Part shown: positions 1 to 64,000 of the stretch, piece by piece
Layout: each line of letters begins with the position of its first letter
Position numbering within the stretch: position 1 is the first letter of the stretch
DNA from: Alphaproteobacteria bacterium
GTDB taxonomy: Bacteria; Pseudomonadota; Alphaproteobacteria; Rhizobiales; Amorphaceae
NCBI GenBank assembly: GCA_030431335.1
Contig: JAUIJH010000010.1
Coordinates: forward strand, 1-64,000
Direction of reading: 5' to 3'
DNA: 64,000 nt
Notes under the pieces: model-generated
What the model saw: only the letters and a program-made list of their open reading frames with translations
Told to the model about the DNA's origin: nothing
Database searches by the model: none
Translations under genes and position numbers: made by a program

Positions 1-38
1 ACGTCGCCGGTGGGGATCTTGTCGTTCTTGGCGGCCAT
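1..38 (-). CDS. 5' end of an unidentified minus-strand gene, cut by the window edge
   Basis: Twelve complete codons are visible, reading MAAKNDKIPTGD. The ATG at 38-36 is preceded by GGGAG six bases upstream, a good ribosome binding site. A second in-frame ATG at 74 has no comparable site. The gene is divergent from the aldolase at 189, with about 150 bases between them. Too little protein is visible to assign a family. Confidence 0.45.
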   Translation of the reverse strand, partial: MAAKNDKIPTGD

Positions 39-188
39 CGATTTCTCCCAGTCCGGCAGGCGAGTACTGCCCATTTTCGAGAAGCGCCAACGCGCGCGTC
101 TCGATTTTTCATCCATCGAAACTCGGCTCATCCTGCCCCGGCAAACGCATTCAGTACGCTATCGAAAACAAAACGGAAAATCGCTGCC

Positions 189-968
189 ATGGTCCACAAG
201 CCATCCCATACAGAGTTCGCCGAGCGGTTGCGCCGGGGCGACCATCTGACGGGCACCTTCGTCAAGACACCGACCAGCCACGCCACCGAGATCCTCGGGC
301 TGATCGGCTTCGATTTCGTGGTCTTCGACATGGAACACGCGCCCATCGATCTGGGGGCGCTGGACCAGATGATCCTGGCGGCGCGTGCCTCCAACGTCGC
401 CGGCGTGGTGCGCGTTGCCGAAGACTCCCCATCGGCGATCCTGTCGGTGCTCGACGCGGGGGCGGCGGGCATTCTGGTGCCGCACGTCGACAGGCCCGAG
501 AAGGCCGAGGCGGTGGTTGCCGCCGCGCGCTACGAAGGCGGCCGGCGCGGCTTTGCCAACACGACGCGGGCCGGCGGGTTCGGCAGCGTGGGCTTTCGCG
601 AGCACATGGCGCGGCAGGACCGCGAGGTGGCCGTCATCGCGATGATCGAGGACCTCGACGCGGTGGAGCGGATCGACGAAATCCTCGCCGTGGAGGGGCT
701 CGACGCGGTGTTCATCGGGCGGGGCGACCTGACGGCGGCGCTGGGCGAGGATTCCATGACCAGCGCGGCGACACGGCGCGTTACCGAGGAGATCATGGCC
801 GGCGTGCGCCGCGCCGGGACGCCGGCCATCCTGCTGTGCGCCGGCCGCGCGGACGTGGAGGACATGGCCGGGCTCGGCGCCACCGCGTTCATGGCCGGCT
901 CCGACCACGGCTTCATGGCCAAAGCCGCGCGCGAGGCGCTGACGACGCTGGCGCCGGCCAAGGATTGA
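189..968 (+). CDS. HpcH/HpaI-family aldolase (2-oxo-3-deoxy acid aldolase type)
   Basis: 259 residues, the normal length for class II pyruvate aldolases of the HpcH/HpaI family, which cleave 4-hydroxy-2-oxo acids such as 2-dehydro-3-deoxyglucarate to pyruvate plus an aldehyde. Visible family features are FDMEHAPID near residue 42 (catalytic His region), PHVDRPEKA, an AMIEDLDAVERID segment carrying the metal-binding Glu, and IGRGDLTAALG carrying the metal-binding Asp. No signal peptide, so cytoplasmic. The next gene, an NTF2-like protein, starts 49 bases downstream with its own strong ribosome site. The substrate cannot be told from sequence; sugar-acid or hydroxy-acid breakdown fits the region. 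Confidence 0.88.
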   Translation: MVHKPSHTEFAERLRRGDHLTGTFVKTPTSHATEILGLIGFDFVVFDMEHAPIDLGALDQMILAARASNVAGVVRVAEDSPSAILSVLDAGAAGILVPHVDRPEKAEAVVAAARYEGGRRGFANTTRAGGFGSVGFREHMARQDREVAVIAMIEDLDAVERIDEILAVEGLDAVFIGRGDLTAALGEDSMTSAATRRVTEEIMAGVRRAGTPAILLCAGRADVEDMAGLGATAFMAGSDHGFMAKAAREALTTLAPAKD

Positions 969-1017
969 CGCGGTCGGCCGGCCGCAATTCACCCACCACA
1001 CAAGAGGAGGCACGCCC

Positions 1018-1479
1018 ATGAAGATCGATGCGGATCGTCTGGCGCTGACGCATGAGCTTTATGCGCTCGTGATCGACTACTGGCACGACGTGGACACCAA
1101 CTGGGGCCACAACGCGCCCAACTATTTCGCCGAGGACGGCGAATTCATCGGCCCGGCCGCGTCCTACAAGGGGCGTGACAAGGTCCGCGCCTTCTATAAA
1201 TGGCGCGAGGACCGGGGCGCGCGCACCGTGGTGCATGCGGTGCACAACTTCCAGGCCATGTTCGACGGTGGGCCCGACAAGGCGCTCTGCCACTGGTTCC
1301 TGATGCTCTACGCCGCCGACGGCAAGCCGGTGCTGCCCACCAATCCGCCGATCCAGATCGCCTACATGACCGACCACCTGGACAAGACCGACGCGGGCTG
1401 GCTCATCCGCTCGCGCCGCTTCGACACCTGGTTCGAGGGCGGCATCCCCACCACCAACCCCAACCTCGACGACGCGTGA
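1018..1479 (+). CDS. NTF2-like / SnoaL-type protein
   Basis: 153 residues with the look of the NTF2/SnoaL cone fold: an N-terminal helix (LTHELYALVIDYWHDVD), a YFAEDGEFIGP strand, SYKGRDKVRAFYKWRE, and a C-terminal GWLIRSRRFDTWFEG strand. Such proteins are small dehydratases, isomerases or binding proteins; members of this kind often sit beside catabolic aldolases and dehydrogenases. The start follows AAGAGGAGG, a near-perfect ribosome site. It probably shares a transcript with the aldolase upstream. The exact activity is unknown. Confidence 0.75.
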   Translation: MKIDADRLALTHELYALVIDYWHDVDTNWGHNAPNYFAEDGEFIGPAASYKGRDKVRAFYKWREDRGARTVVHAVHNFQAMFDGGPDKALCHWFLMLYAADGKPVLPTNPPIQIAYMTDHLDKTDAGWLIRSRRFDTWFEGGIPTTNPNLDDA

Positions 1480-1484
1480 GGGTC

Positions 1485-1516
1485 CGGGCCACCTGCCGCC
1501 TCCGCAGCGTGGCCCG
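1485..1516. terminator. Stem-loop between convergent genes
   Basis: CGGGCCAC (1485-1492) pairs perfectly with GTGGCCCG (1509-1516), and an inner CTGC/GCAG pair extends the stem with a one-base bulge. It lies in the 45-base gap between the ends of the NTF2-like gene (plus) and the GltS gene (minus). A bidirectional terminator is likely, although there is no T-run on either side, so it is not a classical intrinsic terminator. Confidence 0.5.
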
Positions 1517-1524
1517 CCCCCCGC

Positions 1525-2748
1525 TCACAGCGAGACGAACACCTTGATGATCACCGCGTTGGCGAGGTCGACGAAGAAGGCCGACACCAGCGGCAGGATG
1601 ATGAAGGCGAGCGGCGCCGGTCCGTAGCGCTTGGTGACGGCCGTCATGTTGGCGATGGCCGTCGGGGTGGCGCCGAGCGCGAAGCCGCCGAAGCCGCTGG
1701 CCAGGACGGCGGCCCGGTAGTTGCCGCCCATCAGCGGGAACAGCACCAGCATCGAGAAGGCGATCGCCAGCGCCGTCTGGAGCGCCAGCACGCCGAAGAG
1801 CGGGCCGGCGGTGCCCGCCAGAGTCCACAGCTCCATGCTCATCAGCGACATGGCGAGAAACACGTTGAGCGCGAACTCCGACACCACCGCGAGCATCGGC
1901 GTGCCGGCGACCGCCGGCATTTTGGGCGCGAAGGTGGCCTGCGCGTTGGCGAGCACGATCCCCACGATGAGGCAGGGCACGAACAGCGGCAGCATCAGCC
2001 CCGCCGCGTCGACGGCGAGGTGGACGAAGTAGCCGAGGATGATGGCGATGTTGATGGTGAGGAGGGTGCGCATCAGCGCCACCGTGTCCATGCCGAGCGC
2101 CCGGTCCTCGCGATAGCTCAAGCCGACGATGTTGTCCGCGGTGGGGTCGGCGGTCAGACGGTGCCGCTCGACCAGGACGCGCGCGATGGGCCCGCCCACC
2201 AGCGCGGCGACGACGAGCCCCAGCGTGGCTGCCGCGATGCCGAGTTCCGCGGCGCCCGCCCCTCCGACCTCGCCCTCGATCGCCGGACCCCAGGCGATGG
2301 CCGTGCCATGCCCGCCGACCAGCGAGGCCGAGCCCAGCATCACCGCGAGCGCCGAAGGCAGTCCGAACAGCGCCGTTCCGAACAGCGCAACGACATTCTG
2401 CAGCACCATGAAGACGACGGTGAGCGCGAGCAGGATCGCCAGCGGACGGCCGGCCCGCACGAGATCGTCAAAGCGCGCGTTGAGGCCGATGGTGGTGAAG
2501 AAAATCACCAGCAGCATGTCCCGCGTATCGAGTTCGAATTCGATCTCGGTTCCGCTCGCCCACCGCAACGCCCACACGAAAAGGGCGACGCAGATCCCCC
2601 CCGACACCGGCACGGGAATGTTGAAGTTGCGCAGCAGCCGGGAATGGCGCGTCAGCAGCGCCCCCAGGAAATAGACCGTCATGCCCAGCGTGAAGGCGAC
2701 GAACGAGGGCACGACGACGTGGTGGGTTGCCTCTGTCATGGCCGCCAT
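1525..2748 (-). CDS. gltS: GltS-type sodium:glutamate symporter
   Basis: 407 residues, matching the usual length of about 400 for the ESS (GltS) family of inner-membrane Na+:glutamate symporters. About ten hydrophobic segments are visible, with a glycine-rich GGHGTA pore-loop motif at residues 145-150 following MLGSAS. A second in-frame Met at codon 4 (2739) is an alternative start; neither has a clear ribosome site. It follows the IclR gene on the same strand after 66 bases and may be co-transcribed. The substrate may be glutamate or another dicarboxylate; family assignment is firm, substrate less so. Confidence 0.85.
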   Translation of the reverse strand: MAAMTEATHHVVVPSFVAFTLGMTVYFLGALLTRHSRLLRNFNIPVPVSGGICVALFVWALRWASGTEIEFELDTRDMLLVIFFTTIGLNARFDDLVRAGRPLAILLALTVVFMVLQNVVALFGTALFGLPSALAVMLGSASLVGGHGTAIAWGPAIEGEVGGAGAAELGIAAATLGLVVAALVGGPIARVLVERHRLTADPTADNIVGLSYREDRALGMDTVALMRTLLTINIAIILGYFVHLAVDAAGLMLPLFVPCLIVGIVLANAQATFAPKMPAVAGTPMLAVVSEFALNVFLAMSLMSMELWTLAGTAGPLFGVLALQTALAIAFSMLVLFPLMGGNYRAAVLASGFGGFALGATPTAIANMTAVTKRYGPAPLAFIILPLVSAFFVDLANAVIIKVFVSL

Positions 2749-2814
2749 CTTAGGCGCGCGGGAGCGCTGCGGCCAAACGCGGCGCGGCCCCTTGGCCGGC
2801 GCCGCGGACGAATG

Positions 2815-3759
2815 TCAGACGCGGACCTCGTAGTCGCGCTGGGCGGTGGGGCTGAGCTTGGGCTGCGTCGACAGGAAGTCGAGCGCGTGCTCGATGTTGT
2901 AGCGCGTCTCCATCAGCGGATTGAGGATGGTCTCGGCGATCTCCGAGTGGGGCACGGCGGACGAATAGAAGCTGACCGACATCACCGCCGCCACGCGCCC
3001 GTTTTCGATGATCGGCACGCCGAAGGTGGTCATCCGCAGCGGCTCGGTGCGTGGATCGCGCACCGCGTAACCGGCGCGGCGCACCTGTTCCAGCCGATTG
3101 CGGTAGATCTCTTCCTCCTCCGAATCGAACGACAGGGCCGGATCGCGCCGAAGGGTGGCGATGTGGTGCTCGCGCTCCTCCTCGCCGCAGAAGGCGACGT
3201 AGGCGCGGCCCATCGCGCTGCGGCACAGGTCCGGCCGGTTGCCGAGCACCGTGTTGGTGTGCGCCCAGGGGCTGATGGTGCCGGTCCAGTACTGGATCGC
3301 GATGGCGTCATCGTCGAGCACGCCGAGCCCGATCGGCCATTTGATCTGCCGCGTCAGGCCGATGGCGAGGGGCCGGGCGACCTCGATCACCCGCGAAATG
3401 CCGCTGTAGCCGTAGGAAAGTTCCGCCACCTGCTGCGTGACGCGATAGCCGCCGCACATGTTGTCGCGCACCACGTAGTCTTCCGACATCAGCGTTTCGA
3501 GCATGCGCACGATGGTGGGGCGGGGAATGCCGGTCTCGGTATAGAGCGAGGAGATGGTGGCAATGCCCTGGCGGTTGACGACCTTCAGGATCTGGAGGGC
3601 GCGGCAGGCCGCGACGACGGGCGGATAGGACCGGTCCATCTGGTTGGTCTGGCCGCGCCGGGAGTTGGTGCGGCAGTGCTTTCGCTTCCTGTCCGCGGAC
3701 TCCGGAACGCCGATTGCCGCGTCTGCCCGGCCGAGAGGCCCGGTCTCGGGAGTCTGCAT
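2815..3759 (-). CDS. IclR-family transcriptional regulator
   Basis: 314 residues. An N-terminal tail of about 40 residues is followed by an IclR winged helix (ACRALQILKVVNRQGIATISSLYTETG, then PRPTIVRMLETL) and an effector domain ending in a helix that reaches RDYEVRV. I chose the ATG at 3759 because GGAGGA lies five bases before it. The more usual-looking start MDRSYPP at 3639 has no ribosome site. The gene sits directly after TRAP system 1 and before gltS on the same strand, so it probably controls TRAP-1 in response to the transported acid. Its operator may be the inverted repeat at 6914-6934. Confidence 0.85.
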   Translation of the reverse strand: MQTPETGPLGRADAAIGVPESADRKRKHCRTNSRRGQTNQMDRSYPPVVAACRALQILKVVNRQGIATISSLYTETGIPRPTIVRMLETLMSEDYVVRDNMCGGYRVTQQVAELSYGYSGISRVIEVARPLAIGLTRQIKWPIGLGVLDDDAIAIQYWTGTISPWAHTNTVLGNRPDLCRSAMGRAYVAFCGEEEREHHIATLRRDPALSFDSEEEEIYRNRLEQVRRAGYAVRDPRTEPLRMTTFGVPIIENGRVAAVMSVSFYSSAVPHSEIAETILNPLMETRYNIEHALDFLSTQPKLSPTAQRDYEVRV

Positions 3760-3904
3760 TATGTCCTCCGCAATCTGCACCAATTTACCGGCTGGGGCCG
3801 GATATCGTTGTTGTCGCGGGCCGCACGGGGCCCACCTGGCGCGCTGGCGAGTATCGGCCCAAGCCCTTGCCAATACAAGTGAACAACCATGCGCGCGCGC
3901 ATCG

Positions 3905-5188
3905 TCAGCGCCCGAACACGAGGCTCGGCAGCCAGGTGGTGACGGCCGGCACGAAGGCGATGATGAGCAGCCCCGCGATCAGCGGAATGAAGAATGGCAG
4001 CGTGGCGCGGAAAACCCGGTCCGGGCTGATGCCGGCCACCTTGCCGCCGACGAACAGGCCGATCCCCATCGGCGGCGTGATCATGCCGATCAACAGGTTG
4101 AAGCTCAGCATCACGCCGAACTGCACCGGCCCCATGCCGTACTCGGCCACCACCTTGAGCAGGATCGGCGCCATGACCAGGATCGCCACCGGCCCCTCCA
4201 GGAACATGCCGACGAAGATCAGGAACACGTTGACGATGAGGATGCCGCCGATGGGATCGCTCACGAGGGTGGAGAGCCATTCGGCGGCCAGGTGCGGCAC
4301 CCGTTCGCGCGTGACGATGAAATTGAGCGCCGTCGCGATGGCGAACAGGAACATGATCGTGCCCGTCATCGTGATGGTGTGGATGAAGGCGTGCTTCAGC
4401 TTCACCCACGTGAGCTGGCGGTAGTAGAGGCCGACCAGGAAGGCGTAGGCGGTGGCGATGGCGCCGAGCTCGGACGGCGTGGAGATGCCCAGCACCAGCG
4501 CGCCCAGGATGACGACCGGCGCGAAGATCGCCGGGGCGCCGGCGATGCCGGTGCGCACCACCTCGCTGAACCGGAACGGCTCGGGCTTGGCCCACACCGG
4601 CTTCTTGATCGTCACGTAGGCGAACACGAACACCATCAGCGCGGCGGCGACCACCAGGCCGGCGATGGCGCCGCCGAGAAAGAGTTCGCCGATGGAGGTG
4701 TTGGTGGCGAGCCCGTAGATCACGAAGATGATGCTGGGTGGGATCAACGGGCCGATGGTGCAGGAGGACAGCGTGACCGCGGCGGAAAAATCCACCGGGT
4801 AGCCGTTCCTGCGCATGGCGCGGATTTCCACCGCGCCGAGGCCGGCAAGGTCGGCGAGGGCGGAGCCGGACATGCCGGCGAAGATGAGGCTCGCGACGAT
4901 GTTGACCTGGGCGAGGCCGCCGCTCACCCAGCCCACCAGCGCCCGCGCGAAGGCGAAGATGCGCTCGGTGATGCCGCCCGCGTTCATGACGTTGCCGGCG
5001 AGGATGAAGAAAGGCACCGCCAGCAGGGCGAAGCTGTCGATGCCGTCGATCATGCGCGAGGGGATGATCTTGGCCGGAATGCCCATCATCCAGAAGCCGG
5101 CGAGGGTGGCGATGCCCAGCGAGACCGATACCGGCACGCGCACCAGAAACAGGCCCACCGCGAGGGCGAAGATGGTGAGCGAGATCAT
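3905..5188 (-). CDS. dctM: TRAP transporter large permease (DctM), system 1
   Basis: 427 residues, very hydrophobic throughout, typical of the 12-segment DctM subunit that forms the Na+-coupled channel of TRAP importers. Family features include an AVPFFILAGNVMNAGGITERIF block, SGSALADLAGLGAVEIRAM, an IGPLIPPSIIFVIYG helix, and GMITPPMGIGLFV near the C-terminus. The ATG at 5188 overlaps the dctQ stop (ATGA). The same frame stays open upstream through dctQ, but that part is out of frame with the real subunit. The partners are dctQ and dctP upstream. Confidence 0.95.
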   Translation of the reverse strand: MISLTIFALAVGLFLVRVPVSVSLGIATLAGFWMMGIPAKIIPSRMIDGIDSFALLAVPFFILAGNVMNAGGITERIFAFARALVGWVSGGLAQVNIVASLIFAGMSGSALADLAGLGAVEIRAMRRNGYPVDFSAAVTLSSCTIGPLIPPSIIFVIYGLATNTSIGELFLGGAIAGLVVAAALMVFVFAYVTIKKPVWAKPEPFRFSEVVRTGIAGAPAIFAPVVILGALVLGISTPSELGAIATAYAFLVGLYYRQLTWVKLKHAFIHTITMTGTIMFLFAIATALNFIVTRERVPHLAAEWLSTLVSDPIGGILIVNVFLIFVGMFLEGPVAILVMAPILLKVVAEYGMGPVQFGVMLSFNLLIGMITPPMGIGLFVGGKVAGISPDRVFRATLPFFIPLIAGLLIIAFVPAVTTWLPSLVFGR

Positions 5189-5784
5189 TCCAGATCTTCG
5201 AGCGGTTCGAGGACGAGGCCGATGGCCTCGATTTCGCCCAGCGTGCTGCCGGCCCCGCTCTGGCGGAACGCCCACAGCCCGAAGGCGAGATAGTAGAGGC
5301 TCGTCAGCGCGATCATGGCCGCTGCAAGGCCGACGGGGATGCCGGTGAGGATGGCCGACAGGCCCAGCACCGGCGAGCGCATCCCCAACAGCGTCGGCGC
5401 GAACTGGATGGTGAGATAGGCGAGGGTGCCGGCGAACGCGATCGCCGCGACCTGGGCGAACAGGTAGAGCACCCGCTGCACCGCAAGCGGCAGCCGCTCC
5501 GAGAGAAACTCGATCAGGATATATTGGCGCGTCTTGAAGATGTAGGACGCGCCGAGGAAGTAGCCGAACAGCATCAGGTTTCCAGACACTTCCTGCGCCC
5601 ACCACAAGGAGGTGCCGAAAGCGTAGCGCAGGAGCGCCTGCGCGCCGCTCAGCACGACCACCACGGCGAGCGCGAAGATGGCGAAGGCGAGCTCCGCCCG
5701 CCCGATGACGGCCAGCACCCGCCGGGCGCGCTCCAGGGGGAGGGGGAGCCGCGGCGGGGCCGCGGCGAGATCGGCGGCGGCCAA
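5185..5784 (-). CDS. dctQ: TRAP transporter small permease (DctQ), system 1
   Basis: 199 residues with four hydrophobic segments and the family block ALLRYAFGTSLWWAQEVSGNLMLFGYFLGASY, where the tryptophans and Glu are typical of DctQ. The start is a TTG at 5784, four bases after the dctP stop, so translational coupling is likely. The C-terminus overlaps dctM by four bases. It is somewhat longer than the usual 160-180 residues because of an N-terminal proline/alanine tail and a charged C-terminal tail. Confidence 0.9.
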   Translation of the reverse strand: MAAADLAAAPPRLPLPLERARRVLAVIGRAELAFAIFALAVVVVLSGAQALLRYAFGTSLWWAQEVSGNLMLFGYFLGASYIFKTRQYILIEFLSERLPLAVQRVLYLFAQVAAIAFAGTLAYLTIQFAPTLLGMRSPVLGLSAILTGIPVGLAAAMIALTSLYYLAFGLWAFRQSGAGSTLGEIEAIGLVLEPLEDLE

Positions 5785-5788
5785 GGGC

Positions 5789-6814
5789 CTACTCGACCGC
5801 TTTCATCTTTTCGATCAGCCCCTCTTCAACCAGCCCGCGCGCCTCGAAATCGGCCAGCGCCGGCGCCATCTTCTCGATCCACGGGCCGATCGGCGGCTCG
5901 ATGATGGAGACGCCGAATTCCTCCTTCGCCCGCCGGCTCGATTCCTCCAGCGCCGTCTGCATCAGCTCGGCGAAATCGGCGCCCACCTCGACGGTCGCCT
6001 GGTCGATCGCCGCGCGCTGGCTGTCGGTCAGGCTTTCCCAGGTGATCTTCGACATCCACGGATGCATCATCTGGAAATATTCATGCACGTTAGTCCAGTA
6101 GTGCGCGTTCTCGAAGTGCTTCATCTCGTAGTTGTCGGTGATGGTGCCCGTGAGACCGTCGACGACGCCGGTGGCGAGCGAGGTGTAGACATCCGGCCAG
6201 GGGACAACCTGCACGTTGGCACCGAGCGCCTCCCAGGACTTGATGGGAATTTCGCTCTCGTACATGCGCAGCTTGAAGCCATCGAGGTCGTTCGGCGAGA
6301 ACACGGGCCGGGTCGACACGATGCCGCGGTCGTAGGGGCGCACCCACTCGGCCGCCGTCTGGGGATCGTCCAGACCCTCGCGGCCGGGGAACACGATCCC
6401 CTTCGCTTCCAGCGTATCGAGGAAGCTGGCGAACACGTCGCTGCCGAGGAAGCTGGCGAAGTGGTCGCGGTCGCGGAACACCAGCGGCAGGCTCAGCGCG
6501 CCGATGCGCGGCTCGAAGGTGACGAGCAGCTCGATCACGTCGAGCTGCATGTCGAGCGCGCCCACCGCGACGCTCTGCGCCATCTCGCGCGCGCCGCCGA
6601 GCTGCGAGCTCCAGAAGATCTCCACTTCCAATTCGCCATTGGACAGTTCGTTGATGCGCTTGGCGTATTCCTTGAAAGCCGGCGCGATGAAGTCGGTTTC
6701 GTTGTTGTTGGCGCCAAGGCTCAACGTCCGCTCCGCGGCGCTCGCGGCGCTTGCGAATGCGAAAGCCGAGGTCGCGGCGGCGAGCGCGACGGCAAAAAGC
6801 GTTCTGCGGTTCAT
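5789..6814 (-). CDS. dctP: TRAP substrate-binding protein (DctP), system 1
   Basis: 341 residues. A Sec signal peptide is clear (MNRRTLFAVALAAATSAFAF, with cleavage after ASAA), so the mature protein is periplasmic. DctP features include EYAKRINELSNGELEVEIFWSSQLGG, the GALDMQLDVIELL region, and the KLRMYES segment with the Arg that binds the ligand's carboxylate in this family. The ATG at 6814 follows GGGAGGG by six bases; the open frame to 6958 is upstream DNA. This is the first gene of the TRAP-1 operon, and its promoter region carries a strong inverted repeat at 6914-6934. Confidence 0.93.
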   Translation of the reverse strand: MNRRTLFAVALAAATSAFAFASAASAAERTLSLGANNNETDFIAPAFKEYAKRINELSNGELEVEIFWSSQLGGAREMAQSVAVGALDMQLDVIELLVTFEPRIGALSLPLVFRDRDHFASFLGSDVFASFLDTLEAKGIVFPGREGLDDPQTAAEWVRPYDRGIVSTRPVFSPNDLDGFKLRMYESEIPIKSWEALGANVQVVPWPDVYTSLATGVVDGLTGTITDNYEMKHFENAHYWTNVHEYFQMMHPWMSKITWESLTDSQRAAIDQATVEVGADFAELMQTALEESSRRAKEEFGVSIIEPPIGPWIEKMAPALADFEARGLVEEGLIEKMKAVE

Positions 6815-6913
6815 CGTTTCCCTCCCGGTATGACCGTGGCTTTTGCCCGGCCGCATTATTTTCTGATTCTGCTTTTTAAGCGGCGCTCGAAGATGGCGGG
6901 GGCGCCCGCAGAC

Positions 6914-6934
6914 CAATTTCACTGTGTGAAATTG
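6914..6934. promoter_or_regulatory. Perfect inverted repeat upstream of TRAP-1 (candidate operator)
   Basis: CAATTTCAC (6914-6922), a TGT spacer, then GTGAAATTG (6926-6934) form a perfect 9-bp inverted repeat with a 3-base centre. It lies about 100 bases before the dctP start and just past the SDR stop codon. The AT-rich symmetric arms in GC-rich DNA suggest a protein-binding site. The nearby IclR protein is the natural candidate, but this is inference. Confidence 0.6.
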
Positions 6935-6935
6935 T

Positions 6936-7703
6936 CTACGCCTTGCACGAATAGGCACCGTCGATCAGGAGCTGCGCGCCGTTGACGAAATCGGACGCGG
7001 CGCTGGCCAGATAGATGGCGGCGCCGGCGAAATCGGCCGGCTCGCCCCAGCGCCCGGCCGGTGTGCGGCCGATCACTGCGTCCTCCAGTCCGGGGATTTG
7101 CTCGCGCGCGCTTTGCGACAGCGGGGTGTCGATCCAGCCCGGCAGGATGCAGTTGACCTGGATGTTGTCCTTGGCCCAGGCCACGGCGAGCGCGCGCGTG
7201 AGCTGCAGGATGCCCCCCTTGCTGGGCCCGTAGGCGACGCCGACGGGGCTGCCCATGAACGAGGCGATCGAGCCGATGTTGATGATCTTGCCGCCGCCCT
7301 GGCGCATGAAGTGCGGATAGACGCCCTGGCACAGGACGAACGGCGCCGTCAGGTTGGTGTCGATGACGTCGTGCCACTCCTCCAGCGAAAAGTCCTGGGG
7401 CAGTTTGCGGTAGTTGATGCCTGAATTGTTGACGAGGATGTCCACCCGCCCGTGGGCGGCGACGGTGTCCTCTATCAGGCTGTCACAGGCCTCCTTGTCG
7501 CGGATGTCGCACACCTTTGCCGAGGCGCTGCCGCCCGCGGCGGCGATCTCGGCCACCGCCGCCTCGTTCTTGGCGGTGTTTCGCCCGGTGACCACCACAT
7601 GGGCACCCGCCTCGGCAAGGCCCAGTGCGATACCGAGACCGATTCCGCCATTGCCGCCCGTCACGATTGCGACCTTGCCGGAAAGGTCAAACATGTTGGT
7701 CAA
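6936..7703 (-). CDS. Short-chain dehydrogenase/reductase (gluconate 5-dehydrogenase-like)
   Basis: 255 residues from TTG, or 252 from the ATG at 7694. I prefer the TTG at 7703 because AAGGAG sits seven bases before it and fifteen before the ATG. The classical SDR motifs are all present: TGGNGGIG for cofactor binding, NNSG, the catalytic Ser in IGSIASF, YGPSK (catalytic Tyr and Lys), and a C-terminal IDGAY. The best comparison by eye is the gluconate 5-dehydrogenase/KduD group of sugar-acid SDRs. It is divergent from the ROK regulator and sugar importer and may act on the imported sugar, or follow TRAP-1 instead. Confidence 0.88.
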   Translation of the reverse strand: MTNMFDLSGKVAIVTGGNGGIGLGIALGLAEAGAHVVVTGRNTAKNEAAVAEIAAAGGSASAKVCDIRDKEACDSLIEDTVAAHGRVDILVNNSGINYRKLPQDFSLEEWHDVIDTNLTAPFVLCQGVYPHFMRQGGGKIINIGSIASFMGSPVGVAYGPSKGGILQLTRALAVAWAKDNIQVNCILPGWIDTPLSQSAREQIPGLEDAVIGRTPAGRWGEPADFAGAAIYLASAASDFVNGAQLLIDGAYSCKA

Positions 7704-7840
7704 CTGATCGCTCCTTCGCTGCCTCGCCCCATTGTCCTCCTTGCGAGCGCCGCGTGAAGCGCCTTGGCCCGTCATTTCGCCTCTCGAAACAGAGCGATCG
7801 AAACGGCCGTGGAACCGCCGGGTGGGATATTGCGCCGGCC

Positions 7841-7867
7841 TGGTTAGTCTGTTTAATGTACTAACCA
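7841..7867. promoter_or_regulatory. ROK-type operator before the sugar-importer operon
   Basis: TGGTTAGT (7841-7848) and ACTAACCA (7860-7867) form a perfect 8-bp inverted repeat with an 11-base AT-rich spacer. The arms resemble the TTAGT...ACTAA boxes known for XylR-like ROK repressors. It ends 14 bases before the GTG start of the ROK gene, overlapping the expected promoter and leader region, so autoregulation of the ROK-ABC-sulfatase operon is likely. It may also affect the divergent SDR. Confidence 0.75.
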
Positions 7868-7881
7868 ACTGGGAGGAAACA

Positions 7882-9114
7882 GTGGCGACAAGCCTCGGCC
7901 TGATCATGACGACGCTCGACCGCGATGGCGTTCGCCCGCGGCACGCGTTGGCCGATGCCACGGGCTTGACGCGCGCCACCGTCACCAATGCCGCGCGCAC
8001 ACTGATCGACCATGGCCTCGTGGTCGAAACCGATCGGGGGGAAGCCTCCCGGCGCGGTGGGCCGCGGCCGATCATGCTGTCGATCAACGCGCAGGCGCTG
8101 AACTTCGTCGGCCTCGACCTGCGGCGCGAGAAATTCACCGCCTGTCTCGTCGATCTGGGCGGGAGGATGGTGGCGGTGAGCACGCGGCCCGTTCCGCTCG
8201 GCGTCAGCACGGCCGACGCGCTGGCCGCCATCGACGCGCTGCTCGACGAGCTGTTCGCGCGCGCCGAAGCGCCGGTGGCCGGCATCGGCATCGGGTCGGT
8301 CGGCCCGCTCACCGCGCGCGATACGATGATCCGCTCGCGCGCCTTCACCGCCCTCAACGACGTGCCCATCGTGGCACGCCTCGCCGAAGCCTACGGCGTC
8401 CCCGTCGTGCTGAAGACGGGCGCGGTGGTGGCGGCGCACGGGGAAGAACGCGTGGCGGCGGAGCAGAACCGCTTCGCCACCTCGGTCGCTTTCGTGGTGA
8501 TCGACTATGCCGGCATCGGGCTCGGCCTGATCAGCGGCGGCGAGGGCTGGATCACCGATCACGGCGGCATCGGCGAGCTCGGACACGTGGTGATCGAGCG
8601 CGGCGGCCGGCAATGCAGCTGCGGCCGCCAGGGGTGTTTGCTGGAATATGCCTCCGGTGCCGCGCTCCTGGAACTCCTCGGCATCGAGCCGGACGCCCAT
8701 CCGGGGCGTCTCATCGCAGGGGTCGTGCAGGCTGCGGAACAGGGCGACCCGGCGGCCCAGAACGCGCTGATCGCGGTCGGCGAGCACCTCGGCACCGCGT
8801 TGACGGACATGGACCGCATCCTGCGCCCGGAGCGCATCGTCATCGGCGCCTCGCACGAGGGACTGGCCGATTGGTATCTGCGCGGCGTGATGAAATACGT
8901 GCGCACCCTCTACGACACCGAAGGCGAGCGGCCGCTGTGGGACCGCCTGGTGCCGGCGCAAATGGGCAGTGCCGCGATCGCCTATGGCGCCGGAGCCTTG
9001 CAGCTGAAGCACGCGCTGCGCGAGCCGGACGCCATCCTGGACCATCTCAGCCGTCACGCGCGCCGCACCGACGGGCCGCGTCCGGGGCGGCCCACAACCC
9101 AACCCGCGCCCTGA
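7882..9114 (+). CDS. ROK-family transcriptional repressor
   Basis: 410 residues. The N-terminal winged helix (RPRHALADATGLTRATVTNAARTLIDHGLV, about residues 18-47) is followed by a ROK sugar-binding domain with GELGHVVIERGG and the zinc motif CSCGRQGCLLEYASG. The phosphate-binding motif of true sugar kinases is degenerate (GLDLRREKFTA), so this is a regulator rather than a kinase. The GTG start follows GGGAGG by five bases. It heads the sugar ABC operon with 28 bases to the binding-protein gene. The inducer is probably the sugar carried by that importer. Confidence 0.9.
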   Translation: MATSLGLIMTTLDRDGVRPRHALADATGLTRATVTNAARTLIDHGLVVETDRGEASRRGGPRPIMLSINAQALNFVGLDLRREKFTACLVDLGGRMVAVSTRPVPLGVSTADALAAIDALLDELFARAEAPVAGIGIGSVGPLTARDTMIRSRAFTALNDVPIVARLAEAYGVPVVLKTGAVVAAHGEERVAAEQNRFATSVAFVVIDYAGIGLGLISGGEGWITDHGGIGELGHVVIERGGRQCSCGRQGCLLEYASGAALLELLGIEPDAHPGRLIAGVVQAAEQGDPAAQNALIAVGEHLGTALTDMDRILRPERIVIGASHEGLADWYLRGVMKYVRTLYDTEGERPLWDRLVPAQMGSAAIAYGAGALQLKHALREPDAILDHLSRHARRTDGPRPGRPTTQPAP

Positions 9115-9142
9115 TCCGGGCCATCACCCAGGGAGGAACAAC

Positions 9143-10486
9143 ATGAAACTTCAAAAAATGCTGAGTTCGACCGCCGCGGCGGCGCTGCTCGCCGGTTCGG
9201 TCGCGACCGCGACGGCGCAGGAGCGAGACATGCGCCAGTTCGAGGGGACGACGCTCGATCTCCTTTATGCGGAGATCTCGTTCATTCCGGGCCTCAAGCA
9301 GCTCCTGCCCGAGTTCGAGGAACTCACGGGCATCACCGTCAACATCGAGACCCAGTCCGAAGGGGCGGCGCGCCAGAAGGCGCAGGTGGAATCGGCCACC
9401 GGCAGCGGCGCCTTCGACATCGTCGGCATCCAGAGCGGCAACCTGCCCCTCTACGCGCAGAACGGCTGGCTCGTCCCCGTCGAGAACTATTTCGGCACCG
9501 AGCTGTCGGACGCCAAGACGCTCGACCTCGACGACTTCATCCCCTCGACGCTGGACAGCATGTCCTTCGACGATACGCAATATTGCCTGCCGTTCTTCGC
9601 CGCGACCGTGATCCTCTACTACCAGATCGACAAGTTTAAGGAGGCCGGCATCACCGAGCCGCCGAAGACCTTCGAGGAGCTCCTCGAGGTCGCGGCCAAG
9701 GTGCAGTCTGAGGGCACGCCCGCCATCGCGCTGCGCGGCTCGCCGCCGTCCACCGCCGGCAACATCTGGATCTACAACCTCTTCCTCTATGGCGAGGGCG
9801 GCAAGATCTTCGCCGACTTCCCCGACGATATGAACCCGGTGCTCAACTCGCCGGAAGCTGAGAAGGCGCTGGAAACCTTCGTCACCCTCAAGCGCGATTT
9901 CGCGCCCGAAGGCTCGGTCAACTTCGTGTTCGACGATGTCGTCACCGCCATGCAGCAGGGCAACGTGGTGATGGCCATCGAAGGCGCGCCGCTCGCGGGC
10001 CGCATCCTCGACCCGGCGCAGTCTAAGGTGGCGGGCAACCTCGGCTTCGCCGTCGTGCCGGGCGGTCCGGCCGGGCCGAAGCCGTCCTTCGCCGGCCATG
10101 GGCTGTGCATCGCGGCCGCCAGCGACAATCCGGAAGCGGCCTACATGTTCCTCGAATGGGCGACCAGCGCCGAGAACATGGTGAAGATCTCGCAGAACTC
10201 CACCTATCTCGCCACGCCGCGCAACTCGGTCTGGGAGAACGAGGCGTTCAAGGACAAGTACAACTTCGATTACGGCGGCGGCTCCTTCCTCGAGGCCTAC
10301 CAGAAGAGCCTCGACGCGGCGCCCGCGGATTACTATCCGCCCTTCGCCGCCTGGGGTCTGGTGAGCGACCGCATGGGCCTTGCCGTGCAGTCCGCCGAGA
10401 TCGGCCAGAGCACGCCCGCAGAGGCGCTCGCGGCGGCCGAGGCCGACATCAAGGAGATCCTCGAGGACGAAGGCTACATCAAGTAG
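9143..10486 (+). CDS. Carbohydrate ABC transporter substrate-binding protein (family 1)
   Basis: 447 residues with a Sec signal peptide (MKLQKMLSSTAAAALLAGSV, cleavage after TATA). Family 1 features include LKQLLPEFEELTGITVNIETQ, a VESATGSGAFDIV segment, YQIDKFKEAGITEPPKTFEEL, and the late block FVTLKRDFAPEGSVNFVFDDVVTAMQQGNVVMAI. The ribosome site GGGAGGA is well placed. Periplasmic receptor for a sugar or sugar derivative. The neighbours (ROK, two MalFG-type permeases, a MalK-type ATPase, a sulfatase) suggest a possibly sulfated saccharide. A strong stem-loop follows the gene. Confidence 0.93.
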   Translation: MKLQKMLSSTAAAALLAGSVATATAQERDMRQFEGTTLDLLYAEISFIPGLKQLLPEFEELTGITVNIETQSEGAARQKAQVESATGSGAFDIVGIQSGNLPLYAQNGWLVPVENYFGTELSDAKTLDLDDFIPSTLDSMSFDDTQYCLPFFAATVILYYQIDKFKEAGITEPPKTFEELLEVAAKVQSEGTPAIALRGSPPSTAGNIWIYNLFLYGEGGKIFADFPDDMNPVLNSPEAEKALETFVTLKRDFAPEGSVNFVFDDVVTAMQQGNVVMAIEGAPLAGRILDPAQSKVAGNLGFAVVPGGPAGPKPSFAGHGLCIAAASDNPEAAYMFLEWATSAENMVKISQNSTYLATPRNSVWENEAFKDKYNFDYGGGSFLEAYQKSLDAAPADYYPPFAAWGLVSDRMGLAVQSAEIGQSTPAEALAAAEADIKEILEDEGYIK

Positions 10487-10501
10487 CCTGCGACCGATGA
10501 C

Positions 10502-10526
10502 GGGGCGCCGGCCGGTCCGGCGCCCC
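10502..10526 (+). terminator. Intra-operon stem-loop after the binding-protein gene
   Basis: GGGGCGCCGG (10502-10511) pairs perfectly with CCGGCGCCCC (10517-10526) around a five-base loop. It starts 16 bases after the binding-protein stop and ends 40 bases before the permease start. There is no following T-run, so partial termination or protection of the upstream mRNA end is more likely than a full stop. This would give more binding protein than permease, as in malE-malF. Confidence 0.7.
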
Positions 10527-10566
10527 ACGCTTGCGCCAGATTTCCAAGGCTTCGGAAGATTCCCCC

Positions 10567-11496
10567 ATGACCGACGCGACCGCGGCGGCCCCCCTCGACA
10601 GAGCGCTTCTGCGCCGCACGCGCGGCCGCCAGAACAGGGGATATCGCCGCTTCCTGCTGCCCGCCATCGTGACGATCGTCGTGCTGACCATCGTCCCGCT
10701 CATCTTCACGCTCGGGCTGAGCCTGACCTCGCTCTCCTATTCCAGCATTCGTGGCCCGCGCTTCATCGGGCTGGAGAACTACGCGGACCTGTTCGGCGAC
10801 GCGCGGTTCATCGCCAGCCTGTGGCAGAGCGCGGTCCTCATCTTCGTGCCGCTGATCTTCCAGCTCGTGTTCGGCTTCATGCTGGCCCTGGTGATGAACG
10901 AGCGCCTGCCGGGGCTCGGCTGGCTGCGGGTGATCTTCATCATCCCGATGTTCTTCCCGCCCATCGTCATGGGTCTTCTGTGGAAGGTCCTGTTCACGCC
11001 GCAGCTCGGCGGGATCAACCACTATCTGGGGCTGATCGGCATCTCCGGGCCGGCCTGGCTGTCGGACCCGACGATGGCGCTGATCTCCATCTCGGTCGCC
11101 GCCGTCTGGGGCTGGACCCCGTTCGTGACGATCATGTTCTACACGGCGATGCAGACCTTCCCGTCCGACCTCTACGAAGCCTCGCGCATCGATGGGGCGA
11201 CCTGGGTCCAGCGCATCCGCTTCGTGACGCTGCCGCTGCTGCGCCAGACTGCGCTGGTGGTGATCGTCTTCCGCATCATGGAGGGCCTCGCGATCTTCCC
11301 CATCATCTACGTGATGACCTCGGGCGGCCCGGCCGGCTCGACCGAGACGACCAACTACTACGCCTATATCACCGGCTTCGAGTTCCTGAAGGTGGGTTAC
11401 GCCTCGTCGATCATCCTGACCTTCCTCGCCATCCTGGTGGCGATCCTCGCGCCGTCGACACGGCTGGTCCTCAAAAATGTCGGCGAGAGGGGGTAG
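10567..11496 (+). CDS. Sugar ABC transporter permease (MalF/UgpA type)
   Basis: 309 residues with six hydrophobic segments. The permease signature is EASRIDGATWVQRIRFVTLPLLRQT, the EAA loop that docks on the ATPase. The start is taken at ATG 10567 (MTDATAAAP), with GGAAG before it; an in-frame TTG-region extension to 10531 is possible but would run toward the stem-loop. The inner-membrane partner is the MalG-type permease that follows. Its end and the next gene's preferred start are 4 bases apart. Confidence 0.93.
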   Translation: MTDATAAAPLDRALLRRTRGRQNRGYRRFLLPAIVTIVVLTIVPLIFTLGLSLTSLSYSSIRGPRFIGLENYADLFGDARFIASLWQSAVLIFVPLIFQLVFGFMLALVMNERLPGLGWLRVIFIIPMFFPPIVMGLLWKVLFTPQLGGINHYLGLIGISGPAWLSDPTMALISISVAAVWGWTPFVTIMFYTAMQTFPSDLYEASRIDGATWVQRIRFVTLPLLRQTALVVIVFRIMEGLAIFPIIYVMTSGGPAGSTETTNYYAYITGFEFLKVGYASSIILTFLAILVAILAPSTRLVLKNVGERG

Positions 11497-11500
11497 GGCC

Positions 11501-12328
11501 ATGCGTGTTCGTCCACGGCGCATCACCGCCGGTCTCTACACCTTCGCCATCGTGTGGGGTCTCTTCATCCTGGTGCCGTTCGCGTGGCTGGCGTCGCTGT
11601 CGATCAAGTCGCGGCTCGACGCCTTCGCCGATCCGCCGAAGCTCTTCTTCACACCCACCTTCGCCGCCTATGGCGAGGTGTTCGGCGATCCGGCCTTCCT
11701 GCGCGCCATCGGCAACAGCCTCATCGTGTCGACGGGGGCGGTGGCGCTGTCGCTGCTGATCGCGGTGCCGGCGGCCTATGCGCTGCGCCACATCGTGGGG
11801 CCGCTGCGCCACCACACGCTGCTCGGCATCCTGCTCATCCGCATGGTGCCCGGCATGGTCTACCTGCTGCCTTACTTCGTTTTCTACAACAAGGCGCACC
11901 TGATGGACACGCACATCGGGCTGATTATCGTGCACCTCATCTTCAACGTGCCGCTGATCATCTGGATGCTGACGCCGATCTGGGCCGCGATCCCGCACGA
12001 CCTGTCGGAAGCCGCGCGCATCGACGGGGCGACCCCGTTCCAGACGCTCGTGATGGTCGACCTGCCGTTGATGAAGGGCGGCATCCTCGCGGCCTCCATC
12101 CTCGCCTTCATCTTCTCGTGGAACGAGTTCCTGTTCGCGCTGATCCTGTCGCGGCGCGAGGTGGTCACGCTACCGGTCGCGATCGTGAACTTCCTCGCCT
12201 TCGAGGGGACCGAGTGGGGCAAGATCGCCGCCGCCTCGATGTTCATCGTGACGCCGGCCATCGTGTTCGGCTTCCTGGTGCGCCGCTACATGATCTCGGG
12301 CCTGACCGGCGGGGCGGTGAAGGGATGA
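11501..12328 (+). CDS. Sugar ABC transporter permease (MalG/UgpE type)
   Basis: 275 residues from the ATG at 11501, which follows AGAGGGGG at good spacing. An in-frame ATG at 11477 would overlap the previous gene. Six hydrophobic segments and the EAA motif EAARIDGATPFQTLVMVDLPLMKGG are visible, with a C-terminal IMISGLTGGAVKG-like end (RYMISGLTGGAVKG) typical of the MalG group. Forms the transmembrane channel with the MalF-type subunit. Confidence 0.93.
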   Translation: MRVRPRRITAGLYTFAIVWGLFILVPFAWLASLSIKSRLDAFADPPKLFFTPTFAAYGEVFGDPAFLRAIGNSLIVSTGAVALSLLIAVPAAYALRHIVGPLRHHTLLGILLIRMVPGMVYLLPYFVFYNKAHLMDTHIGLIIVHLIFNVPLIIWMLTPIWAAIPHDLSEAARIDGATPFQTLVMVDLPLMKGGILAASILAFIFSWNEFLFALILSRREVVTLPVAIVNFLAFEGTEWGKIAAASMFIVTPAIVFGFLVRRYMISGLTGGAVKG

Positions 12329-12380
12329 GCCTCCCCGTCCGCCCGCCAAAACTCCTCCAAACGACGAAAGGGCCGGCATA

Positions 12381-13463
<1,083 letters not shown>

Positions 13464-13499
13464 AACCGCCACCAATCGGCAACAGAGAAGGACGTCGCG

Positions 13500-14969
13500 A
13501 TGTCGCGTGCGCCGAACATATTGTGGATCTGCACGGACCAGCAGCGGTGGGACACGCTGTCGTTCCTGGGGCATGCGGGGGCGCACACGCCGGCCATCGA
13601 CGCGCTGGCCGCAAAGGGCGTCGCGTTCGACCGGGCCTATTGCCAGAGCCCGATCTGCACGCCGAGCCGCGCCTCGTTCCTCACCGGCAAATATCCCATC
13701 GCCCACCAGGTCCAGCGCAACGGCAACACCGGCTTCCGCGAGGACCTCACCCTGGTGCCGCGCGTCTTTGCCGATGCGGGCTACCACACGGGGCTGATTG
13801 GGAAATTCCATCTGTCGCGCGCCAACCGTGTGGTGGAAAAGCGCCCGGCGAACGACGGCTATCACGAGTTCTACTGGAGCCATCACCCCGACCCGGACTG
13901 GCCGCAGGGCCACGACTACCAGGACTGGCTGGCGCAAAAGGGCGTGGACGCGGAAGCGATTTACGATCGCGGGCGCGTCTATGGGCCCGGCGTCGATGCG
14001 GACGTCCATCAGACGACATGGGCCGGCGAGCGCGCCAAGGATTTCATGGCGCGCAACCGCGAAACGCCCTGGTTCCTCAGCATCAACCTGTTCGACCCGC
14101 ACCCGCCCTTCGATCCGCCGGCCGACTATCTCGCCCGCTTCAACCCGGAGGAGATGCCCGACGCGATCTTCGCCCCCTCCGACCTGGAGCACCAGAAGCG
14201 GATGGCGCCGGTCGACCAGCAGGCCCGCGTGGCGGTCGACCCGCGGCCCGGCGCGGTGCGCGGCGATCCCGACCGCGGCCCCGGCGCGACGCACGACACG
14301 CCGCCCACCGACTACGACGCCCGCTATATCCGCGCCTGCTACCACGCGATGATCGCGCTGATCGACGACATGGTGGCCGACCTGATGGCGACCCTGGAGG
14401 AGACCGGCCAGGCGCAGGACACCATCGTCCTGTTCATGAGCGATCACGGCGAGATGCTGGGCGACCACGGCCTCATCTACAAAGGCTGCCGGTTCTACGA
14501 GGGCCTCACGCGGGTGCCGATGATCTTTTCCTGGCCGGGCCATTTCCGCGAAGGGGTCGTGTCGGAGGCGCTGGCGGAGCTGGTGGATATCCCGCAGACT
14601 CTGCTGGAGGCGGCCGGCATTGCCGAGCCCACCGGCATGCAGGGCCGCTCGCTGGTGCCGCTGTTGAGCGGGGCGGCCCCGCTCGACACGCACAAGCCCT
14701 ACGTGCTGTGCGAATATTTCGACGCCCTGATGATCCCGGACGGCAACGGCACGCGCGCCAGCATGTATTTCGACGGGCGCTACAAGCTCAACGTCTATCA
14801 CGGGCTCGATCTGGGCGAGCTGTTCGACCTTCAGGAAGATCCGAGCGAGTTCAACGACCTGTGGTCCGACCCGGCGCATGCCGAGATCAAGTGCAAGCTC
14901 CTGGCGCGCCATTTCGATGCCATGATGCTGGTCTCCGACGCCGGGCCTGAGCGCACCGCGGGCTACTGA
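13500..14969 (+). CDS. Cys-type sulfatase (type I, formylglycine-dependent)
   Basis: 489 residues. The sulfatase signature is complete: Cys53-Thr-Pro-Ser-Arg57 in PICTPSRASFLTG, where Cys53 would be converted to formylglycine. Also seen are the N-terminal metal residue in WICTDQQRWD, the GLIGKFHL strand, and the late FMSDHGEMLGDHG block with metal ligands. There is no signal peptide, so the enzyme should act in the cytoplasm. As the last gene of the sugar importer operon it probably removes sulfate from the imported saccharide; choline- or phosphonate-type hydrolase activity is a less likely alternative. Confidence 0.9.
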   Translation: MSRAPNILWICTDQQRWDTLSFLGHAGAHTPAIDALAAKGVAFDRAYCQSPICTPSRASFLTGKYPIAHQVQRNGNTGFREDLTLVPRVFADAGYHTGLIGKFHLSRANRVVEKRPANDGYHEFYWSHHPDPDWPQGHDYQDWLAQKGVDAEAIYDRGRVYGPGVDADVHQTTWAGERAKDFMARNRETPWFLSINLFDPHPPFDPPADYLARFNPEEMPDAIFAPSDLEHQKRMAPVDQQARVAVDPRPGAVRGDPDRGPGATHDTPPTDYDARYIRACYHAMIALIDDMVADLMATLEETGQAQDTIVLFMSDHGEMLGDHGLIYKGCRFYEGLTRVPMIFSWPGHFREGVVSEALAELVDIPQTLLEAAGIAEPTGMQGRSLVPLLSGAAPLDTHKPYVLCEYFDALMIPDGNGTRASMYFDGRYKLNVYHGLDLGELFDLQEDPSEFNDLWSDPAHAEIKCKLLARHFDAMMLVSDAGPERTAGY

Positions 14970-14981
14970 GCGGCGCAGGGC

Positions 14982-16334
14982 TCAAACGGCGGCCGAGTGG
15001 CGCCGTTGCAGCCGGGCGGCGTAGGCATCGAAGGCGTGTGCCACCACGCGGACGAAGGGGCGGCCGGCGGACGTCAGCGCGATCCGGCTCCCCTCCAGCG
15101 TGACGAGGCCGTCCGCCGCCAGCGGGGCGAGGAGGGCGCGCGCCTCGTCCGCCCACGCCGGCGAAACCGCGAAGCGCCGGGACACCGCGTCCACATCGAC
15201 GGCGCCGAAGCACATCAGCATCTCGATGGCGTGTGCGCGCAGCGCGTCGTCCGCCGTGAGGGCGAGGCCCCTGGCCGTGGCGAGGCGCCCGGCCTCGATG
15301 GCGCGCGCCCAGGCGCCCGTCTCGCTCTCGTTCTGCACATAGCCCCACTCGGTGCGGCCGATGGCGGTGGCGCCGATGCCGATCAGCGTGGGCGCCGCGT
15401 CGGTCGTATAGCCCTGAAAATTGCGCCGCAGGCGGCCAGTGTGCACCGCCTCCGCGAGCGGGTCGTGGGGCGCGGCGAAGTGGTCCATGCCGACCGCGAC
15501 CATGCCGCCCTGCACCAGCGCCGCCGCGGCCGCGTTCGCCTGCTCCAGCCGTTCAGCCGCGCCGGGCAGCGCCTCCGCCTCGATCATGCGCTGGCGTTTC
15601 GCCGCCCAGGGCACGTGCGCGTAGCCGAACAGCGCGATGCGGCTCGGCTCCAGCGCGAGGCACTGCGTGACGGTGGCGAGCAGCATCCGCGTCGTCTGAT
15701 GCGGCAGGCCGTAGATCAGGTCGAAATTGATGCTGTCGATGCCGGCGGCGCGCAGTGCCTCCACGGCGGCGGCCACCATGTGCGGCGGCTGCACGCGATT
15801 GATCGCCGCCTGCACCTTGGGATCGAACTCCTGCACGCCGAAGCTCGCGCGGTTGAAGCCGAGCCCGCCGAGCACGTTCGCCTTCGCCGCATCGAACGTG
15901 CGCGGGTCGCACTCGATGGCGATTTCGGCGTCTGCGCCTATGGCGAAGCGCGCGTGGAGCGCGGCCATGATGCGGGCGAGGTCGTCGCCGGACAGGACGG
16001 TGGGCGTGCCGCCGCCGAAATGGACATGGCCGACGCTCATGCGCGCGGGCAAGGCCTCCGCCACCAGCGCGATCTCGGCGAGCAGGGTGTCGACATAGGC
16101 CTTGAGCGGCGCGTCGCGCGGGCCGGCGAGCTTCATGTTGCAGCCGCAGTACCAGCAGACCTGCCGGCAGAACGGCACGTGCAGATAGAGCGAAATCGGT
16201 GTCGCCGGGTCGCACTGCGTCAACCAGCCGCGCTGCGTCGCGGCGTCGATGCCGGGGTGGAAGTGAGGCGCCGTGGGATAGCTGGTGTAGCGCGGCACCG
16301 CCATCGTCAGGTATTTCGCGATTTCGGGCGCCAT
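14982..16334 (-). CDS. hemN: Oxygen-independent coproporphyrinogen III oxidase
   Basis: 450 residues. A radical-SAM enzyme that makes protoporphyrinogen IX in haem synthesis without oxygen. The N-terminal HemN signature [13 protein letters not shown] and the cluster motif [16 protein letters not shown] (CxxxCxxC plus the following Cys) separate it from the related HemW. FGGGTPT and [10 protein letters not shown] are also present. The start is the second of two close ATGs (16334): GGAGG is six bases before it but touches the first ATG. A perfect FNR box lies 79 bases upstream, which fits a gene needed at low oxygen. It converges with the sulfatase gene 12 bases away. Confidence 0.95.
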
Positions 16335-16412
16335 CTGCATCCTCCGGACATGCGGCCGCCGTGTATTCGGCGCGGCCGATCACCCCCATGATGCGGAGCG
16401 GGAGGCGGCGCG

Positions 16413-16426
16413 TTGATCGCGATCAA
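16413..16426. promoter_or_regulatory. FNR/FnrL binding site upstream of hemN
   Basis: TTGATCGCGATCAA is a perfect match to the FNR consensus TTGAT-N4-ATCAA. Its centre is about 85 bases from the hemN start, so activation from around -41.5 would give a leader of roughly 44 bases. It is 112 bases from the dxs start on the other side and could influence that gene too. Known FnrL regulons of purple alphaproteobacteria include hemN. Confidence 0.85.
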
Positions 16427-16537
16427 TCCCTCCGGCGCCCGCGACGGCGTGCCGTACCGGTGCACCGCACACCCAATCGATTGAACGCGGCCTCGCCTTT
16501 GGTAAGTTGCGCCGGCGCGATCGTGAAAGGACGAGAA

Positions 16538-18454
16538 TTGCCCGATTTGCTGGACAAAGTGAGGCTGCCGGACGATCTGCGTGCGCTACCGGCGCGCGAT
16601 CTCAGGCAGCTTGCCGACGAGTTGCGCGCCGCGCTGATCGAGACCGTGTCGCAGACGGGCGGGCACCTCGGTTCGGCGCTCGGCGTGGTGGAGCTGACCG
16701 TCGCGCTGCACTACGTGTTCGACACGCCGCGCGATACGCTGATCTGGGACGTCGGCCACCAGTGCTATCCGCACAAGATGCTGACCGGCCGGCGCGAACA
16801 GATGATCACGCTGCGCCAGGGCGGCGGGCTTTCCGGGTTCACCAAGCGCGCCGAAAGCGAATACGACCCTTTTGGCGCGGCTCATTCATCGACTTCCATT
16901 TCGGCCGGGCTGGGCTTCGCGACCGCCAACGAGCTGCTGGGCCGCGACCACGAGGTGGTCGCCGTGATCGGCGACGGCGCCATGAGCGCTGGCATGGCCT
17001 ACGAGGCGATGAACAATGCCGGCGCGCAGGACGCGCGGCTAATCGTGGTCCTCAACGACAACGACATGTCGATCGCCCCGCCGGTGGGGGCGATGAGCGC
17101 CTACCTCGCGCGTCTCGCCTCCGGCGAGCCGTTCGTGACGATGCGCGAGGCGATGAAGGGGCTGGTCCGCCATCTGCCGCGCTTCGTGGAGCGCGGGGCG
17201 GCGCGGGCGGAGGAGTTCGCGCGCGGGCTCGCCATGGGCGGCACGTTGTTCGAGGAGCTCGGCTTTTACTATGTCGGCCCCGTCGACGGGCACAATCTGG
17301 ACCATCTGCTGCCCGTCCTCGCCAACGTGCGCGACGCGCCCAACAAGCCGATCCTGGTCCACGTCGTCACCCGCAAGGGCAAGGGCTACCCGCCGGCGGA
17401 GGATTCGGCCGACAAGTACCACGGCGTCGGCAAGTTCGACGTCATCACCGGGGCGCTGGAGAAGGCCAAGCCCACCAACGTTCCCGCCTACACCAAGGTG
17501 TTCGGCAGCGCGCTGATCGGCGAAGCCGAGCGCGACGACAGGATCGTCGGCATCACCGCGGCGATGCCGGGAGGCACGGGCATCGACCTGTTCCAGAAGG
17601 TCTTTCCCAAACGCACCTTCGACGTGGGCATCGCCGAGCAGCACGCGGTGACGTTTGCGGCGGGGTTGGCGGCGGCCGGGCTCAAGCCCTTCTGCGCCAT
17701 CTACTCGACGTTCCTGCAGCGCGCGTACGATCAGGTGGTGCACGACGTCGCCATCCAGGGCCTGCCGGTGCGCTTTGCCATCGACCGGGCCGGCCTGGTC
17801 GGCGCGGACGGGTCGACCCATGCCGGCGCGTTCGACATCGCCTATCTATCCTGCCTGCCCGGCATGGTGGTGATGGCCGCCGGCGACGAGGCCGACCTCA
17901 TGCACATGGTGGCGACGGCCGCCGCGTACGACGAGGGGCCGATCGCCTTTCGCTATCCGCGTGGGGAGGGGATCGGCGTGGAGTTGCCGGAGCGGGGCGA
18001 GGTGCTTGCCATCGGTCGCGGCCGGATTGTCCGCGAGGGCTCCACCGTGGCGATCCTCTCGCTGGGCGGGCGCTTGTCGGCGGCGCTCGGCGCGGCGGAT
18101 GCGCTGGCGGCGAAGGGGGTCTCGACCACCGTGGCGGACGCGCGCTTCGCCAAGCCGCTCGACCGCGATCTCATCCTGCGCCTGGCGCGCGAGCACGCGG
18201 TGCTGGTGACGGTGGAGGAGGGTTCCATCGGCGGCTTCGGCAGCCACGTCCTGACGCTGCTCGCGCGTGAGGGCATGCTCGATGCCGGCTGCAAAGTGCG
18301 CCCGCTGACGCTGCCGGACGCCTACATCGACCAGGACAAGCCCGACGCGATGTATGCCGCCGCCGGGCTCGACGCGGCGGGCATCGTCGAGGCGGCGCTT
18401 TGCGCGCTCGGGACGCAGTCGCTCGATGCCGCCCGGGCCGGCGACCGCGCCTGA
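16538..18454 (+). CDS. dxs: 1-deoxy-D-xylulose-5-phosphate synthase
   Basis: 638 residues, the normal Dxs length. It condenses pyruvate and glyceraldehyde 3-phosphate, the first step of the MEP isoprenoid pathway. Family motifs are [25 protein letters not shown] at the N-terminus, [35 protein letters not shown], the thiamine diphosphate motif [16 protein letters not shown], and the transketolase C-terminal FRYPRGEG. The start is taken as TTG at 16538 with AAAGGA six bases upstream; an in-frame GTG at 16523 is an alternative. Cytoplasmic. Transcribed away from hemN. Confidence 0.95.
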
Positions 18455-18486
18455 GCGACGCGGCGCCAGCGCGAGGCGGGCACGGG

Positions 18487-19500
18487 TCAGGCGCCGCGTG
18501 TCGCCTCGTTCACCAGGGCGATCATCCGGTCGAGATTGGCCATGGCGGCCACGCCGTCGGCGATGGTGGGGGCCGCGCTCGCTTCTCCGCGCAGGGCTGC
18601 GGCCACGTCGGCCATCAGCGCGTTGTAGCCCTTGTGGTCCTCGTTCGCCGCGGCGGTGAAGTTGGGCGTCCAGGTGAGCGTGTCGCAGGCGTCCGACAAG
18701 GTGGCGGCGGGATCGTCCGCCTTGAACGGCGGGTCACGGTGATAGGCGACGTTGATGATGTTGGAGACCTCCACGCGCTTGTGGTCGCCCATCACCTGGA
18801 TGAACTCCATCGGCGTCCCGCGCGACTGGACCGTGCCCATCACGAGCGTCCCCACCGCCCCGTTTTCGGCCGCGACCGACAGGTGGAAGAGGATTTTTCC
18901 GGACGCGGGCTCGACAACGCGCACCGACATGTCGGCGATGGGGGCGCCCATCAGCCACGGCACCAGGTCCATGTAGTGGACGCAGTGGTGCAAGAAGAAG
19001 CCCGAATAGTCCGCCTCGCCGGCGAAATAGGTCGGCGCCGTCATGTAGATGCCGGTGAGGCCGAGCACGGCGCCGAACTCGCCGGAATTGAGGATGTTGT
19101 GGGCGATCCGGTTGCCGGTGGAGTAGCGCTTCATGAAGCCGAGGACGACGGGCTTGCCGGCCTTTTCCGCCGCGCGGGCGATCTCGGCGGCGCCGGCCGT
19201 GTCGAGCGCCGGCGGCTTTTCCATGAACACCGGCAGCCCGCGCGCCAGCGCCTTGAGGCTCACCGCATGGTGCACCGCCGGGCCGACCGCCATCGCGATC
19301 GCGTCGAGGCCCGGGTGGGCGAGGAGCGCGTCGGCATCGGTGAACACGTTGGCGACGCCATAGTCGCCGGCGGTGGCGGCGGCGGCGGCCCCGTCACGGT
19401 CGCACACGGCGGCGAGGCGGATGCCGTTGCGCGCGAGCTGCGGCAGCAGCATCAGGCGCGCATGGCGGCCGCAACCGATCCAGCCGACATTGAGGCTCAT
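18487..19500 (-). CDS. Gfo/Idh/MocA-family oxidoreductase
   Basis: 337 residues. The N-terminal Rossmann fold begins [19 protein letters not shown] and is followed by the conserved FMEKPPALD (EKP motif). The C-terminal domain carries [15 protein letters not shown], the usual position for catalytic residues. Such enzymes oxidise or reduce sugars, inositols or their derivatives with NAD(P). The ATG overlaps the stop of the TIM-barrel gene upstream (ATGA), so the two are coupled, a common pair in inositol and sugar catabolism. The substrate is unknown. Confidence 0.9.
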
Positions 19501-20384
19501 TGGGCGACCTCCGCCAGCGTCAGGCTGGAGCGGATCAGGTTGAGGCCGGCGACGAGCTTCTCGCTCTCGTCCTCGTGCGGCGCGCGCCAATGGGCGATGG
19601 GCAGGCCGACGCGATCGTCGTCGCGGCGGAAGGGCTCCAGCGAGACCGGGCCGTCATAGCCGATATCGGCGAGGGCCCGCATGATCGCGGTCCAGTCGAG
19701 GTGGCCGGTGCCGGGGTGGCCGCGATGGTTCTCGTTGGCCTGGAAGTGCACCAGGCGGTGGCCGGCGCTGCGGATTGCGTCGGGGATGGAGCGCTCTTCC
19801 ATGTTCATGTGGAAGGTGTCGAGCATCACGCCGAGGCCGGGGCTGTCCACCTCGTCCACCACCTCGATGGCCTGGCGCGTGGTCGACACGATGTCGGTCT
19901 CGAAGCGGTTGAGCGGCTCCAGTCCGAACACGATGCCGGCGGCGGCGGCCTCCGGCGCCACGGCCGCGAGCCCCTCCACCGTGCGCTGGGCACGCAGCGC
20001 GATGGCGTCGGCCCCGTGGGGCACCGGCGCGCGGCCGGCGAACACCAGGGGTTCGCCATAGAGCGGGCCGCCGACGATGGTGGCGCCGAGGGCTTCGGCC
20101 ACCTCGATGGTGCGGCGCAGATAGTCGAGGCCGCCCTGGCGCGCGGATGCTTCATCGCTGGCGATCGAGCGGGCGAGGCTGACGCGCGCGGCGAGGACGA
20201 CACCGAGATCGGCATCGGCCAGGGCGGCACGGGTCTGCGCCAAATCGAGCCCGTCCTCCGGCTCGGGCACCAGAAGCTCGATGAAGTCGAACCCGAGGGC
20301 ACGAACTCTCGCGAACAGGCCCAGGTCGCCCGGCCCGAAAGGCCGGTTGAACTGCATGGAAATGATACCGATTGGGTTCTTCAT
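19497..20384 (-). CDS. Sugar phosphate isomerase/epimerase-like TIM-barrel protein
   Basis: 295 residues of the AP-endonuclease-2 / IolE / tagatose-epimerase type. Metal-binding positions of the family are visible: [21 protein letters not shown] and [10 protein letters not shown], with HPGTGHLDW between. The N-terminal [35 protein letters not shown] is typical. No signal peptide. Coupled to the Gfo/Idh/MocA dehydrogenase by a 4-base overlap, suggesting successive steps on one sugar. The ribosome site is weak; an internal Met at codon 10 is an alternative start. Confidence 0.88.
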
Positions 20385-20543
20385 TGTCGTCCGGGTGTGT
20401 CGAGGCGGCCCGCTGGGGCCGGGGAAGAAGGGGGTGGTCAGTGCGCCAGGGCGCGGAACGCCGCGCCGGCGACGCCGTGCGTGGCGGGGCGAGCGGCGGC
20501 GGCGAAATCGAATGTCATCGGCATGAAAGCGTGGACACCCCGC

Positions 20544-21242
20544 TCATCGCGCGCCGTCCTGATCGATGATCTTGGGCCCGAAATCGCCGATCGTCGCGAT
20601 GTGGTGGGAGAGGGCGGCGCGGGCCGCCTCGGCATCGCCGGCGGCAATGGCGTCGATGATCGCCACGTGCCGGTCGGCCGTTTCGGGCAGCGCGCGATTG
20701 GGGCTCGAATTGATGATCTTGTAGCGGTGATTGTGGATCAGGCAGCGGCTGAGGATGGGCTGCACCGCCGGCAGGCCCGCGGCCGCGAACAGCGCCATGT
20801 GAAAGCACCGGTCGTGGATGGAAAGGCGATATTCGTCTCCCTCCCGCGCGGCGGCACGCATCTCCTCCAGCTCCGCCCGCAGCGTCTCCAGGACGGCGGT
20901 GCCGCGCGCCATGGTGCGCGCGATGGCGCGGCACTCGATGTCGTGGCGCACCAGCAGCAGTTCGCGCGCGTCGTCCTCGTTGCAGTCCGCCACGCGGGTG
21001 CCGCGGTGGGCCATGCGGTGGACGAGGCCCTGTTCCTGCAATTGCAGCAGCGCCTCGCGCACGGTGCCCTGGCTGCAGTTGAAGTGCGACGCGAGGTCGA
21101 GCTCCAGCAGCGTCCGGTTGGGGGCGAGGACGCCGAGCAGGATGTCCCGCTGCAAGCTTGTGAACACGGCCTGGCTGCGCCGGGAGGCGCTCCTCAGGCG
21201 GGTTGCGCCTTGTGGCGGAGATTGGAAATTTTCAACCGCCAT
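20544..21242 (-). CDS. GntR-family regulator (FCD/FadR subgroup)
   Basis: 232 residues from ATG 21242, with GGGTGG just upstream; a GTG two codons earlier is possible. The winged helix is FTSLQRDILLGVLAPNRTLLELDLASHFNCSQGTVREALLQLQEQGLV, followed by an all-helical FCD effector domain (IHDRCFHMALFAAAG, HVAIIDAIAAGDAEAARAALSHHI). Divergent from the dehydrogenase at 21337; the shared gap holds a 14-bp palindrome at 21259-21272. The 159-base gap after it (20385-20543) shows no convincing gene. Probably regulates both sides of the divergent promoter. Confidence 0.88.
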   Translation of the reverse strand: MAVENFQSPPQGATRLRSASRRSQAVFTSLQRDILLGVLAPNRTLLELDLASHFNCSQGTVREALLQLQEQGLVHRMAHRGTRVADCNEDDARELLLVRHDIECRAIARTMARGTAVLETLRAELEEMRAAAREGDEYRLSIHDRCFHMALFAAAGLPAVQPILSRCLIHNHRYKIINSSPNRALPETADRHVAIIDAIAAGDAEAARAALSHHIATIGDFGPKIIDQDGAR

Positions 21243-21258
21243 TGCCACCCTGCATCGT

Positions 21259-21272
21259 TATCAATATTGATA
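21259..21272. promoter_or_regulatory. Palindromic candidate operator of the GntR regulator
   Basis: TATCAATATTGATA is a perfect 14-bp palindrome in the 94-base divergent gap, 17 bases before the GntR start. The sequence CGTTATCAATATTG covering its left half matches CGTTATCATTATCG at 26763-26776 in 12 of 14 positions. A smaller palindrome, TGGTACCA, follows at 21274-21281. Confidence 0.6.
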
Positions 21273-21336
21273 GTGGTACCATTGCCCGCTGTAACGCGCA
21301 AGCGTATCGGAAGATGCCGAGCTGAAGGATTCCCTC

Positions 21337-22434
21337 GTGAGCGACCCATTGTCCCGTGGCCCGACGCCGATCGTCCAATTCGGCACCAGCCGCTTCCTTC
21401 AGGCCCATGCGGATCTTTTCTTCAGCGAGGCCGATCCGGACCTCACCGTCACGGTGGTGCAGTCGTCCGGCGACGCGGCGCGGGCGCGGCGCTTGCCCGC
21501 TCTGGCCGCCCCGGAGGGCTTCCCGGTCCGGATCCGCGGCCTTGAGGGCGGGCGCGAGGTCGACGAGGAGCGGCGCGTGACGAGCGTGGTGCGCGCCCTC
21601 TCCACGGCGACGGACTGGGCGCGCCTGGTCGACGTCGTGGTGCGCGAGGCACGGGTGATCGTGTCCAACACGGCCGATGCCGGCTACGAGCCGCAGCCGG
21701 GCGATCTCGCCGCGACGGCGCATCAGGCGATGAGCTTTCCGGCCAAGCTGTTCCATCTCCTCAAGGCGCGCCATGCCGCTGGCGCGGGCAGCCTCACCAT
21801 CATGCCGACCGAGTTGGTGCCCGACAACGGCCGCGTCCTGAAGGCGCGCGTGATGGAGATCGCCGAGGGCGCGGGCGCCGACGCGGCGCTGATGGATTTC
21901 CTGGCGGGCTTGCCCTTCGCCAACTCGCTGGTGGACCGCATCGTGTCCGAGCCCATCGAGCCGGCCGGCGCGGTGGCCGAACCTTATGCGCTGTGGGCGA
22001 TCGAGGCGGGCGAGGGGATTGCGCCGCCCTGCATCCACCCGGCGGTGCAGATGGTGACCGATCTGGGCCCCATCGAGCGGCTGAAGCTCTACATTCTCAA
22101 TCTCGGCCACACCGTGCTCGCCGACATGTGGCGCGGTGCGGGGGGCGATCCGGCCGTCACCGTGCGCGCGATGCTGGCGCACGAGCCCGGCGCGGCGCTG
22201 CGGGCGATCTACGCCGAGGAGGTGCTGCCGGGCTTTGCCGCCCACGGCGAGGGCGAGGCCGCCACGCAATACGTCGCCACGACGCTGGAGCGGATGGCCA
22301 ACCCCTTCCTGGACCACCGCCTCGCCGACATCGCGCAAAACCATCCGCAGAAGGCGGAACGCCGGATCGGCGGTTTCCTGCGTTACGCCGGCATGCCCGC
22401 CCCACGCCTCGCGGCGGTGCTGGAGCGCGCCTAG
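21337..22434 (+). CDS. Mannitol dehydrogenase-family oxidoreductase (uronate reductase-like)
   Basis: 365 residues. Carries the polyol long-chain dehydrogenase signature K-x4-N-x2-H (Lys250, Asn255, His258 in KLYILNLGHT) and the N-terminal FGTSRFLQAHADLFF that resembles tagaturonate/fructuronate reductases. Such enzymes interconvert hexuronates or mannitol-type polyols and keto acids with NAD(H). It is shorter than typical UxaB/MtlK-type enzymes (around 380-490), mainly in the loops and C-terminal part. GTG start with AAGGA upstream. Divergent from the GntR gene, so likely part of its regulon. Confidence 0.85.
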   Translation: MSDPLSRGPTPIVQFGTSRFLQAHADLFFSEADPDLTVTVVQSSGDAARARRLPALAAPEGFPVRIRGLEGGREVDEERRVTSVVRALSTATDWARLVDVVVREARVIVSNTADAGYEPQPGDLAATAHQAMSFPAKLFHLLKARHAAGAGSLTIMPTELVPDNGRVLKARVMEIAEGAGADAALMDFLAGLPFANSLVDRIVSEPIEPAGAVAEPYALWAIEAGEGIAPPCIHPAVQMVTDLGPIERLKLYILNLGHTVLADMWRGAGGDPAVTVRAMLAHEPGAALRAIYAEEVLPGFAAHGEGEAATQYVATTLERMANPFLDHRLADIAQNHPQKAERRIGGFLRYAGMPAPRLAAVLERA

Positions 22435-22451
22435 GCGGAGAGGGGGGCGGC

Positions 22452-23534
22452 TCAGAATCGCGGGTCCGCGGCGCTGAGCGCCGCCTCGTCGGAGCGAGCG
22501 ATGATGCGCACGTTCGCCGGATCGATGGCGATGCCCACGGGCGTGCCCTCGGCCAGCAGCGTCGCCGTCGCCGCCTCGCTGACGAGGAGGGCGCCGACGG
22601 CGGTGTCGACGCGATACTCCGCGAGCGCGCCCAGGTAGGAGCCACGGCGGACCTTGCCGGCGATGGTTCCCGCGCCGGCGGCCCTGTCGAGGTGCATGTG
22701 CTCGGGCCGCAGCACCACATCGACGGCGGTGCCGGGGGCGAGATCGGTCGGCAGCTCGAGCCCGTCGAGGCGCACCAGCGGCGTGGCGCCGGGCAACACT
22801 TCGGCCCCCACCACGTTGGCATCGCCCATGAAGTCGGCGACGAAGGCGCTGGCCGGCCGCTCGTAGAGGTCGCGCGGCGTGCCGCTCTGGGCGATCCGCC
22901 CGTGCCGCATCACGATCACGCGGTCCGAAATCGCCATCGCCTCCGACTGGTCGTGGGTGACGTAGACAACGGTGAGGCCGAGGCGCTGCTGCAGGTCGCG
23001 GATTTCCTCGCGCACCTGGCGGCGCAGCTTGGCGTCGAGGTTAGACAGCGGCTCGTCGAACAGGAGCACGTCCGGCTCCAGCACCAGCGCGCGCGCGACG
23101 GCCACCCGCTGCTGCTGGCCGCCGGAAATCGCGCTCGGCAGGCGCGTTTCCAGCGCGGCGAGGCCGAGCAGGTCGAGCTGGCGGCGGGCGCGCTCGAAGG
23201 CTTCCGCCTTGTTCATCCGCTGGGCGAGGAGGCCGTAGGCGACGTTTTCGATGACGTTCATGTGCGGGAACAGCGCGTAGGACTGGAACACCATGGCGAT
23301 GTTGCGCTCGCTCGCCGGCACGCGCGACACGTCCTTGCCGGCGATGACGATGCGCCCGCGGGTCGGCATCTCAAGGCCGGCGATCAGGCGCAGCACCGTG
23401 GTCTTGCCGCAGCCGGAGGGGCCGAGCAGGCTGACGAGTTCGTGCGTCTCGACGGCGAACGCGATGTCACGCACCGCCTCGAAGCGGCCGAACGTCTTGC
23501 CGACGCTGTCGAAGATGAGGGCGCTGTCGCTCAC
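22452..23534 (-). CDS. ABC transporter ATPase (FbpC/PotA type)
   Basis: 360 residues. Walker A GPSGCGKTT at residues 38-46, Q-loop VFQSYALFPH, signature ISGGQQQRVAVARAL, Walker B LLFDEPLSNLD, switch His in YVTHDQSEAM, then a TOBE domain (VVLRPEHMHLD). The signature begins with Ile instead of Leu, a tolerated variant. The start is a GTG at 23534 after GGGAG; it overlaps the permease stop by four bases. The frame remains open to 25601 across the permease, but that is not coding in this frame. Energises the two-domain permease next to it. Confidence 0.93.
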   Translation of the reverse strand: MSDSALIFDSVGKTFGRFEAVRDIAFAVETHELVSLLGPSGCGKTTVLRLIAGLEMPTRGRIVIAGKDVSRVPASERNIAMVFQSYALFPHMNVIENVAYGLLAQRMNKAEAFERARRQLDLLGLAALETRLPSAISGGQQQRVAVARALVLEPDVLLFDEPLSNLDAKLRRQVREEIRDLQQRLGLTVVYVTHDQSEAMAISDRVIVMRHGRIAQSGTPRDLYERPASAFVADFMGDANVVGAEVLPGATPLVRLDGLELPTDLAPGTAVDVVLRPEHMHLDRAAGAGTIAGKVRRGSYLGALAEYRVDTAVGALLVSEAATATLLAEGTPVGIAIDPANVRIIARSDEAALSAADPRF

Positions 23535-25657
23535 GCTGTCTCCCGGGATTTGTTCGTGTCGAGGCGGCGGAACTCCACCCGGCGCAGGATCAGCTGGAGC
23601 AGCGCCACCACCAGGATGAGGAGCACGATCAACACGACGCTGTAGGCGATCGCGCGGCCGTAGTTCGTGTTTTCCACCAGGCCGATGATGTAGGTGGTGG
23701 CCCAGTCGTAGCGCGGCGAGACGAGGAAGATCACCTGGCTCAGCGTCGTCACCGAGGCGACGAAGGCGTAGATCACCGCCGTCGCCACCGCCGGCTTCAG
23801 CAGCGGGAACAGGACGCGGCGCAAGGTCGTGCCGGGGCCGGCGCCGAGCGTGGTGGACGCCTCGTCGAGCGAGGGGTCGAGCTGGGAGAATTGGGCGAGG
23901 CCCACGCGGAGCCCGATCGGCATGTTGCGCGAGACGAAGGCGATGACGAGGATGAAGGCGGTGCCGGTGATCTCGATCGGCGGCGTGTTGAAGGCGAGGA
24001 CGTAGGCGAGGCCGATGACGGTGCCGGGCATGGCAAAGCTCATCATCGCCGCGAATTCGAAGGTGCGCCGCCCGGTGAAGCGCCGCCGGGCGATGAGATA
24101 GGCCATCAGGAGGCCGAGCGCGGCCGTCAACGGGGCGGCGAGGGTGGCGAGCATCATGGTGGTGCCGAACGAGTTCCACGCCCCGCCCGCCCACACGAGA
24201 CCGTGCTCGCCGGCGATCACGTTGAACGCGTCCACGTAGTTGGCGAGCGTCAGCGAATAGTCGCGGCCCCACAAGGTGGCGAACGAGCCCAGGATGATGG
24301 TGCCGTAGACGGTGAGGATCAGCGCGCCCCACACCAGCGTGAGGGCGATGATTCCGGTTTTCAGCGGCACCGACAGGCGCGCATGCTGACCGCCGTCGCC
24401 CTTGCCGGTCACGGTGACGAAGGAGGTGTTGCGCAGCCACAGCACCTGCAGCAGGAACGCGGCGAGCGAGATCACGAGCAGGACCACCGCGAGCCCCGCC
24501 GCTTCGCCGAGATCGGCCTGCGCGCCGACGATCTTGAAATAGATGCCCGAGGCGAGGACGCGAAAACCGCCGCCCAGCACCAGCGGGTTGCCGAGATCGG
24601 CGAGGCTCTCGATGAAGGTGAGCAGGAAGGCGTTGGCGAGGCCGGGCCGGATCAGGGGCAGCGTGACGGTGCGGAAGGTGCGCCAGCGCGACGCGCGCAG
24701 CGTGGAGGCCGCTTCCTCCACCGAGGGGCTGACGGATACCAGCGTGGCGTGGATCACCATGAAGGCGAGGGGCGTGAGGCCGAGCGTCTGCGCCAGCCAC
24801 ACCCCCTGCGGTCCGTAGATCCACCGCGAGGGGCGGATATCGAACACGTCGTACATGAAGAGCGTGACGGAGCCGGAGCGGCCGAACAGCAGGATCAGCG
24901 CGAGACCCACCACGAAGGGGGGCGTCACCAGCGGCAGCAGCGTCACGAGCCGCGCGGGTCCGGTGAAGGGGCTGCGGATGCGGGTGGTGAAGAGCGCGGC
25001 GGCAAGCCCGATGAGCGTGGTCGCCAGGCCAACCGCGATACCGAGCCACAGCGAGTTCCACACCATGCCGCAGCGCTTGCCGCCGGCGAGACAGTCGAGC
25101 CCCCAAAGGTCCTTGCCCAGGAAGCGCTCCGCGAGACCCTCGGCGAGGGAGCCGGAGGCCGCCGGACGCATCACCTCCTGCAGCACCTGCACCACCGGGA
25201 ACAGCACGAAGATGGCGAGCACCGCCGAGGAGAAGACGAGGAGGTGGTTGCCGAACGCATCGCCGTCCATCGCTCCGCGCCGCGCCAGGGCGCCGGCTGC
25301 GAGACCGAGAAGGGCGATGAGCGTGATGGTGGCCCCCCATCCCATCGCGGGCTGGTTGGCGAGAGACAGGGGCGCTTCCGCATCGTACGGCGTGCCGGCG
25401 AGGCCGCCGGAGACGAGCACCCAGACGGCGCCGCCCAGCGTCACCGCGAGAGTGACGAGGGCGGCGCCGCGCGTGCCGCGCAGGGTGAGGAGGAACGCGG
25501 CAAGGGCAGCCGCGGCGACGGGAAGCGTCGCGGCCAGGCCTGAGAGGGAGAGGCCCAGGAGGCCCCCGTTCAACGGCGCGCCCGGACCTTCGGCATACCA
25601 AGGCAGGAGGCTTGCCGCAGCGATGGCGGCAAGCCAGACGGTCGATGAGCGAACCAC
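23531..25657 (-). CDS. Two-domain ABC permease (FbpB-like fusion)
   Basis: 708 residues holding two fused permease domains. Two EAA loops are visible: EEAASTLRASRWRTFRTVTLPLIRPG and DEASTTLGAGPGTTLRRVLFPLLKPA. The N-terminal 130 residues add further hydrophobic segments. This fused layout is typical of the ferric-iron FbpB/ThiP-type group, where one protein makes the whole channel. GTG start at 25657 with no clear ribosome site, 22 bases after the binding-protein stop, so coupling is likely. Whether the cargo is iron or an organic acid is open; the neighbours are sugar-acid enzymes. Confidence 0.9.
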   Translation of the reverse strand: MVRSSTVWLAAIAAASLLPWYAEGPGAPLNGGLLGLSLSGLAATLPVAAAALAAFLLTLRGTRGAALVTLAVTLGGAVWVLVSGGLAGTPYDAEAPLSLANQPAMGWGATITLIALLGLAAGALARRGAMDGDAFGNHLLVFSSAVLAIFVLFPVVQVLQEVMRPAASGSLAEGLAERFLGKDLWGLDCLAGGKRCGMVWNSLWLGIAVGLATTLIGLAAALFTTRIRSPFTGPARLVTLLPLVTPPFVVGLALILLFGRSGSVTLFMYDVFDIRPSRWIYGPQGVWLAQTLGLTPLAFMVIHATLVSVSPSVEEAASTLRASRWRTFRTVTLPLIRPGLANAFLLTFIESLADLGNPLVLGGGFRVLASGIYFKIVGAQADLGEAAGLAVVLLVISLAAFLLQVLWLRNTSFVTVTGKGDGGQHARLSVPLKTGIIALTLVWGALILTVYGTIILGSFATLWGRDYSLTLANYVDAFNVIAGEHGLVWAGGAWNSFGTTMMLATLAAPLTAALGLLMAYLIARRRFTGRRTFEFAAMMSFAMPGTVIGLAYVLAFNTPPIEITGTAFILVIAFVSRNMPIGLRVGLAQFSQLDPSLDEASTTLGAGPGTTLRRVLFPLLKPAVATAVIYAFVASVTTLSQVIFLVSPRYDWATTYIIGLVENTNYGRAIAYSVVLIVLLILVVALLQLILRRVEFRRLDTNKSRETA

Positions 25658-25679
25658 GGGGACTGGGGGAGACCGGCGA

Positions 25680-26702
25680 TCAGCGCTGCGAGCCGATTTC
25701 GTCGTCCCACCGCTTCAGGAGGTGGGTGCGCGTTTCGGCCGAGCCGTATTTGGCGAAGTCGTAGTCGATCAGCTTGGTCTCTTCGAGCTTCGGCGCTTCG
25801 GGGGGCGGTGCCACGGCCTTGTTGGCCTGGATCTGGTAGGCGCCGGCATCGAGCGCGAGGCTCTGGGCCTCGGCGGTGAGGGCCCAATCGTAGAACTTCT
25901 TGGCGACCTCCGGATTCGGCGCGCCGGCGATCAGGCTCATGGAGCCGATCTCGTAGCCGGTCCCGTCGGAGGGGGCGACGGCCTTCACGGGGAAGCCGGC
26001 GGCGGCCTGCTGGATCACGTCGTGCAGGAAGGCGATGCCGATACCCGTTTCACCCATCGCCGCGGCGCGGATGCCGGCGGTGCCGGACTGGGTGTATTCG
26101 GAGATGTTGTCATCGATCTTTTCGAGGAATGCGAACGCGCCGTCCTCGCCGTAGAGCTGAACCAGCGTGGCGAGCGCGGTGTAGGCCGTGCCGGAGGTGT
26201 TGGGGTTGGCGACCTGGATCTCGCCTTCGTACTCGGTGCGCGCGAGGTCTTCCCAGGCGAGCGGGGGCTCGAGCCCTTCGCGCTCGAAGAATTCCGTGTT
26301 GTAGCCCCAGCCCAGAACACCGGAGTAGATACCGATGGTCTTGTGGCCGGCGGTCTCGTACTGCTCCAGCGCCCAGTCCTGCAGCTCGTTGGTGTGGGGC
26401 GATTCATAGGCGACGGTGAGGTCTTCGGACGCGGCCTGGATGTGCGCGTCGCCCGACCCGCCCCACCACACGTCCGCGCGCGGGTTGGCCGATTCGGCGC
26501 GGATCTGAGCGAGCGCGGCACCCGTGTCCTTGCGCTGCATGGCGACGTCGACGCCGGTGGCGGCGGAGAAGGCGGCCGCGGTCGCCTCGCACCAGGACTG
26601 CTGCACCGAGCAGTAGATCGCCAGCTCGTCGGCGCTGGCGGTGGCGCCCATGGCGATGAGGCCGATGGCAGTGAGCGTGGCCCGGTTGAGACACTTGGGC
26701 AT
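25680..26702 (-). CDS. ABC substrate-binding protein (AfuA/FbpA-like)
   Basis: 340 residues with a Sec signal (MPKCLNRATLTAIGLIAMGA, cleavage after TASA). The mature start ELAIYCSVQQSWCEATAAAFSAATGVDV and NPRADVWWGGSGDA match the AfuA-type periplasmic proteins that serve ferric iron, sugar phosphates or phosphonates. GIYSGVLGWGYNTEFF follows. Start at 26702 chosen for AGGAGG seven bases upstream; the open frame to 26801 is promoter DNA. First gene of a three-gene importer, divergent from the enolase-family gene. Direct repeats of TTATC in the gap may bind the GntR protein. Confidence 0.9.
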   Translation of the reverse strand: MPKCLNRATLTAIGLIAMGATASADELAIYCSVQQSWCEATAAAFSAATGVDVAMQRKDTGAALAQIRAESANPRADVWWGGSGDAHIQAASEDLTVAYESPHTNELQDWALEQYETAGHKTIGIYSGVLGWGYNTEFFEREGLEPPLAWEDLARTEYEGEIQVANPNTSGTAYTALATLVQLYGEDGAFAFLEKIDDNISEYTQSGTAGIRAAAMGETGIGIAFLHDVIQQAAAGFPVKAVAPSDGTGYEIGSMSLIAGAPNPEVAKKFYDWALTAEAQSLALDAGAYQIQANKAVAPPPEAPKLEETKLIDYDFAKYGSAETRTHLLKRWDDEIGSQR

Positions 26703-26764
26703 ACGTTGTCCTCCTGTTGGGTTTCTGCGTCGGATTGCGAAAAGGGAGTTCCTTGTCGCCACCG

Positions 26765-26782
26765 TTATCATTATCGTTATCG
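26765..26782. promoter_or_regulatory. Three tandem TTATC(A/G) hexamers in a divergent promoter
   Basis: TTATCA, TTATCG and TTATCG follow one another without gaps in the 122-base region between the binding-protein gene (minus) and the enolase-family gene (plus). The first copy lies in CGTTATCATTATCG, which resembles the left half of the GntR palindrome at 21256-21269 (12 of 14). Probably a regulatory site shared with that regulator; this is inference. Confidence 0.45.
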
Positions 26783-26824
26783 AGATTAGCACGAACCGCA
26801 ACCCCTTCCCATCGAGAGGACACG

Positions 26825-27997
26825 ATGAGCGTCATCGAGAGCGTGGCCGTCACCGAATTCGAATATTTCGTGGAGGATCTCGCCCTCGACGATGGCGGCT
26901 TCAACATCGTCTGCGCGCCGGGCCAACGGCACCGCATGACGCGCCACGCCATCGTCATCCGCGACAGTGAGGGCGCGAGCGGCGAATACGTGGTCGGCTG
27001 GGGCGGCACGCCGGGGGCGATGGCCCAGGTCCGCCAGCTCGCTCCCCAGCTCATCGGCCGCGATCCGCTGCACCGCGAGGCGATCTACGCCCACTTCCGC
27101 TACGGGCTGCGCCAGACCGACATGATGGGCATCGGCCTCATCGACATCTGCCTGTGGGACCTTGCCGGCAAGCGGTTCGGGGCGTCCGTCGCCACGCTCC
27201 TGGGCGGCGACAAGACGGCGGTGCCGGCCTACGCGAGCACCATCCACGGCGACCGCAATGGGCGGCTGTGCTCGCCGGCGGCCTATGTGGAGTTTGCGGC
27301 CGAGTGCCGGGAACTGGGCTACACCGGCTTCAAGGTGCACGGCTTTTCCGAGGGCGATCCGGACGAGGAGTGCGAGACGGTGCGGCTCCTCGGCGCGCGC
27401 TTCGGCGGCGAGATGAAGCTGATGCTCGACCCCTCGTGCGACCTTCGCACCTTCTCGGCCGCCCTTCAGGTGGGGCGGGCGTGCGACGAGGCGAACTTCA
27501 TGTGGCTGGAGGATCCCTATCGCGACAACGGCGTGTCGCAGCACGGGGCGAAGCGGCTCAAGTCGTTCATCAAGACGCCGCTCCTGATGACGGAGCACGT
27601 GCGCGGCCTGGAGCAGAAGGCCGATTTCATCGTCGCCGGCGCGACGGACTACGTGCGCGCCGATCCCGAGTTCGATCTCGGCATCACCGGCACCATGCGG
27701 ATCGCGCACCTGGCCGAATCGTTCGGCCTCGACGTGGAGCTCCACTCGCCCGGCCCCGCCCAGCGCCACGCGATGGCGGCGATCCGCAACACCAATTTCT
27801 ACGAATCGACCCTCGTCGGACCCGGCATGAAAAACGCGCTCCCCCCGATCTACACCTGCGGCTACAGCGACGACCTGGACGCCATCAGCCCCGACGGAAC
27901 CTTCCCGGTGCCCACCGGCCCAGGCCTCGGCGTCACCTACGATTGGGAGCGCATCGACCGCTCGAAGGTCAGCGAGTTCCGCATCGGCAAGGACTGA
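26825..27997 (+). CDS. Enolase-superfamily enzyme (mandelate racemase group, acid-sugar dehydratase-like)
   Basis: 390 residues. The barrel residues are readable: Lys170-Val-His172 at the end of the second strand, metal ligands Asp202, Glu229 and Glu257, and the Asp280/His307 pair (YVRADPEF and ELHSPG) typical of the mandelate racemase group. Such enzymes remove a proton next to a carboxylate and usually dehydrate acid sugars. Many relatives have K-x-K where this one has K-x-H, so its stereochemistry may be special. GAGAGGA precedes the ATG. Neighbours: AfuA-type importer (divergent) and an amidohydrolase 98 bases downstream. Confidence 0.88.
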   Translation: MSVIESVAVTEFEYFVEDLALDDGGFNIVCAPGQRHRMTRHAIVIRDSEGASGEYVVGWGGTPGAMAQVRQLAPQLIGRDPLHREAIYAHFRYGLRQTDMMGIGLIDICLWDLAGKRFGASVATLLGGDKTAVPAYASTIHGDRNGRLCSPAAYVEFAAECRELGYTGFKVHGFSEGDPDEECETVRLLGARFGGEMKLMLDPSCDLRTFSAALQVGRACDEANFMWLEDPYRDNGVSQHGAKRLKSFIKTPLLMTEHVRGLEQKADFIVAGATDYVRADPEFDLGITGTMRIAHLAESFGLDVELHSPGPAQRHAMAAIRNTNFYESTLVGPGMKNALPPIYTCGYSDDLDAISPDGTFPVPTGPGLGVTYDWERIDRSKVSEFRIGKD

Positions 27998-28095
27998 GCG
28001 CGGCCGCGCAGCGCACCCGCCTTGTGAACAGCCCGACAGGTCGCTTAGACGAAGGGCGGTCCGTTGAGACCACTGGCCAATCAGAAGGGCAAACG

Positions 28096-29241
28096 ATGTA
28101 CGATCTTATCTTGAAGGGCGGTCGCGTGATCGACCCCGCGTCGGAAATGGACGGGGTCGCCGACGTCGCCTTCGCCGAGGGCAAAGTCGCCGCCGTCGGC
28201 AGCGACCTCGGGGACGCCAAGGACGTCCGCGACGTCTCCGGCAAGATCGTGACGCCCGGCCTCATCGACCTGCACACCCACGTCTATTGGGGCGGCACCT
28301 CGCTCGGCGTCGACGCGCCGACGATCGCGCGGCGCAGCGGCACGACCACGTTCGTCGATGCCGGCAGCGCCGGCGCGGGCAATTTTCACGGGTTCCGCGC
28401 GCACGTGATCCAGCGGACCGAGCCGCGCATCCTCGCCTACGTCAACATTTCCTACGCCGGCATCTTCGGCTTTTCCAAGAACGTGATGGTCGGAGAATGC
28501 GGCGACATGCGCCTCGTCCATCCGCACGAGTGCCTGGAGGCGGCGCGCGAGCATCGCGACATCGTGGTGGGGATCAAGGTGCGGATCGGGGCCAAGGCGG
28601 GCGGTGATTCGGGCATCGCGCCGCTGCATCTGGCGCTGGAGGTGGCCGACGTCCTCGGCCTTCCGGTGATGGCGCACATCGACAACCGGCCGCCGAGCCA
28701 GGAGGAGGTGCTGAGCGTCCTGCGTCCCGGCGACGTGTTGACCCACTGCTTCCGCCCCTGGCCGAACGCGCCCATCGACGCGGCCCGCAACGTCCGCGCC
28801 GAGGTGCTCGCGGCACGCAAACGCGGCGTCTATTTCGACATCGGCCACGGGCAGGGCGGTTTCTCGTTCGATTCGTGCCGGGCCATGCTCGGCGAGGGCA
28901 TCAAGCCCGATGCGATCTCGAGCGACGTCCACACGCTGTGCGTCGACGGTCCGGCGCACGACCTCCTGGCCGTCATGTCGAAATTCCTGGCGCTCGGGAT
29001 GGACCTCACCGATGTGGTCCGCAGCGCGACCGAGAACCCGGCAAAGATCATCCGCCGTCCGGAGCTGGGGTCGCTCCAGGCCGGCACGCCGGGAGACGCG
29101 ACGGTGATCGACGTCCGCGACGAGGCGATCGAGCATGTCGACGTCGTCGGCGAGGTGCTGCGGGCGCAAACGCGGCTGGCGAGCGCCGGCACGGTGATCG
29201 GCGGCAAGTGGTGGGCCGACGCGGCGGCGCCGGCCCCGTAA
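28096..29241 (+). CDS. Amidohydrolase/deacetylase-type metallohydrolase
   Basis: 381 residues. The amidohydrolase-superfamily ligands are all present: His60-Thr-His62, Lys161 (probably carbamylated, in VVGIKVRIGAKAGG), His194, His217 and Asp277 in ISSDVHT. The N-terminal MYDLILKGGRVIDPASEMDG and TPGLIDLHTHVYWG place it in the deacetylase subgroup that includes Agrobacterium Atu3266; I recall esters of alpha-hydroxy acids and N-acyl compounds as substrates there. Two divalent metals expected, cytoplasmic. It follows the enolase-family gene and may deacylate the same class of compound. Confidence 0.85.
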   Translation: MYDLILKGGRVIDPASEMDGVADVAFAEGKVAAVGSDLGDAKDVRDVSGKIVTPGLIDLHTHVYWGGTSLGVDAPTIARRSGTTTFVDAGSAGAGNFHGFRAHVIQRTEPRILAYVNISYAGIFGFSKNVMVGECGDMRLVHPHECLEAAREHRDIVVGIKVRIGAKAGGDSGIAPLHLALEVADVLGLPVMAHIDNRPPSQEEVLSVLRPGDVLTHCFRPWPNAPIDAARNVRAEVLAARKRGVYFDIGHGQGGFSFDSCRAMLGEGIKPDAISSDVHTLCVDGPAHDLLAVMSKFLALGMDLTDVVRSATENPAKIIRRPELGSLQAGTPGDATVIDVRDEAIEHVDVVGEVLRAQTRLASAGTVIGGKWWADAAAPAP

Positions 29242-29248
29242 GGAGGTC

Positions 29249-30262
29249 TCAGCCTGCCACCGCCGCTCCTCCGACGTGGTGGCAGGCGACGCGGCGACCG
29301 GGTGTCGTCGGCAGGAGTTCCGGCATCGTGCTGCAGATGTCGGTGCGCTTCGGGCAGCGGTCCTGGAACGGGCAGCCTTCGAGCGCGCGGAAGCGGCTCG
29401 GCGGCTCGCCGCGCTCCAGCGTGCCCGTCACGCGGCTTGCCGGATCGATGCGCGGGACGGCGGCGATCAGCACCTGCGTATAGGGGTGCTGCGGATCGGC
29501 GAACAGCGCCGGCCCGTCGCCGATCTCCACCACGTGGCCCATGTAGAGGACGGCCACGCGGTCGCTGATCTTCGCCACCACGCCGAGGTCGTGGGAGATG
29601 AACATCATCGTCAGGCCGAGGCGCGACTTGAGATCGGCGAGGAGATTGAGCACCTGCGCCTGGATCGACACGTCGAGCGCCGACACAGGCTCGTCGGCGA
29701 TGATGACATCGGGCGTCGGCAGGATGGCGCGGGCGATGCCGACGCGCTGGCGCTGGCCGCCGGATAGCTCGTGCGGGTAGCGGCTGGCGAACGAGGGGTT
29801 GAGCCCCACCTGCGTCAGCGCTTCGCCGACCATCTCCTTGCGGACCTTCGCATTGTCGAAGATGCGGTGGATGTCGCCCGTCTCGGCCACGCTGTCCTCG
29901 ACCGAGCGACGCGGATTGAGCGAGGCGTAAGGATCCTGGAACACCATCCGGAGCTTCAGCCGCGCGGCCTTCAGCGCCGCGCCCCGCCGCTCGATGAGGT
30001 CGGTCCCACCGAAGCGGATTTCGCCTTCGTCGGCCTTTTCGAGCCCCAGGATCATGCGGCCGACCGTGGTCTTGCCGCAGCCCGATTCGCCGACGATGCC
30101 GAGCACCTCGCCGCGAACCACGTCGAGCGAGATGCGATTGACCGCGGTGATGGTGTAGGTCTTGCCCATGCGCCGCGCACGGAACCGCTTGGTAAGATCG
30201 CGCAGTTCCAGGATGGGCCCGGCGACGGGGCGAAGCACGGCGGAGGTCGAAGCGTCAGACAT
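29249..30262 (-). CDS. Peptide-type ABC ATPase (DppF/OppF), importer A
   Basis: 337 residues. Walker A GESGCGKTT, Q-loop MVFQDPYASLNP, signature LSGGQRQRVGIARAI, Walker B VIIADEPVSALD and the switch HDLG are all clear. The C-terminal oligopeptide-ABC domain has the Cys-rich GCPFQDRCPKRTDIC. The ATG at 30262 follows GGGAG by six bases and overlaps the end of the DppD-type gene by eight bases. Last gene of the importer; it ends seven bases from the convergent amidohydrolase gene with no clear terminator between. Confidence 0.95.
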   Translation of the reverse strand: MSDASTSAVLRPVAGPILELRDLTKRFRARRMGKTYTITAVNRISLDVVRGEVLGIVGESGCGKTTVGRMILGLEKADEGEIRFGGTDLIERRGAALKAARLKLRMVFQDPYASLNPRRSVEDSVAETGDIHRIFDNAKVRKEMVGEALTQVGLNPSFASRYPHELSGGQRQRVGIARAILPTPDVIIADEPVSALDVSIQAQVLNLLADLKSRLGLTMMFISHDLGVVAKISDRVAVLYMGHVVEIGDGPALFADPQHPYTQVLIAAVPRIDPASRVTGTLERGEPPSRFRALEGCPFQDRCPKRTDICSTMPELLPTTPGRRVACHHVGGAAVAG

Positions 30263-31223
30263 GGGCCACTCCCATATTGAGGGGGAAGTGGCAGAACGCG
30301 GTGTGTTCGCCAACTCGGACCAGCGGCACCAGGCCGTCGCGGCAGGGCTCGCCCGCATATTGGCAGCGTGGCGAGAAGGGGCAGCCCGAAGTCACCTCGT
30401 CGGGTCGCGGGGCCTGTCCCGGGATGGTGACGAGCGGGGCGTGTCCGGTCGAGGGGTCGGGGACGCAGGCCATCAACCCCGCCGTATAGGGATGGAGCGG
30501 GGCCGAAAAGATCGTCCCCACGCTGCCGGTCTCGACGATCTGGCCGGCGTACATCACCGCCACCCGATCCGCGAGCTGGGAGACCACCCCGAGGTCGTGG
30601 GTGATGAAGAGAACGCCCATGCGCAGGCGGTCGCACAGGTCACGGATGAGGCCGAGGATCTGGAGCTGGACCGTCACGTCGAGCGCGGTGGTCGGCTCGT
30701 CGGCGATCAGCACCTTGGGGCGGCAGGCCAGCGCGATGGCGATCATCACGCGCTGGCGCATCCCGCCTGACAGCTCGTGCGGGTAGGCTCCCTGCTGGAG
30801 GCTGGCGTCGGGGAGGCGGACGAGGTCCATCAGCTCCCGCGTCCGCGCGTTCACGTCGGCCTCCGGGTCGTGCACCTTGATGGCTTCGGCGATCTGGTCG
30901 CCGATCCGCCGGACAGGATTGAGCGAGGTCATCGGCTCCTGAAAGATCATCGCGACGTCGCCGTTGCCCTTGCGCACGCGCTCGTAGGGCGTCGCGTCGG
31001 TGATGTCGGCGCCGTCGATGGCGATGCGCCCGGACGTGACGCGGGTGCCGGGCTTCTCCAGAAGCCCCATGACGGCGAGCGAGGTCATGGACTTGCCCGA
31101 GCCCGATTCGCCGACGAGGCCGAGAATCTCGCCCGGTTCGATCCGGAACGAGACGCCGCGGACGATGTCGAGCGCGCCGCGAGGGGTCCCCACAGAGACG
31201 ACGAGGTCTTCGACCACAAGCAT
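30255..31223 (-). CDS. Peptide-type ABC ATPase (DppD/OppD), importer A
   Basis: 322 residues. Walker [10 protein letters not shown]-loop [12 protein letters not shown], signature [15 protein letters not shown] (the GM variant typical of DppD), Walker [13 protein letters not shown], switch ITHDLG, and the C-terminal domain with [15 protein letters not shown]. Works as a pair with the DppF-type subunit. Starts four bases after the DppC-type stop. Confidence 0.95.
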
Positions 31224-31226
31224 CGG

Positions 31227-32090
31227 CTACATCCTCTTCCGGCTGCCCATGGCCTCGCGGAAGCGCGGGTCCATGTGGTCGCGCAGCGCGTCGCCGGTGA
31301 GGTTGAGGGAGAAGGCGGTGAGCGCGATCATCATACCGGGAAAGAACAGGAGCCAGGGGGCGCGGGTGATGTAGAGGCGTGATTCGGCGAGCATGTTGCC
31401 CCAGCTGGGAATATCCGGCGGCGTGCCGAGGCCGAGGAAGTCGAGCGAGGCGGCGCCGAGCTGGGCGAACGCGAACACGAAGCTCGCCTGCACCAGAAGG
31501 GGCGAGATCATGTTGGGCAGGATGTGCTTGCGGATGGTCCAGATCGTGCCCGCACCCATCGACTGCGCCGCTTCCACGTAGGTCTCCTCGCGCAGCCGCA
31601 GCGCCACGCCGTAGACGATACGGGCGGTGGTGGTGAGGTAGACGACGCCGATGGCGAGGATCGCGTTGGCGACGCCCCGGCCGAGGATGACGATGAGGCC
31701 GAGCGCCAGGAGAAGCGAGGGGAAGGCCATCAACACGTCGACACCGCGCATGAGAACGCGGCCGATCTTCGGGTAGAGCGCCGAGACCACGCCGATGGGC
31801 ACGCCCGTCATCAGCGCGAAGCCGACCACGCCGATGCCGATGAGGAGGGCGAGGCGGGCGCCGTAGACGACGCGCGAGAAGGTGTCACGCCCGAAATGGT
31901 CGGTGCCGAACCAGTGCTCCGCATTGGGCGGCACGAGGCGGTTGAGCGAATCGATCTCGAGCGGCGCGTAGGGCGCGATCAGCGGCGAGGCGAGCGCGAA
32001 GACGATCACCACCAGGAGGAACACGAGCCCGAACGCGGTGAGCGGGCGGGCCGACGCCGCACCGAAAACGCCCTGAAGTGTCGCGGTCAT
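31227..32090 (-). CDS. Peptide-type ABC permease (DppC/OppC), importer A
   Basis: 287 residues, about six hydrophobic segments. NAEHWFGTDHFGRDTFSRVVYGARLALLIG is the conserved DppC N-terminal block and EAAQSMGAGTIWTIRKHILPNMISPLLV is the EAA loop. The ATG overlaps the DppB-type stop (ATGA). The substrate could be a peptide, an opine, a glycoside or another amine; this family is broad. Confidence 0.94.
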   Translation of the reverse strand: MTATLQGVFGAASARPLTAFGLVFLLVVIVFALASPLIAPYAPLEIDSLNRLVPPNAEHWFGTDHFGRDTFSRVVYGARLALLIGIGVVGFALMTGVPIGVVSALYPKIGRVLMRGVDVLMAFPSLLLALGLIVILGRGVANAILAIGVVYLTTTARIVYGVALRLREETYVEAAQSMGAGTIWTIRKHILPNMISPLLVQASFVFAFAQLGAASLDFLGLGTPPDIPSWGNMLAESRLYITRAPWLLFFPGMMIALTAFSLNLTGDALRDHMDPRFREAMGSRKRM

Positions 32091-33034
32091 TCCAGTTCAA
32101 CCCGTGGATCGAGGAAGCGGTACGAGATGTCCACCAGGAGATTGAGGACGAGATAGAGACACACGATGACGAGGATGACCCCCTGGATGACGGGATAGTC
32201 CCGCCGCAGAATGGATTGGACGACCGTCCGCCCGATGCCGGGCAGCGCGAACACGGTCTCGGTGACCACCGCTTCGGAGATCAGCGCCGCGAAGGTGAAG
32301 CCGAACGCCGACACCACCACCAGGAGCGCGTTGCGCAGGATATGCCGCAGCGTGACCTGGCGCGGGCTGATCCCTTTGGCGCGGGCCGTGCGCACGTAGT
32401 CCTCTTTGGAGACGTCGAGCATGCTTGCCCGGGTCAGCCGCAGGATGAGGGCCGCGTTGGGTGTCGCGAGCGCAAGGCTCGGAAGGATGAGGTAGCGCAG
32501 GTTGGCAAGACCCCCTTCCTCGAAGATGGAGGGGTAGCCCGACGAGGGCAGCCAGCCGAGCTGCGCGGCGAAGACGAGAATGAGATAGAGCCCGACCCAG
32601 AAGGTCGGGATCGAGGCGAGCAGCATCGCAAGGCCGGACAGGCCCTGGTCGAGCCAGCTTCCCCGCCGCATCGCGGCGATCACGCCGACCGGGACGCCGA
32701 TGAGGACGACCCAGACCATGGTGATCGACGCGAGCAGGATGCTGGTCTGCGCCCCGTCGGCGATGACGCTGGTGACCGGCTCGTCGAAGAAGATCGAGCG
32801 GCCGAGGTCGCCCTGAAGAGCGCTGCCCGCCCAGTAGAAATACTGGACGAACAGCGGCTCATCGAGGCCCAGCCGGGTTCGCAGCGCCGCCACCTGGTCG
32901 GGCGTTGCCGCGTCGCCGAGCATCACCGCCGCCGGCTCGCCGGGAATCAGGTGGATGAAGATGAAGATGAGAACGGATGCGGCAACCAGCGTCGCCAGCG
33001 CCGCAGCCGTTCGCTTCAAGATGTAGCCCCACAT
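32087..33034 (-). CDS. Peptide-type ABC permease (DppB/OppB), importer A
   Basis: 315 residues. The N-terminal MWGYILKRTAAALATLVAASVLIFIFIHLIPGEPA is the standard DppB start. The EAA-like loop is YVRTARAKGISPRQVTLRHILRNALL, and FALPGIGRTVVQSILRRDYPVIQG is the conserved C-terminal block. Starts 30 bases after the binding-protein stop; unlike importer B there is no stem-loop in that gap. Confidence 0.94.
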   Translation of the reverse strand: MWGYILKRTAAALATLVAASVLIFIFIHLIPGEPAAVMLGDAATPDQVAALRTRLGLDEPLFVQYFYWAGSALQGDLGRSIFFDEPVTSVIADGAQTSILLASITMVWVVLIGVPVGVIAAMRRGSWLDQGLSGLAMLLASIPTFWVGLYLILVFAAQLGWLPSSGYPSIFEEGGLANLRYLILPSLALATPNAALILRLTRASMLDVSKEDYVRTARAKGISPRQVTLRHILRNALLVVVSAFGFTFAALISEAVVTETVFALPGIGRTVVQSILRRDYPVIQGVILVIVCLYLVLNLLVDISYRFLDPRVELE

Positions 33035-33064
33035 CGGCAGGTCAGTTCCTGAGTGCTGGGTGGG

Positions 33065-34621
33065 CTACTTCGTGGCTCCCCAGAAGTAGGGGAACGCGGG
33101 GGCACGATCCCACGTCGTCTTGAGCTGAGGCGAGCCGATGTCGAAGGAGAACACGTCGCCGACCTTCACGGCCGGGATCTGCTCGTAGACGAGGGCCTGG
33201 GTGGTCGCCCACGCCTCCTGGCGCTCCGCGAGGTCGGACGTGCCGACGAGCTTGGCGAGATCCGCGTTGCGCTCTTCGCTCGTCCACCAGCCGGGATAGC
33301 TCGCGTTCATGAAGGTGAGGAGCACCGGGTCCGGCGAGGGGCCGTGGTGCGTCATGAACATGTCCCAGGACTGCGGCTCACCGCGCTCTTTGAGGAGCGT
33401 GGCCCAGTCGGTCACGTTGAGCTCGACGTTGATGCCGGCCCGCGCGAGCTGCTGCTTGAAGACGTTCGCCTGGTCGAAGTGCTGCTGGTAGTTGGTGGAG
33501 ACCAGGAGACGGATCGGCTCGCCCTTGTAGCCCGCTTCCTCGGCCAGGCTCTTCGCCTTTTCGGGGTCGTTCTGGTTGTAGTTCTCGGTGCCCGCCTTGG
33601 AGTACCAGACGTTGCCTTCGGGGAAGATCGAGCCCTCGGCAGAGAACAGCTCTTCGTCGCCGACCGAGATCTGCAGCGCTTCAGTCATGTTGAGCGCGGC
33701 GAGCACGGCCTGCCGCAGCTTGTAGTTCCCAGCGAGGATGCCTTCCTTGCTGTTCATGAACATCAGCCCGAAGATCGGCGCGTTGCTGATGTGCGGGGCG
33801 ATCGCCGGGTCGTCCTTCAGGATGCCGTAGAGGTCGCCGGAGATGTACTCGGCATAGTCGTAGTCGCCGGCCTGGACGCCGCTCACGCGGGTGCTGACGT
33901 CACCGACGGGGACGAACTGAAGCGTGTCGATGGTCGCTTCCCTGGCGCCGGCCGAGCCGTCCGCGGGCTCGCTGCGCGAGGCGTAGTCGTCGAACTTCTC
34001 GAGCTCGACGTGGCGGTTGGGCCGCCATTCGACGAACTTGTAGGGGCCGGTGCCGACATAGTTGTCCGGCTTGATCGGCTCGCCGCCGGCCGCCGTCACG
34101 ATGTCGGCCGGATAGATGACCGGGCCGCCGTTGGGGAACGCCAGCAGGCTCTTCCACGCGCCGTTGACCTCGGCGAGCGTGATGGTGACCTCGTTGTCGC
34201 CCGTCGCCTCGATGGAGGCGGCATTCAGCGTCTTGCCGCGCGCGCCGAATTCCTTCCAGCGGCTGAGCGATGCGGCGACGTCCTCGGCCGTCATCGTCTG
34301 GCCGTTGTGGAAGGGGACACCCTCGCGCAGCGTGATGACGATCGTCTTGCCGTCTTCCGACACGGTCTCGCTCTCGGCCAGCATCGGCTGGGGTGCGCCG
34401 GTGCTGTCGAACGCATAGAGCGTCTCGAACATGTTCTGGCCAATGGTGGTCGCCAGCGTCGCGGTGCCCATCTGAACATCGAGGCTGGGCGGCTCGCCGA
34501 TGGTCGCGTACCGCAGCGTCGCCGCTTGCGCATCGGCGGCCGCCAGCGCGCCAACGGACACGGCGGCGAGCAGCGCCGCGCATCCGACGATCAGTGACTT
34601 CGTTTTCCGTCCAGCGTTCAT
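33065..34621 (-). CDS. Peptide-type ABC substrate-binding protein (family 5), importer A
   Basis: 518 residues with a Sec signal (MNAGRKTKSLIVGCAALLAA, cleavage near ADAQA). Family 5 features: PPSLDVQMGTATLATTIGQNMFETLYAFD, ITLREGVPFHNGQTMTAEDVAASLSRW, VGTGPYKFVEWRPN and LRQAVLAALNMTEAL. Start chosen at 34621, after GAGAGAGA; the open frame continuing to 34861 overlaps the SDR gene. Periplasmic or lipid-free receptor. Lies 71 bases after the SDR on the same strand. Confidence 0.93.
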   Translation of the reverse strand: MNAGRKTKSLIVGCAALLAAVSVGALAAADAQAATLRYATIGEPPSLDVQMGTATLATTIGQNMFETLYAFDSTGAPQPMLAESETVSEDGKTIVITLREGVPFHNGQTMTAEDVAASLSRWKEFGARGKTLNAASIEATGDNEVTITLAEVNGAWKSLLAFPNGGPVIYPADIVTAAGGEPIKPDNYVGTGPYKFVEWRPNRHVELEKFDDYASRSEPADGSAGAREATIDTLQFVPVGDVSTRVSGVQAGDYDYAEYISGDLYGILKDDPAIAPHISNAPIFGLMFMNSKEGILAGNYKLRQAVLAALNMTEALQISVGDEELFSAEGSIFPEGNVWYSKAGTENYNQNDPEKAKSLAEEAGYKGEPIRLLVSTNYQQHFDQANVFKQQLARAGINVELNVTDWATLLKERGEPQSWDMFMTHHGPSPDPVLLTFMNASYPGWWTSEERNADLAKLVGTSDLAERQEAWATTQALVYEQIPAVKVGDVFSFDIGSPQLKTTWDRAPAFPYFWGATK

Positions 34622-34692
34622 TCTCTCTCTTCGCTCCCTACTGAGGTTGTTGCGACGATGTTCCGGCGTGCCTTTGCAAGTCTCTTGCCTCG

Positions 34693-35472
34693 TCAGCACG
34701 TGGTGCCACCGTCGATCGCGATCGACGCGCCCGTCATGAACCGCGAGGCGTCCGACGCGAGGTAGACCGCGAGGGGGCCGAGATCCTCGGGATCTCCTGC
34801 GCGCCCAAGCGGGATATTGCGAACTGCCGCTTCGATGATTTCCGGCTTTTCCTTGGCCCACCGCTGATTCGGCGCGGTCATGAAGAGGCCGGGACAGATG
34901 GCGTTCACGGTGATGCCGTGCGGCGCCCAGTCGACCGCGACGGCGCGCGTGAACTGGACCAGCGCGGCCTTGGCGGTCTCATAATGCCGCCCGCCGATGC
35001 CGCGGCCCACCCGCGACGCGTTGCTCGACGCGACGTTGATGATGCGCCCGCCGCGCCCGGCGGCGATCATCGCCGCGCCGATCACGCGCGTGGTGACGGC
35101 GGCGGCCGTGAGGTTGAGGTCCATCAACCGGCGCCAGCTCTCCAGCGTCTGCGCCTCGACCGGCACATTCTCGCGCCGTCCGCCGACATTGTTCACCAGG
35201 ATGTCGATGCCGCCGGTCTCGGCCAGCGCGCGTTCGCAGGTGGCCTCGGCCGTCTCGGGGATCGCGATGTCGGCGGGGAACGTCCACACCTGCCGGCCAA
35301 ACGCGCGGATCGCGGCGGCGGTCGCATCGAGATCGTCCGAGGGCCGGGCAAGGAGGGCAATGTCCGCGCCCGCGTCGGCGAGCGCGAGAGCCATTTCGCG
35401 CCCGAGGCCGCGGCTCCCGCCAGTTACGAGGGCACGCTTGCCGTCAAGGCGAAACCGGTCGAGTACGCTCAC
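34693..35472 (-). CDS. Short-chain dehydrogenase/reductase
   Basis: 259 residues with the full SDR set: TGGSRGLG cofactor loop, NNVGG, catalytic Ser in NVASSNASR, HYETAK (Tyr and Lys) and C-terminal IDGGTTC. GTG start with AAGGAG five bases upstream. It lies between the BhcC-like aldolase gene (111 bases upstream) and importer A on the same strand, so it may act on the same compound. The substrate cannot be read from the sequence. Confidence 0.9.
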   Translation of the reverse strand: MSVLDRFRLDGKRALVTGGSRGLGREMALALADAGADIALLARPSDDLDATAAAIRAFGRQVWTFPADIAIPETAEATCERALAETGGIDILVNNVGGRRENVPVEAQTLESWRRLMDLNLTAAAVTTRVIGAAMIAAGRGGRIINVASSNASRVGRGIGGRHYETAKAALVQFTRAVAVDWAPHGITVNAICPGLFMTAPNQRWAKEKPEIIEAAVRNIPLGRAGDPEDLGPLAVYLASDASRFMTGASIAIDGGTTC

Positions 35473-35583
35473 ACCATCTCCTTGTTTGTCGCTCGGCGCG
35501 CGGTGCGGCGCCCGAGCGGTCTTTGTCGCATACCACGACGAATGGCCGGTCCTGTCCAGTGAGGCCGACTCATTCGCCCTGCC

Positions 35584-36747
35584 TCAGTACGCCTTTCCGC
35601 GCGCTGAAACCGGCCAAAGCGCATCGACCCTGCCGTTGCGCACGCCGACATACCAATCGTGGATATTACAGGTCGGGTCGCAGTGACCGGGCACCAGCCG
35701 CAGCTTGTCGTTGATTTTCAGGGTGTTGTTCGGGTCGGCGATCGTCCCGTGCTCGTCGGAGCATTGCGCATAGACGATGTCGTCGCGCCCGTAGACGGTC
35801 GGCAGCCCGCTATCGACGGACTGCACCTTGAGGCCGGCGTCGCACACGGCCATGCCGGGCCGCGCCGTGCTCATGATGCTTGTGAGGATGAAGAGCGCGT
35901 TCTCCCATTCGCCCTCGTCGATGCGCGCGCCGTTCTCATCGCGAATGCGCCCGTAGGCGGCGTCCATGAAGGCGTAGGAGCCGCACTGCAGCTCGTTGTA
36001 GACGCCCGATCCGCTCTCGAAATAGTACGAGCCGGTGCCCCCTCCCGTGACGAGAGCGGGCGCGAGCCCGGCGGCCTCCAGCGCGGCCACCGTCGCCTTG
36101 ACGATGGCGATCGCCTCGTCGAGCTTCGCCTTGCGGCCGCTGTACGCCTCGATGTGCTGCATCGCGCCTTGATAGGCCTGAATGCCGCCGAAAGACAGGC
36201 CGGGTGCCAAATCGATGGCCTGGGCGATGGCGACCGCCTCGGCAGGCGTGGCGACGCCGCAGCGGTTGGCGCCGCAATCGATTTCCACCAGGCACTCGAT
36301 CGTCACGCCGTGGCGCGTCGCGGCGGCCGACAGCTCGCCGACGTTGGCAAGGTCGTCCACGCAAACGATGACCCGGGTCCCGGACAGGATGAGACGCGCC
36401 AGACGGTCGATCTTCGCCGGGTCGCGCACTTCGTTGGACAGGAGGATGTCGTCGATCCCGCCGCGCGCGAAGGCTTCCGCCTCGGAGACCTTCTGACAGC
36501 AAATGCCCTGCGCGCCGCCGATCTGGAGCTGGAGGCGGGCAATGTCGACGGACTTGTGCATCTTGCCGTGGACCCGCAGCCCCATGCCGCGTTCGCGGAC
36601 ATAGGCGCCCATCTTGCGGATGTTCCGTTCCAGTGCGTCGAGATCCAGAACGAGGCACGGCGTCTGGATCGCGGCCTCCTCCATCCCCGGCAGCGCGGGC
36701 ACGTCGTAGCCGACCTCGAGGCCGGATGTGTCGGTTGGGCTGTTCAT
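35584..36747 (-). CDS. bhcC: BhcC-like beta-hydroxyaspartate aldolase (DSD1/D-threonine aldolase family)
   Basis: 387 residues, the same length as Paracoccus 3-hydroxy-D-aspartate aldolase (BhcC), which splits or forms 3-hydroxyaspartate from glyoxylate and glycine with PLP and a divalent metal. From memory, long stretches agree with that enzyme: EVGYDVPALPGM, CCQKVSEAEAFARGGI, IQAYQGAMQH, GGGTGSYYFESGSG, YNELQCGSYAFMDA and LVPGHCDPTC. Lys62 in VHGKMHKS is the PLP lysine; His355 and Asp357 are the expected metal ligands. The other genes of the beta-hydroxyaspartate cycle (bhcA, bhcB, bhcD) are not in this window. A D-threonine or related D-3-hydroxyamino-acid aldolase is the alternative. Confidence 0.85.
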   Translation of the reverse strand: MNSPTDTSGLEVGYDVPALPGMEEAAIQTPCLVLDLDALERNIRKMGAYVRERGMGLRVHGKMHKSVDIARLQLQIGGAQGICCQKVSEAEAFARGGIDDILLSNEVRDPAKIDRLARLILSGTRVIVCVDDLANVGELSAAATRHGVTIECLVEIDCGANRCGVATPAEAVAIAQAIDLAPGLSFGGIQAYQGAMQHIEAYSGRKAKLDEAIAIVKATVAALEAAGLAPALVTGGGTGSYYFESGSGVYNELQCGSYAFMDAAYGRIRDENGARIDEGEWENALFILTSIMSTARPGMAVCDAGLKVQSVDSGLPTVYGRDDIVYAQCSDEHGTIADPNNTLKINDKLRLVPGHCDPTCNIHDWYVGVRNGRVDALWPVSARGKAY

Positions 36748-36789
36748 GGACGATGGCTAAGCCACGCCCGTCCGGGCTGCGCAAGCGCC

Positions 36790-36799
36790 AAAATAGACG
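36790..36799. promoter_or_regulatory. Half-site like the 40692-40712 operator, before the bhcC-like gene
   Basis: AAAATAGACG lies 43 bases before the bhcC-like start and equals the reverse complement of CGTCTATTTT at 40701-40710 inside the FAH/GntR operator. A 10-base match of AT-rich sequence in GC-rich DNA is unlikely by chance but only a half-site is present. A separate imperfect palindrome (CCGAAA-ATA-TTTCGG, 36854-36868) lies further upstream in the same 151-base gap. Confidence 0.35.
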
Positions 36800-36898
36800 C
36801 TCCCCGGACATCGCATGCCCAAAACTCTCCGCACGCGCCGGCGCGCATGGTCCCCGAAAATATTTCGGAAGGGTTCCGCGTCGGGGCCGGCACGGGCA

Positions 36899-38188
36899 TC
36901 AGAACCCGAACATCGCGGGCAGCCAGAGCACGATCGCCGGGATGTAGGTGATCGCGATCAGGCAGGCGACGAGGGCGATCAGGAACGGCCAGAGGTAGCG
37001 CACGGTCTCTGAGAGTTTGACGCCCGACAGCCCGCCGAGCACGAAAAGGAGGAGCCCGAACGGCGGCGTCACCAGCCCGATCATGATGTTGACGGTGATG
37101 AGGACGCCGAAGTGGACCGGGTCGATGCCGAGGCCCAGCACCGTCGGCATCAGGAGCGGCACCAGGACGAGCAGGAGCGTTCCCGTGTCGATGATGCAGC
37201 CGAGAAGAAGGAACAGCGCGTTGACCAGCAGGAGGAAGGTCCAGGCGTTCATGCCCGCCCCGGTGACGAGGTCTGCGAGCGCGCGGTCGAGCCGCTCGGC
37301 GGTCACCGCGTAGTTGACCAGGAACGCGCCCGCGATGAGGAGCATGACAACGACCGACTGCGTCATCGAGCTGGCCAGAACCGCCCAGAGACCGCGCATG
37401 TTGAAGGCGCGGTAGACGACGATCGCGAGGATCATCGCCCACATCGCCGCGACGGCCGCGGCCTCCGTGGGCGTGAAGATGCCCGACCAGATGCCGCCGA
37501 GCAGGATCACCGGCAGCGTGAGGGGGACGAGCGAGCCGGCGAGGGCGCGCCGCCGCTCCCGCGGGGCCATCGCAGGCGAGGCGGGCAGGTTCATGCGCGG
37601 CGCGATCACCACCACCGTCGCCATCAGGGCAAGGCCCATCAGGATGCCGGGGAGGATGCCGCCCAGGAACAAGGCGCCGACTGATGTGCCCGAGTTGAGC
37701 GCGTAGAGCACCATCGGGATCGAGGGCGGGATGATGGGCGCGATCACCGCCGACGCCGCCGTGACCGCCACCGCGAGGCCCGACGGGTAGCCGCCGACGC
37801 GCTCCATCATGCGGATCGAGACGAGCCCCGGCCCGGCCGCGTCGGCGATGGCCGAGCCCGACATCGACGAGAACACGAGGCTGACGACGACGTTGACATG
37901 CGCCAGGCCGCCCCGCGCTTCGCCCACCACCGCGTCGGCCGCCCGCCACAGCCGCTCCGAGATGGTGCCCGCGTTCATCACGTTGGCGGCGAGGATGAAC
38001 ATCGGGATGGCCAGGAGGATGTAGGCGTTGAACAGCGAGTTCATCACCTGGTCGACGACGAGGCCGAGATCCTGCCCCGACACGAAGAGGTAGACGAACC
38101 CGGCGCACAGCATCGCGAAGGCGATCGGCACGCGAAGGAGCACGAGCCCGAGGAGGGTGCCGAGCAGCGACAGGAAGGGGAGGCTCAT
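36899..38188 (-). CDS. dctM: TRAP transporter large permease (DctM), system 2
   Basis: 429 residues, about 12 hydrophobic segments. DctM blocks: LLAIPMFILAANVMNAGTISERLW, FSSMSGSAIADAAGPGLVSIRMM, IAPIIPPSIPMVLYALNSG and IGLVTPPFGLLLFV. ATG at 38188, eight bases after the dctQ stop. Final gene of the FAH-dctPQM unit; a 151-base gap separates it from the BhcC-like gene on the same strand. Confidence 0.94.
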   Translation of the reverse strand: MSLPFLSLLGTLLGLVLLRVPIAFAMLCAGFVYLFVSGQDLGLVVDQVMNSLFNAYILLAIPMFILAANVMNAGTISERLWRAADAVVGEARGGLAHVNVVVSLVFSSMSGSAIADAAGPGLVSIRMMERVGGYPSGLAVAVTAASAVIAPIIPPSIPMVLYALNSGTSVGALFLGGILPGILMGLALMATVVVIAPRMNLPASPAMAPRERRRALAGSLVPLTLPVILLGGIWSGIFTPTEAAAVAAMWAMILAIVVYRAFNMRGLWAVLASSMTQSVVVMLLIAGAFLVNYAVTAERLDRALADLVTGAGMNAWTFLLLVNALFLLLGCIIDTGTLLLVLVPLLMPTVLGLGIDPVHFGVLITVNIMIGLVTPPFGLLLFVLGGLSGVKLSETVRYLWPFLIALVACLIAITYIPAIVLWLPAMFGF

Positions 38189-38196
38189 CCGGCGCC

Positions 38197-38697
38197 TTAA
38201 AGCGGCTTGGCGCGGCCGACGAGCGCCGCAGCGCCGCGCAGGAGGAGCCGCAGGCCGATCAGCGCCTGGAACAGCGCGAAGACGGCGTAGGCGCGGTCGA
38301 GCGGCCACATCAGCGCCGGCGTCCGCTCGCGCCAGAGGAAGGCGGTGTAGTCGACGGTGACGGGCAGCGCGGCGAGGAGGATGGCGCCGGCGATGCCGAA
38401 GCCGGCCGCCTCCATCGCGCGGCGCACGCCCGGCGGGGCGGCGTCGTAGAGGAGGCCCACCGCGATCTGGTCCTTGAGCGGCACCACGAGCGCCGCCGCG
38501 CCGAAGACGATCCAGAGAAAGACGAGCGCGCACAGCTCATCGGACCATCGCGACGGCACGCCCACGCCGTAGCGCTGCCAGATGGTCCAGGCGAACAGGC
38601 CGACCATGGCGGCGAAGGCGAGCGTTGCCGCCGCCTCCGCCGTGCGGCGCCCGATTTCGAGCGTCGCCGCGATCCGCCGGGTCGCCGCCGGGATCAC
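38197..38697 (-). CDS. dctQ: TRAP transporter small permease (DctQ), system 2
   Basis: 166 residues with four hydrophobic segments and the DctQ block FAWTIWQRYGVGVPSRWSDELCALVFLWIVFGAAALVV. The GTG start at 38697 overlaps the dctP stop (GTGA). The frame stays open far upstream through dctP but is not coding there. Confidence 0.9.
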   Translation of the reverse strand: MIPAATRRIAATLEIGRRTAEAAATLAFAAMVGLFAWTIWQRYGVGVPSRWSDELCALVFLWIVFGAAALVVPLKDQIAVGLLYDAAPPGVRRAMEAAGFGIAGAILLAALPVTVDYTAFLWRERTPALMWPLDRAYAVFALFQALIGLRLLLRGAAALVGRAKPL

Positions 38698-39680
38698 TGA
38701 CCCATGACCTCTTTCATCAGCTCCTTGTCCCACGGCTCGGCCAGCGGGGCCGTGGCGTAGATCTCGTCGGCGCGTGCCTTGAAGGGGGTGAGGTCGATGG
38801 TGTCGACGCGCATGCCGCCCTTCGCCAGCCGCTCGGCGACGGAGCCTTCGTCGGCATAGCGGCCTTCGTTGCCGAGCTTGGCGCCTTCGGCCGCCGCGTC
38901 GCGCAGGACTTGCTGCTGCTCGGGCGTCAGAGCGTCGAAGAAGGGCTTGGAGATCGCGTAGAACACCGGCTGAACGAGGTGCGAGGTGAGGACCACTTGC
39001 TCGGTGACCTCGTTGAACTTCGCGGCGGCCGTGATCGTCAGCGGGTTCTCCTGCCCGTCGACGCCGCCGGTCTGCAGCGCGACGTAGACCTCGGGCATCG
39101 CCATGGGCGTCGGCTCGACGCCCAGCGTCTGGCCGAGGAGGAGCCACTCGGGCGTGGCCGGCATGCGCAACTTGGTCCCGGCGAGATCGTCCGGCCCCTT
39201 CACGTCACGCGCCTCGCGCAGATTGAGCTGGCGCGTGCCGAGATAGTCGACGGCGAGGATCTCGATGTCCATCTTGTCGGCGACGGCGGCCTTCAGCTTC
39301 TCGCCGACTTCGCCGGTCATCACCGCCATCATCTGGTCGTGGTCGCTGAAGAGGTAGGCGCGGTTGAGGAAGCCCCATTCGGGCACCTGCGCCGCCACCT
39401 CGAATGTCGTCATGATCGACATTTCGAGGTTGCCGCGCTGGATCGCCGGAACCTCCGTGCCCTGCCGGAACAGCGAGGAGCCCGGATAGACCTCGACCTT
39501 CAGCCCGGCATCGGCGCCGTTCACGATCTCGGCAAAGTGCTCGGCGCCCTTGTTGAGGAAGTCGGGCGGCGGGCCGGCGTGGGAGAACCGGATCGTCTGG
39601 TCCTGGGCGGCGGCGGGATTGACCGCGGTGCCGAGGACGACAGCCGCGAGGGCGGCGAAAGCGAGGCTGCGATGGATCAT
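38694..39680 (-). CDS. dctP: TRAP substrate-binding protein (DctP), system 2
   Basis: 328 residues with a Sec signal (MIHRSLAFAALAAVVLGTAV, cleavage after PAAA). DctP features: IRFSHAGPPPDFLNKGAEHFAEIVN, VYPGSSLFRQGTEVPAIQRGNLEMSI, the ligand-binding Arg in GTKLRMPATPEW, and VALQTGGVDGQENPL. It follows the FAH gene by 32 bases, so the transported acid may be the substrate, or a precursor, of that hydrolase. Confidence 0.93.
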   Translation of the reverse strand: MIHRSLAFAALAAVVLGTAVNPAAAQDQTIRFSHAGPPPDFLNKGAEHFAEIVNGADAGLKVEVYPGSSLFRQGTEVPAIQRGNLEMSIMTTFEVAAQVPEWGFLNRAYLFSDHDQMMAVMTGEVGEKLKAAVADKMDIEILAVDYLGTRQLNLREARDVKGPDDLAGTKLRMPATPEWLLLGQTLGVEPTPMAMPEVYVALQTGGVDGQENPLTITAAAKFNEVTEQVVLTSHLVQPVFYAISKPFFDALTPEQQQVLRDAAAEGAKLGNEGRYADEGSVAERLAKGGMRVDTIDLTPFKARADEIYATAPLAEPWDKELMKEVMGQ

Positions 39681-39712
39681 CGAGTGAGCTCCTCTCGTGA
39701 TGAATGGGCTAT

Positions 39713-40645
39713 TCAGGCCGTGCCGGTTTTGGGCGGCTGGATCGTCGTGGAAAGCGTGCCGATGTGTTCGATCTGCGCGTCGACGCGATCGCCCACCGAC
39801 AAGAAGGTGCCTTTCGGCACGCCAACCCCCGCCGGCGTGCCGGTCAGGATGACGTCGCCCGGGTCGAGCGTCATGATGCGGGAGGCGGTCGCGATCTGCT
39901 CCGCGATGGAGAAGATCATGTCGCCGGTGGTGTCGTCCTGCTTCGGCTCGCCGTTGACGGACAGCTTGAGGGCGAGCGCCTGCGGATCGGGCACCGACGA
40001 GGCGGGAATGAAGCGCGGCCCCATCGGACAGCAGCTTTCCTGCGCCTTACCGGCGACCCAATCGAGCTTGTAGAACGTCTCCGGCGCGCGGTTGAGGTCG
40101 CGGGCGGAGAAGTCGATGGCGATGGTGTAGCCGGCGACGTAGCTCATCGCGTCTTCCGGGCTGACGGCGCGCGCGGTGCGGCCGATCACGGCGGCGAGCT
40201 CCACCTCCCAGTCGAACGCCTTGGTGTCGAGCGGCATGTGCACGGTCTCGCCTTCGCCGACCACGGCGTTGCGCGCGGGCTTGAAGAAGAAGAAGAGCCG
40301 CTGCGCTTCCTTGCGCGGGTCGGGCACGCCCATCTCGACGAGGTGGCGGTAGTAGTTCGCCCCCGCGCAAAGCACCTTGCCCGGATAAAGGATCGGCGCC
40401 AGCCGGGGCAGCGCCGGATCAAGCGCATCGGCCGGGTCGGTCGCCGCCGCCGCACGGGTGAGCGCGGCCTCCGCGGCCGGCCAGTCGGCGAACAGCGCGG
40501 CGACACTGTCGGCACCCGGATGGCCGGCGCGCTGCAGCGTCGGGGCCAGTGCGAAAAGCCCGTCGGCGGTCTCGATACAGGCGATCGAGCCGCCGTTTCC
40601 CGCGACTGTGGCCAGGGCCCACGAGCCCCCTTCCGGCAGCGTCAT
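39713..40645 (-). CDS. Fumarylacetoacetate hydrolase (FAH)-family protein
   Basis: 310 residues. FAH-fold metal ligands are readable in FDWEVELAAVIG (Glu pair) and YTIAIDFSARDLN (Asp), with KDWVAGKAQESCCPMGP-like substrate-loop sequence (KLDWVAGKAQESCCPMGP), and the C-terminal DVILTGTPAGVGVPKGTFLSVGD is a strong family marker. Members hydrolyse or decarboxylate 2-oxo acids (acylpyruvates, oxaloacetate, 2-oxo-3-deoxy acids after dehydration). The ATG follows AAGGA. First gene of the TRAP-2 operon, divergent from a GntR regulator, with a perfect operator-like repeat between. Confidence 0.9.
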   Translation of the reverse strand: MTLPEGGSWALATVAGNGGSIACIETADGLFALAPTLQRAGHPGADSVAALFADWPAAEAALTRAAAATDPADALDPALPRLAPILYPGKVLCAGANYYRHLVEMGVPDPRKEAQRLFFFFKPARNAVVGEGETVHMPLDTKAFDWEVELAAVIGRTARAVSPEDAMSYVAGYTIAIDFSARDLNRAPETFYKLDWVAGKAQESCCPMGPRFIPASSVPDPQALALKLSVNGEPKQDDTTGDMIFSIAEQIATASRIMTLDPGDVILTGTPAGVGVPKGTFLSVGDRVDAQIEHIGTLSTTIQPPKTGTA

Positions 40646-40691
40646 GCTTGATTCCTTCTGGCAAGAGGCGCGATTGACAGCGCCAACGATG

Positions 40692-40712
40692 ATAAAATAC
40701 CGTCTATTTTAT
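40692..40712. promoter_or_regulatory. Inverted repeat in the FAH/GntR divergent promoter (candidate operator)
   Basis: ATAAAATA (40692-40699) and TATTTTAT (40705-40712) are perfect 8-bp arms around a five-base CCGTC spacer. The site is centred 33 bases before the GntR start and 57 bases before the FAH start. Such a site in a divergent gap next to an FCD-type GntR gene is the expected place for autoregulation. Confidence 0.7.
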
Positions 40713-40734
40713 AAAGTGCAATTGGGTTTATCAC

Positions 40735-41472
40735 GTGACAGCAGCAACCACCCGACCGGCTGGCGGGACTTCGCACCTCGCCGCCCGCGCCTCGGAGCTG
40801 CCGGCGGCGACCACCGCCTACAACCGGCTGCGGGCGGAGATTCTGTCGGGGCCGTTGCGGCCGGGCGACCGGCTGCTGCCCGCTGCGTTGCGCGAGCGGT
40901 ACGGGCTCGGCCTCACGCCGATCCGCGAGGCGCTAACGCGGCTGGCATCGGAAGGTCTGGTCGAGACCGAGGTGCACCGGGGGACGCGCGTGCGTGCGGT
41001 GACCTTGGAGGAGCTCACCGACCTCATGCGCACGCGGCGGGAGATCGAGGCGCTTTGCCTGCATTCCGCCATCGCCAACGGCGACACCGGCTGGGAGGGC
41101 GAGATCCTGCGCACCCTTCACCTGTTGACCCATGCCGCGCTGCCGGCCTCGCAGGAGGACCACGCGACGGCCGAGATCTGGGAGCGTCAGCATCGCGCCT
41201 TCCATCACGCGCTGGTGGCCGCGTGCGGGTCGGGATGGCTGATGCGGTTCTGGAACGAACTCGCCGACCACTCCGAGCGCTACCGCAAGATCCGGCTTCT
41301 CAACTACCGCAGCCTTGCCGCCGATGTGCGCGATCTGAATGTCGAGCATGTCGCGATCGCCGAGGCGGTGATGAAGCGGGACGCCGCAAAGGCCGTGGAA
41401 CTGATGAACTCGCATCTCGCGCGCACCCAGGCGGCGGTGGCGCGATTGCTGACAGGGGGAGAGGACCGATGA
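40735..41472 (+). CDS. GntR-family regulator (FCD subgroup)
   Basis: 245 residues. Winged helix: AYNRLRAEILSGPLRPGDRLLPAALRERYGLGLTPIREALTRLASEGLV, then an FCD effector domain with EIWERQHRAFHHALVAACGS and NVEHVAIAEAVMKRDAAKAVELMNSHL. GTG start with a weak ribosome site. Divergent from FAH-dctPQM, which it most likely represses until a substrate acid binds. Ends in an ATGA overlap with a small gene. Confidence 0.9.
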   Translation: MTAATTRPAGGTSHLAARASELPAATTAYNRLRAEILSGPLRPGDRLLPAALRERYGLGLTPIREALTRLASEGLVETEVHRGTRVRAVTLEELTDLMRTRREIEALCLHSAIANGDTGWEGEILRTLHLLTHAALPASQEDHATAEIWERQHRAFHHALVAACGSGWLMRFWNELADHSERYRKIRLLNYRSLAADVRDLNVEHVAIAEAVMKRDAAKAVELMNSHLARTQAAVARLLTGGEDR

Positions 41473-41810
41473 TCTTGCGCAGCGCGATCCTGGAGGGCGA
41501 TGTCGAGGAGGCGGACCGCGCCGCCTTCGACGCCAGCATGGAAGGCGAGGTCCTCGCGGAGATCGCGACCTATCCGGGCATCAAGGGCGTCACGCTGCGG
41601 CGCACCGTGGTGGCCGACGAGGGAGCGCCGCCGATCTACATGCAATTCGACCTGCAATTCGAGGACCTTGCCGCCATGGAGGCGGCGCTGGCGAGCCCGG
41701 TGCGCGCCGCCGTGCGGTCGCGGCTCGCCGCGGCCATGAAGCCGTTTCGCGGCCGGGTCTACCATGTGGTTTCGCAGACGCGGCCCGCTGGGGCGGACGC
41801 GGCGACGTAG
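41469..41810 (+). CDS. Small EthD/Dabb-like alpha-beta barrel protein
   Basis: 113 residues: MILRSAILEGDVEEADRAAF, IATYPGIKGVTLRRTVVADEG, PPIYMQFDLQFEDLAAMEAAL, then VRSRLAAAMKPFRGRVYHVV. The beta-alpha-beta-beta pattern is that of EthD-like or stress-responsive A/B-barrel proteins of about 100 residues. The ATG overlaps the GntR stop (ATGA), so it is translated with the regulator. The role is unknown; it could help handle the imported compound. Confidence 0.7.
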   Translation: MILRSAILEGDVEEADRAAFDASMEGEVLAEIATYPGIKGVTLRRTVVADEGAPPIYMQFDLQFEDLAAMEAALASPVRAAVRSRLAAAMKPFRGRVYHVVSQTRPAGADAAT

Positions 41811-42225
41811 CCACCGCCGGGTTGCGGACGGCGCCGCCGCCGCGGGCGGATTCCGCCTCGCGCCCGAACCTGGACTTTCAATAGCGCGGTTGGCGCAGGC
41901 GCGATCGATGTCGTTCCGGCACGTTGTCGGTGAGGGCGCCTAGGCAAGTGTTGCCGCCGCTCCAGCTAGACACGCAAAAAATATAGTGAAATAGAATTCT
42001 TCTCGTCTCGTGGTGCGGATGAACCGTGCAAACTTTCCTATGGTGGGCCAGGGTCCGATCGAGCAGCCAATGCCCAGGTTGGGAGCTCCTTCGTCGATGC
42101 CGAACTTTGGCGACGAACGAACGCTCCTCTCTTGTCGTGCAGCAGGTGCCGATCGACTGGCGGCTGACCGCCTTTCCATCTGAATGACCACGTCGCCTGC
42201 GGTCGGTCTCCAGGGAGCCTAAGAG
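41811..42225. other. Gap of 415 bases without a convincing gene
   Basis: The first part is GC-rich; around 41975-42000 there is an AT-rich patch with a TATAGT hexamer that might be a -10 element, but no -35 at proper distance. A minus-strand frame of 83 codons (41940-42191) has no ribosome site and no recognisable features. A plausible leader for the gene at 42226 ends with GGGAG eight bases before its ATG. Confidence 0.5.
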
Positions 42226-43650
42226 ATGCGTTTTCCGTCAGAGCGCCGCCCCGCGCAGCCACGCGGTCCTCACGGGCGCCGCTTGTCGGCGAAGGTCCTT
42301 CCACGGTCGGTGTCGAGGTTCGGGCAGGCTCTTCTCGCTGCACGCGCCGCGGTGGCAGGGGCCGGACGTCGCTCCCGCGTTGGCGCCGCCGGAGCAGTCC
42401 GGCTTTGCGTTCTCGCCGCTCTCGTCCCCGGCCTTGCCGGGTGTGGCGGCCACATCGAAGGCGCGCTGACGCCAGTTGCGAACGCGGCCGGCGTCGGCTC
42501 CGAGGTCAGCCTGCTCGTTGCCACCACGCGGGAGCCGGCTGCGATCGACGCCGACCTCTTCAACGGCGAGCGCGGCCTCGCGCTGCGGTTCGCGGACATC
42601 ACCGTATCCATTCCGCCGGATGATGCGCGCGCCGTCGGCGAGGTCAAATGGCCCAAGATCACGCCGGGCGATCCGACGCGCGATTTCGTGGTCGTCGATG
42701 CGAAGCGGCTCGAACTGCCGCAAGCGCTGGAGACGTTCGGGCGGCGGCTCGAGGCGACCCGCGGGCGGCGGGTGCTCGTGTTCGTCCACGGCTACAACAA
42801 CCGCTTCGATGACGCCGTCTTCCGCCTCGCCCAGATCGTCCACGACAGCAACGCCTCGGTGATGCCGGTCCTGTTCACCTGGCCGTCCCGGGCCAAGCTC
42901 CTGGCCTACGGCTACGACCGCGAGAGCGCCAACTATTCGCGCACCGCACTCGAAATGGTGCTGCGGGCTCTCGCCAATAACCCCAAGGTCGCCCAGGTCG
43001 ATATCCTGGCCCACTCCATGGGCAACTGGCTGACGATGGAGGCGCTTCGCCAGATGGCGATCCGCGACGGCAGGATCGCGCCCAAGATCGAGACGGTGAT
43101 GCTCGCCGCGCCCGACATCGACGTCGACGTCTTCCGGGGCCAGATGCTCGACATCGGCCCGATGCGGCCGAAGATGATCCTGTTCGTTTCGGGCGACGAC
43201 CGCGCGCTCGCCGTGTCCAAGCGGGTCTGGCAAAGCTCGGCCCGCCTCGGCGCGATCGATCCGACCAAGGAGCCGTTGAAGACACGGATCGAGGCGAGCG
43301 GCCTGACCGTGATCGATCTCACGAAGATCAAGGCGGGCGACTCTCTCAATCACGGCAAGTTCGCCGAGAGCCCGGAGGTGGTGCAACTCATCGGGGCGCG
43401 TCTGATGGACGGCCAGACGCTCTCGGATGCGCGCGCCAGCGTCGGCGAACGCATCATCCAGCTGTCGACCGACGTCGCGGCGGGTGCTGGCACGGCAGTG
43501 GGCGTGGCGGTCGCGGCCCCGGCGGCGATCGTCGATTCGGATTCGCGTCGTGCAATCGGCGATACGCTCGGTACGACAGGGTCCACGCCGCCCAAGTGCG
43601 ACCGCACGGAGCCGCCATACAGGACGACACAATCTCACTGTTTGAGATAA
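42226..43650 (+). CDS. DUF900-type alpha/beta hydrolase, predicted lipoprotein
   Basis: 474 residues. The hydrolase core has VLVFVHGYNNRFDDAVF (oxyanion strand and loop) and the nucleophile elbow in DILAHSMGNWLTMEAL, the standard DUF900 pattern. A lipobox LAGC ends at Cys73 after a hydrophobic run (about 59-70), suggesting a lipid-anchored envelope protein. The 58-residue Arg-rich stretch before it is far longer than a usual signal n-region, although the ATG at 42226 has a ribosome site; a later start is possible. The C-terminal 100 residues are Ala/Gly/Val-rich. Substrate unknown. Its end overlaps the convergent LysR gene by 16 bases. Confidence 0.82.
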   Translation: MRFPSERRPAQPRGPHGRRLSAKVLPRSVSRFGQALLAARAAVAGAGRRSRVGAAGAVRLCVLAALVPGLAGCGGHIEGALTPVANAAGVGSEVSLLVATTREPAAIDADLFNGERGLALRFADITVSIPPDDARAVGEVKWPKITPGDPTRDFVVVDAKRLELPQALETFGRRLEATRGRRVLVFVHGYNNRFDDAVFRLAQIVHDSNASVMPVLFTWPSRAKLLAYGYDRESANYSRTALEMVLRALANNPKVAQVDILAHSMGNWLTMEALRQMAIRDGRIAPKIETVMLAAPDIDVDVFRGQMLDIGPMRPKMILFVSGDDRALAVSKRVWQSSARLGAIDPTKEPLKTRIEASGLTVIDLTKIKAGDSLNHGKFAESPEVVQLIGARLMDGQTLSDARASVGERIIQLSTDVAAGAGTAVGVAVAAPAAIVDSDSRRAIGDTLGTTGSTPPKCDRTEPPYRTTQSHCLR

Positions 43651-44534
43651 GGCCGGCAGAGCTCGCGATAAAGGTCGAACACGTTGGCGACCTCCGCCGT
43701 CATCGGGACGCCGACGGGAGAGATGACGCTGACGCCGAACCCGTCCTCGATGTCGGCCGGCCGGCAGACGCCGCCCCGTTCGACATGCTCGCGCGCGATG
43801 AACGGGTCGACGATCGCGATGCCGACGCCGCGCATCACCAGCCCCTGGGCGACGGTGGACAGGTGCACCCGGACCCTGACGCGGGGCGGCGTCGCCATCT
43901 GGGCAATGAGACGATCCAGAATGCGCCCGGTGGTGGTCGACGCGCTGGTGTAGCCGATGAAATCGCGGCCGGCGAGATCGGCGAGGCCGACAACCTCCCG
44001 GGCCGCGAGCGGATCGTCGGCGCGCATGATGCACTGGTAGGGGAAATAATCGTGCGTCAGCACCGCCACCTCGGGCGTGGCCCGGCGCGGGCTGACAAAG
44101 CCGAGCGCGGCCTGCCGGCGCGCCACCATGGGTATGATGGAGGTGGTGCGCATGGAGTTGAGCTCCAGCTCCGCGCCGGGCCGGGCGGAGCACCATTGGG
44201 CGGCAAGGTCCGTCAGGATCGTGGAGGAAATCACCGGCATCGCCACCAGCTTGACCGCGCCGTGCTCGCCTCGCTTGATGCGCCGCGCACTCGCCTCGAT
44301 CATGCTGAGGCCGACGAACGCATGCTCCACCTCGTCGGCCAGCATGCTGGCCGCCTCGGTCGGCACCAGCCTGTTGCCCGCGCGCGTGAAGAGGACGAGG
44401 TCGAGCTTGTCCTCCAGCGTCTTGAGAAGCCGGCTCACGGCCGGCTGCGAGATCGACAGCTCCTGCGCGGCCGCCGACGCCGACCCCGTCACCATCACGG
44501 TCTTGAACGCTTCGAGCGATCGCTGACTGAGCAT
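43635..44534 (-). CDS. LysR-family transcriptional regulator
   Basis: 299 residues, the normal LysR length. The N-terminal helix-turn-helix reads SLEAFKTVMVTGSASAAAQELSISQPAVSRLLKTLEDKLDLVLFTR; the rest is the two-lobed effector domain. By eye it resembles the NocR/OccR opine-type group. Divergent from the FAD oxidase gene with a 71-base shared gap that contains an imperfect inverted repeat. It likely activates the 44.6-53.8 kb operon when the imported compound is present. Confidence 0.9.
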   Translation of the reverse strand: MLSQRSLEAFKTVMVTGSASAAAQELSISQPAVSRLLKTLEDKLDLVLFTRAGNRLVPTEAASMLADEVEHAFVGLSMIEASARRIKRGEHGAVKLVAMPVISSTILTDLAAQWCSARPGAELELNSMRTTSIIPMVARRQAALGFVSPRRATPEVAVLTHDYFPYQCIMRADDPLAAREVVGLADLAGRDFIGYTSASTTTGRILDRLIAQMATPPRVRVRVHLSTVAQGLVMRGVGIAIVDPFIAREHVERGGVCRPADIEDGFGVSVISPVGVPMTAEVANVFDLYRELCRPYLKQ

Positions 44535-44569
44535 AACAATTCCGCATAAAAGCCGCTAATAATTGTATT
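44533..44569. promoter_or_regulatory. Imperfect inverted repeat in the LysR/oxidase divergent gap
   Basis: ATAACAATT (44533-44541) and AATTGTATT (44561-44569) are complementary in eight of nine positions around a 19-base spacer. Spacing and AT-rich arms fit a LysR-type binding region. The left arm overlaps the first codon of the LysR gene, suggesting autoregulation as well as control of the oxidase operon. Confidence 0.5.
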
Positions 44570-44605
44570 TGCGTTAGGCGGCCGGGGATTTCTACCCTAT
44601 CGTTC

Positions 44606-45910
44606 ATGATGACACCCGACGCGACCTACAATGGCGAACTTCCCACCGCGACGAGTGTCGTCGTCATCGGCGGCGGCATCGTCGGTGTCGGCGCCGCGCT
44701 CCACCTCGCCGAGCGGGGCATTCCTTGCGTGTTGTGCGAGAAGGGAACCGTTGCCGGCGAGCAGTCGTCCCGCAATTGGGGCTGGGTGCGCAAGCAGGGG
44801 CGCCGGCCCGACGAGCTCGCCCTGATGCTGGAGAGCGACCGCATCTGGCGGCGCCTCGCGCAGGAGATCGGCGAAATCGGGTTTCGCACCGGCGGCGTTT
44901 CTTATTTTGCCCAGACCGATGCCGAGATGCAGCGCCACGCCGACTGGATGCGCTACGCCGAAGAATACCAGATCGAGACGCGGCTCCTGTCGGCGGCGGA
45001 GGTGGACGCGATGACCGGCCGCTCGGACCGGCACTTCAAGGGCGGCGTCACCTCGCCGACCGATGCCTACGCCGAACCGCGCCTCGCCGTCCCGGCCATG
45101 GCGCGCTACGCGGTCCACAAGGGCGCCACGATCTGCGAGCGGACGGCGGTGCGCACGCTCCTGCGCGAGGGCGGGCGGGTCACCGGCGTCGTTACCGAGC
45201 GAGGCACGGTGCGGGCCGACGCGGTGGTGCTCGCCGGCGGGGTGTGGTCGCGCACGTTCCTGGAAAATCTCGGCGTGTCCTTCCCGCAGCTCGGGGTGCG
45301 CTCGTCGGCGATGCGCACATCGCCGGTGGCGCCCATCTCCACCAGCACGTTCGGCGCCTCGGGCGCGTCGATCCGCCCGCGCCTCGATGGCGGGTATACG
45401 GTGGGCCGCGCCACCGCGGCGCGCTTCGACCTCATCCCCGCCGGCATCCGCCATTTCGGCGCCTTCCTGCCGGTGCTGTGGAAGCGGCGCAGAATGATGA
45501 AAGTCCGCCTCGGCAAGGAATTCTTCGGCCCGCTCGGCCGCCACCGCTGGGACGGCGACGACACGAGCCCGTTCGAGCTGATGCGCACCGCCGATCCGGC
45601 GCCGGACGAGGCGCTGCTGCGCGACGTATTCGCCAGCGCGCGCACGCTCTACCCGCATCTGGCGGATGCGCGACCCGTCGAAACGTGGGCGTCGCTGATC
45701 GACGTGATGCCGGACGAGATGCCGGTGATCGACCGGATCGCCAGCGTGCCCGGCCTCGTCGTCGCGAGCGGGATGTCCGGCCACGGCTTCGGCCTCGGTC
45801 CGGGGGCAGGGGCGCTGGCGGCACAACTTGCCGTCGCACGCGAGCCCCTTGCCGACCCCGCGCCCTATCGGCTGTCGCGGTTCGGCCCAAATCGTGCAGC
45901 GGCGGCATGA
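44606..45910 (+). CDS. FAD-dependent amine/amino-acid oxidoreductase (DAO family)
   Basis: 434 residues. The dinucleotide motif VVVIGGGIVGVGAALHLAERG is at about residues 18-38. SSRNWGWVRKQGR and the C-terminal GLVVASGMSGHGFGLGPGAGALAAQL are typical of DadA/opine-oxidase-like members, which oxidise secondary amines or D-amino acids to imines. ATG at 44606 or 44609; ribosome site poor. It is the first gene of an operon with a peptide-type importer and a molybdoenzyme, so the substrate is probably an imported N-containing compound. Confidence 0.9.
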   Translation: MMTPDATYNGELPTATSVVVIGGGIVGVGAALHLAERGIPCVLCEKGTVAGEQSSRNWGWVRKQGRRPDELALMLESDRIWRRLAQEIGEIGFRTGGVSYFAQTDAEMQRHADWMRYAEEYQIETRLLSAAEVDAMTGRSDRHFKGGVTSPTDAYAEPRLAVPAMARYAVHKGATICERTAVRTLLREGGRVTGVVTERGTVRADAVVLAGGVWSRTFLENLGVSFPQLGVRSSAMRTSPVAPISTSTFGASGASIRPRLDGGYTVGRATAARFDLIPAGIRHFGAFLPVLWKRRRMMKVRLGKEFFGPLGRHRWDGDDTSPFELMRTADPAPDEALLRDVFASARTLYPHLADARPVETWASLIDVMPDEMPVIDRIASVPGLVVASGMSGHGFGLGPGAGALAAQLAVAREPLADPAPYRLSRFGPNRAAAA

Positions 45911-45988
45911 CGGGCGTGGCTGTCCGTGCAAGCATGATCGCCAGATCCTTCGACCATCTGCCAATCTGAAACATTGACGGAGCGAAAA

Positions 45989-47536
45989 ATGAGGCACCTA
46001 CTTCTCGCATCCACGATGGCGATCACGGTGGCACTTGCCGTGCCGGCGTCCGCGGAGGGCGTTCTTTCCGTGGGGATGGCCGCGCCCGATATCGGGCAGG
46101 TCGATCCGCACAAGGCGACCACCACCCAGGACAAGCCGATGACGGGCTGGCTGTTCAACGGGCTCGTGCGCTTCCCGCCGGGTTCGGACGATCTGGGCGC
46201 GCTGGAGCCGGATCTCGCCGAGAGCTGGGAAAAGAGCGACGACGGCCTGGAGTGGACCTTCCACCTGCGCGAGGGCGTCAAGTTCCACCACGGTTACGGC
46301 GAGCTGACGGCCGAGGACGTGGTCTTTTCGCTCAACCGCGCCGCCAACCCCGACACCTCGTCCTTCTCGGGCGACTATGCCGCCTTCGAAAAGGTGGAGG
46401 CGCTCGACGACAAGACCGTGAAGATCACGCTGAGCGCGCCGGTTCCCTCGCTGCTCGGCCTCGTCGCCAACTATCACGGCGGCAACATCGTCAGCAAAAA
46501 GGCGGTCGAGGAACTGGGCGCGGACTTCACGCTCAAGGCGGTCGGCACCGGTCCGTTCATGGTCGGCGAGTACAGCCCGCAAGAATCGATCACCTTCGAC
46601 GCCAACCCGGACTATTTCCGCGGCAAGCCGAAGCTCGACCAGATCGTCTACCGCTTCATTCCGTCCGACTCGGCCCGTGATCTCGCCATGCAGTCCGGCG
46701 AGCTCGACGTCGTGTACGGCCGCCAGGACCAGCAGTGGATCGAGCGCGTCAGCGCCATGGACGGCGTGAGCGTCGACGTCGTGCGGCCGGCCGAGCTGCA
46801 GAACATCCACTTCAACATGTCCATGCCGCCGCTCGACGACATTGCCGTGCGCAAGGCCATCGCCACCGCGATCGACCGGCAGCAGTTCGTCGACTTCCTG
46901 GGCGACGCGATCGCCAAGCCCGCCCAGTCGATCATCCCGGCGGGCAACCTCGGCTTCGCGCCGCAGGACCTGGTCGAAAAGGGCGACCCCGCCAAGGCCA
47001 AGCAGATGCTGGCCGACGCCGGCTATCCCGACGGCATCACGCTGAAGATGATCCAGACCTCGCTGCCCTCGATGCTGTCGGTGGCGCAGGTGCTACAAGC
47101 CCAGCTCGCCGAAGCCGGCATCACGCTCGACCTCGAAGTGGTCGACCACCAGACCTTCCACGCCAACATCCGCAAGGACCTGTCGCAGGTGGTCTACTAC
47201 TCGGCCGCCCGCTTCCCCGTCGCCGACGTCTACCTGACGCAGTTCTTCCACCCCCGTTCCATCGTCGGCACCCCGACGGCGGCGACCAACTTCTCCCACT
47301 GCGACGTCGCGGGCGATGAGATCGACGCCGCCCGCGTGGAGCAGAACGCCCAGAAGCAGCTCGAACTGTGGAAGACGGCGCAGCAGAAGATCGTCGACGA
47401 GGTCTGCGCGGTGCCGCTGCACGAGCAGCTCATCGCCTGGGCCAAGCGCGACAACGTCGACTACGGCTATGACCTCAAGGCCGCGATGCATCTCGGCCCG
47501 ATCATCAACGAGAACACCACGGTCAGCGACGAGTGA
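45989..47536 (+). CDS. Peptide-type ABC substrate-binding protein (family 5), importer B
   Basis: 515 residues with a Sec signal (MRHLLLASTMAITVALAV, cleavage after ASA). Family 5 features: PHKATTTQDKPMTGWLFNGLVRF, LREGVKFHHGYGELTAEDVVFSLNR, VGTGPFMVGEYSPQESITF and VRKAIATAIDRQQF. ATG at 45989 chosen for GGAG six bases upstream; an in-frame TTG at 45974 is less likely. Periplasmic receptor of importer B, followed by a strong stem-loop. Confidence 0.93.
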   Translation: MRHLLLASTMAITVALAVPASAEGVLSVGMAAPDIGQVDPHKATTTQDKPMTGWLFNGLVRFPPGSDDLGALEPDLAESWEKSDDGLEWTFHLREGVKFHHGYGELTAEDVVFSLNRAANPDTSSFSGDYAAFEKVEALDDKTVKITLSAPVPSLLGLVANYHGGNIVSKKAVEELGADFTLKAVGTGPFMVGEYSPQESITFDANPDYFRGKPKLDQIVYRFIPSDSARDLAMQSGELDVVYGRQDQQWIERVSAMDGVSVDVVRPAELQNIHFNMSMPPLDDIAVRKAIATAIDRQQFVDFLGDAIAKPAQSIIPAGNLGFAPQDLVEKGDPAKAKQMLADAGYPDGITLKMIQTSLPSMLSVAQVLQAQLAEAGITLDLEVVDHQTFHANIRKDLSQVVYYSAARFPVADVYLTQFFHPRSIVGTPTAATNFSHCDVAGDEIDAARVEQNAQKQLELWKTAQQKIVDEVCAVPLHEQLIAWAKRDNVDYGYDLKAAMHLGPIINENTTVSDE

Positions 47537-47544
47537 ATGACACG

Positions 47545-47577
47545 TCCGGCCCGCGCGTCCACCATGCGCGGGCCGGA
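47545..47577 (+). terminator. Intra-operon stem-loop after the importer B binding-protein gene
   Basis: TCCGGCCCGCGC (47545-47556) pairs perfectly with GCGCGGGCCGGA (47566-47577), a 12-bp stem with a nine-base loop. It begins eight bases after the binding-protein stop and ends 20 bases before the permease ATG. No T-run follows, so mRNA protection or partial termination is more likely than a full stop. Confidence 0.72.
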
Positions 47578-47597
47578 ACCTTGGCCGTGAGGGACTG

Positions 47598-48542
47598 ATG
47601 GGTCTCTATCTGCTGAAGCGTGCCCTCTACACCCTGCCGATGCTGCTCGGGGTGTTGACGCTCGTCTTCGTCCTGGTGCGCATCGTGCCGGGCGACCCGG
47701 CCATCGTCATCATGGGCGACAACGCGACGGCGCAGGCGTTGGCCGAGCTGCGCACCCGCCTCGGCCTCGATCTGCCGATCTGGCGCCAATACATCGTGTT
47801 CATGGGGGATGTGCTGACGGGGGATCTCGGCCGCTCGCTCGTCACCAACCGACCGGTGCTGGCCGACGTGGCGGCGGTGCTGCCCTACACCATCGAGCTG
47901 ACGGTCACCTCCCTGGCGCTCGGCATCGTGACGGGCGTGCCGCTGGGCATCCTCGCCGCCCGCAAGCGCGACGGCGTGCTCGACTGGGTGGCGCGACTCG
48001 TGTCGCTGGCGGGGCTGTCGTTCCCGGCCTTCATCTCGGCGATCCTGCTGCTCCTGTTCTTTTCCATCCAGCTCGGCTGGTTTCCGGTGCTGTCACGCGC
48101 CTATCCGCTGGACGAGCCGGTGGAGCGGCTGAAATCGCTGGCGCTGCCGGCGATCAATCTCGGCCTCATCATGATGGCCTACATCACCCGCGTGACGCGC
48201 TCCTCCATGCTGAAGGCGCTGTCGGAAGACTATATGCGCACCGCCCGCGCCAAGGGCGTGCCGGGGTTCTACGTCATCTGGCGGCATGGCTTCCGCAACG
48301 TGCTCATCCCGGTGATCACCGTCATCGGGCTCTATTTCGGCGTGCTGATGGGCAACTCGGTGCTGACGGAGATCGTCTTCAACCGCCCCGGCCTCGGCAA
48401 GCTCATCATCAGCGCGCTCGACAAGCGCGACTACACGATGCTGCAGGGGCTGATGGTGATCTACGCCTTCATCATCGCCATCGTGAACCTTGCGACCGAT
48501 CTCGCCTACGGCTTCGTGGACCCGCGGGTGAAGGCCAAATGA
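47598..48542 (+). CDS. Peptide-type ABC permease (DppB/OppB), importer B
   Basis: 314 residues. Standard DppB start GLYLLKRALYTLPMLLGVLTLVFVLVRIVPGDPA, EAA-like loop YMRTARAKGVPGFYVIWRHGFRNVLI, and the C-terminal VFNRPGLGKLIISALDKRDYTMLQG. Its end overlaps the DppC-type gene (ATGA). Confidence 0.95.
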   Translation: MGLYLLKRALYTLPMLLGVLTLVFVLVRIVPGDPAIVIMGDNATAQALAELRTRLGLDLPIWRQYIVFMGDVLTGDLGRSLVTNRPVLADVAAVLPYTIELTVTSLALGIVTGVPLGILAARKRDGVLDWVARLVSLAGLSFPAFISAILLLLFFSIQLGWFPVLSRAYPLDEPVERLKSLALPAINLGLIMMAYITRVTRSSMLKALSEDYMRTARAKGVPGFYVIWRHGFRNVLIPVITVIGLYFGVLMGNSVLTEIVFNRPGLGKLIISALDKRDYTMLQGLMVIYAFIIAIVNLATDLAYGFVDPRVKAK

Positions 48543-49435
48543 GCGCGCCCGACCTGCCGCTGCCCGTGGAGCCCGAAGCGGTGCCCGCGCCCCGGCCGGG
48601 ACGCCTTCGCGCCCTCTACCAACGCGCCACGCGCTCCGGCGCGCTGCTCGTCGGCTTGGCGATGGTGAGCGTGATGATCCTGTGCGCGATCTTCGCCCCG
48701 CTGATCGCTCCGCACGATCCCTATGCGCAAAGCATCCTCCACAAGCTGCAGGGGCCCGGCCCGGTCTACTGGCTCGGCACCGACCAGTTCGGCCGGGACG
48801 TGCTCTCGCGCATCATCTATGGCGCGCGCATCTCGCTGTTCGTCGGCTTCGTGTCGACGGCGCTGGCGGTCGTGATCGGTGTCGCCATCGGCATCGTGTC
48901 GGGGTATTTCGGCGGGCGGGTGGACCGGCTCATCTCCGGCGCCAATGACGGGTTGATGAGCTTCCCGCAGATCATCATGGGCATCGTCATCGTCGCCCTC
49001 CTTGGCCCGTCGATCCACAACCTCATCCTGGCCATCACGATCACCGCCATTCCCGCCTTCGTGCGCATCGCGCGCGGGTCGACCATCGCCATGAAGGAGC
49101 GCGATTTCGTCGATGCCTGCCGCGCGCTCGGCTTCGGCAACGGGCGCATCATGTTCCGCCACATCCTGCCCAACATCGCCGACGAGATCACCGTGCTCGC
49201 CTCGCTGTGGATGGCGACGGCGATCCGCACCGAGGCGACGCTGTCGTTCATCGGCCTGGGCGCCCCGCCGCCCATCGCCACCTGGGGCGGGCTGGTGCGC
49301 GACGGGTTCGACAACCTGCTCGATTCGCCGGGGCTTTCGATCTTCCCCTCCATCGCGATCCTCATCGTGATGATCGGCCTCAACCTCGTCGGCGACGGGC
49401 TGCGCGACGCCACCGACCCCCGGGCGCCGACGTGA
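48539..49435 (+). CDS. Peptide-type ABC permease (DppC/OppC), importer B
   Basis: 298 residues. VYWLGTDQFGRDVLSRIIYGARISLFVG is the DppC signature, DACRALGFGNGRIMFRHILPNIADEI is the EAA loop, and IGLGAPPPIATWGGLVRDGFDNLL is the conserved C-terminal block. Coupled at both ends by four-base overlaps. Confidence 0.95.
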   Translation: MSAPDLPLPVEPEAVPAPRPGRLRALYQRATRSGALLVGLAMVSVMILCAIFAPLIAPHDPYAQSILHKLQGPGPVYWLGTDQFGRDVLSRIIYGARISLFVGFVSTALAVVIGVAIGIVSGYFGGRVDRLISGANDGLMSFPQIIMGIVIVALLGPSIHNLILAITITAIPAFVRIARGSTIAMKERDFVDACRALGFGNGRIMFRHILPNIADEITVLASLWMATAIRTEATLSFIGLGAPPPIATWGGLVRDGFDNLLDSPGLSIFPSIAILIVMIGLNLVGDGLRDATDPRAPT

Positions 49436-50463
49436 GCGGCGCGCGGGTGAATGCCGCCCAGTCGGCGCCGGGCGCGCTGCCCGCCCTCGCCGTGGAGGGC
49501 CTCACCGCCTCGCTGCGGCTGGGCGGCACCTGGTACGATGCGGTGCGCGACGTGAGCTTCCAGATCGCCGAGGGCGAGACGCTCGCTCTCGTCGGCGAAT
49601 CGGGCTGCGGCAAGAGCCTCACGGCGATGGCCATCATGGGGCTGTTGCCGGACAAGATCGGCCGCATGTCGGCCGGCACCGTGACGGCGGGCGAGCGGCG
49701 CATCAGCGGCCTCACCGAAAAGCAGATGGAGAAGATCCGCGGCGATGCCGTCGGCATGATCTTCCAGGAGCCGATGTCCTCGCTCAATCCGGTGCTGCGG
49801 GTGGGCTTCCAGATCGCCGAATCGCTGATCTATCACCGCGACATGAGCCGCAGGGCGGCCTCCAAGCGGGCGCTGGAGCTGATGGAGCTGGTGCGCATCC
49901 CAGCCGCCGCCCAGCGCTTCCGGGCCTATCCGCACGAGTTCTCCGGCGGCATGCGTCAGCGTGTGATGATCGCGCTCGCGCTCGCCTGTTCGCCGCGCGT
50001 CCTCATCGCGGACGAGCCGACCACCGCGCTCGACGTCACCGTGCAGGCGCAGGTGCTCGATCTGCTGCGCGGCCTGCAGGACGAGCACGGGCTGGGCATC
50101 CTCCTCATCACCCACAATCTCGGCGTGGTGGCCAGCAACGCCCAGCGCGTGATGGTGATGTACGGCGGCGACGTGGTGGAGAGCGCCCCCGTCGGCGCCT
50201 TCTTCGCCAATCCGCAACACCCCTATAGCGCCGCCCTCATGTCGGCGATGCCGCGGGTGGACCGCGCGACGGAGGACCTGAACCCGATCCCCGGCCAGGT
50301 GCCCTCGCTGCAGGAGATGCCGGCGGGGTGCCGCTATCAGGGCCGTTGCCCGCTGCGCGTGGCCAAGTGCGCCGAGCGGCCCCCATTGGTCGCCGTCAGC
50401 GAGGGGCCGCACCATCTGGCGCGCTGCTGGGTCAAGGCGCCGCCGCCGGGGGAGGGCGCCTGA
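49432..50463 (+). CDS. Peptide-type ABC ATPase (DppD/OppD), importer B
   Basis: 343 residues from the GTG at 49432, which overlaps the DppC-type stop (GTGA). Walker [10 protein letters not shown]-loop [12 protein letters not shown], signature [15 protein letters not shown], Walker [13 protein letters not shown], and the C-terminal Cys-rich [15 protein letters not shown]. The switch region reads LLITHNLG, with Asn where HDLG is usual after the catalytic His; the His itself is kept. Confidence 0.94.
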
Positions 50464-51419
50464 TGCTGCTCGACGTCGCCGCGCTCACCAAGACCTTCCA
50501 CGGCCAGGAAGGCTTTCCCCCGCGCAGGACGAGCCTGCGCGCGCTCGACGGGGTGTCGTTCCAGGTCGGTCATGGCGAGGCGCTGGGCATTGTCGGCGAA
50601 TCGGGCTGCGGCAAGTCGACGGCGGCGCGGGCGACGCTGCGGCTGGTGGAGCCAGACGGCGGCTCGGTGAACTACGATGGGCAGGACGTGCTCGCCGCCG
50701 GGCCGAAGGCGCTGCGCACCCTGCGCCGCCACATGCAGATGGTGTTTCAGGATCCGGCCTCCGCCCTCGATCCGCGCCAGCGGGTGGGCGATGCGCTGGC
50801 CGAGCCGCTGCGCGTGCATCGCATCGCCAAGGGCGCCGACCTCGTCCGCCGCGTGAAGGCGGTGCTCGACGAGGTGGGCCTGCCCGCCGCCGCCGCCGAG
50901 CGCTATCCGCACGAGTTCTCCGGCGGTCAGCGTCAGCGCATCGGCATTGCCCGCGCGCTGGTTCTGGAGCCCGGCCTCGTCATCGCCGACGAGCCGGTTT
51001 CCGCGCTCGACGTGTCGGTGCAGGCGCAGATCCTGAAGCTTCTCGCGCGGCTCAAGGCGGACCGGCGGCTCGCCTTCGTGTTCGTCAGCCACGACCTCGG
51101 CGTGGTGCGCTATTTCTGCGAGCGAACGGCGGTGATGTATCTCGGCCGCATCATCGAGAGCGGACCGACCTCGACACTCTTCGACACTCCCAAGCACCCC
51201 TACACCGTGCTGCTGCGCAGCGCTTCGCCGGTGCCCGATCCGGCGGCGGAGGTGGCCCGCTCGATCCCGGAGGGCGAGCCGCCGTCGCCGATGAACCCGC
51301 CGCCCGGTTGCCATTTCCACCCCCGCTGTCCGCTCGCGAGCGACGTCTGCCGTGCCGAGGTGCCGCCGCTTCGCGCCTCGGACGCGGGGCGCGTGCTCGC
51401 CTGCCACAACGTCGAATAG
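50463..51419 (+). CDS. Peptide-type ABC ATPase (DppF/OppF), importer B
   Basis: 318 residues. Walker [11 protein letters not shown]-loop MVFQDPASALDP, signature FSGGQRQRIGIARAL, Walker B LVIADEPVSALD, switch SHDLG, and the C-terminal GCHFHPRCPLASDVC. The ATG shares one base with the DppD-type stop (TGATG). Partner of the DppD-type subunit; 27 bases then lead to the molybdoenzyme gene. Confidence 0.95.
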   Translation: MLLDVAALTKTFHGQEGFPPRRTSLRALDGVSFQVGHGEALGIVGESGCGKSTAARATLRLVEPDGGSVNYDGQDVLAAGPKALRTLRRHMQMVFQDPASALDPRQRVGDALAEPLRVHRIAKGADLVRRVKAVLDEVGLPAAAAERYPHEFSGGQRQRIGIARALVLEPGLVIADEPVSALDVSVQAQILKLLARLKADRRLAFVFVSHDLGVVRYFCERTAVMYLGRIIESGPTSTLFDTPKHPYTVLLRSASPVPDPAAEVARSIPEGEPPSPMNPPPGCHFHPRCPLASDVCRAEVPPLRASDAGRVLACHNVE

Positions 51420-51446
51420 GGCCAGCCGGCCCCCGAGGATCTTTCC

Positions 51447-53756
51447 ATGCACGAACCCGATGCGGCCGCAGGCGGCGTCTCCCACAGTGCGCACTGGGGC
51501 ACGTTCCGTGCCGACTGGGTTGATGGCGATGTCGCCGTCACGCCCTATCCGGGCGACCCCGCGCCCTCGCCGATCCTGGGCAATTTCCGCGGGGCGCTGC
51601 GGCACAAGGCGCGCATCCTGCGACCGGCGATCCGCAAGGATTGGCTCGACAACGGCCCCGGCCCCCGCGAGCGCGGCCTCGACGGCCCGTTCGTGGAGGT
51701 GGAGTGGGACACCGCGCTCGACCTGTTGGCGCGCGAACTGAAGCGCGAGACGGACGCGGGCGGGCCGGCCGCCATTTATGGCGGGTCATACGGCTGGGCG
51801 AGCGCGGGCCGCTTCCATCACGCCCAAAGCCAGATCCACCGCTTCCTCAACACCGCGTTCGGCGGCTACACGCGCTCGGTGAACAGCTACAGCGCGGGGG
51901 CCTCCTCGGTGCTCCTGCCGCATGTGATCGGGCCGTTCGAGCTCCTGTCGCGCCACAACGTCACCTGGGAGCAGATCGCGAGCCACACCGACATGGTGCT
52001 CGCCTTCGGCGGCATGGCGATCAAGAACTCGATGATCGGCAATGGCGGCGTCAGCGAGCATATCGAGCCCGACGCGATGCGGGCGGCCGCGGCGCGCGGG
52101 ACGCGCTTCCACCTCTTCAGCCCGTTGCGCAGCGACCTGCCGGACGATATCGGCGCGACGTGGCATCCGCTGGCCCCCATGAGCGACACGGCGCTGATGC
52201 TCGCGCTCGCCCATACGCTGTACGAAGAGGACCTTCACGACGCGGATTTCCTGCGCACCTACACGGTGGGCTTCGATGTCTTCGCCAAATACCTCGCCGC
52301 GGAGGGCGACGGCGTCGCGAAAACCCCCGAGTGGGCGGCCTCCATCTGCGGCCTCGACCCCGACACCATCCGCGCGCTCGCCCGCCAGATGGTCGAGGGG
52401 CGCACGCTGATCGCGGTGTCGCACTCGCTGCAGCGGTCCGAGTTCGGCGAGCAGCCGGTGTGGGCGGCGGTAGCGCTGGCTTCGATGGTCGGGCAGATCG
52501 GGCTGCCGGGCGGCGGCTTCCACTATGCGCTCGGCGCGATGGGCCACACCGGGCGCCGCGCCGTCTCGGCGGAGATCCCGACGCTGGCGCAGGGCACCAA
52601 CACCGCCGAAGCCTTCATCCCCGTCGCGCGCATCAGCGACATGCTGCTCAACCCCGGCGCCGCGTACGACTATAACGGCCGCATCCTCGCCTATCCCGAT
52701 GTGAAGCTCGTCTACTGGTGCGGCGGCAATCCCTTCCACCACCACCAGGACCTCAACCGCCTGCGCCAGGCCTTTGCCCGGCCCAACACCATCGTCGCCC
52801 AGGATTTCGCGTGGACGGGTATGGCGCGCGCGGCCGATATCGTGCTGCCGGCCACCATGAGCCTGGAGCGCGACGACATCGGCGCCACGCGCACCGATCC
52901 GCTCCTCGTCGCCATGAAGCGCGTGGCGGAGCCGGTGGGCGAGGCGCGTGACGACTATGCGATCTTCTGCGGCCTTGCCGAACGGCTCGGCATTGGGGAG
53001 GCCTTCAGCGAGGGGCGGACGGTGGACGACTGGCTGCGCGCCTTCTATGAGCGCACGCGCCAATCGCTCGCCGACCAGGGCGCCGAGGCGCCCACCTTCG
53101 AGGAGTTCTGGGAGCGGGGGTCGCTGGCGCTGCCGTTGGGGCCGGACGATGGCGGGTTCCTGCGCGCCTTCCGCGAGGATCCGATCGCGCGGCGGCTCAC
53201 GACGGCGAGCGGCAAGATCGAGATCTATTGCGCCACCATCGCCAGCTTCGGCTACGAGGACTGCCCCGGTCATCCGACGTACCTGCCTTCGACCGAGCCG
53301 CCGAGCGAAGCCTTTCCGCTGACGATGGTCGCCAACGCGCCGGCCACACGGCTTCACAGCCAGCTCGATTTCGGCGCCTACAGCCAGGACAACAAGGTGA
53401 AGGGGCGGGAGGTGGCCCGCCTCAATCCCGCCGATGCCGCCTCGCTTGGGGTCGGCGATGGCGACATCGTCCGCCTCTACAACGCGCGCGGTTCGTGCCT
53501 TGCCGCGGCGCGGCTGTCGGAGGACGTCGCGCCGGGGGTGATCCATCTGCCCACCGGCGCCTGGTACGACCCCGACCCGGCCGAATCCGACCGCCCCACC
53601 TGCGTGCACGGCAATCCCAACGTGCTGACGCGCGACATTGGCACCTCGCGCCTCGCCCAAGGTTGCATCGGCCAGATCACCAGCGTCGCCTGTGTTCGCT
53701 ACGATGGCCCGCTGCCGCCGATCCGCGCCTTCTCCCCACCGACTTTCGCGACCTGA
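51447..53756 (+). CDS. Molybdopterin oxidoreductase of the BisC/TorA/DMSO-reductase type
   Basis: 769 residues. The early GGSYGWASAGRFHHAQSQIHRFLN and GGYTRSVNSYSAGA match the biotin-sulfoxide/TMAO/DMSO reductase branch, in which Ser149 (in SYSAGA) would ligate molybdenum. No N-terminal Fe-S cysteine motif, as in this branch. VYWCGGNPFHHHQDLNRLRQAF and HSQLDFGAYS-type C-terminal blocks also fit. There is no twin-arginine signal, so it is cytoplasmic like BisC. It ends the operon with the FAD oxidase and importer B, so it probably reduces an N- or S-oxide form of the imported compound. GAGGA precedes the ATG. Confidence 0.9.
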   Translation: MHEPDAAAGGVSHSAHWGTFRADWVDGDVAVTPYPGDPAPSPILGNFRGALRHKARILRPAIRKDWLDNGPGPRERGLDGPFVEVEWDTALDLLARELKRETDAGGPAAIYGGSYGWASAGRFHHAQSQIHRFLNTAFGGYTRSVNSYSAGASSVLLPHVIGPFELLSRHNVTWEQIASHTDMVLAFGGMAIKNSMIGNGGVSEHIEPDAMRAAAARGTRFHLFSPLRSDLPDDIGATWHPLAPMSDTALMLALAHTLYEEDLHDADFLRTYTVGFDVFAKYLAAEGDGVAKTPEWAASICGLDPDTIRALARQMVEGRTLIAVSHSLQRSEFGEQPVWAAVALASMVGQIGLPGGGFHYALGAMGHTGRRAVSAEIPTLAQGTNTAEAFIPVARISDMLLNPGAAYDYNGRILAYPDVKLVYWCGGNPFHHHQDLNRLRQAFARPNTIVAQDFAWTGMARAADIVLPATMSLERDDIGATRTDPLLVAMKRVAEPVGEARDDYAIFCGLAERLGIGEAFSEGRTVDDWLRAFYERTRQSLADQGAEAPTFEEFWERGSLALPLGPDDGGFLRAFREDPIARRLTTASGKIEIYCATIASFGYEDCPGHPTYLPSTEPPSEAFPLTMVANAPATRLHSQLDFGAYSQDNKVKGREVARLNPADAASLGVGDGDIVRLYNARGSCLAAARLSEDVAPGVIHLPTGAWYDPDPAESDRPTCVHGNPNVLTRDIGTSRLAQGCIGQITSVACVRYDGPLPPIRAFSPPTFAT

Positions 53757-54101
53757 TTTGGATCGACGCCCCCGGCCGCGGCGATGGTCCGACCCGCGGG
53801 GCGCCGTGGGCGAATTGGGTCGACCGCATTGCCGAGGACGCGGGGCGCGTGCCGGCAGTCCTCGCGTTCGCGCCAACGACAGAACGATGCGCAAAGGGCG
53901 GGCGGCCGCCATCCCTAGCAATGCTTCGGGCGCGACAGCGCCGATGATCCGGCCCGGCGCCGGTTAGCGCCCCAAAATCGCGCGCTGCCATCCCCATAGC
54001 GAGCCATCGACCACCGTGCAGCGGCGCCGCCGCTTGGCCCGGAGCAAGCGGCGACGCCTCCTTCCGAGACACGAATTTCCGACCCGAGCGCTCGTGTTTT
54101 C

Positions 54102-54152
54102 CATACATCGTGCACGCTGCCCGGATTGACACTGTCATACATCGTGCACGAT
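54102..54152. promoter_or_regulatory. Two copies of the CATACATCGTGCACG operator motif
   Basis: CATACATCGTGCACG occurs at 54102-54116 and again at 54136-54150, with palindrome centres 34 bases apart. The second copy extends to the perfect 12-bp palindrome ATCGTGCACGAT (54141-54152); the first differs at one base of the palindrome. The second lies between the -35 and -10 elements, so a bound protein should block RNA polymerase. A third, diverged copy precedes the dehydratase operon at 59739-59750. Confidence 0.75.
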
Positions 54153-54155
54153 AGT
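54126..54155 (+). promoter_or_regulatory. Probable promoter of the TRAP-3 operon
   Basis: TTGACA (54126-54131) is a perfect -35 box, followed after 18 bases by GATAGT (54150-54155) as -10. The dctP ATG is 35 bases further on. The second operator copy sits within this promoter. Confidence 0.6.
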
Positions 54156-54190
54156 CCGCGCCATCAACGCAAGAATGATGGGAGGATTGC

Positions 54191-55183
54191 ATGACGAAAC
54201 AGATGTCCCTGATGGGGGGAGCGGCAGGTCTGCTGCTTGGAATTTCGCTGGTCGCCGCGCCGACGGCCGCCTCTGCCGCGAACTGGATTCTCTACCATCA
54301 CCAGTCGGCTCCGCAGTTCACGACGAGCGTCGGTTCGCAGAAGATGACCGAGGAGATCGAGGAACTGACCGGCGGCGAGGTCAAAGTGCGCCTGCGCCAG
54401 GCCGGTACGCTGCAGATCGCCCCGAACAACATCTCCCAGGCCGTCGCCGAGAATGTCGTTCAGATGGGAGACGACCAGTACTTTGCCGGTAACGTCCCGA
54501 TCGGCAACGTTCTGAAACTCCCCTTCCTGATCCAGTCGTACGAAGAGTACGAGAAGGCGTCCGAGGTCGTTCTGCCCTATATCGAAGAGGGCTATGCGAA
54601 AATCGGCGTGACGGTGCTGGCCGACTACGTCTACCCGATGCAGTACATGTGGGGCCGGGCCGAGATCGATTCGCTCGAATCCATCAACGGCGCCAAGATC
54701 CGCGTTGCCTCGCCCGAGGCCGGTGAAGCCATCCGCCGCTTCGGCGGCAGCTCGGTCACCCTCGGCGCGTCCGAAGTGCCGTCCGCGCTCGACCGCGGCG
54801 TGGTCGACGGGATCATCACCGGAACGGTGGGCGCCGATCTCTGGCAGGACATGCTCAAGACCGGCTACCTGCTCGGCCTCAACTACAACAACGTCTACAT
54901 CATCGTGAACACGCAGGCGTTCGAGGCTCTCCCGCAGGAACAGCAGGACGCGATCCGCACCGCTGCCAAGAATGCCGCCGCCTGGGACACCGAGACCATG
55001 CGCACGGACGACGCGGCGCTGATCGGCAGCCTCAACGGCAAGATCGCCATCACCGAGCCCACCGCCGCCGACAAGGAGAAGGCCTTCTCCCTGCTGGCGT
55101 CCTTCTGGGACGAGTGGGCCCAGCAGAACGGCGACACGGCCGTCGAAGTCCTCGCCAAAGTTCGCGACGCCCTGGGGCGCTGA
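54191..55183 (+). CDS. dctP: TRAP substrate-binding protein (DctP), system 3
   Basis: 330 residues with a Sec signal (MTKQMSLMGGAAGLLLGISL, cleavage after ASA). Mature NWILYHHQSAPQFTTSVGSQKMTEEIEELTGGEVKVRL, GTLQIAPNNISQAVAENVVQMG, the family's ligand-binding Arg in GAKIRVASPEAGEAI, and PSALDRGVVDGIITG are DctP features. GGGAGGA lies just before the ATG. First gene of a five-gene run to the EamA gene, behind a promoter with two operator copies. Confidence 0.93.
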   Translation: MTKQMSLMGGAAGLLLGISLVAAPTAASAANWILYHHQSAPQFTTSVGSQKMTEEIEELTGGEVKVRLRQAGTLQIAPNNISQAVAENVVQMGDDQYFAGNVPIGNVLKLPFLIQSYEEYEKASEVVLPYIEEGYAKIGVTVLADYVYPMQYMWGRAEIDSLESINGAKIRVASPEAGEAIRRFGGSSVTLGASEVPSALDRGVVDGIITGTVGADLWQDMLKTGYLLGLNYNNVYIIVNTQAFEALPQEQQDAIRTAAKNAAAWDTETMRTDDAALIGSLNGKIAITEPTAADKEKAFSLLASFWDEWAQQNGDTAVEVLAKVRDALGR

Positions 55184-55186
55184 CGC

Positions 55187-55735
55187 ATGGCGGAACCCAT
55201 CATCGAGGCGGCGGGGAATCCCATCCCCGCCGCTGAGGGCCTCCTCGAGCGGCTGTGTCGCCTTTTGTGCATGATCTCGATCGGGGTCATGATCGGCGTC
55301 GTCGGCGTCGAGATCGTGACGCGGGCGCTGTTCAACTATTCCTTCCAGCTCTCGGACGAGCTGGCCGGCTACATGTTGATCTGTCTCGCGTTCTTCAGCC
55401 TCTCGGTGACCCAGGCCAACGATGGCTTCCACCGCGTCGAGGTGCTGCAGGGCCTCTTGTCGCCGCGCCTGCAGATCGTGTCCCGCATCCTCTTCGATCT
55501 CGTGACGCTCGTCTTTGCCAGCGTCCTGATCTGGCTCTTCTACAAGCTGACCAATTCGTCCTTCCGCTTCGGCAGTACCGCCCCGACCCTGCTTGGGACG
55601 CCGCTGTGGATCCCGCAGACCGCGATGGTTCTCGGCATGGCCGCCTTCGTTGCGTCCATCGTGCGCACCACCGTCTGCAACATCGCCAGATTGCGCCATG
55701 GCCTGCCTCCGGCCGGCGGCGGGGAGGTGCACTGA
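55187..55735 (+). CDS. dctQ: TRAP transporter small permease (DctQ), system 3
   Basis: 182 residues with four hydrophobic segments and VGVEIVTRALFNYSFQLSDELAGYMLICLAFFSLSV, the usual DctQ block. Starts three bases after dctP and its stop shares a base with the dctM start (TGATG). Confidence 0.9.
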   Translation: MAEPIIEAAGNPIPAAEGLLERLCRLLCMISIGVMIGVVGVEIVTRALFNYSFQLSDELAGYMLICLAFFSLSVTQANDGFHRVEVLQGLLSPRLQIVSRILFDLVTLVFASVLIWLFYKLTNSSFRFGSTAPTLLGTPLWIPQTAMVLGMAAFVASIVRTTVCNIARLRHGLPPAGGGEVH

Positions 55736-57033
55736 TGGGCTCCGAGATCGACCTTCTCATCGTGCTGGGGACGTTCCTCGGCCTCCTTGCCATCGGCATG
55801 GCCGTCCCCATCGCGATCGGTATTCCCGGCCTCGTCTATCTCGTGCTGGAAGGCGGCTTCTCGTCGCTCAACAGCCTCGGCTTCATCGCCTGGGGCAGCA
55901 TGAACAGCTTCGCGCTGACGGCGGTGCCGCTGTTCATCCTGATGGCCGAAATCCTCGGCGTCAGCGGGCTCAGCGATCGCGTCTATACCGGCATGTCGAA
56001 GATCGTCGCGCCGCTGCCAGGCGGGCTGCTCCAGACCAACATCGCCGGCTGTGCGCTGTTCGCCGCCGTCAGCGGGTCCAGCGTGGCGACGGCCGCTTCG
56101 CTGGGGCGCGTGGCGCTGCCGCAGCTGATCGAGCGGCGCTATTCGCGCGCGCTGTCGGCCGGCTCCCTGGCCGCAGGCGGAACGCTCGGCATCCTCATTC
56201 CACCCAGCATCGCGCTGATCCTCTACGGCACCTTCACCCAGACGTCGGTTCCGCAGCTCTTCATGGCGGGGCTGATCCCGGGCCTCGTCCTGGCGGGCCT
56301 GTTCATGGCGTTTCTCGCCGCCGCCGCGATCCTGCGGCCGGCGACCGCGCCGCGCCAGGCGGGCGCGACCTCGCTGCGCAGCTTCGCCGGGGCGGTCTTG
56401 GAGGTGGCGCCGTTCCTGGTGCTGATCGGCGGCACCATGGGGTTCCTCTACGCGGGCCTCGTCACCACCACCGAGGCGGCGACGATCGGCTGCGTGCTGG
56501 CCGCGATCCTCGGCTTCGTCTTCGGCGATCTCACCTGGCGCAAGCTCTACACCGCCTTGAACATCACGATCACCTTTGTCGGCAACATCCTGTTCCTGGT
56601 GCTGGCGGCGTTCATCTTTTCGGCCGCGGTCAGCTTCTCGGGCATGACGGATGCGCTGAGCGCGTTCGTGGCCGGGCTCGACCTTTCGCGCTTCGAGTTC
56701 TTCCTTTGCGTCTTCGTGATCCTGACCGTGCTTGGGTGCCTGGTGGAGAGCCTCGGCATCATCGTCATCATGGTGCCCTTGCTGGCGCCGATGCTCGGCA
56801 CCTACGACATCAATCCGATCCTGTTCGGGATCGTGATCGTGCTGTTCGTCGAACTCGCCCAGATCACGCCGCCGATGGGGATCAACCTCTTCATCATTCA
56901 GAGCATCTGGGAGGGCAAGCTGAGCGAGGTGATCCGCGGGGTCGTGCCCTTCTGCGTGATCATCGTCCTCATGGCGTTCCTTCTGATCCTGTGGCCCGAC
57001 CTGGCGCTGTGGCTGCCGCGGCAGATGAACTAG
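55735..57033 (+). CDS. dctM: TRAP transporter large permease (DctM), system 3
   Basis: 432 residues, strongly hydrophobic. ALTAVPLFILMAEILGVSGLSDRVY, FAAVSGSSVATAASLGRVALPQL, LGILIPPSIALILYGTFTQTSVPQLFMAG and AQITPPMGINLFIIQ are the DctM blocks. The Na+-coupled channel for the system 3 substrate. Confidence 0.95.
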   Translation: MGSEIDLLIVLGTFLGLLAIGMAVPIAIGIPGLVYLVLEGGFSSLNSLGFIAWGSMNSFALTAVPLFILMAEILGVSGLSDRVYTGMSKIVAPLPGGLLQTNIAGCALFAAVSGSSVATAASLGRVALPQLIERRYSRALSAGSLAAGGTLGILIPPSIALILYGTFTQTSVPQLFMAGLIPGLVLAGLFMAFLAAAAILRPATAPRQAGATSLRSFAGAVLEVAPFLVLIGGTMGFLYAGLVTTTEAATIGCVLAAILGFVFGDLTWRKLYTALNITITFVGNILFLVLAAFIFSAAVSFSGMTDALSAFVAGLDLSRFEFFLCVFVILTVLGCLVESLGIIVIMVPLLAPMLGTYDINPILFGIVIVLFVELAQITPPMGINLFIIQSIWEGKLSEVIRGVVPFCVIIVLMAFLLILWPDLALWLPRQMN

Positions 57034-57044
57034 GGCGCACGGCG

Positions 57045-58772
57045 ATGGCGACCTCCAGCAAGCCAGCGGGCGGACGCCACGCGGACGATTGCACGTACCT
57101 CGTCATCGGCGGCGGTGCGGCCGGTGCGGTGCTGGCGAGCCGGCTGTCGGAGGATCCCGAGGCGTCGGTGGTGCTGCTGGAGGCGGGGAACAACATCCGC
57201 GCGGAAAACCCGCCGGCCGACGTGCGCAACCTCTTTCCGCTGTCGACCTTCAACCCGGCCTACGCCTGGCCCGGCCTCAAGGCGCATATGCGCGACGGCA
57301 CCGACGACCCGGTGCCGTTCCAGCAGGCGCGGGTGCTCGGCGGCGGCTCGACGGTCATGGGCATGTGGGCGCTGCGCGGCGTCCCCGAAGACTACGACGG
57401 GTGGCGGGCGGCCGGCGCCGACGGCTGGGGCTGGGACGATGTGCTGCCCTATTTCCGCAAGCTCGAGGCCGACAACGATTTCGGCGGACCGCTGCACGGT
57501 TCTGGTGGCCCGCTGCCGATCAGCCGGCAGGCGCGCGCCGATTGGTCGCCGCTCGCCCGCGCGATGGAGAATGCCGCGCATGAAGCCGGCTACGGCGACG
57601 TTGAGGACATGAATGCCGACTTCTCGGACGGCCACTGCGTCCTGCCGCTGTCGCGTTTCGCGAAGGCGCGGGCGTCGGCGGGCCTTTGCTATCTCGACGG
57701 CGCCGTGCGCGCGCGGGCGAACCTTCGCGTCGAGACCGGCGTGACGGTCGGCCGGCTCACGGGGGAGGGCCGGAACGTCAGCGGAGCGGAGGCGGTGCGG
57801 CGGGATGGCTCGCGGTTTCGCATCGCGGCGCGGGAGACCATCGTCACGGCGGGCGCGGTGATGACGCCGGCCCTGTTGATGCGCTCCGGGATCGGCCCCG
57901 GCGCGGCGCTCGCGGGCGCCGGCATCGACGTGCGGGCCGCTCTGCCGGGTGTCGGCCAGAACCTCCAGAACCATCCGCTTTTGCCCGTGACGGCCTTCCT
58001 CACCCGAGCGGGCCGCGATGCCGGTGTCGGCCGTCCGCCCGCCTCGACGTTTCTGCGCTGGAGCTCCGGCGTTCGGCAGACGAGCCGCGGTGACATGGGG
58101 CTCTACATTCGCAGCTACCTCACATGGCACGCGCTCGGCCGGCACATGGCCTTGATCGGGCCGGTGCTGATGCGGCCGATGGCCCGCGGGTCGGTGACGC
58201 TCGATGCCGCCGCGCCGGACGGGTATCCGGTCGTGCGGTTCAACGCGATGGGCGAGGCGGCGGACCTGGAGCGGATGGTCGACGGTGTGCGGCGGATGCT
58301 GAAGCTTGCCGAGACGCCCGCCGTCCGCCGCGTCTGCGGCCCGCCCTTCCTCCTGGTCGACGCGGCGCGGCTGGGGCGCTTCAACGCCCTGTCGCGCCGC
58401 AACGCGGTACGCGGCTTCGCGGCGTCGGCGCTTCTGTCGCTCTCGCCGCGGCTGGGGCGTGCCGCCATCGGCCGCCTGGCGCGCATGGTACCGCTGGCCC
58501 CGCTCCTCGGCGACGAGGTCGCGCTGCGCGAGCTGATCCTCGCCGAGATGAGCGTGACCAACCACGTGTCCGGGACGTGCCGCATGGGCCGGCCCGAGGA
58601 TCCGCTCGCGGTGGTGGACGCCGACGGCCGCGTGCACGGCCTGACCGGGCTGCGCGTTGCCGACGCATCGGTGATGCCGACCGTGCCGAGCGGCAACACG
58701 CACCTGCCCACCGTGATGGTGGCCGAGAAGATCGCCGATGCGATGCGGAGGCGGCATGGCCACGGAGGCTGA
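57045..58772 (+). CDS. GMC-family FAD oxidoreductase
   Basis: 575 residues. FAD motif YLVIGGGAAGAVLASRLSEDPEASVVLLEAG, the GMC signature VLGGGSTVMGMWALRGVPEDYDGW, and the second signature ETIVTAGAVMTPALLMRSGIGPG. The catalytic His region is VTNHVSGTCRMG and the C-terminal NTHLPTVMVAEKIADAM is typical. GMC enzymes oxidise alcohols (choline, polyols, sugars) to aldehydes or ketones. No signal peptide. Starts 11 bases after dctM, so it likely acts on the TRAP-3 substrate. SGNTHLPT has the usual Asn position but lacks the second His of some members. Confidence 0.9.
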   Translation: MATSSKPAGGRHADDCTYLVIGGGAAGAVLASRLSEDPEASVVLLEAGNNIRAENPPADVRNLFPLSTFNPAYAWPGLKAHMRDGTDDPVPFQQARVLGGGSTVMGMWALRGVPEDYDGWRAAGADGWGWDDVLPYFRKLEADNDFGGPLHGSGGPLPISRQARADWSPLARAMENAAHEAGYGDVEDMNADFSDGHCVLPLSRFAKARASAGLCYLDGAVRARANLRVETGVTVGRLTGEGRNVSGAEAVRRDGSRFRIAARETIVTAGAVMTPALLMRSGIGPGAALAGAGIDVRAALPGVGQNLQNHPLLPVTAFLTRAGRDAGVGRPPASTFLRWSSGVRQTSRGDMGLYIRSYLTWHALGRHMALIGPVLMRPMARGSVTLDAAAPDGYPVVRFNAMGEAADLERMVDGVRRMLKLAETPAVRRVCGPPFLLVDAARLGRFNALSRRNAVRGFAASALLSLSPRLGRAAIGRLARMVPLAPLLGDEVALRELILAEMSVTNHVSGTCRMGRPEDPLAVVDADGRVHGLTGLRVADASVMPTVPSGNTHLPTVMVAEKIADAMRRRHGHGG

Positions 58773-59730
58773 ACCGGCGGAGGCCGCCAGCGAGCGTTCC
58801 GCGCTGATCATGCTGTGGATCGTGCCGGCGCTGTTCGCCACCAACAACGTCGCCGCGCGGCTCGCCGACGGGACGGTGTCGCCCGTCGCGCTCGCCTTCT
58901 GGCGCTGGGCCGTCACCGTGGCGGTTCTGCTGCCGATGGTCGGCGGCCAACTGGTGCGCCACGCCGACATCCTGCGCGCCGAATGGCCCCGCCTCCTGGT
59001 CCTCGGCGCGCTCGGGATGGCGGTCGCGAGCCTTGCGACCTATGTCGGCGCGCTCAGCACCTCGGCGGGCAACATCGGGCTCATCTACGCCTCGACGCCG
59101 GGGCTGATCCTTCTCCTCGACCGCTGCGTCACCGGCGTCAGGCTCGCCAGGGTGCAGATCTTCGGCATGATCGCCTGCGTCAGCGGGATGGTGTTCATCG
59201 TCGTGCGCGGCGATCTGGGCGCGTTCCTGTCGGTGGATGTCTCGCGGGGCGATTTGTGGGCGGCGGCGGGCGCCTTCGGCTGGGCGTCCTACTCCGTCCT
59301 CTTGAAGCACTGGCGCTCCGGGCTGACGCTGATGGAGCGGGCCGCGATGACGGGCTTCGCCGGCGCGCTCGTCATCCTGCCGCTCTATGTGGGGGAGGCG
59401 GCCTATTTCAGCCCGCCGCCGCTGTCGCTCGCGGCGGTGGCCCTCATCCTCGCGGTGGGCATCCTGTCGGGCGTGCTGGTGATCGTGCTGCACGCCAAGA
59501 TCACGGCGGTGCTGGGGCCGCGCCGGGCGGTCGCGCTCCTCTACCTCATCCCGCTCTACAACCTCTTCCTCGCGTGGCTTGTCCTCGGCGAGCCGCTGCA
59601 CCGCTTCCAGGCGGTCGGCGGCGCCATCATCCTGTTCGGGATCTGGTTCGCCGGCCGGGCCGCCCCGCCGCCTTCACGCCCCGTCGCGCCATCCGCAGCC
59701 ACGGGCCAACTCCATCGATCTAAGTCTTAG
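58756..59730 (+). CDS. EamA/DMT-family membrane transporter
   Basis: 324 residues with about ten hydrophobic segments and two repeated halves, the EamA layout (IVPALFATNNVAARLADGTVSPVALAFWRW in the first; GAFGWASYSVLLKHW in the second). Usually exporters of metabolites or amino acids. The ATG at 58756 has GGAGG four bases upstream and overlaps the GMC gene by 17 bases; an ATG at 58738 lies inside the GMC frame without such a site. Last gene of the TRAP-3 unit. Confidence 0.88.
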   Translation: MATEAEPAEAASERSALIMLWIVPALFATNNVAARLADGTVSPVALAFWRWAVTVAVLLPMVGGQLVRHADILRAEWPRLLVLGALGMAVASLATYVGALSTSAGNIGLIYASTPGLILLLDRCVTGVRLARVQIFGMIACVSGMVFIVVRGDLGAFLSVDVSRGDLWAAAGAFGWASYSVLLKHWRSGLTLMERAAMTGFAGALVILPLYVGEAAYFSPPPLSLAAVALILAVGILSGVLVIVLHAKITAVLGPRRAVALLYLIPLYNLFLAWLVLGEPLHRFQAVGGAIILFGIWFAGRAAPPPSRPVAPSAATGQLHRSKS

Positions 59731-59738
59731 GGTCATGC

Positions 59739-59750
59739 ATGATGCACAAT
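59739..59750. promoter_or_regulatory. Third operator-like copy, before the dehydratase operon
   Basis: ATGATGCACAAT resembles ATCGTGCACGAT. With flanks, GTCATGCATGATGCACAAT matches GTCATACATCGTGCACGAT at 54134-54152 in 15 of 19 positions. A possible -10 (GATACT, 59751-59756) follows directly, and the gene's ribosome site lies about 15 bases further. Suggests that one regulator controls TRAP-3 and this operon. Confidence 0.65.
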
Positions 59751-59787
59751 GATACTGCGATATTTCTCCTTCGAGGGACCGCCGCGA

Positions 59788-60711
59788 ATGGCCGCTGAGC
59801 CGTCGACCGCGCGGCTCACGGATGCGCTGCGCTCGGGGTTGATGTCGTTTCCGCTGAGCGATTTCGCTCCCGGCGGCGAGCTCGACATCGACGGCTTCCG
59901 CGCGCGCCTCGAGTGGCTCAGCCCCTATGGTGCCTCGGCCGTCTTCATCGCGGGCGGGGCGGGCGAGTTCTTCTCGCTCACCGCCGACGAATACGCCGCG
60001 CTGATCGCCGCCTCGGTCGCCGCGAAGCTGCCGGCGCCGGTGATCGCCACGGCCGGCTTCGGCACCAAGATGGCCATCGACTACGTCAGGCAGGCCGAGC
60101 GGCTCGGCGCCGACGGGATCCTGCTGCTGCCGCCCTATCTGACCGAATCGTCGCAGGCGGGGATCAAGGCGCACATCCGCGCGGTGTGCGAGGCGACCCG
60201 GCTCGGCGTCATCATCTACAACCGCGCCAATGGCCGGCTGCGCGTCGAAACGCTCGAAGAGCTGGTCGACACGTGCCCCAACCTGGTCGGCTTCAAGGAT
60301 GGCGTCGGCGACATCGAGGAAATGCTGCGCGTCACCGCCCGGCTGGGCGAGCGGCTCGTGTGCATCAACGGCATGCCCACGGCCGAGGTCTATGCCCAGG
60401 CCTATACCGGCATGGGGATCCCGTCTTATTCCTCGGCGATCTTCAACTTCATTCCCAAGAGCGCGATGGCCTTCCAGCGCGCGGTGGCCTCCGGCGACCG
60501 GCAGTGGATCGCCGGTTTCATCCGCGACTTCCTCGACCCCTATTGCCGCCTGCGGGCGCGTCAGCCGGGCTACGCGGTCAGCATCGTGAAGGCGGGGGCC
60601 GCGCTCGTGGGCCGCAGCGCCGGGCCGGTGCGCCCACCGCTGTCGGACCTGACGGCCGAGGAAATGACGATGCTTGAATCCCTCATCGCCCCGCTCGGGC
60701 CACAAGACTGA
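59788..60711 (+). CDS. kdgD: 5-dehydro-4-deoxyglucarate dehydratase-like (DHDPS superfamily)
   Basis: 307 residues, the usual length. LRSGLMSFPLSDFAPGGELDIDGFRARLEWLSPYGASAVFIAGGAGEFFSLTADEY closely follows the KdgD pattern. The Schiff-base Lys is in NLVGFKDGVGD and the catalytic Tyr in GVIIYNRANG. KdgD converts 5-dehydro-4-deoxyglucarate to 2-oxoglutarate semialdehyde in glucarate/galactarate breakdown. ATG at 59788 chosen: GAGGGA lies nine bases upstream; the ATG at 59749 falls in the promoter/operator region. First gene of a five-gene operon. The neighbours do not complete the known glucarate route, so the real substrate may differ. Confidence 0.85.
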   Translation: MAAEPSTARLTDALRSGLMSFPLSDFAPGGELDIDGFRARLEWLSPYGASAVFIAGGAGEFFSLTADEYAALIAASVAAKLPAPVIATAGFGTKMAIDYVRQAERLGADGILLLPPYLTESSQAGIKAHIRAVCEATRLGVIIYNRANGRLRVETLEELVDTCPNLVGFKDGVGDIEEMLRVTARLGERLVCINGMPTAEVYAQAYTGMGIPSYSSAIFNFIPKSAMAFQRAVASGDRQWIAGFIRDFLDPYCRLRARQPGYAVSIVKAGAALVGRSAGPVRPPLSDLTAEEMTMLESLIAPLGPQD

Positions 60712-60740
60712 CGCTCAGCGCCGAAACGAGAGAGCGAACT

Positions 60741-61565
60741 ATGACCGATCCAAAGATCCTGACCTACTCGAGCAGTGCATCGGCTGGAGAGGAGTGCCGC
60801 GGGCAAGTGCTCGTGTCGGGCTCCTACGGGGGCGAGTACAACGCTTGGCACGCGGCCAAATGGGGCATCCGCGGCGTGGTGCTGAACGATGCCGGCGTGG
60901 GCAAGGACGATGCGGGCATCAACGGCTTGCCCTACCTCGACACCATCGAACTGCCGGCGGCGACGGCCGATGCGCAGACGTGCCACATCGCCGATGCGGA
61001 GCATATGCTGGCCCACGGCACGGTCAGCCACGTCAACCGCACCGCGGCGGCGCTCGGCTGCGCGAAAGGCCAGACGGTGCGCGAATGCGCCGAGGCCATG
61101 CTCGCCGCCCCCGTCATCACGGCGACGCCGCCGCCCATCAGCGGCGGCAAGCGCTACACGGTGCTGGAGCGGCCCGGCGAGCCGAAGGTCATCTGTCTCG
61201 ACGCCGCGCCGATGCTGGAGGCGGCCGACGCCGGCACGATCGCGGTCACGGGCTCGCACGCGGCGATGTTCCGCGGCAAGCCGGACGGCCTCATCGCGCC
61301 GGACCTCGTGGCCGTGTTCTTCAGCGACGCCGGGGTGGGCCTCGACGGGGCCGGCATCCGCCGCCTTGCCCATCTCGACGAACGCGGCATGATCGCCGGC
61401 ACCGCGGCCGCCGCGAGCGCGCCGATCGGCAACGCCCGGGCGATCTACGCGGACGGGATCCTGTCGCACTTCAACCGGGCTGCCGAGGCCGCAGGCGCGA
61501 AGGTCGGCATGAAGGTGCGGGACTTCATCGAGATCCTCTTGGAGGCAGCGCGCACCGGCCGCTAG
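60741..61565 (+). CDS. Uncharacterised protein with two internal repeats (DAGVG/SHxNR)
   Basis: 274 residues that I cannot place in a named family. It is an internal duplication: GS at residues 27-28 and 171-172, DAGVG at 50-54 and 196-200, AGI at 58-60 and 204-206, SH-x-NR at 96-100 and 242-246, each separated by 144-146 residues. The linker holds TATPPPISGGKRYTV. There is no signal peptide or membrane segment. Conserved Asp, Ser, His, Asn and Arg in both halves suggest a binding or catalytic site formed per repeat or across a pseudo-dimer. It lies 29 bases after the dehydratase and 19 bases before the FMN oxidase, so it shares their pathway. Confidence 0.8.
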   Translation: MTDPKILTYSSSASAGEECRGQVLVSGSYGGEYNAWHAAKWGIRGVVLNDAGVGKDDAGINGLPYLDTIELPAATADAQTCHIADAEHMLAHGTVSHVNRTAAALGCAKGQTVRECAEAMLAAPVITATPPPISGGKRYTVLERPGEPKVICLDAAPMLEAADAGTIAVTGSHAAMFRGKPDGLIAPDLVAVFFSDAGVGLDGAGIRRLAHLDERGMIAGTAAAASAPIGNARAIYADGILSHFNRAAEAAGAKVGMKVRDFIEILLEAARTGR

Positions 61566-61584
61566 CCGGCGCGCGGACGCGGGA

Positions 61585-62817
61585 ATGGCCATGACGCAAC
61601 TCGCCAAGGCGCTCAGCATCGGTGACCTCAGGCAGCTCGCGCGGCGCCGGCTGCCGCGCATCCTGTTCGAGCTGATCGAATCGGGTGTCGAGGACGAGCA
61701 TGGCCTCGACCGCAACCTGGCGGCGTTCCGGCGCTACTGCCTGTTGCCGCGCTATCTCACCGAGATCGAGACGCGGGACCAGACCACCGAGCTGTTCGGC
61801 CGCCGCTACCAGAGCCCGTTCGGGATCGGCCCCACGGGGTTCGCGGCACTGCTGCGCCATGGCGCGGAGCAGCAACTCGCGGGTGCGGCCGTGGCGGCGG
61901 ACATCCCCTGCATCGTGTCGGGAGCGGCGGCTGCGCCGATCGAGGAGCTCGCGGCGATCGCGCCCGCGAACCTCTGGTACCACCTTTATCCGGCGAAGGA
62001 CGCGGCGATCACCGCGGCGATCCTCGACCGCGTCGAGGCGGCGGGGGTTTCGACGCTGGTTCTCACCGTCGACAACCCGGTCTATCCCAAGCGCGAGCGC
62101 GATACCCGCAACGGGTTCTCGCTGCCGCTGCGGCTCAGCCTGGCGACGATGCTGGAGGCGGCGACCCACGTCGGCTGGCTCACCGAATATTTGCGGCAAG
62201 GCGGCATGCCGCGCATGGACACGTGGGCGCCCTTTGCGCCGGCCGGGGCCGACGCGGGCGAGATCGCCGCGTTCTTCCGCTCGCAGAGCCCGTCGATCCA
62301 GACTTGGCGCAGTGTCGAGGCCCTCCGGCGGCGTTGGCCGGGGCGGTTCGTCCTCAAGGGCCTGCAGCATCCGGACGACGCGAACCGGGCCGTGGAGGCG
62401 GGCATCGACGGCATCATCGTTTCCAACCACGGCGCCAAATCGTTCGACCCGCTGCCGAGCCCGCTCGACACGCTGCCGGCGGTTAAGGCGGCCGTCGGCG
62501 GGCGGGTACCGGTGATGCTCGACAGCGGCATCCGCCGCGGCGCCGATATCCTGATTGCCCGCAGCCTCGGGGCGGATTTCTGTTTCGTCGGCCGGGCGAC
62601 GCTCTACGGCGTGGTCGCGGGAGCGCGGGCGGGCGCCGACCGGGCCATCGAGATCCTGCGCGAGGAGGTCGACAAGGGCCTCGCCCTCATCGGCTGCCCC
62701 AGCGTCAACGACCTGCACGAAGGCTACCTGATGCGCCAGGACACGCCGCTGCCGCGCGCCCCGGCGGCCAGCCTCGCCGACAGCCGCCGCCAGAACGAAC
62801 GAGGAGGGATGACATGA
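61585..62817 (+). CDS. FMN-dependent alpha-hydroxy-acid oxidase-like protein with altered substrate residues
   Basis: 410 residues of the lactate dehydrogenase (LldD)/glycolate oxidase family. The FMN-site Lys258 (VLKGL), the catalytic His282 (VSNHGAKSFD), Asp163 and Arg170 (TVDNPVYPKRERD) and Tyr135 are present. Two residues that normally hold the substrate carboxylate are changed: Lys285 replaces the Arg of SNHGxR, and Leu30 stands where Tyr is usual (FELIESG against FDYIDGG). Either the substrate differs or the carboxylate is bound another way. The stop overlaps the GlcG-like start (ATGA). Met at codon 3 is an alternative start. Confidence 0.88.
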   Translation: MAMTQLAKALSIGDLRQLARRRLPRILFELIESGVEDEHGLDRNLAAFRRYCLLPRYLTEIETRDQTTELFGRRYQSPFGIGPTGFAALLRHGAEQQLAGAAVAADIPCIVSGAAAAPIEELAAIAPANLWYHLYPAKDAAITAAILDRVEAAGVSTLVLTVDNPVYPKRERDTRNGFSLPLRLSLATMLEAATHVGWLTEYLRQGGMPRMDTWAPFAPAGADAGEIAAFFRSQSPSIQTWRSVEALRRRWPGRFVLKGLQHPDDANRAVEAGIDGIIVSNHGAKSFDPLPSPLDTLPAVKAAVGGRVPVMLDSGIRRGADILIARSLGADFCFVGRATLYGVVAGARAGADRAIEILREEVDKGLALIGCPSVNDLHEGYLMRQDTPLPRAPAASLADSRRQNERGGMT

Positions 62818-63269
62818 GCGATATCGCGAGCAACGCGGGAGGGAGCACGCTGCCGCTGCGCCCGGTGCTGACGCTGGAGGTGGCACGGCGGATGGTCTCG
62901 GCGGCCGAGGCGAAGGCGCGCCAGGACGGGCTCGCGGTCTCCATCGCCGTGGTCGATCAGGGCGGGCACCTCGTTGAATTCTCGCGCATGGACGGCCTCC
63001 ACATCGGCACCATCGACGTGGCGACCGCCAAGGCGCGTGCCGCCGCGCTCTTCAAGAAGCCGACGACGGTATTCGCGGAGGCGCTCGAAGCGGGCGCCAC
63101 GGGGCTGATGGCGCTGCCGGGCATGCTGCCGATGCCGGGCGGGGTGCCGGTGTTCTGCGACGGGTTGCTGGTCGGTGCGGTCGGCATCAGCGGGGCGGCG
63201 CCGCAACAGGACGCCGAGATGGCCGGCATCGCCGCCGCCGTCGTGCCAACCAAGGGAGAGACGAGATGA
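62814..63269 (+). CDS. GlcG/HbpS-family protein
   Basis: 151 residues. VLTLEVARRMVSAAEAKARQDGLAVSIAVVDQGGHLVEFSRMDG is the typical GlcG start, followed by ATAKARAAALFKKPT and GGVPVFCDGLLVGAVGISGAAPQQDAEMAGIA. The family is linked to glycolate, propanediol and haem-related loci; its biochemical role is poorly known. Coupled by ATGA overlaps on both sides to the FMN oxidase and the dehydrogenase, as GlcG genes often are with hydroxy-acid oxidases. Confidence 0.85.
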   Translation: MSDIASNAGGSTLPLRPVLTLEVARRMVSAAEAKARQDGLAVSIAVVDQGGHLVEFSRMDGLHIGTIDVATAKARAAALFKKPTTVFAEALEAGATGLMALPGMLPMPGGVPVFCDGLLVGAVGISGAAPQQDAEMAGIAAAVVPTKGETR

Positions 63270-64000
63270 AGGTTTCCATCATCGCGCCAGGCAACATGGG
63301 CGCCGCGATCGGTGCTCGGCTCGTCGCCAACGGGGCCGAGGTGCGCACGATCCTGGAAGGGCGCAGCACTGCGAGCGTGGAGCGGGCGCAAGCGGCCGGC
63401 ATGGTCGCGGTGACGGGCACCGCGATCGCCGAGGTCGACTTCCTGCTGTCGGTGGTGCCGCCGCAGGAAGTGCTGGCGACGGCGAAATCTCTGGCCCCCG
63501 CCCTCGAGGCGGCCACCGCGAAGCCGCTCTACATCGATTGCAACGCCATCAACCCCGAGACCACCCGCGCCGTCGGCGAGGTGGTCGCGGCGACCGGCGC
63601 GCATTACCTGGACGGCAGCATCATCGGCTTGCCGCCGCGCGAGGGTTATGGCGGGCCGGCCCTGTTCGTTTCCGGGCCGGAGGCGGCACGTGCCGAAGCG
63701 CTGTCCGCCTACGGCATGGACATCCGCGTGATGGACGGCGCGATAGGCGCGGCCTCGGCGATCAAGATGGCCTACGGCGGCATCACCAAGGGACTGATCG
63801 CGATCGGCGCGGCGATGATCCTCGGCGCCTCGCGCGCGGATATCGCGGACGACCTCAAGGCCGAACTCGCCAAGAGCCAGGCGCGTCTCCTGGAAGGTTT
63901 TTCGCGCAGCATCCCGGATATGTTCGGAAAAGCCTATCGCTGGGTGGCGGAAATGGAGGAGATCGCCGACTTCCTGCCAGCGGGCAGCGCGCAGGCGGCG
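63266..64000 (+). CDS. NAD(P)-dependent hydroxyacid dehydrogenase-like protein (DUF1932 type), 3' end outside the window
   Basis: About 245 codons are visible and the frame is open at the window edge. It begins MKVSIIAPGNMGAAIGARLVANGAEV, a Rossmann cofactor loop like 6-phosphogluconate/3-hydroxyisobutyrate dehydrogenases (G-x-M-G). LLSVVPPQEVL, YIDCNAINPETTRAVGEVV and the catalytic-Lys helix ASAIKMAYGGITKGLIAIGAA follow; the last block and LLEGFSRSIPDMFGKAYRW point to the DUF1932 C-terminal domain. It probably oxidises or reduces a 3-hydroxy acid in the same pathway. The ATG overlaps the GlcG stop. Confidence 0.85.
   Translation, partial: MKVSIIAPGNMGAAIGARLVANGAEVRTILEGRSTASVERAQAAGMVAVTGTAIAEVDFLLSVVPPQEVLATAKSLAPALEAATAKPLYIDCNAINPETTRAVGEVVAATGAHYLDGSIIGLPPREGYGGPALFVSGPEAARAEALSAYGMDIRVMDGAIGAASAIKMAYGGITKGLIAIGAAMILGASRADIADDLKAELAKSQARLLEGFSRSIPDMFGKAYRWVAEMEEIADFLPAGSAQAA

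Follow-up and report, generated by a model that had tools for sequence, protein, structure and literature searches.

Small proteins of the family designated DUF1805 (PF08827, COG3377), among them YunC and TA1206 of T. acidophilum, consist of a single domain of about 100 residues, and the structure of TA1206, PDB entry 1QW2, is placed in DUF1805/COG3377 in PMC9425974. In those parts of the literature that were available to us, no function was found for DUF1805, and searches on TA1206/1QW2, COG3377/arCOG04424 and DUF1932 yielded none either. A second described system of relevance is the 3-oxo-isoapionate pathway, which involves OiaK and OiaX; genes resembling these two lie just downstream of haloarchaeal homologues of the protein considered here. 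We know of no counterpart of this protein in the pathway, and nothing on it was found in the literature searched for the apionate pathway.

The protein is encoded in a window of 64,000 nucleotides, the whole stretch of alphaproteobacterial DNA analysed, and belongs to a family that is widespread in bacteria and archaea and is unnamed. Its domain architecture, a likely relative by fold and several co-occurring partner enzymes can now be named, which makes its function, and that of DUF1805/COG3377, directly testable. The most interesting outcome is a module that includes E1 and ThDP enzymes dedicated to it and that may be an undescribed route for the breakdown of oxo-acids. Features are collected in the table.

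Features of the two-repeat protein gene and its neighbours in the window (counts over 49 rows refer to the alignment of two-repeat homologues; clade, the window protein with those of L009, L010 and L011)
Feature	Position	Strand	Evidence and remarks
TRAP transporter binding protein DctP, upstream	54191..55183	+	PF03480, 109.8 bits
KdgD-like dehydratase (DHDPS family), directly upstream	59749..60711	+	TIGR03249, 374.8 bits against a cut-off of 373.95; upstream in 4/4 clade members
Two-repeat protein gene	60741..61565	+	ATG to TAG, 274 aa plus stop; homologues found
Repeat 1, residues 4-125	60750..61115	+	BLASTP and profile comparison of halves
GSYGG (most relatives: GSHGG), repeat 1, end of strand 23-29	60819..60833	+	S28 49/49, H29 41/49 rows
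DAGVG...AGI, repeat 1, after strand 45-49	60888..60920	+	D50 44/49, G54 49/49, G59 49/49 rows; residues 53-55 pLDDT <50
HIAD, repeat 1 (family consensus RIGD)	60984..60995	+	residue 82: R 41/49, H 4/49 rows
SHVNR, repeat 1	61026..61040	+	N99 48/49 rows
Linker Arg138 of ExR motif	61152..61154	+	R138 45/49, E at 136 40/49 rows
Repeat 2, residues 149-270	61185..61550	+	BLASTP and profile comparison; modelled alone, pLDDT 86, pTM 0.82
GSHAA, repeat 2, end of strand 167-173	61251..61265	+	S172 47/49, H173 48/49 rows
DAGVG...AGI, repeat 2, after strand 191-195	61326..61358	+	D196 49/49, G198 48/49, G205 47/49 rows; residues 199-201 pLDDT <50
PIGN, repeat 2 (family consensus RIGD)	61422..61433	+	residue 228: R 39/49, P 5/49 rows
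SHFNR, repeat 2	61464..61478	+	N245 48/49 rows
FMN-dependent dehydrogenase/oxidase family protein, directly downstream	61585..62817	+	PF01070, 388.6 bits; 3/4 clade members
HbpS/GlcG-like protein	62814..63269	+	PF03928, 117.5 bits; 88.3 bits against the PRK09732 cut-off of 246; 1/4 clade members
DUF1932 dehydrogenase, cut by window end	63266..64000	+	Pfam; 2/4 clade members

The two units of the 274-residue protein are homologous and reflect a duplication. BLASTP of one half against the other gave 44% identity over 78 residues (E 2e-13), and the local alignment score of 145 was reached in none of 2000 shuffles, where the maximum was 56. Comparison of a profile of 49 N-terminal halves with one of the 49 C-terminal halves, those of the window protein included, gave a probability of 100% (E 9e-46, 121 columns), and in many homologous loci the first half of the window protein matched second halves and the reverse. 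BLASTP, shuffling and profile comparison thus agree with the original prediction of one reading frame holding two homologous copies with their motifs in the same order. The predicted unit of roughly 145 residues describes the period of 144-146, but the conserved unit itself spans about 122 residues, and a linker joins the two copies. Similarly, the identical spacing claimed for all motifs applies to DAGVG, AGI and SHxNR, which start at residues 50/196, 58/204 and 96/242 (period 146), but not to GS, which starts at 27/171 and has a period of 144. The protein is probably soluble and cytoplasmic, as neither a signal nor a membrane segment is apparent by eye.

Conservation was counted in an alignment of 49 two-repeat homologues, from which the single-repeat sequences of loci L054 and L055 were excluded and in which L011 was trimmed to its C-terminal 272 residues; a 43-row alignment, A1, is the same set minus L047, L057, L070, L071, L076 and L080. 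Mean entropy over the 49 rows was 1.70 bits for residues 5-123 and 1.81 bits for residues 149-270, so that the halves are equally conserved, as would suit a fused dimer that has kept both halves intact. Two features set the window's own clade apart: His and Pro stand in place of Arg in the two RIGD motifs, and the Glu of the ExR motif (position 136) is absent. The loss of both Arg residues suggests that the substrate of this clade is probably different.

Single-repeat relatives also exist. Lone single-repeat genes were found in two of the six genomes of the phylum that matched the profile of the window's clade, at L096 1453-1857 (minus strand, 134 aa) and L095 1456-1848 (minus strand, 130 aa), and L054 holds another. 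At L055 5643-6478 (minus strand), two adjacent single-repeat genes overlap by a few bases, so that the fused protein is here encoded in two pieces. Given these single genes and the side-by-side pair, the two-repeat form looks like a fused dimer, and the pseudo-twofold build that had been proposed from the window sequence is backed both by the single-repeat relatives and by the equal conservation of the halves. In other pseudo-symmetric racemases, the two halves contribute one base each, and by analogy the protein could racemise or epimerise hydroxy-acids by a two-base mechanism, for which the same conserved polar set is present in both halves. However, no Cys or Lys occurs in the columns conserved in at least 75% of the 49 rows, and the single-repeat forms would need a site at a dimer interface; we regard a racemase as quite improbable.

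AlphaFold2 models of the protein are globular alpha/beta structures. For the full protein, with four input sequences, the best of five models had a pLDDT of 82 and a pTM of 0.65, and two of the five were poor (46 and 38); the model of repeat 2 alone was built from eight half-sequences. The least certain parts are the DAGVG loops. In the full model, each conserved motif of repeat 1 sits where a strand ends or no more than a few residues beyond it (GSxGG at strand 23-29, NDAG at 45-49, xIxD at 73-76 and the conserved Asn at 94-98), and the motifs of repeat 2 are placed in the same way. If the model is right, these strand ends would correspond to the usual site of an alpha/beta active site. Fold comparison (VIA) placed 1QW2 first with both models, at Z 7.5 for the full model (76 aligned, 2.5 Å; next Z 5.5) and Z 7.0 for repeat 2 (74 aligned, 2.7 Å; next Z 5.2), values that fall below 8, where similarity may reflect a common arrangement alone, and so are not proof of kinship. 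Foldseek gave E 0.4 with the full model and 0.48 with repeat 2.

Searches by sequence point marginally to the same family. DUF1805 was the sole Pfam match of the window protein at E ≤ 1, with 32.1 bits in two stretches against a gathering cut-off of 29.5, and the best stretch covers profile positions 28-62 of 64, that is, not most of the profile. The match is marginal, since a six-frame scan with the same model at E ≤ 0.001 found nothing in the window's genome, the gene itself included, or in the 100 genomes searched. Among 43 members scanned, the window protein included, 37 matched DUF1805 and 33 matched the Y-family polymerase model PF00817 (IMS) at E ≤ 1; because members match both, the two models are taken to hold the same local helix motif. 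A motif of the form GxxSxxNxxAxxxGxxxG, at about residues 93-117 and 239-263, lies behind both sets of Pfam matches, and the Y-family polymerases have in common with the family the local pattern G-V-I-S--N--A---G---G-M. Kinship with these polymerases was rejected, as the matches cover some 30-70 residues against chains of 221-439, no polymerase domain is present and the setting is catabolic.

The family differs from DUF1805 in having two domains per protein and an additional N-terminal beta-alpha part with GSHGG, sequence likeness being restricted to the C-terminal helix motif. At the presumed corresponding strand, the GYIMC[GS] of four YunC-like proteins is replaced by NDAGxG. Profile comparison with these four proteins gave 11-13% over 26-29 columns, where the best of 20 column-shuffled controls gave 8%. 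1QW2 itself matches a YunC-like sequence at E 2.2e-6, in line with its place in DUF1805/COG3377. A distant relation to DUF1805 is regarded as likely, but the protein is not filed as a member.

No characterised member of the family was found in NCBIfam, Pfam, PHROGs, PADLOC or, by sequence, the PDB. Neither NCBIfam nor PADLOC has a family that matches the protein at E ≤ 1, and a single PHROGs match at E 0.46 was taken as chance. HbpS/GlcG (PF03928), DHDPS, FMN_dh and NAD_binding_2 were likewise without a Pfam match in the protein at E ≤ 1. The PDB gave nothing at E ≤ 10 with the single protein as query; with whole-protein and single-repeat profiles the best values were E 0.021, for a polymerase through the local motif, and 0.073, and 1QW2 was not among the sequence matches of the single-repeat profile. 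In a separate search, two matches at E 6.6e-4 and 9.4e-4 were put down to chance. The initial view that no known family could be recognised thus stands for characterised families and has to be qualified for DUF1805, matched marginally and itself without a function that we could find.

Counting the window's genome, the family was detected in 8 of 41 relatives and in 31 of the 289 genomes searched from its class, and the profile of the window's clade matches 6 of 398 genomes of the phylum. Thirteen of 72,556 plasmid records match, including those of haloarchaea and Rhodococcus; twelve of the 13 carry the annotation 'hypothetical protein' and one is unannotated. The genome-contig set added three loci, two of them from Burkholderiales. 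None of 50,697 phage records matches the family, and among the 83 matches of one motif pattern in viral contigs there was no confirmed relative.

The genomic context was surveyed in 51 loci, the window included, by tblastn within the fetched stretches (E ≤ 1e-10; L069-L071 are near copies). The strongest partners across the family are ThDP enzymes: E1-alpha and E1-beta are each present in 24 of the 51 loci, although identity in L054 is no higher than 44-46%. A ThDP gene was detected in 17 loci (in L010 at only 32% identity, in the other 16 at 59% or more). SDR genes, a broad family, occur in 15 loci, KdgD in four and FMN_dh in three. The neighbours named in the original prediction are all present in the window by NCBIfam and Pfam, namely the DHDPS-family protein (of the KdgD subfamily), FMN_dh, the HbpS/GlcG-like protein and DUF1932, and they support its reading of a catabolic operon. 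GlcG and DUF1932, which were put forward there for a check on whether they always accompany the family, are not regular partners: GlcG is found in one of the 51 loci, the window, and DUF1932 in two, the window and L010. Neighbouring genes were called with a simple in-house script, and 53 of 73 adjacent same-strand reading frames were scanned, the 20 omitted being mostly frames antisense to E1 genes; the largest class among the 53 was ThDP enzymes, with eight.

Twelve genomes were chosen for holding both E1-type loci and the family gene; in each of them the best E1-alpha match is the copy near the family gene, no more than about 7 kb away. This near E1-alpha stands at 57-68% (100% in the query's own genome) and other copies at 47% or less, and a threshold of E ≤ 1e-85 was set post hoc in the gap seen across the 12 genomes. 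At this threshold, the distinct E1-alpha occurs in 24 of the 289 genomes of the class, all of them among the 31 family-positive genomes and spanning 16 taxonomic families. A distinct acetolactate-synthase-like ThDP enzyme (E ≤ 1e-130) occurs in 26, namely the same 24 plus G093 and G127, whose completeness is 87% and 90%. The hypergeometric P values of 4e-29 for E1-alpha and 1e-26 for the ThDP enzyme presuppose independent genomes, which these, being related, are not. Scored were the best 8, 7 and 4 first-look candidates per genome in the family, E1-alpha and ThDP searches, respectively, so that misses are possible. The E1-alpha gene lies less than 10 kb from the family gene in 19 of the 24 genomes and away from it in five, and the ThDP gene is within the same distance in 19 of 24. 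In G120 and G235 neither is within 10 kb, and physical linkage alone therefore lacks the power to explain the co-occurrence. No E2 or E3 is apparent beside the E1 genes of this cassette on reading the gene lists, that of L069 included, and the cassette E1 may be an 'orphan' pair. A literature search on E1/TRAP clusters returned nothing useful.

The association of many relatives with ThDP enzymes suggests that the protein acts at an undescribed step by which small oxo- or hydroxy-acids are broken down. The same association is what would be expected if the protein were not a catalyst but served the ThDP enzymes as an accessory or regulatory subunit that binds a substrate or stabilises a complex: two ThDP-dependent enzymes co-occur in the same 24 genomes, and in L059, L068 and L083 the in-house gene calls place a ThDP gene downstream with a 4-nt overlap. 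Members of the window's clade, haloarchaeal members and others have no such pair nearby, yet retain the majority of the strongly conserved polar residues, and a subunit role seems unlikely. The E1/ThDP pair is missing from 7 of the 31 family-positive genomes and other family members have contexts that are beta-oxidation-like or aromatic, so that one reaction may not fit all.

The haloarchaeal homologues, which sit just upstream of RuBisCO-like and four-carbon-acid-sugar-kinase genes, provide a further setting. The RuBisCO-like protein and the kinase of L041 resemble OiaX and OiaK, but the scores of the two proteins, 515.6 and 441.4, are below the equivalog cut-offs of 700, which suggests that the substrate may be new; their counterparts in L043 are 78-79% alike to them. 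These plasmid operons (L041 7004-10533 and L043 6953-10507) comprise, as an observation on gene content, a TRAP transporter, an aldolase, an SDR, the two-repeat protein, the RuBisCO-like protein and the kinase.

Another setting is that of the window itself, whose protein forms a clade with those of L009, L010 and L011, 66-69% identical to it (support 100/100, the bootstrap being not fully settled). The constant partners in this clade are the KdgD-like dehydratase and a similar GntR-type regulator (4/4, 51-59% identity, named from sequence); the downstream genes are found in fewer of the four members. The FMN-dependent protein scores under the cut-offs of all seven NCBIfam models listed, and the full length of the DUF1932 dehydrogenase, 280 aa, is seen in L115, with a GntR-type regulator, again named from sequence, after it. 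The KdgD-like dehydratase clears the equivalog cut-off of NCBIfam by a mere 0.9 bit, and the corresponding protein of L010, at 366.7, does not reach it, so that the real substrate may differ from 5-dehydro-4-deoxyglucarate. The window's genome also encodes a second, canonical member of the family (G000:C141:28509-29270; L048 5989-6807, minus strand), which adjoins E1-alpha and E1-beta and has SDR and ThDP genes within 6 kb. With this canonical paralogue in the same genome, the window gene seems to be a further copy that a second pathway has taken up.

The position of the dehydratase gene, which in all four clade members overlaps the family gene by 4 nt or ends 14-29 nt before it, would also suit a hydro-lyase or hydrolase, such as a lactonase or a dehydratase acting on a sugar-acid-like substrate, that yields a 3-deoxy-2-oxo acid for the KdgD-like enzyme, with relatives acting on other acids. 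A GMC oxidoreductase gene directly upstream of the family gene in L075 and L076, a GMC match in the window, 3.2 kb ahead of the gene, and the lack of an enolase-type dehydratase among the eight window genes scanned agree with such a role. It does not readily explain the co-occurrence with E1 and the acetolactate-synthase-like enzyme, however, and no known hydrolase or dehydratase family of NCBIfam or Pfam was matched, which leaves this reading rather doubtful.

In each of these settings, one of the neighbouring enzymes likely consumes a 2-oxo, 3-oxo or 3-deoxy-2-oxo acid, and a cofactor-free isomerase or an enolase-like proton-transfer enzyme would serve all of them. We tentatively propose, as one possibility, that the protein is a soluble, probably cofactor-free isomerase of hydroxy/oxo-acids, built from two tandem DUF1805-like alpha/beta domains and having an active site of pseudo-twofold symmetry. 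Its active sites would be formed by the motifs Ser-His/Tyr, Asp, Arg/His-Ile-Gly-Asp and Asn, and the reaction would be a proton-transfer isomerisation or enolisation, for example from a 2-hydroxy-3-oxo to a 2-oxo-3-hydroxy acid. Such a step would place the oxo group where the next enzyme requires it. In the common cassette this would be E1 or the ThDP enzyme, in haloarchaea the OiaK/OiaX-like kinase and decarboxylase, and in the window the KdgD-like dehydratase. At the level of the pathway, it is plausible, if still far from secure, that E1-alpha/beta without E2/E3, the acetolactate-synthase-like ThDP enzyme and the family together make up an undescribed, TRAP-fed catabolic module in which the duplicated DUF1805-like protein catalyses an oxo-acid step, the window representing a paralogue recruited to a KdgD-like pathway.

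Several minor observations concern the surroundings of individual genes. Long open frames of 708 and 1102 aa hinted at gene fusions that were not borne out: upstream in-frame extensions of more than 80 residues had BLAST matches (E ≤ 1e-5) solely to in-house gene calls, mostly the same reading frame, and in L053 the matches were to frames antisense to E1 genes. By eye, the single-repeat gene of L096 adjoins a CoA-transferase-like reading frame and that of L095 an SDR-like one, and the pair in L055 adjoins NAD_binding_2 and SDR genes. A single stretch of L069 (7218-12800) contains E1-alpha, E1-beta and TRAP genes together with the first part of a ThDP gene.
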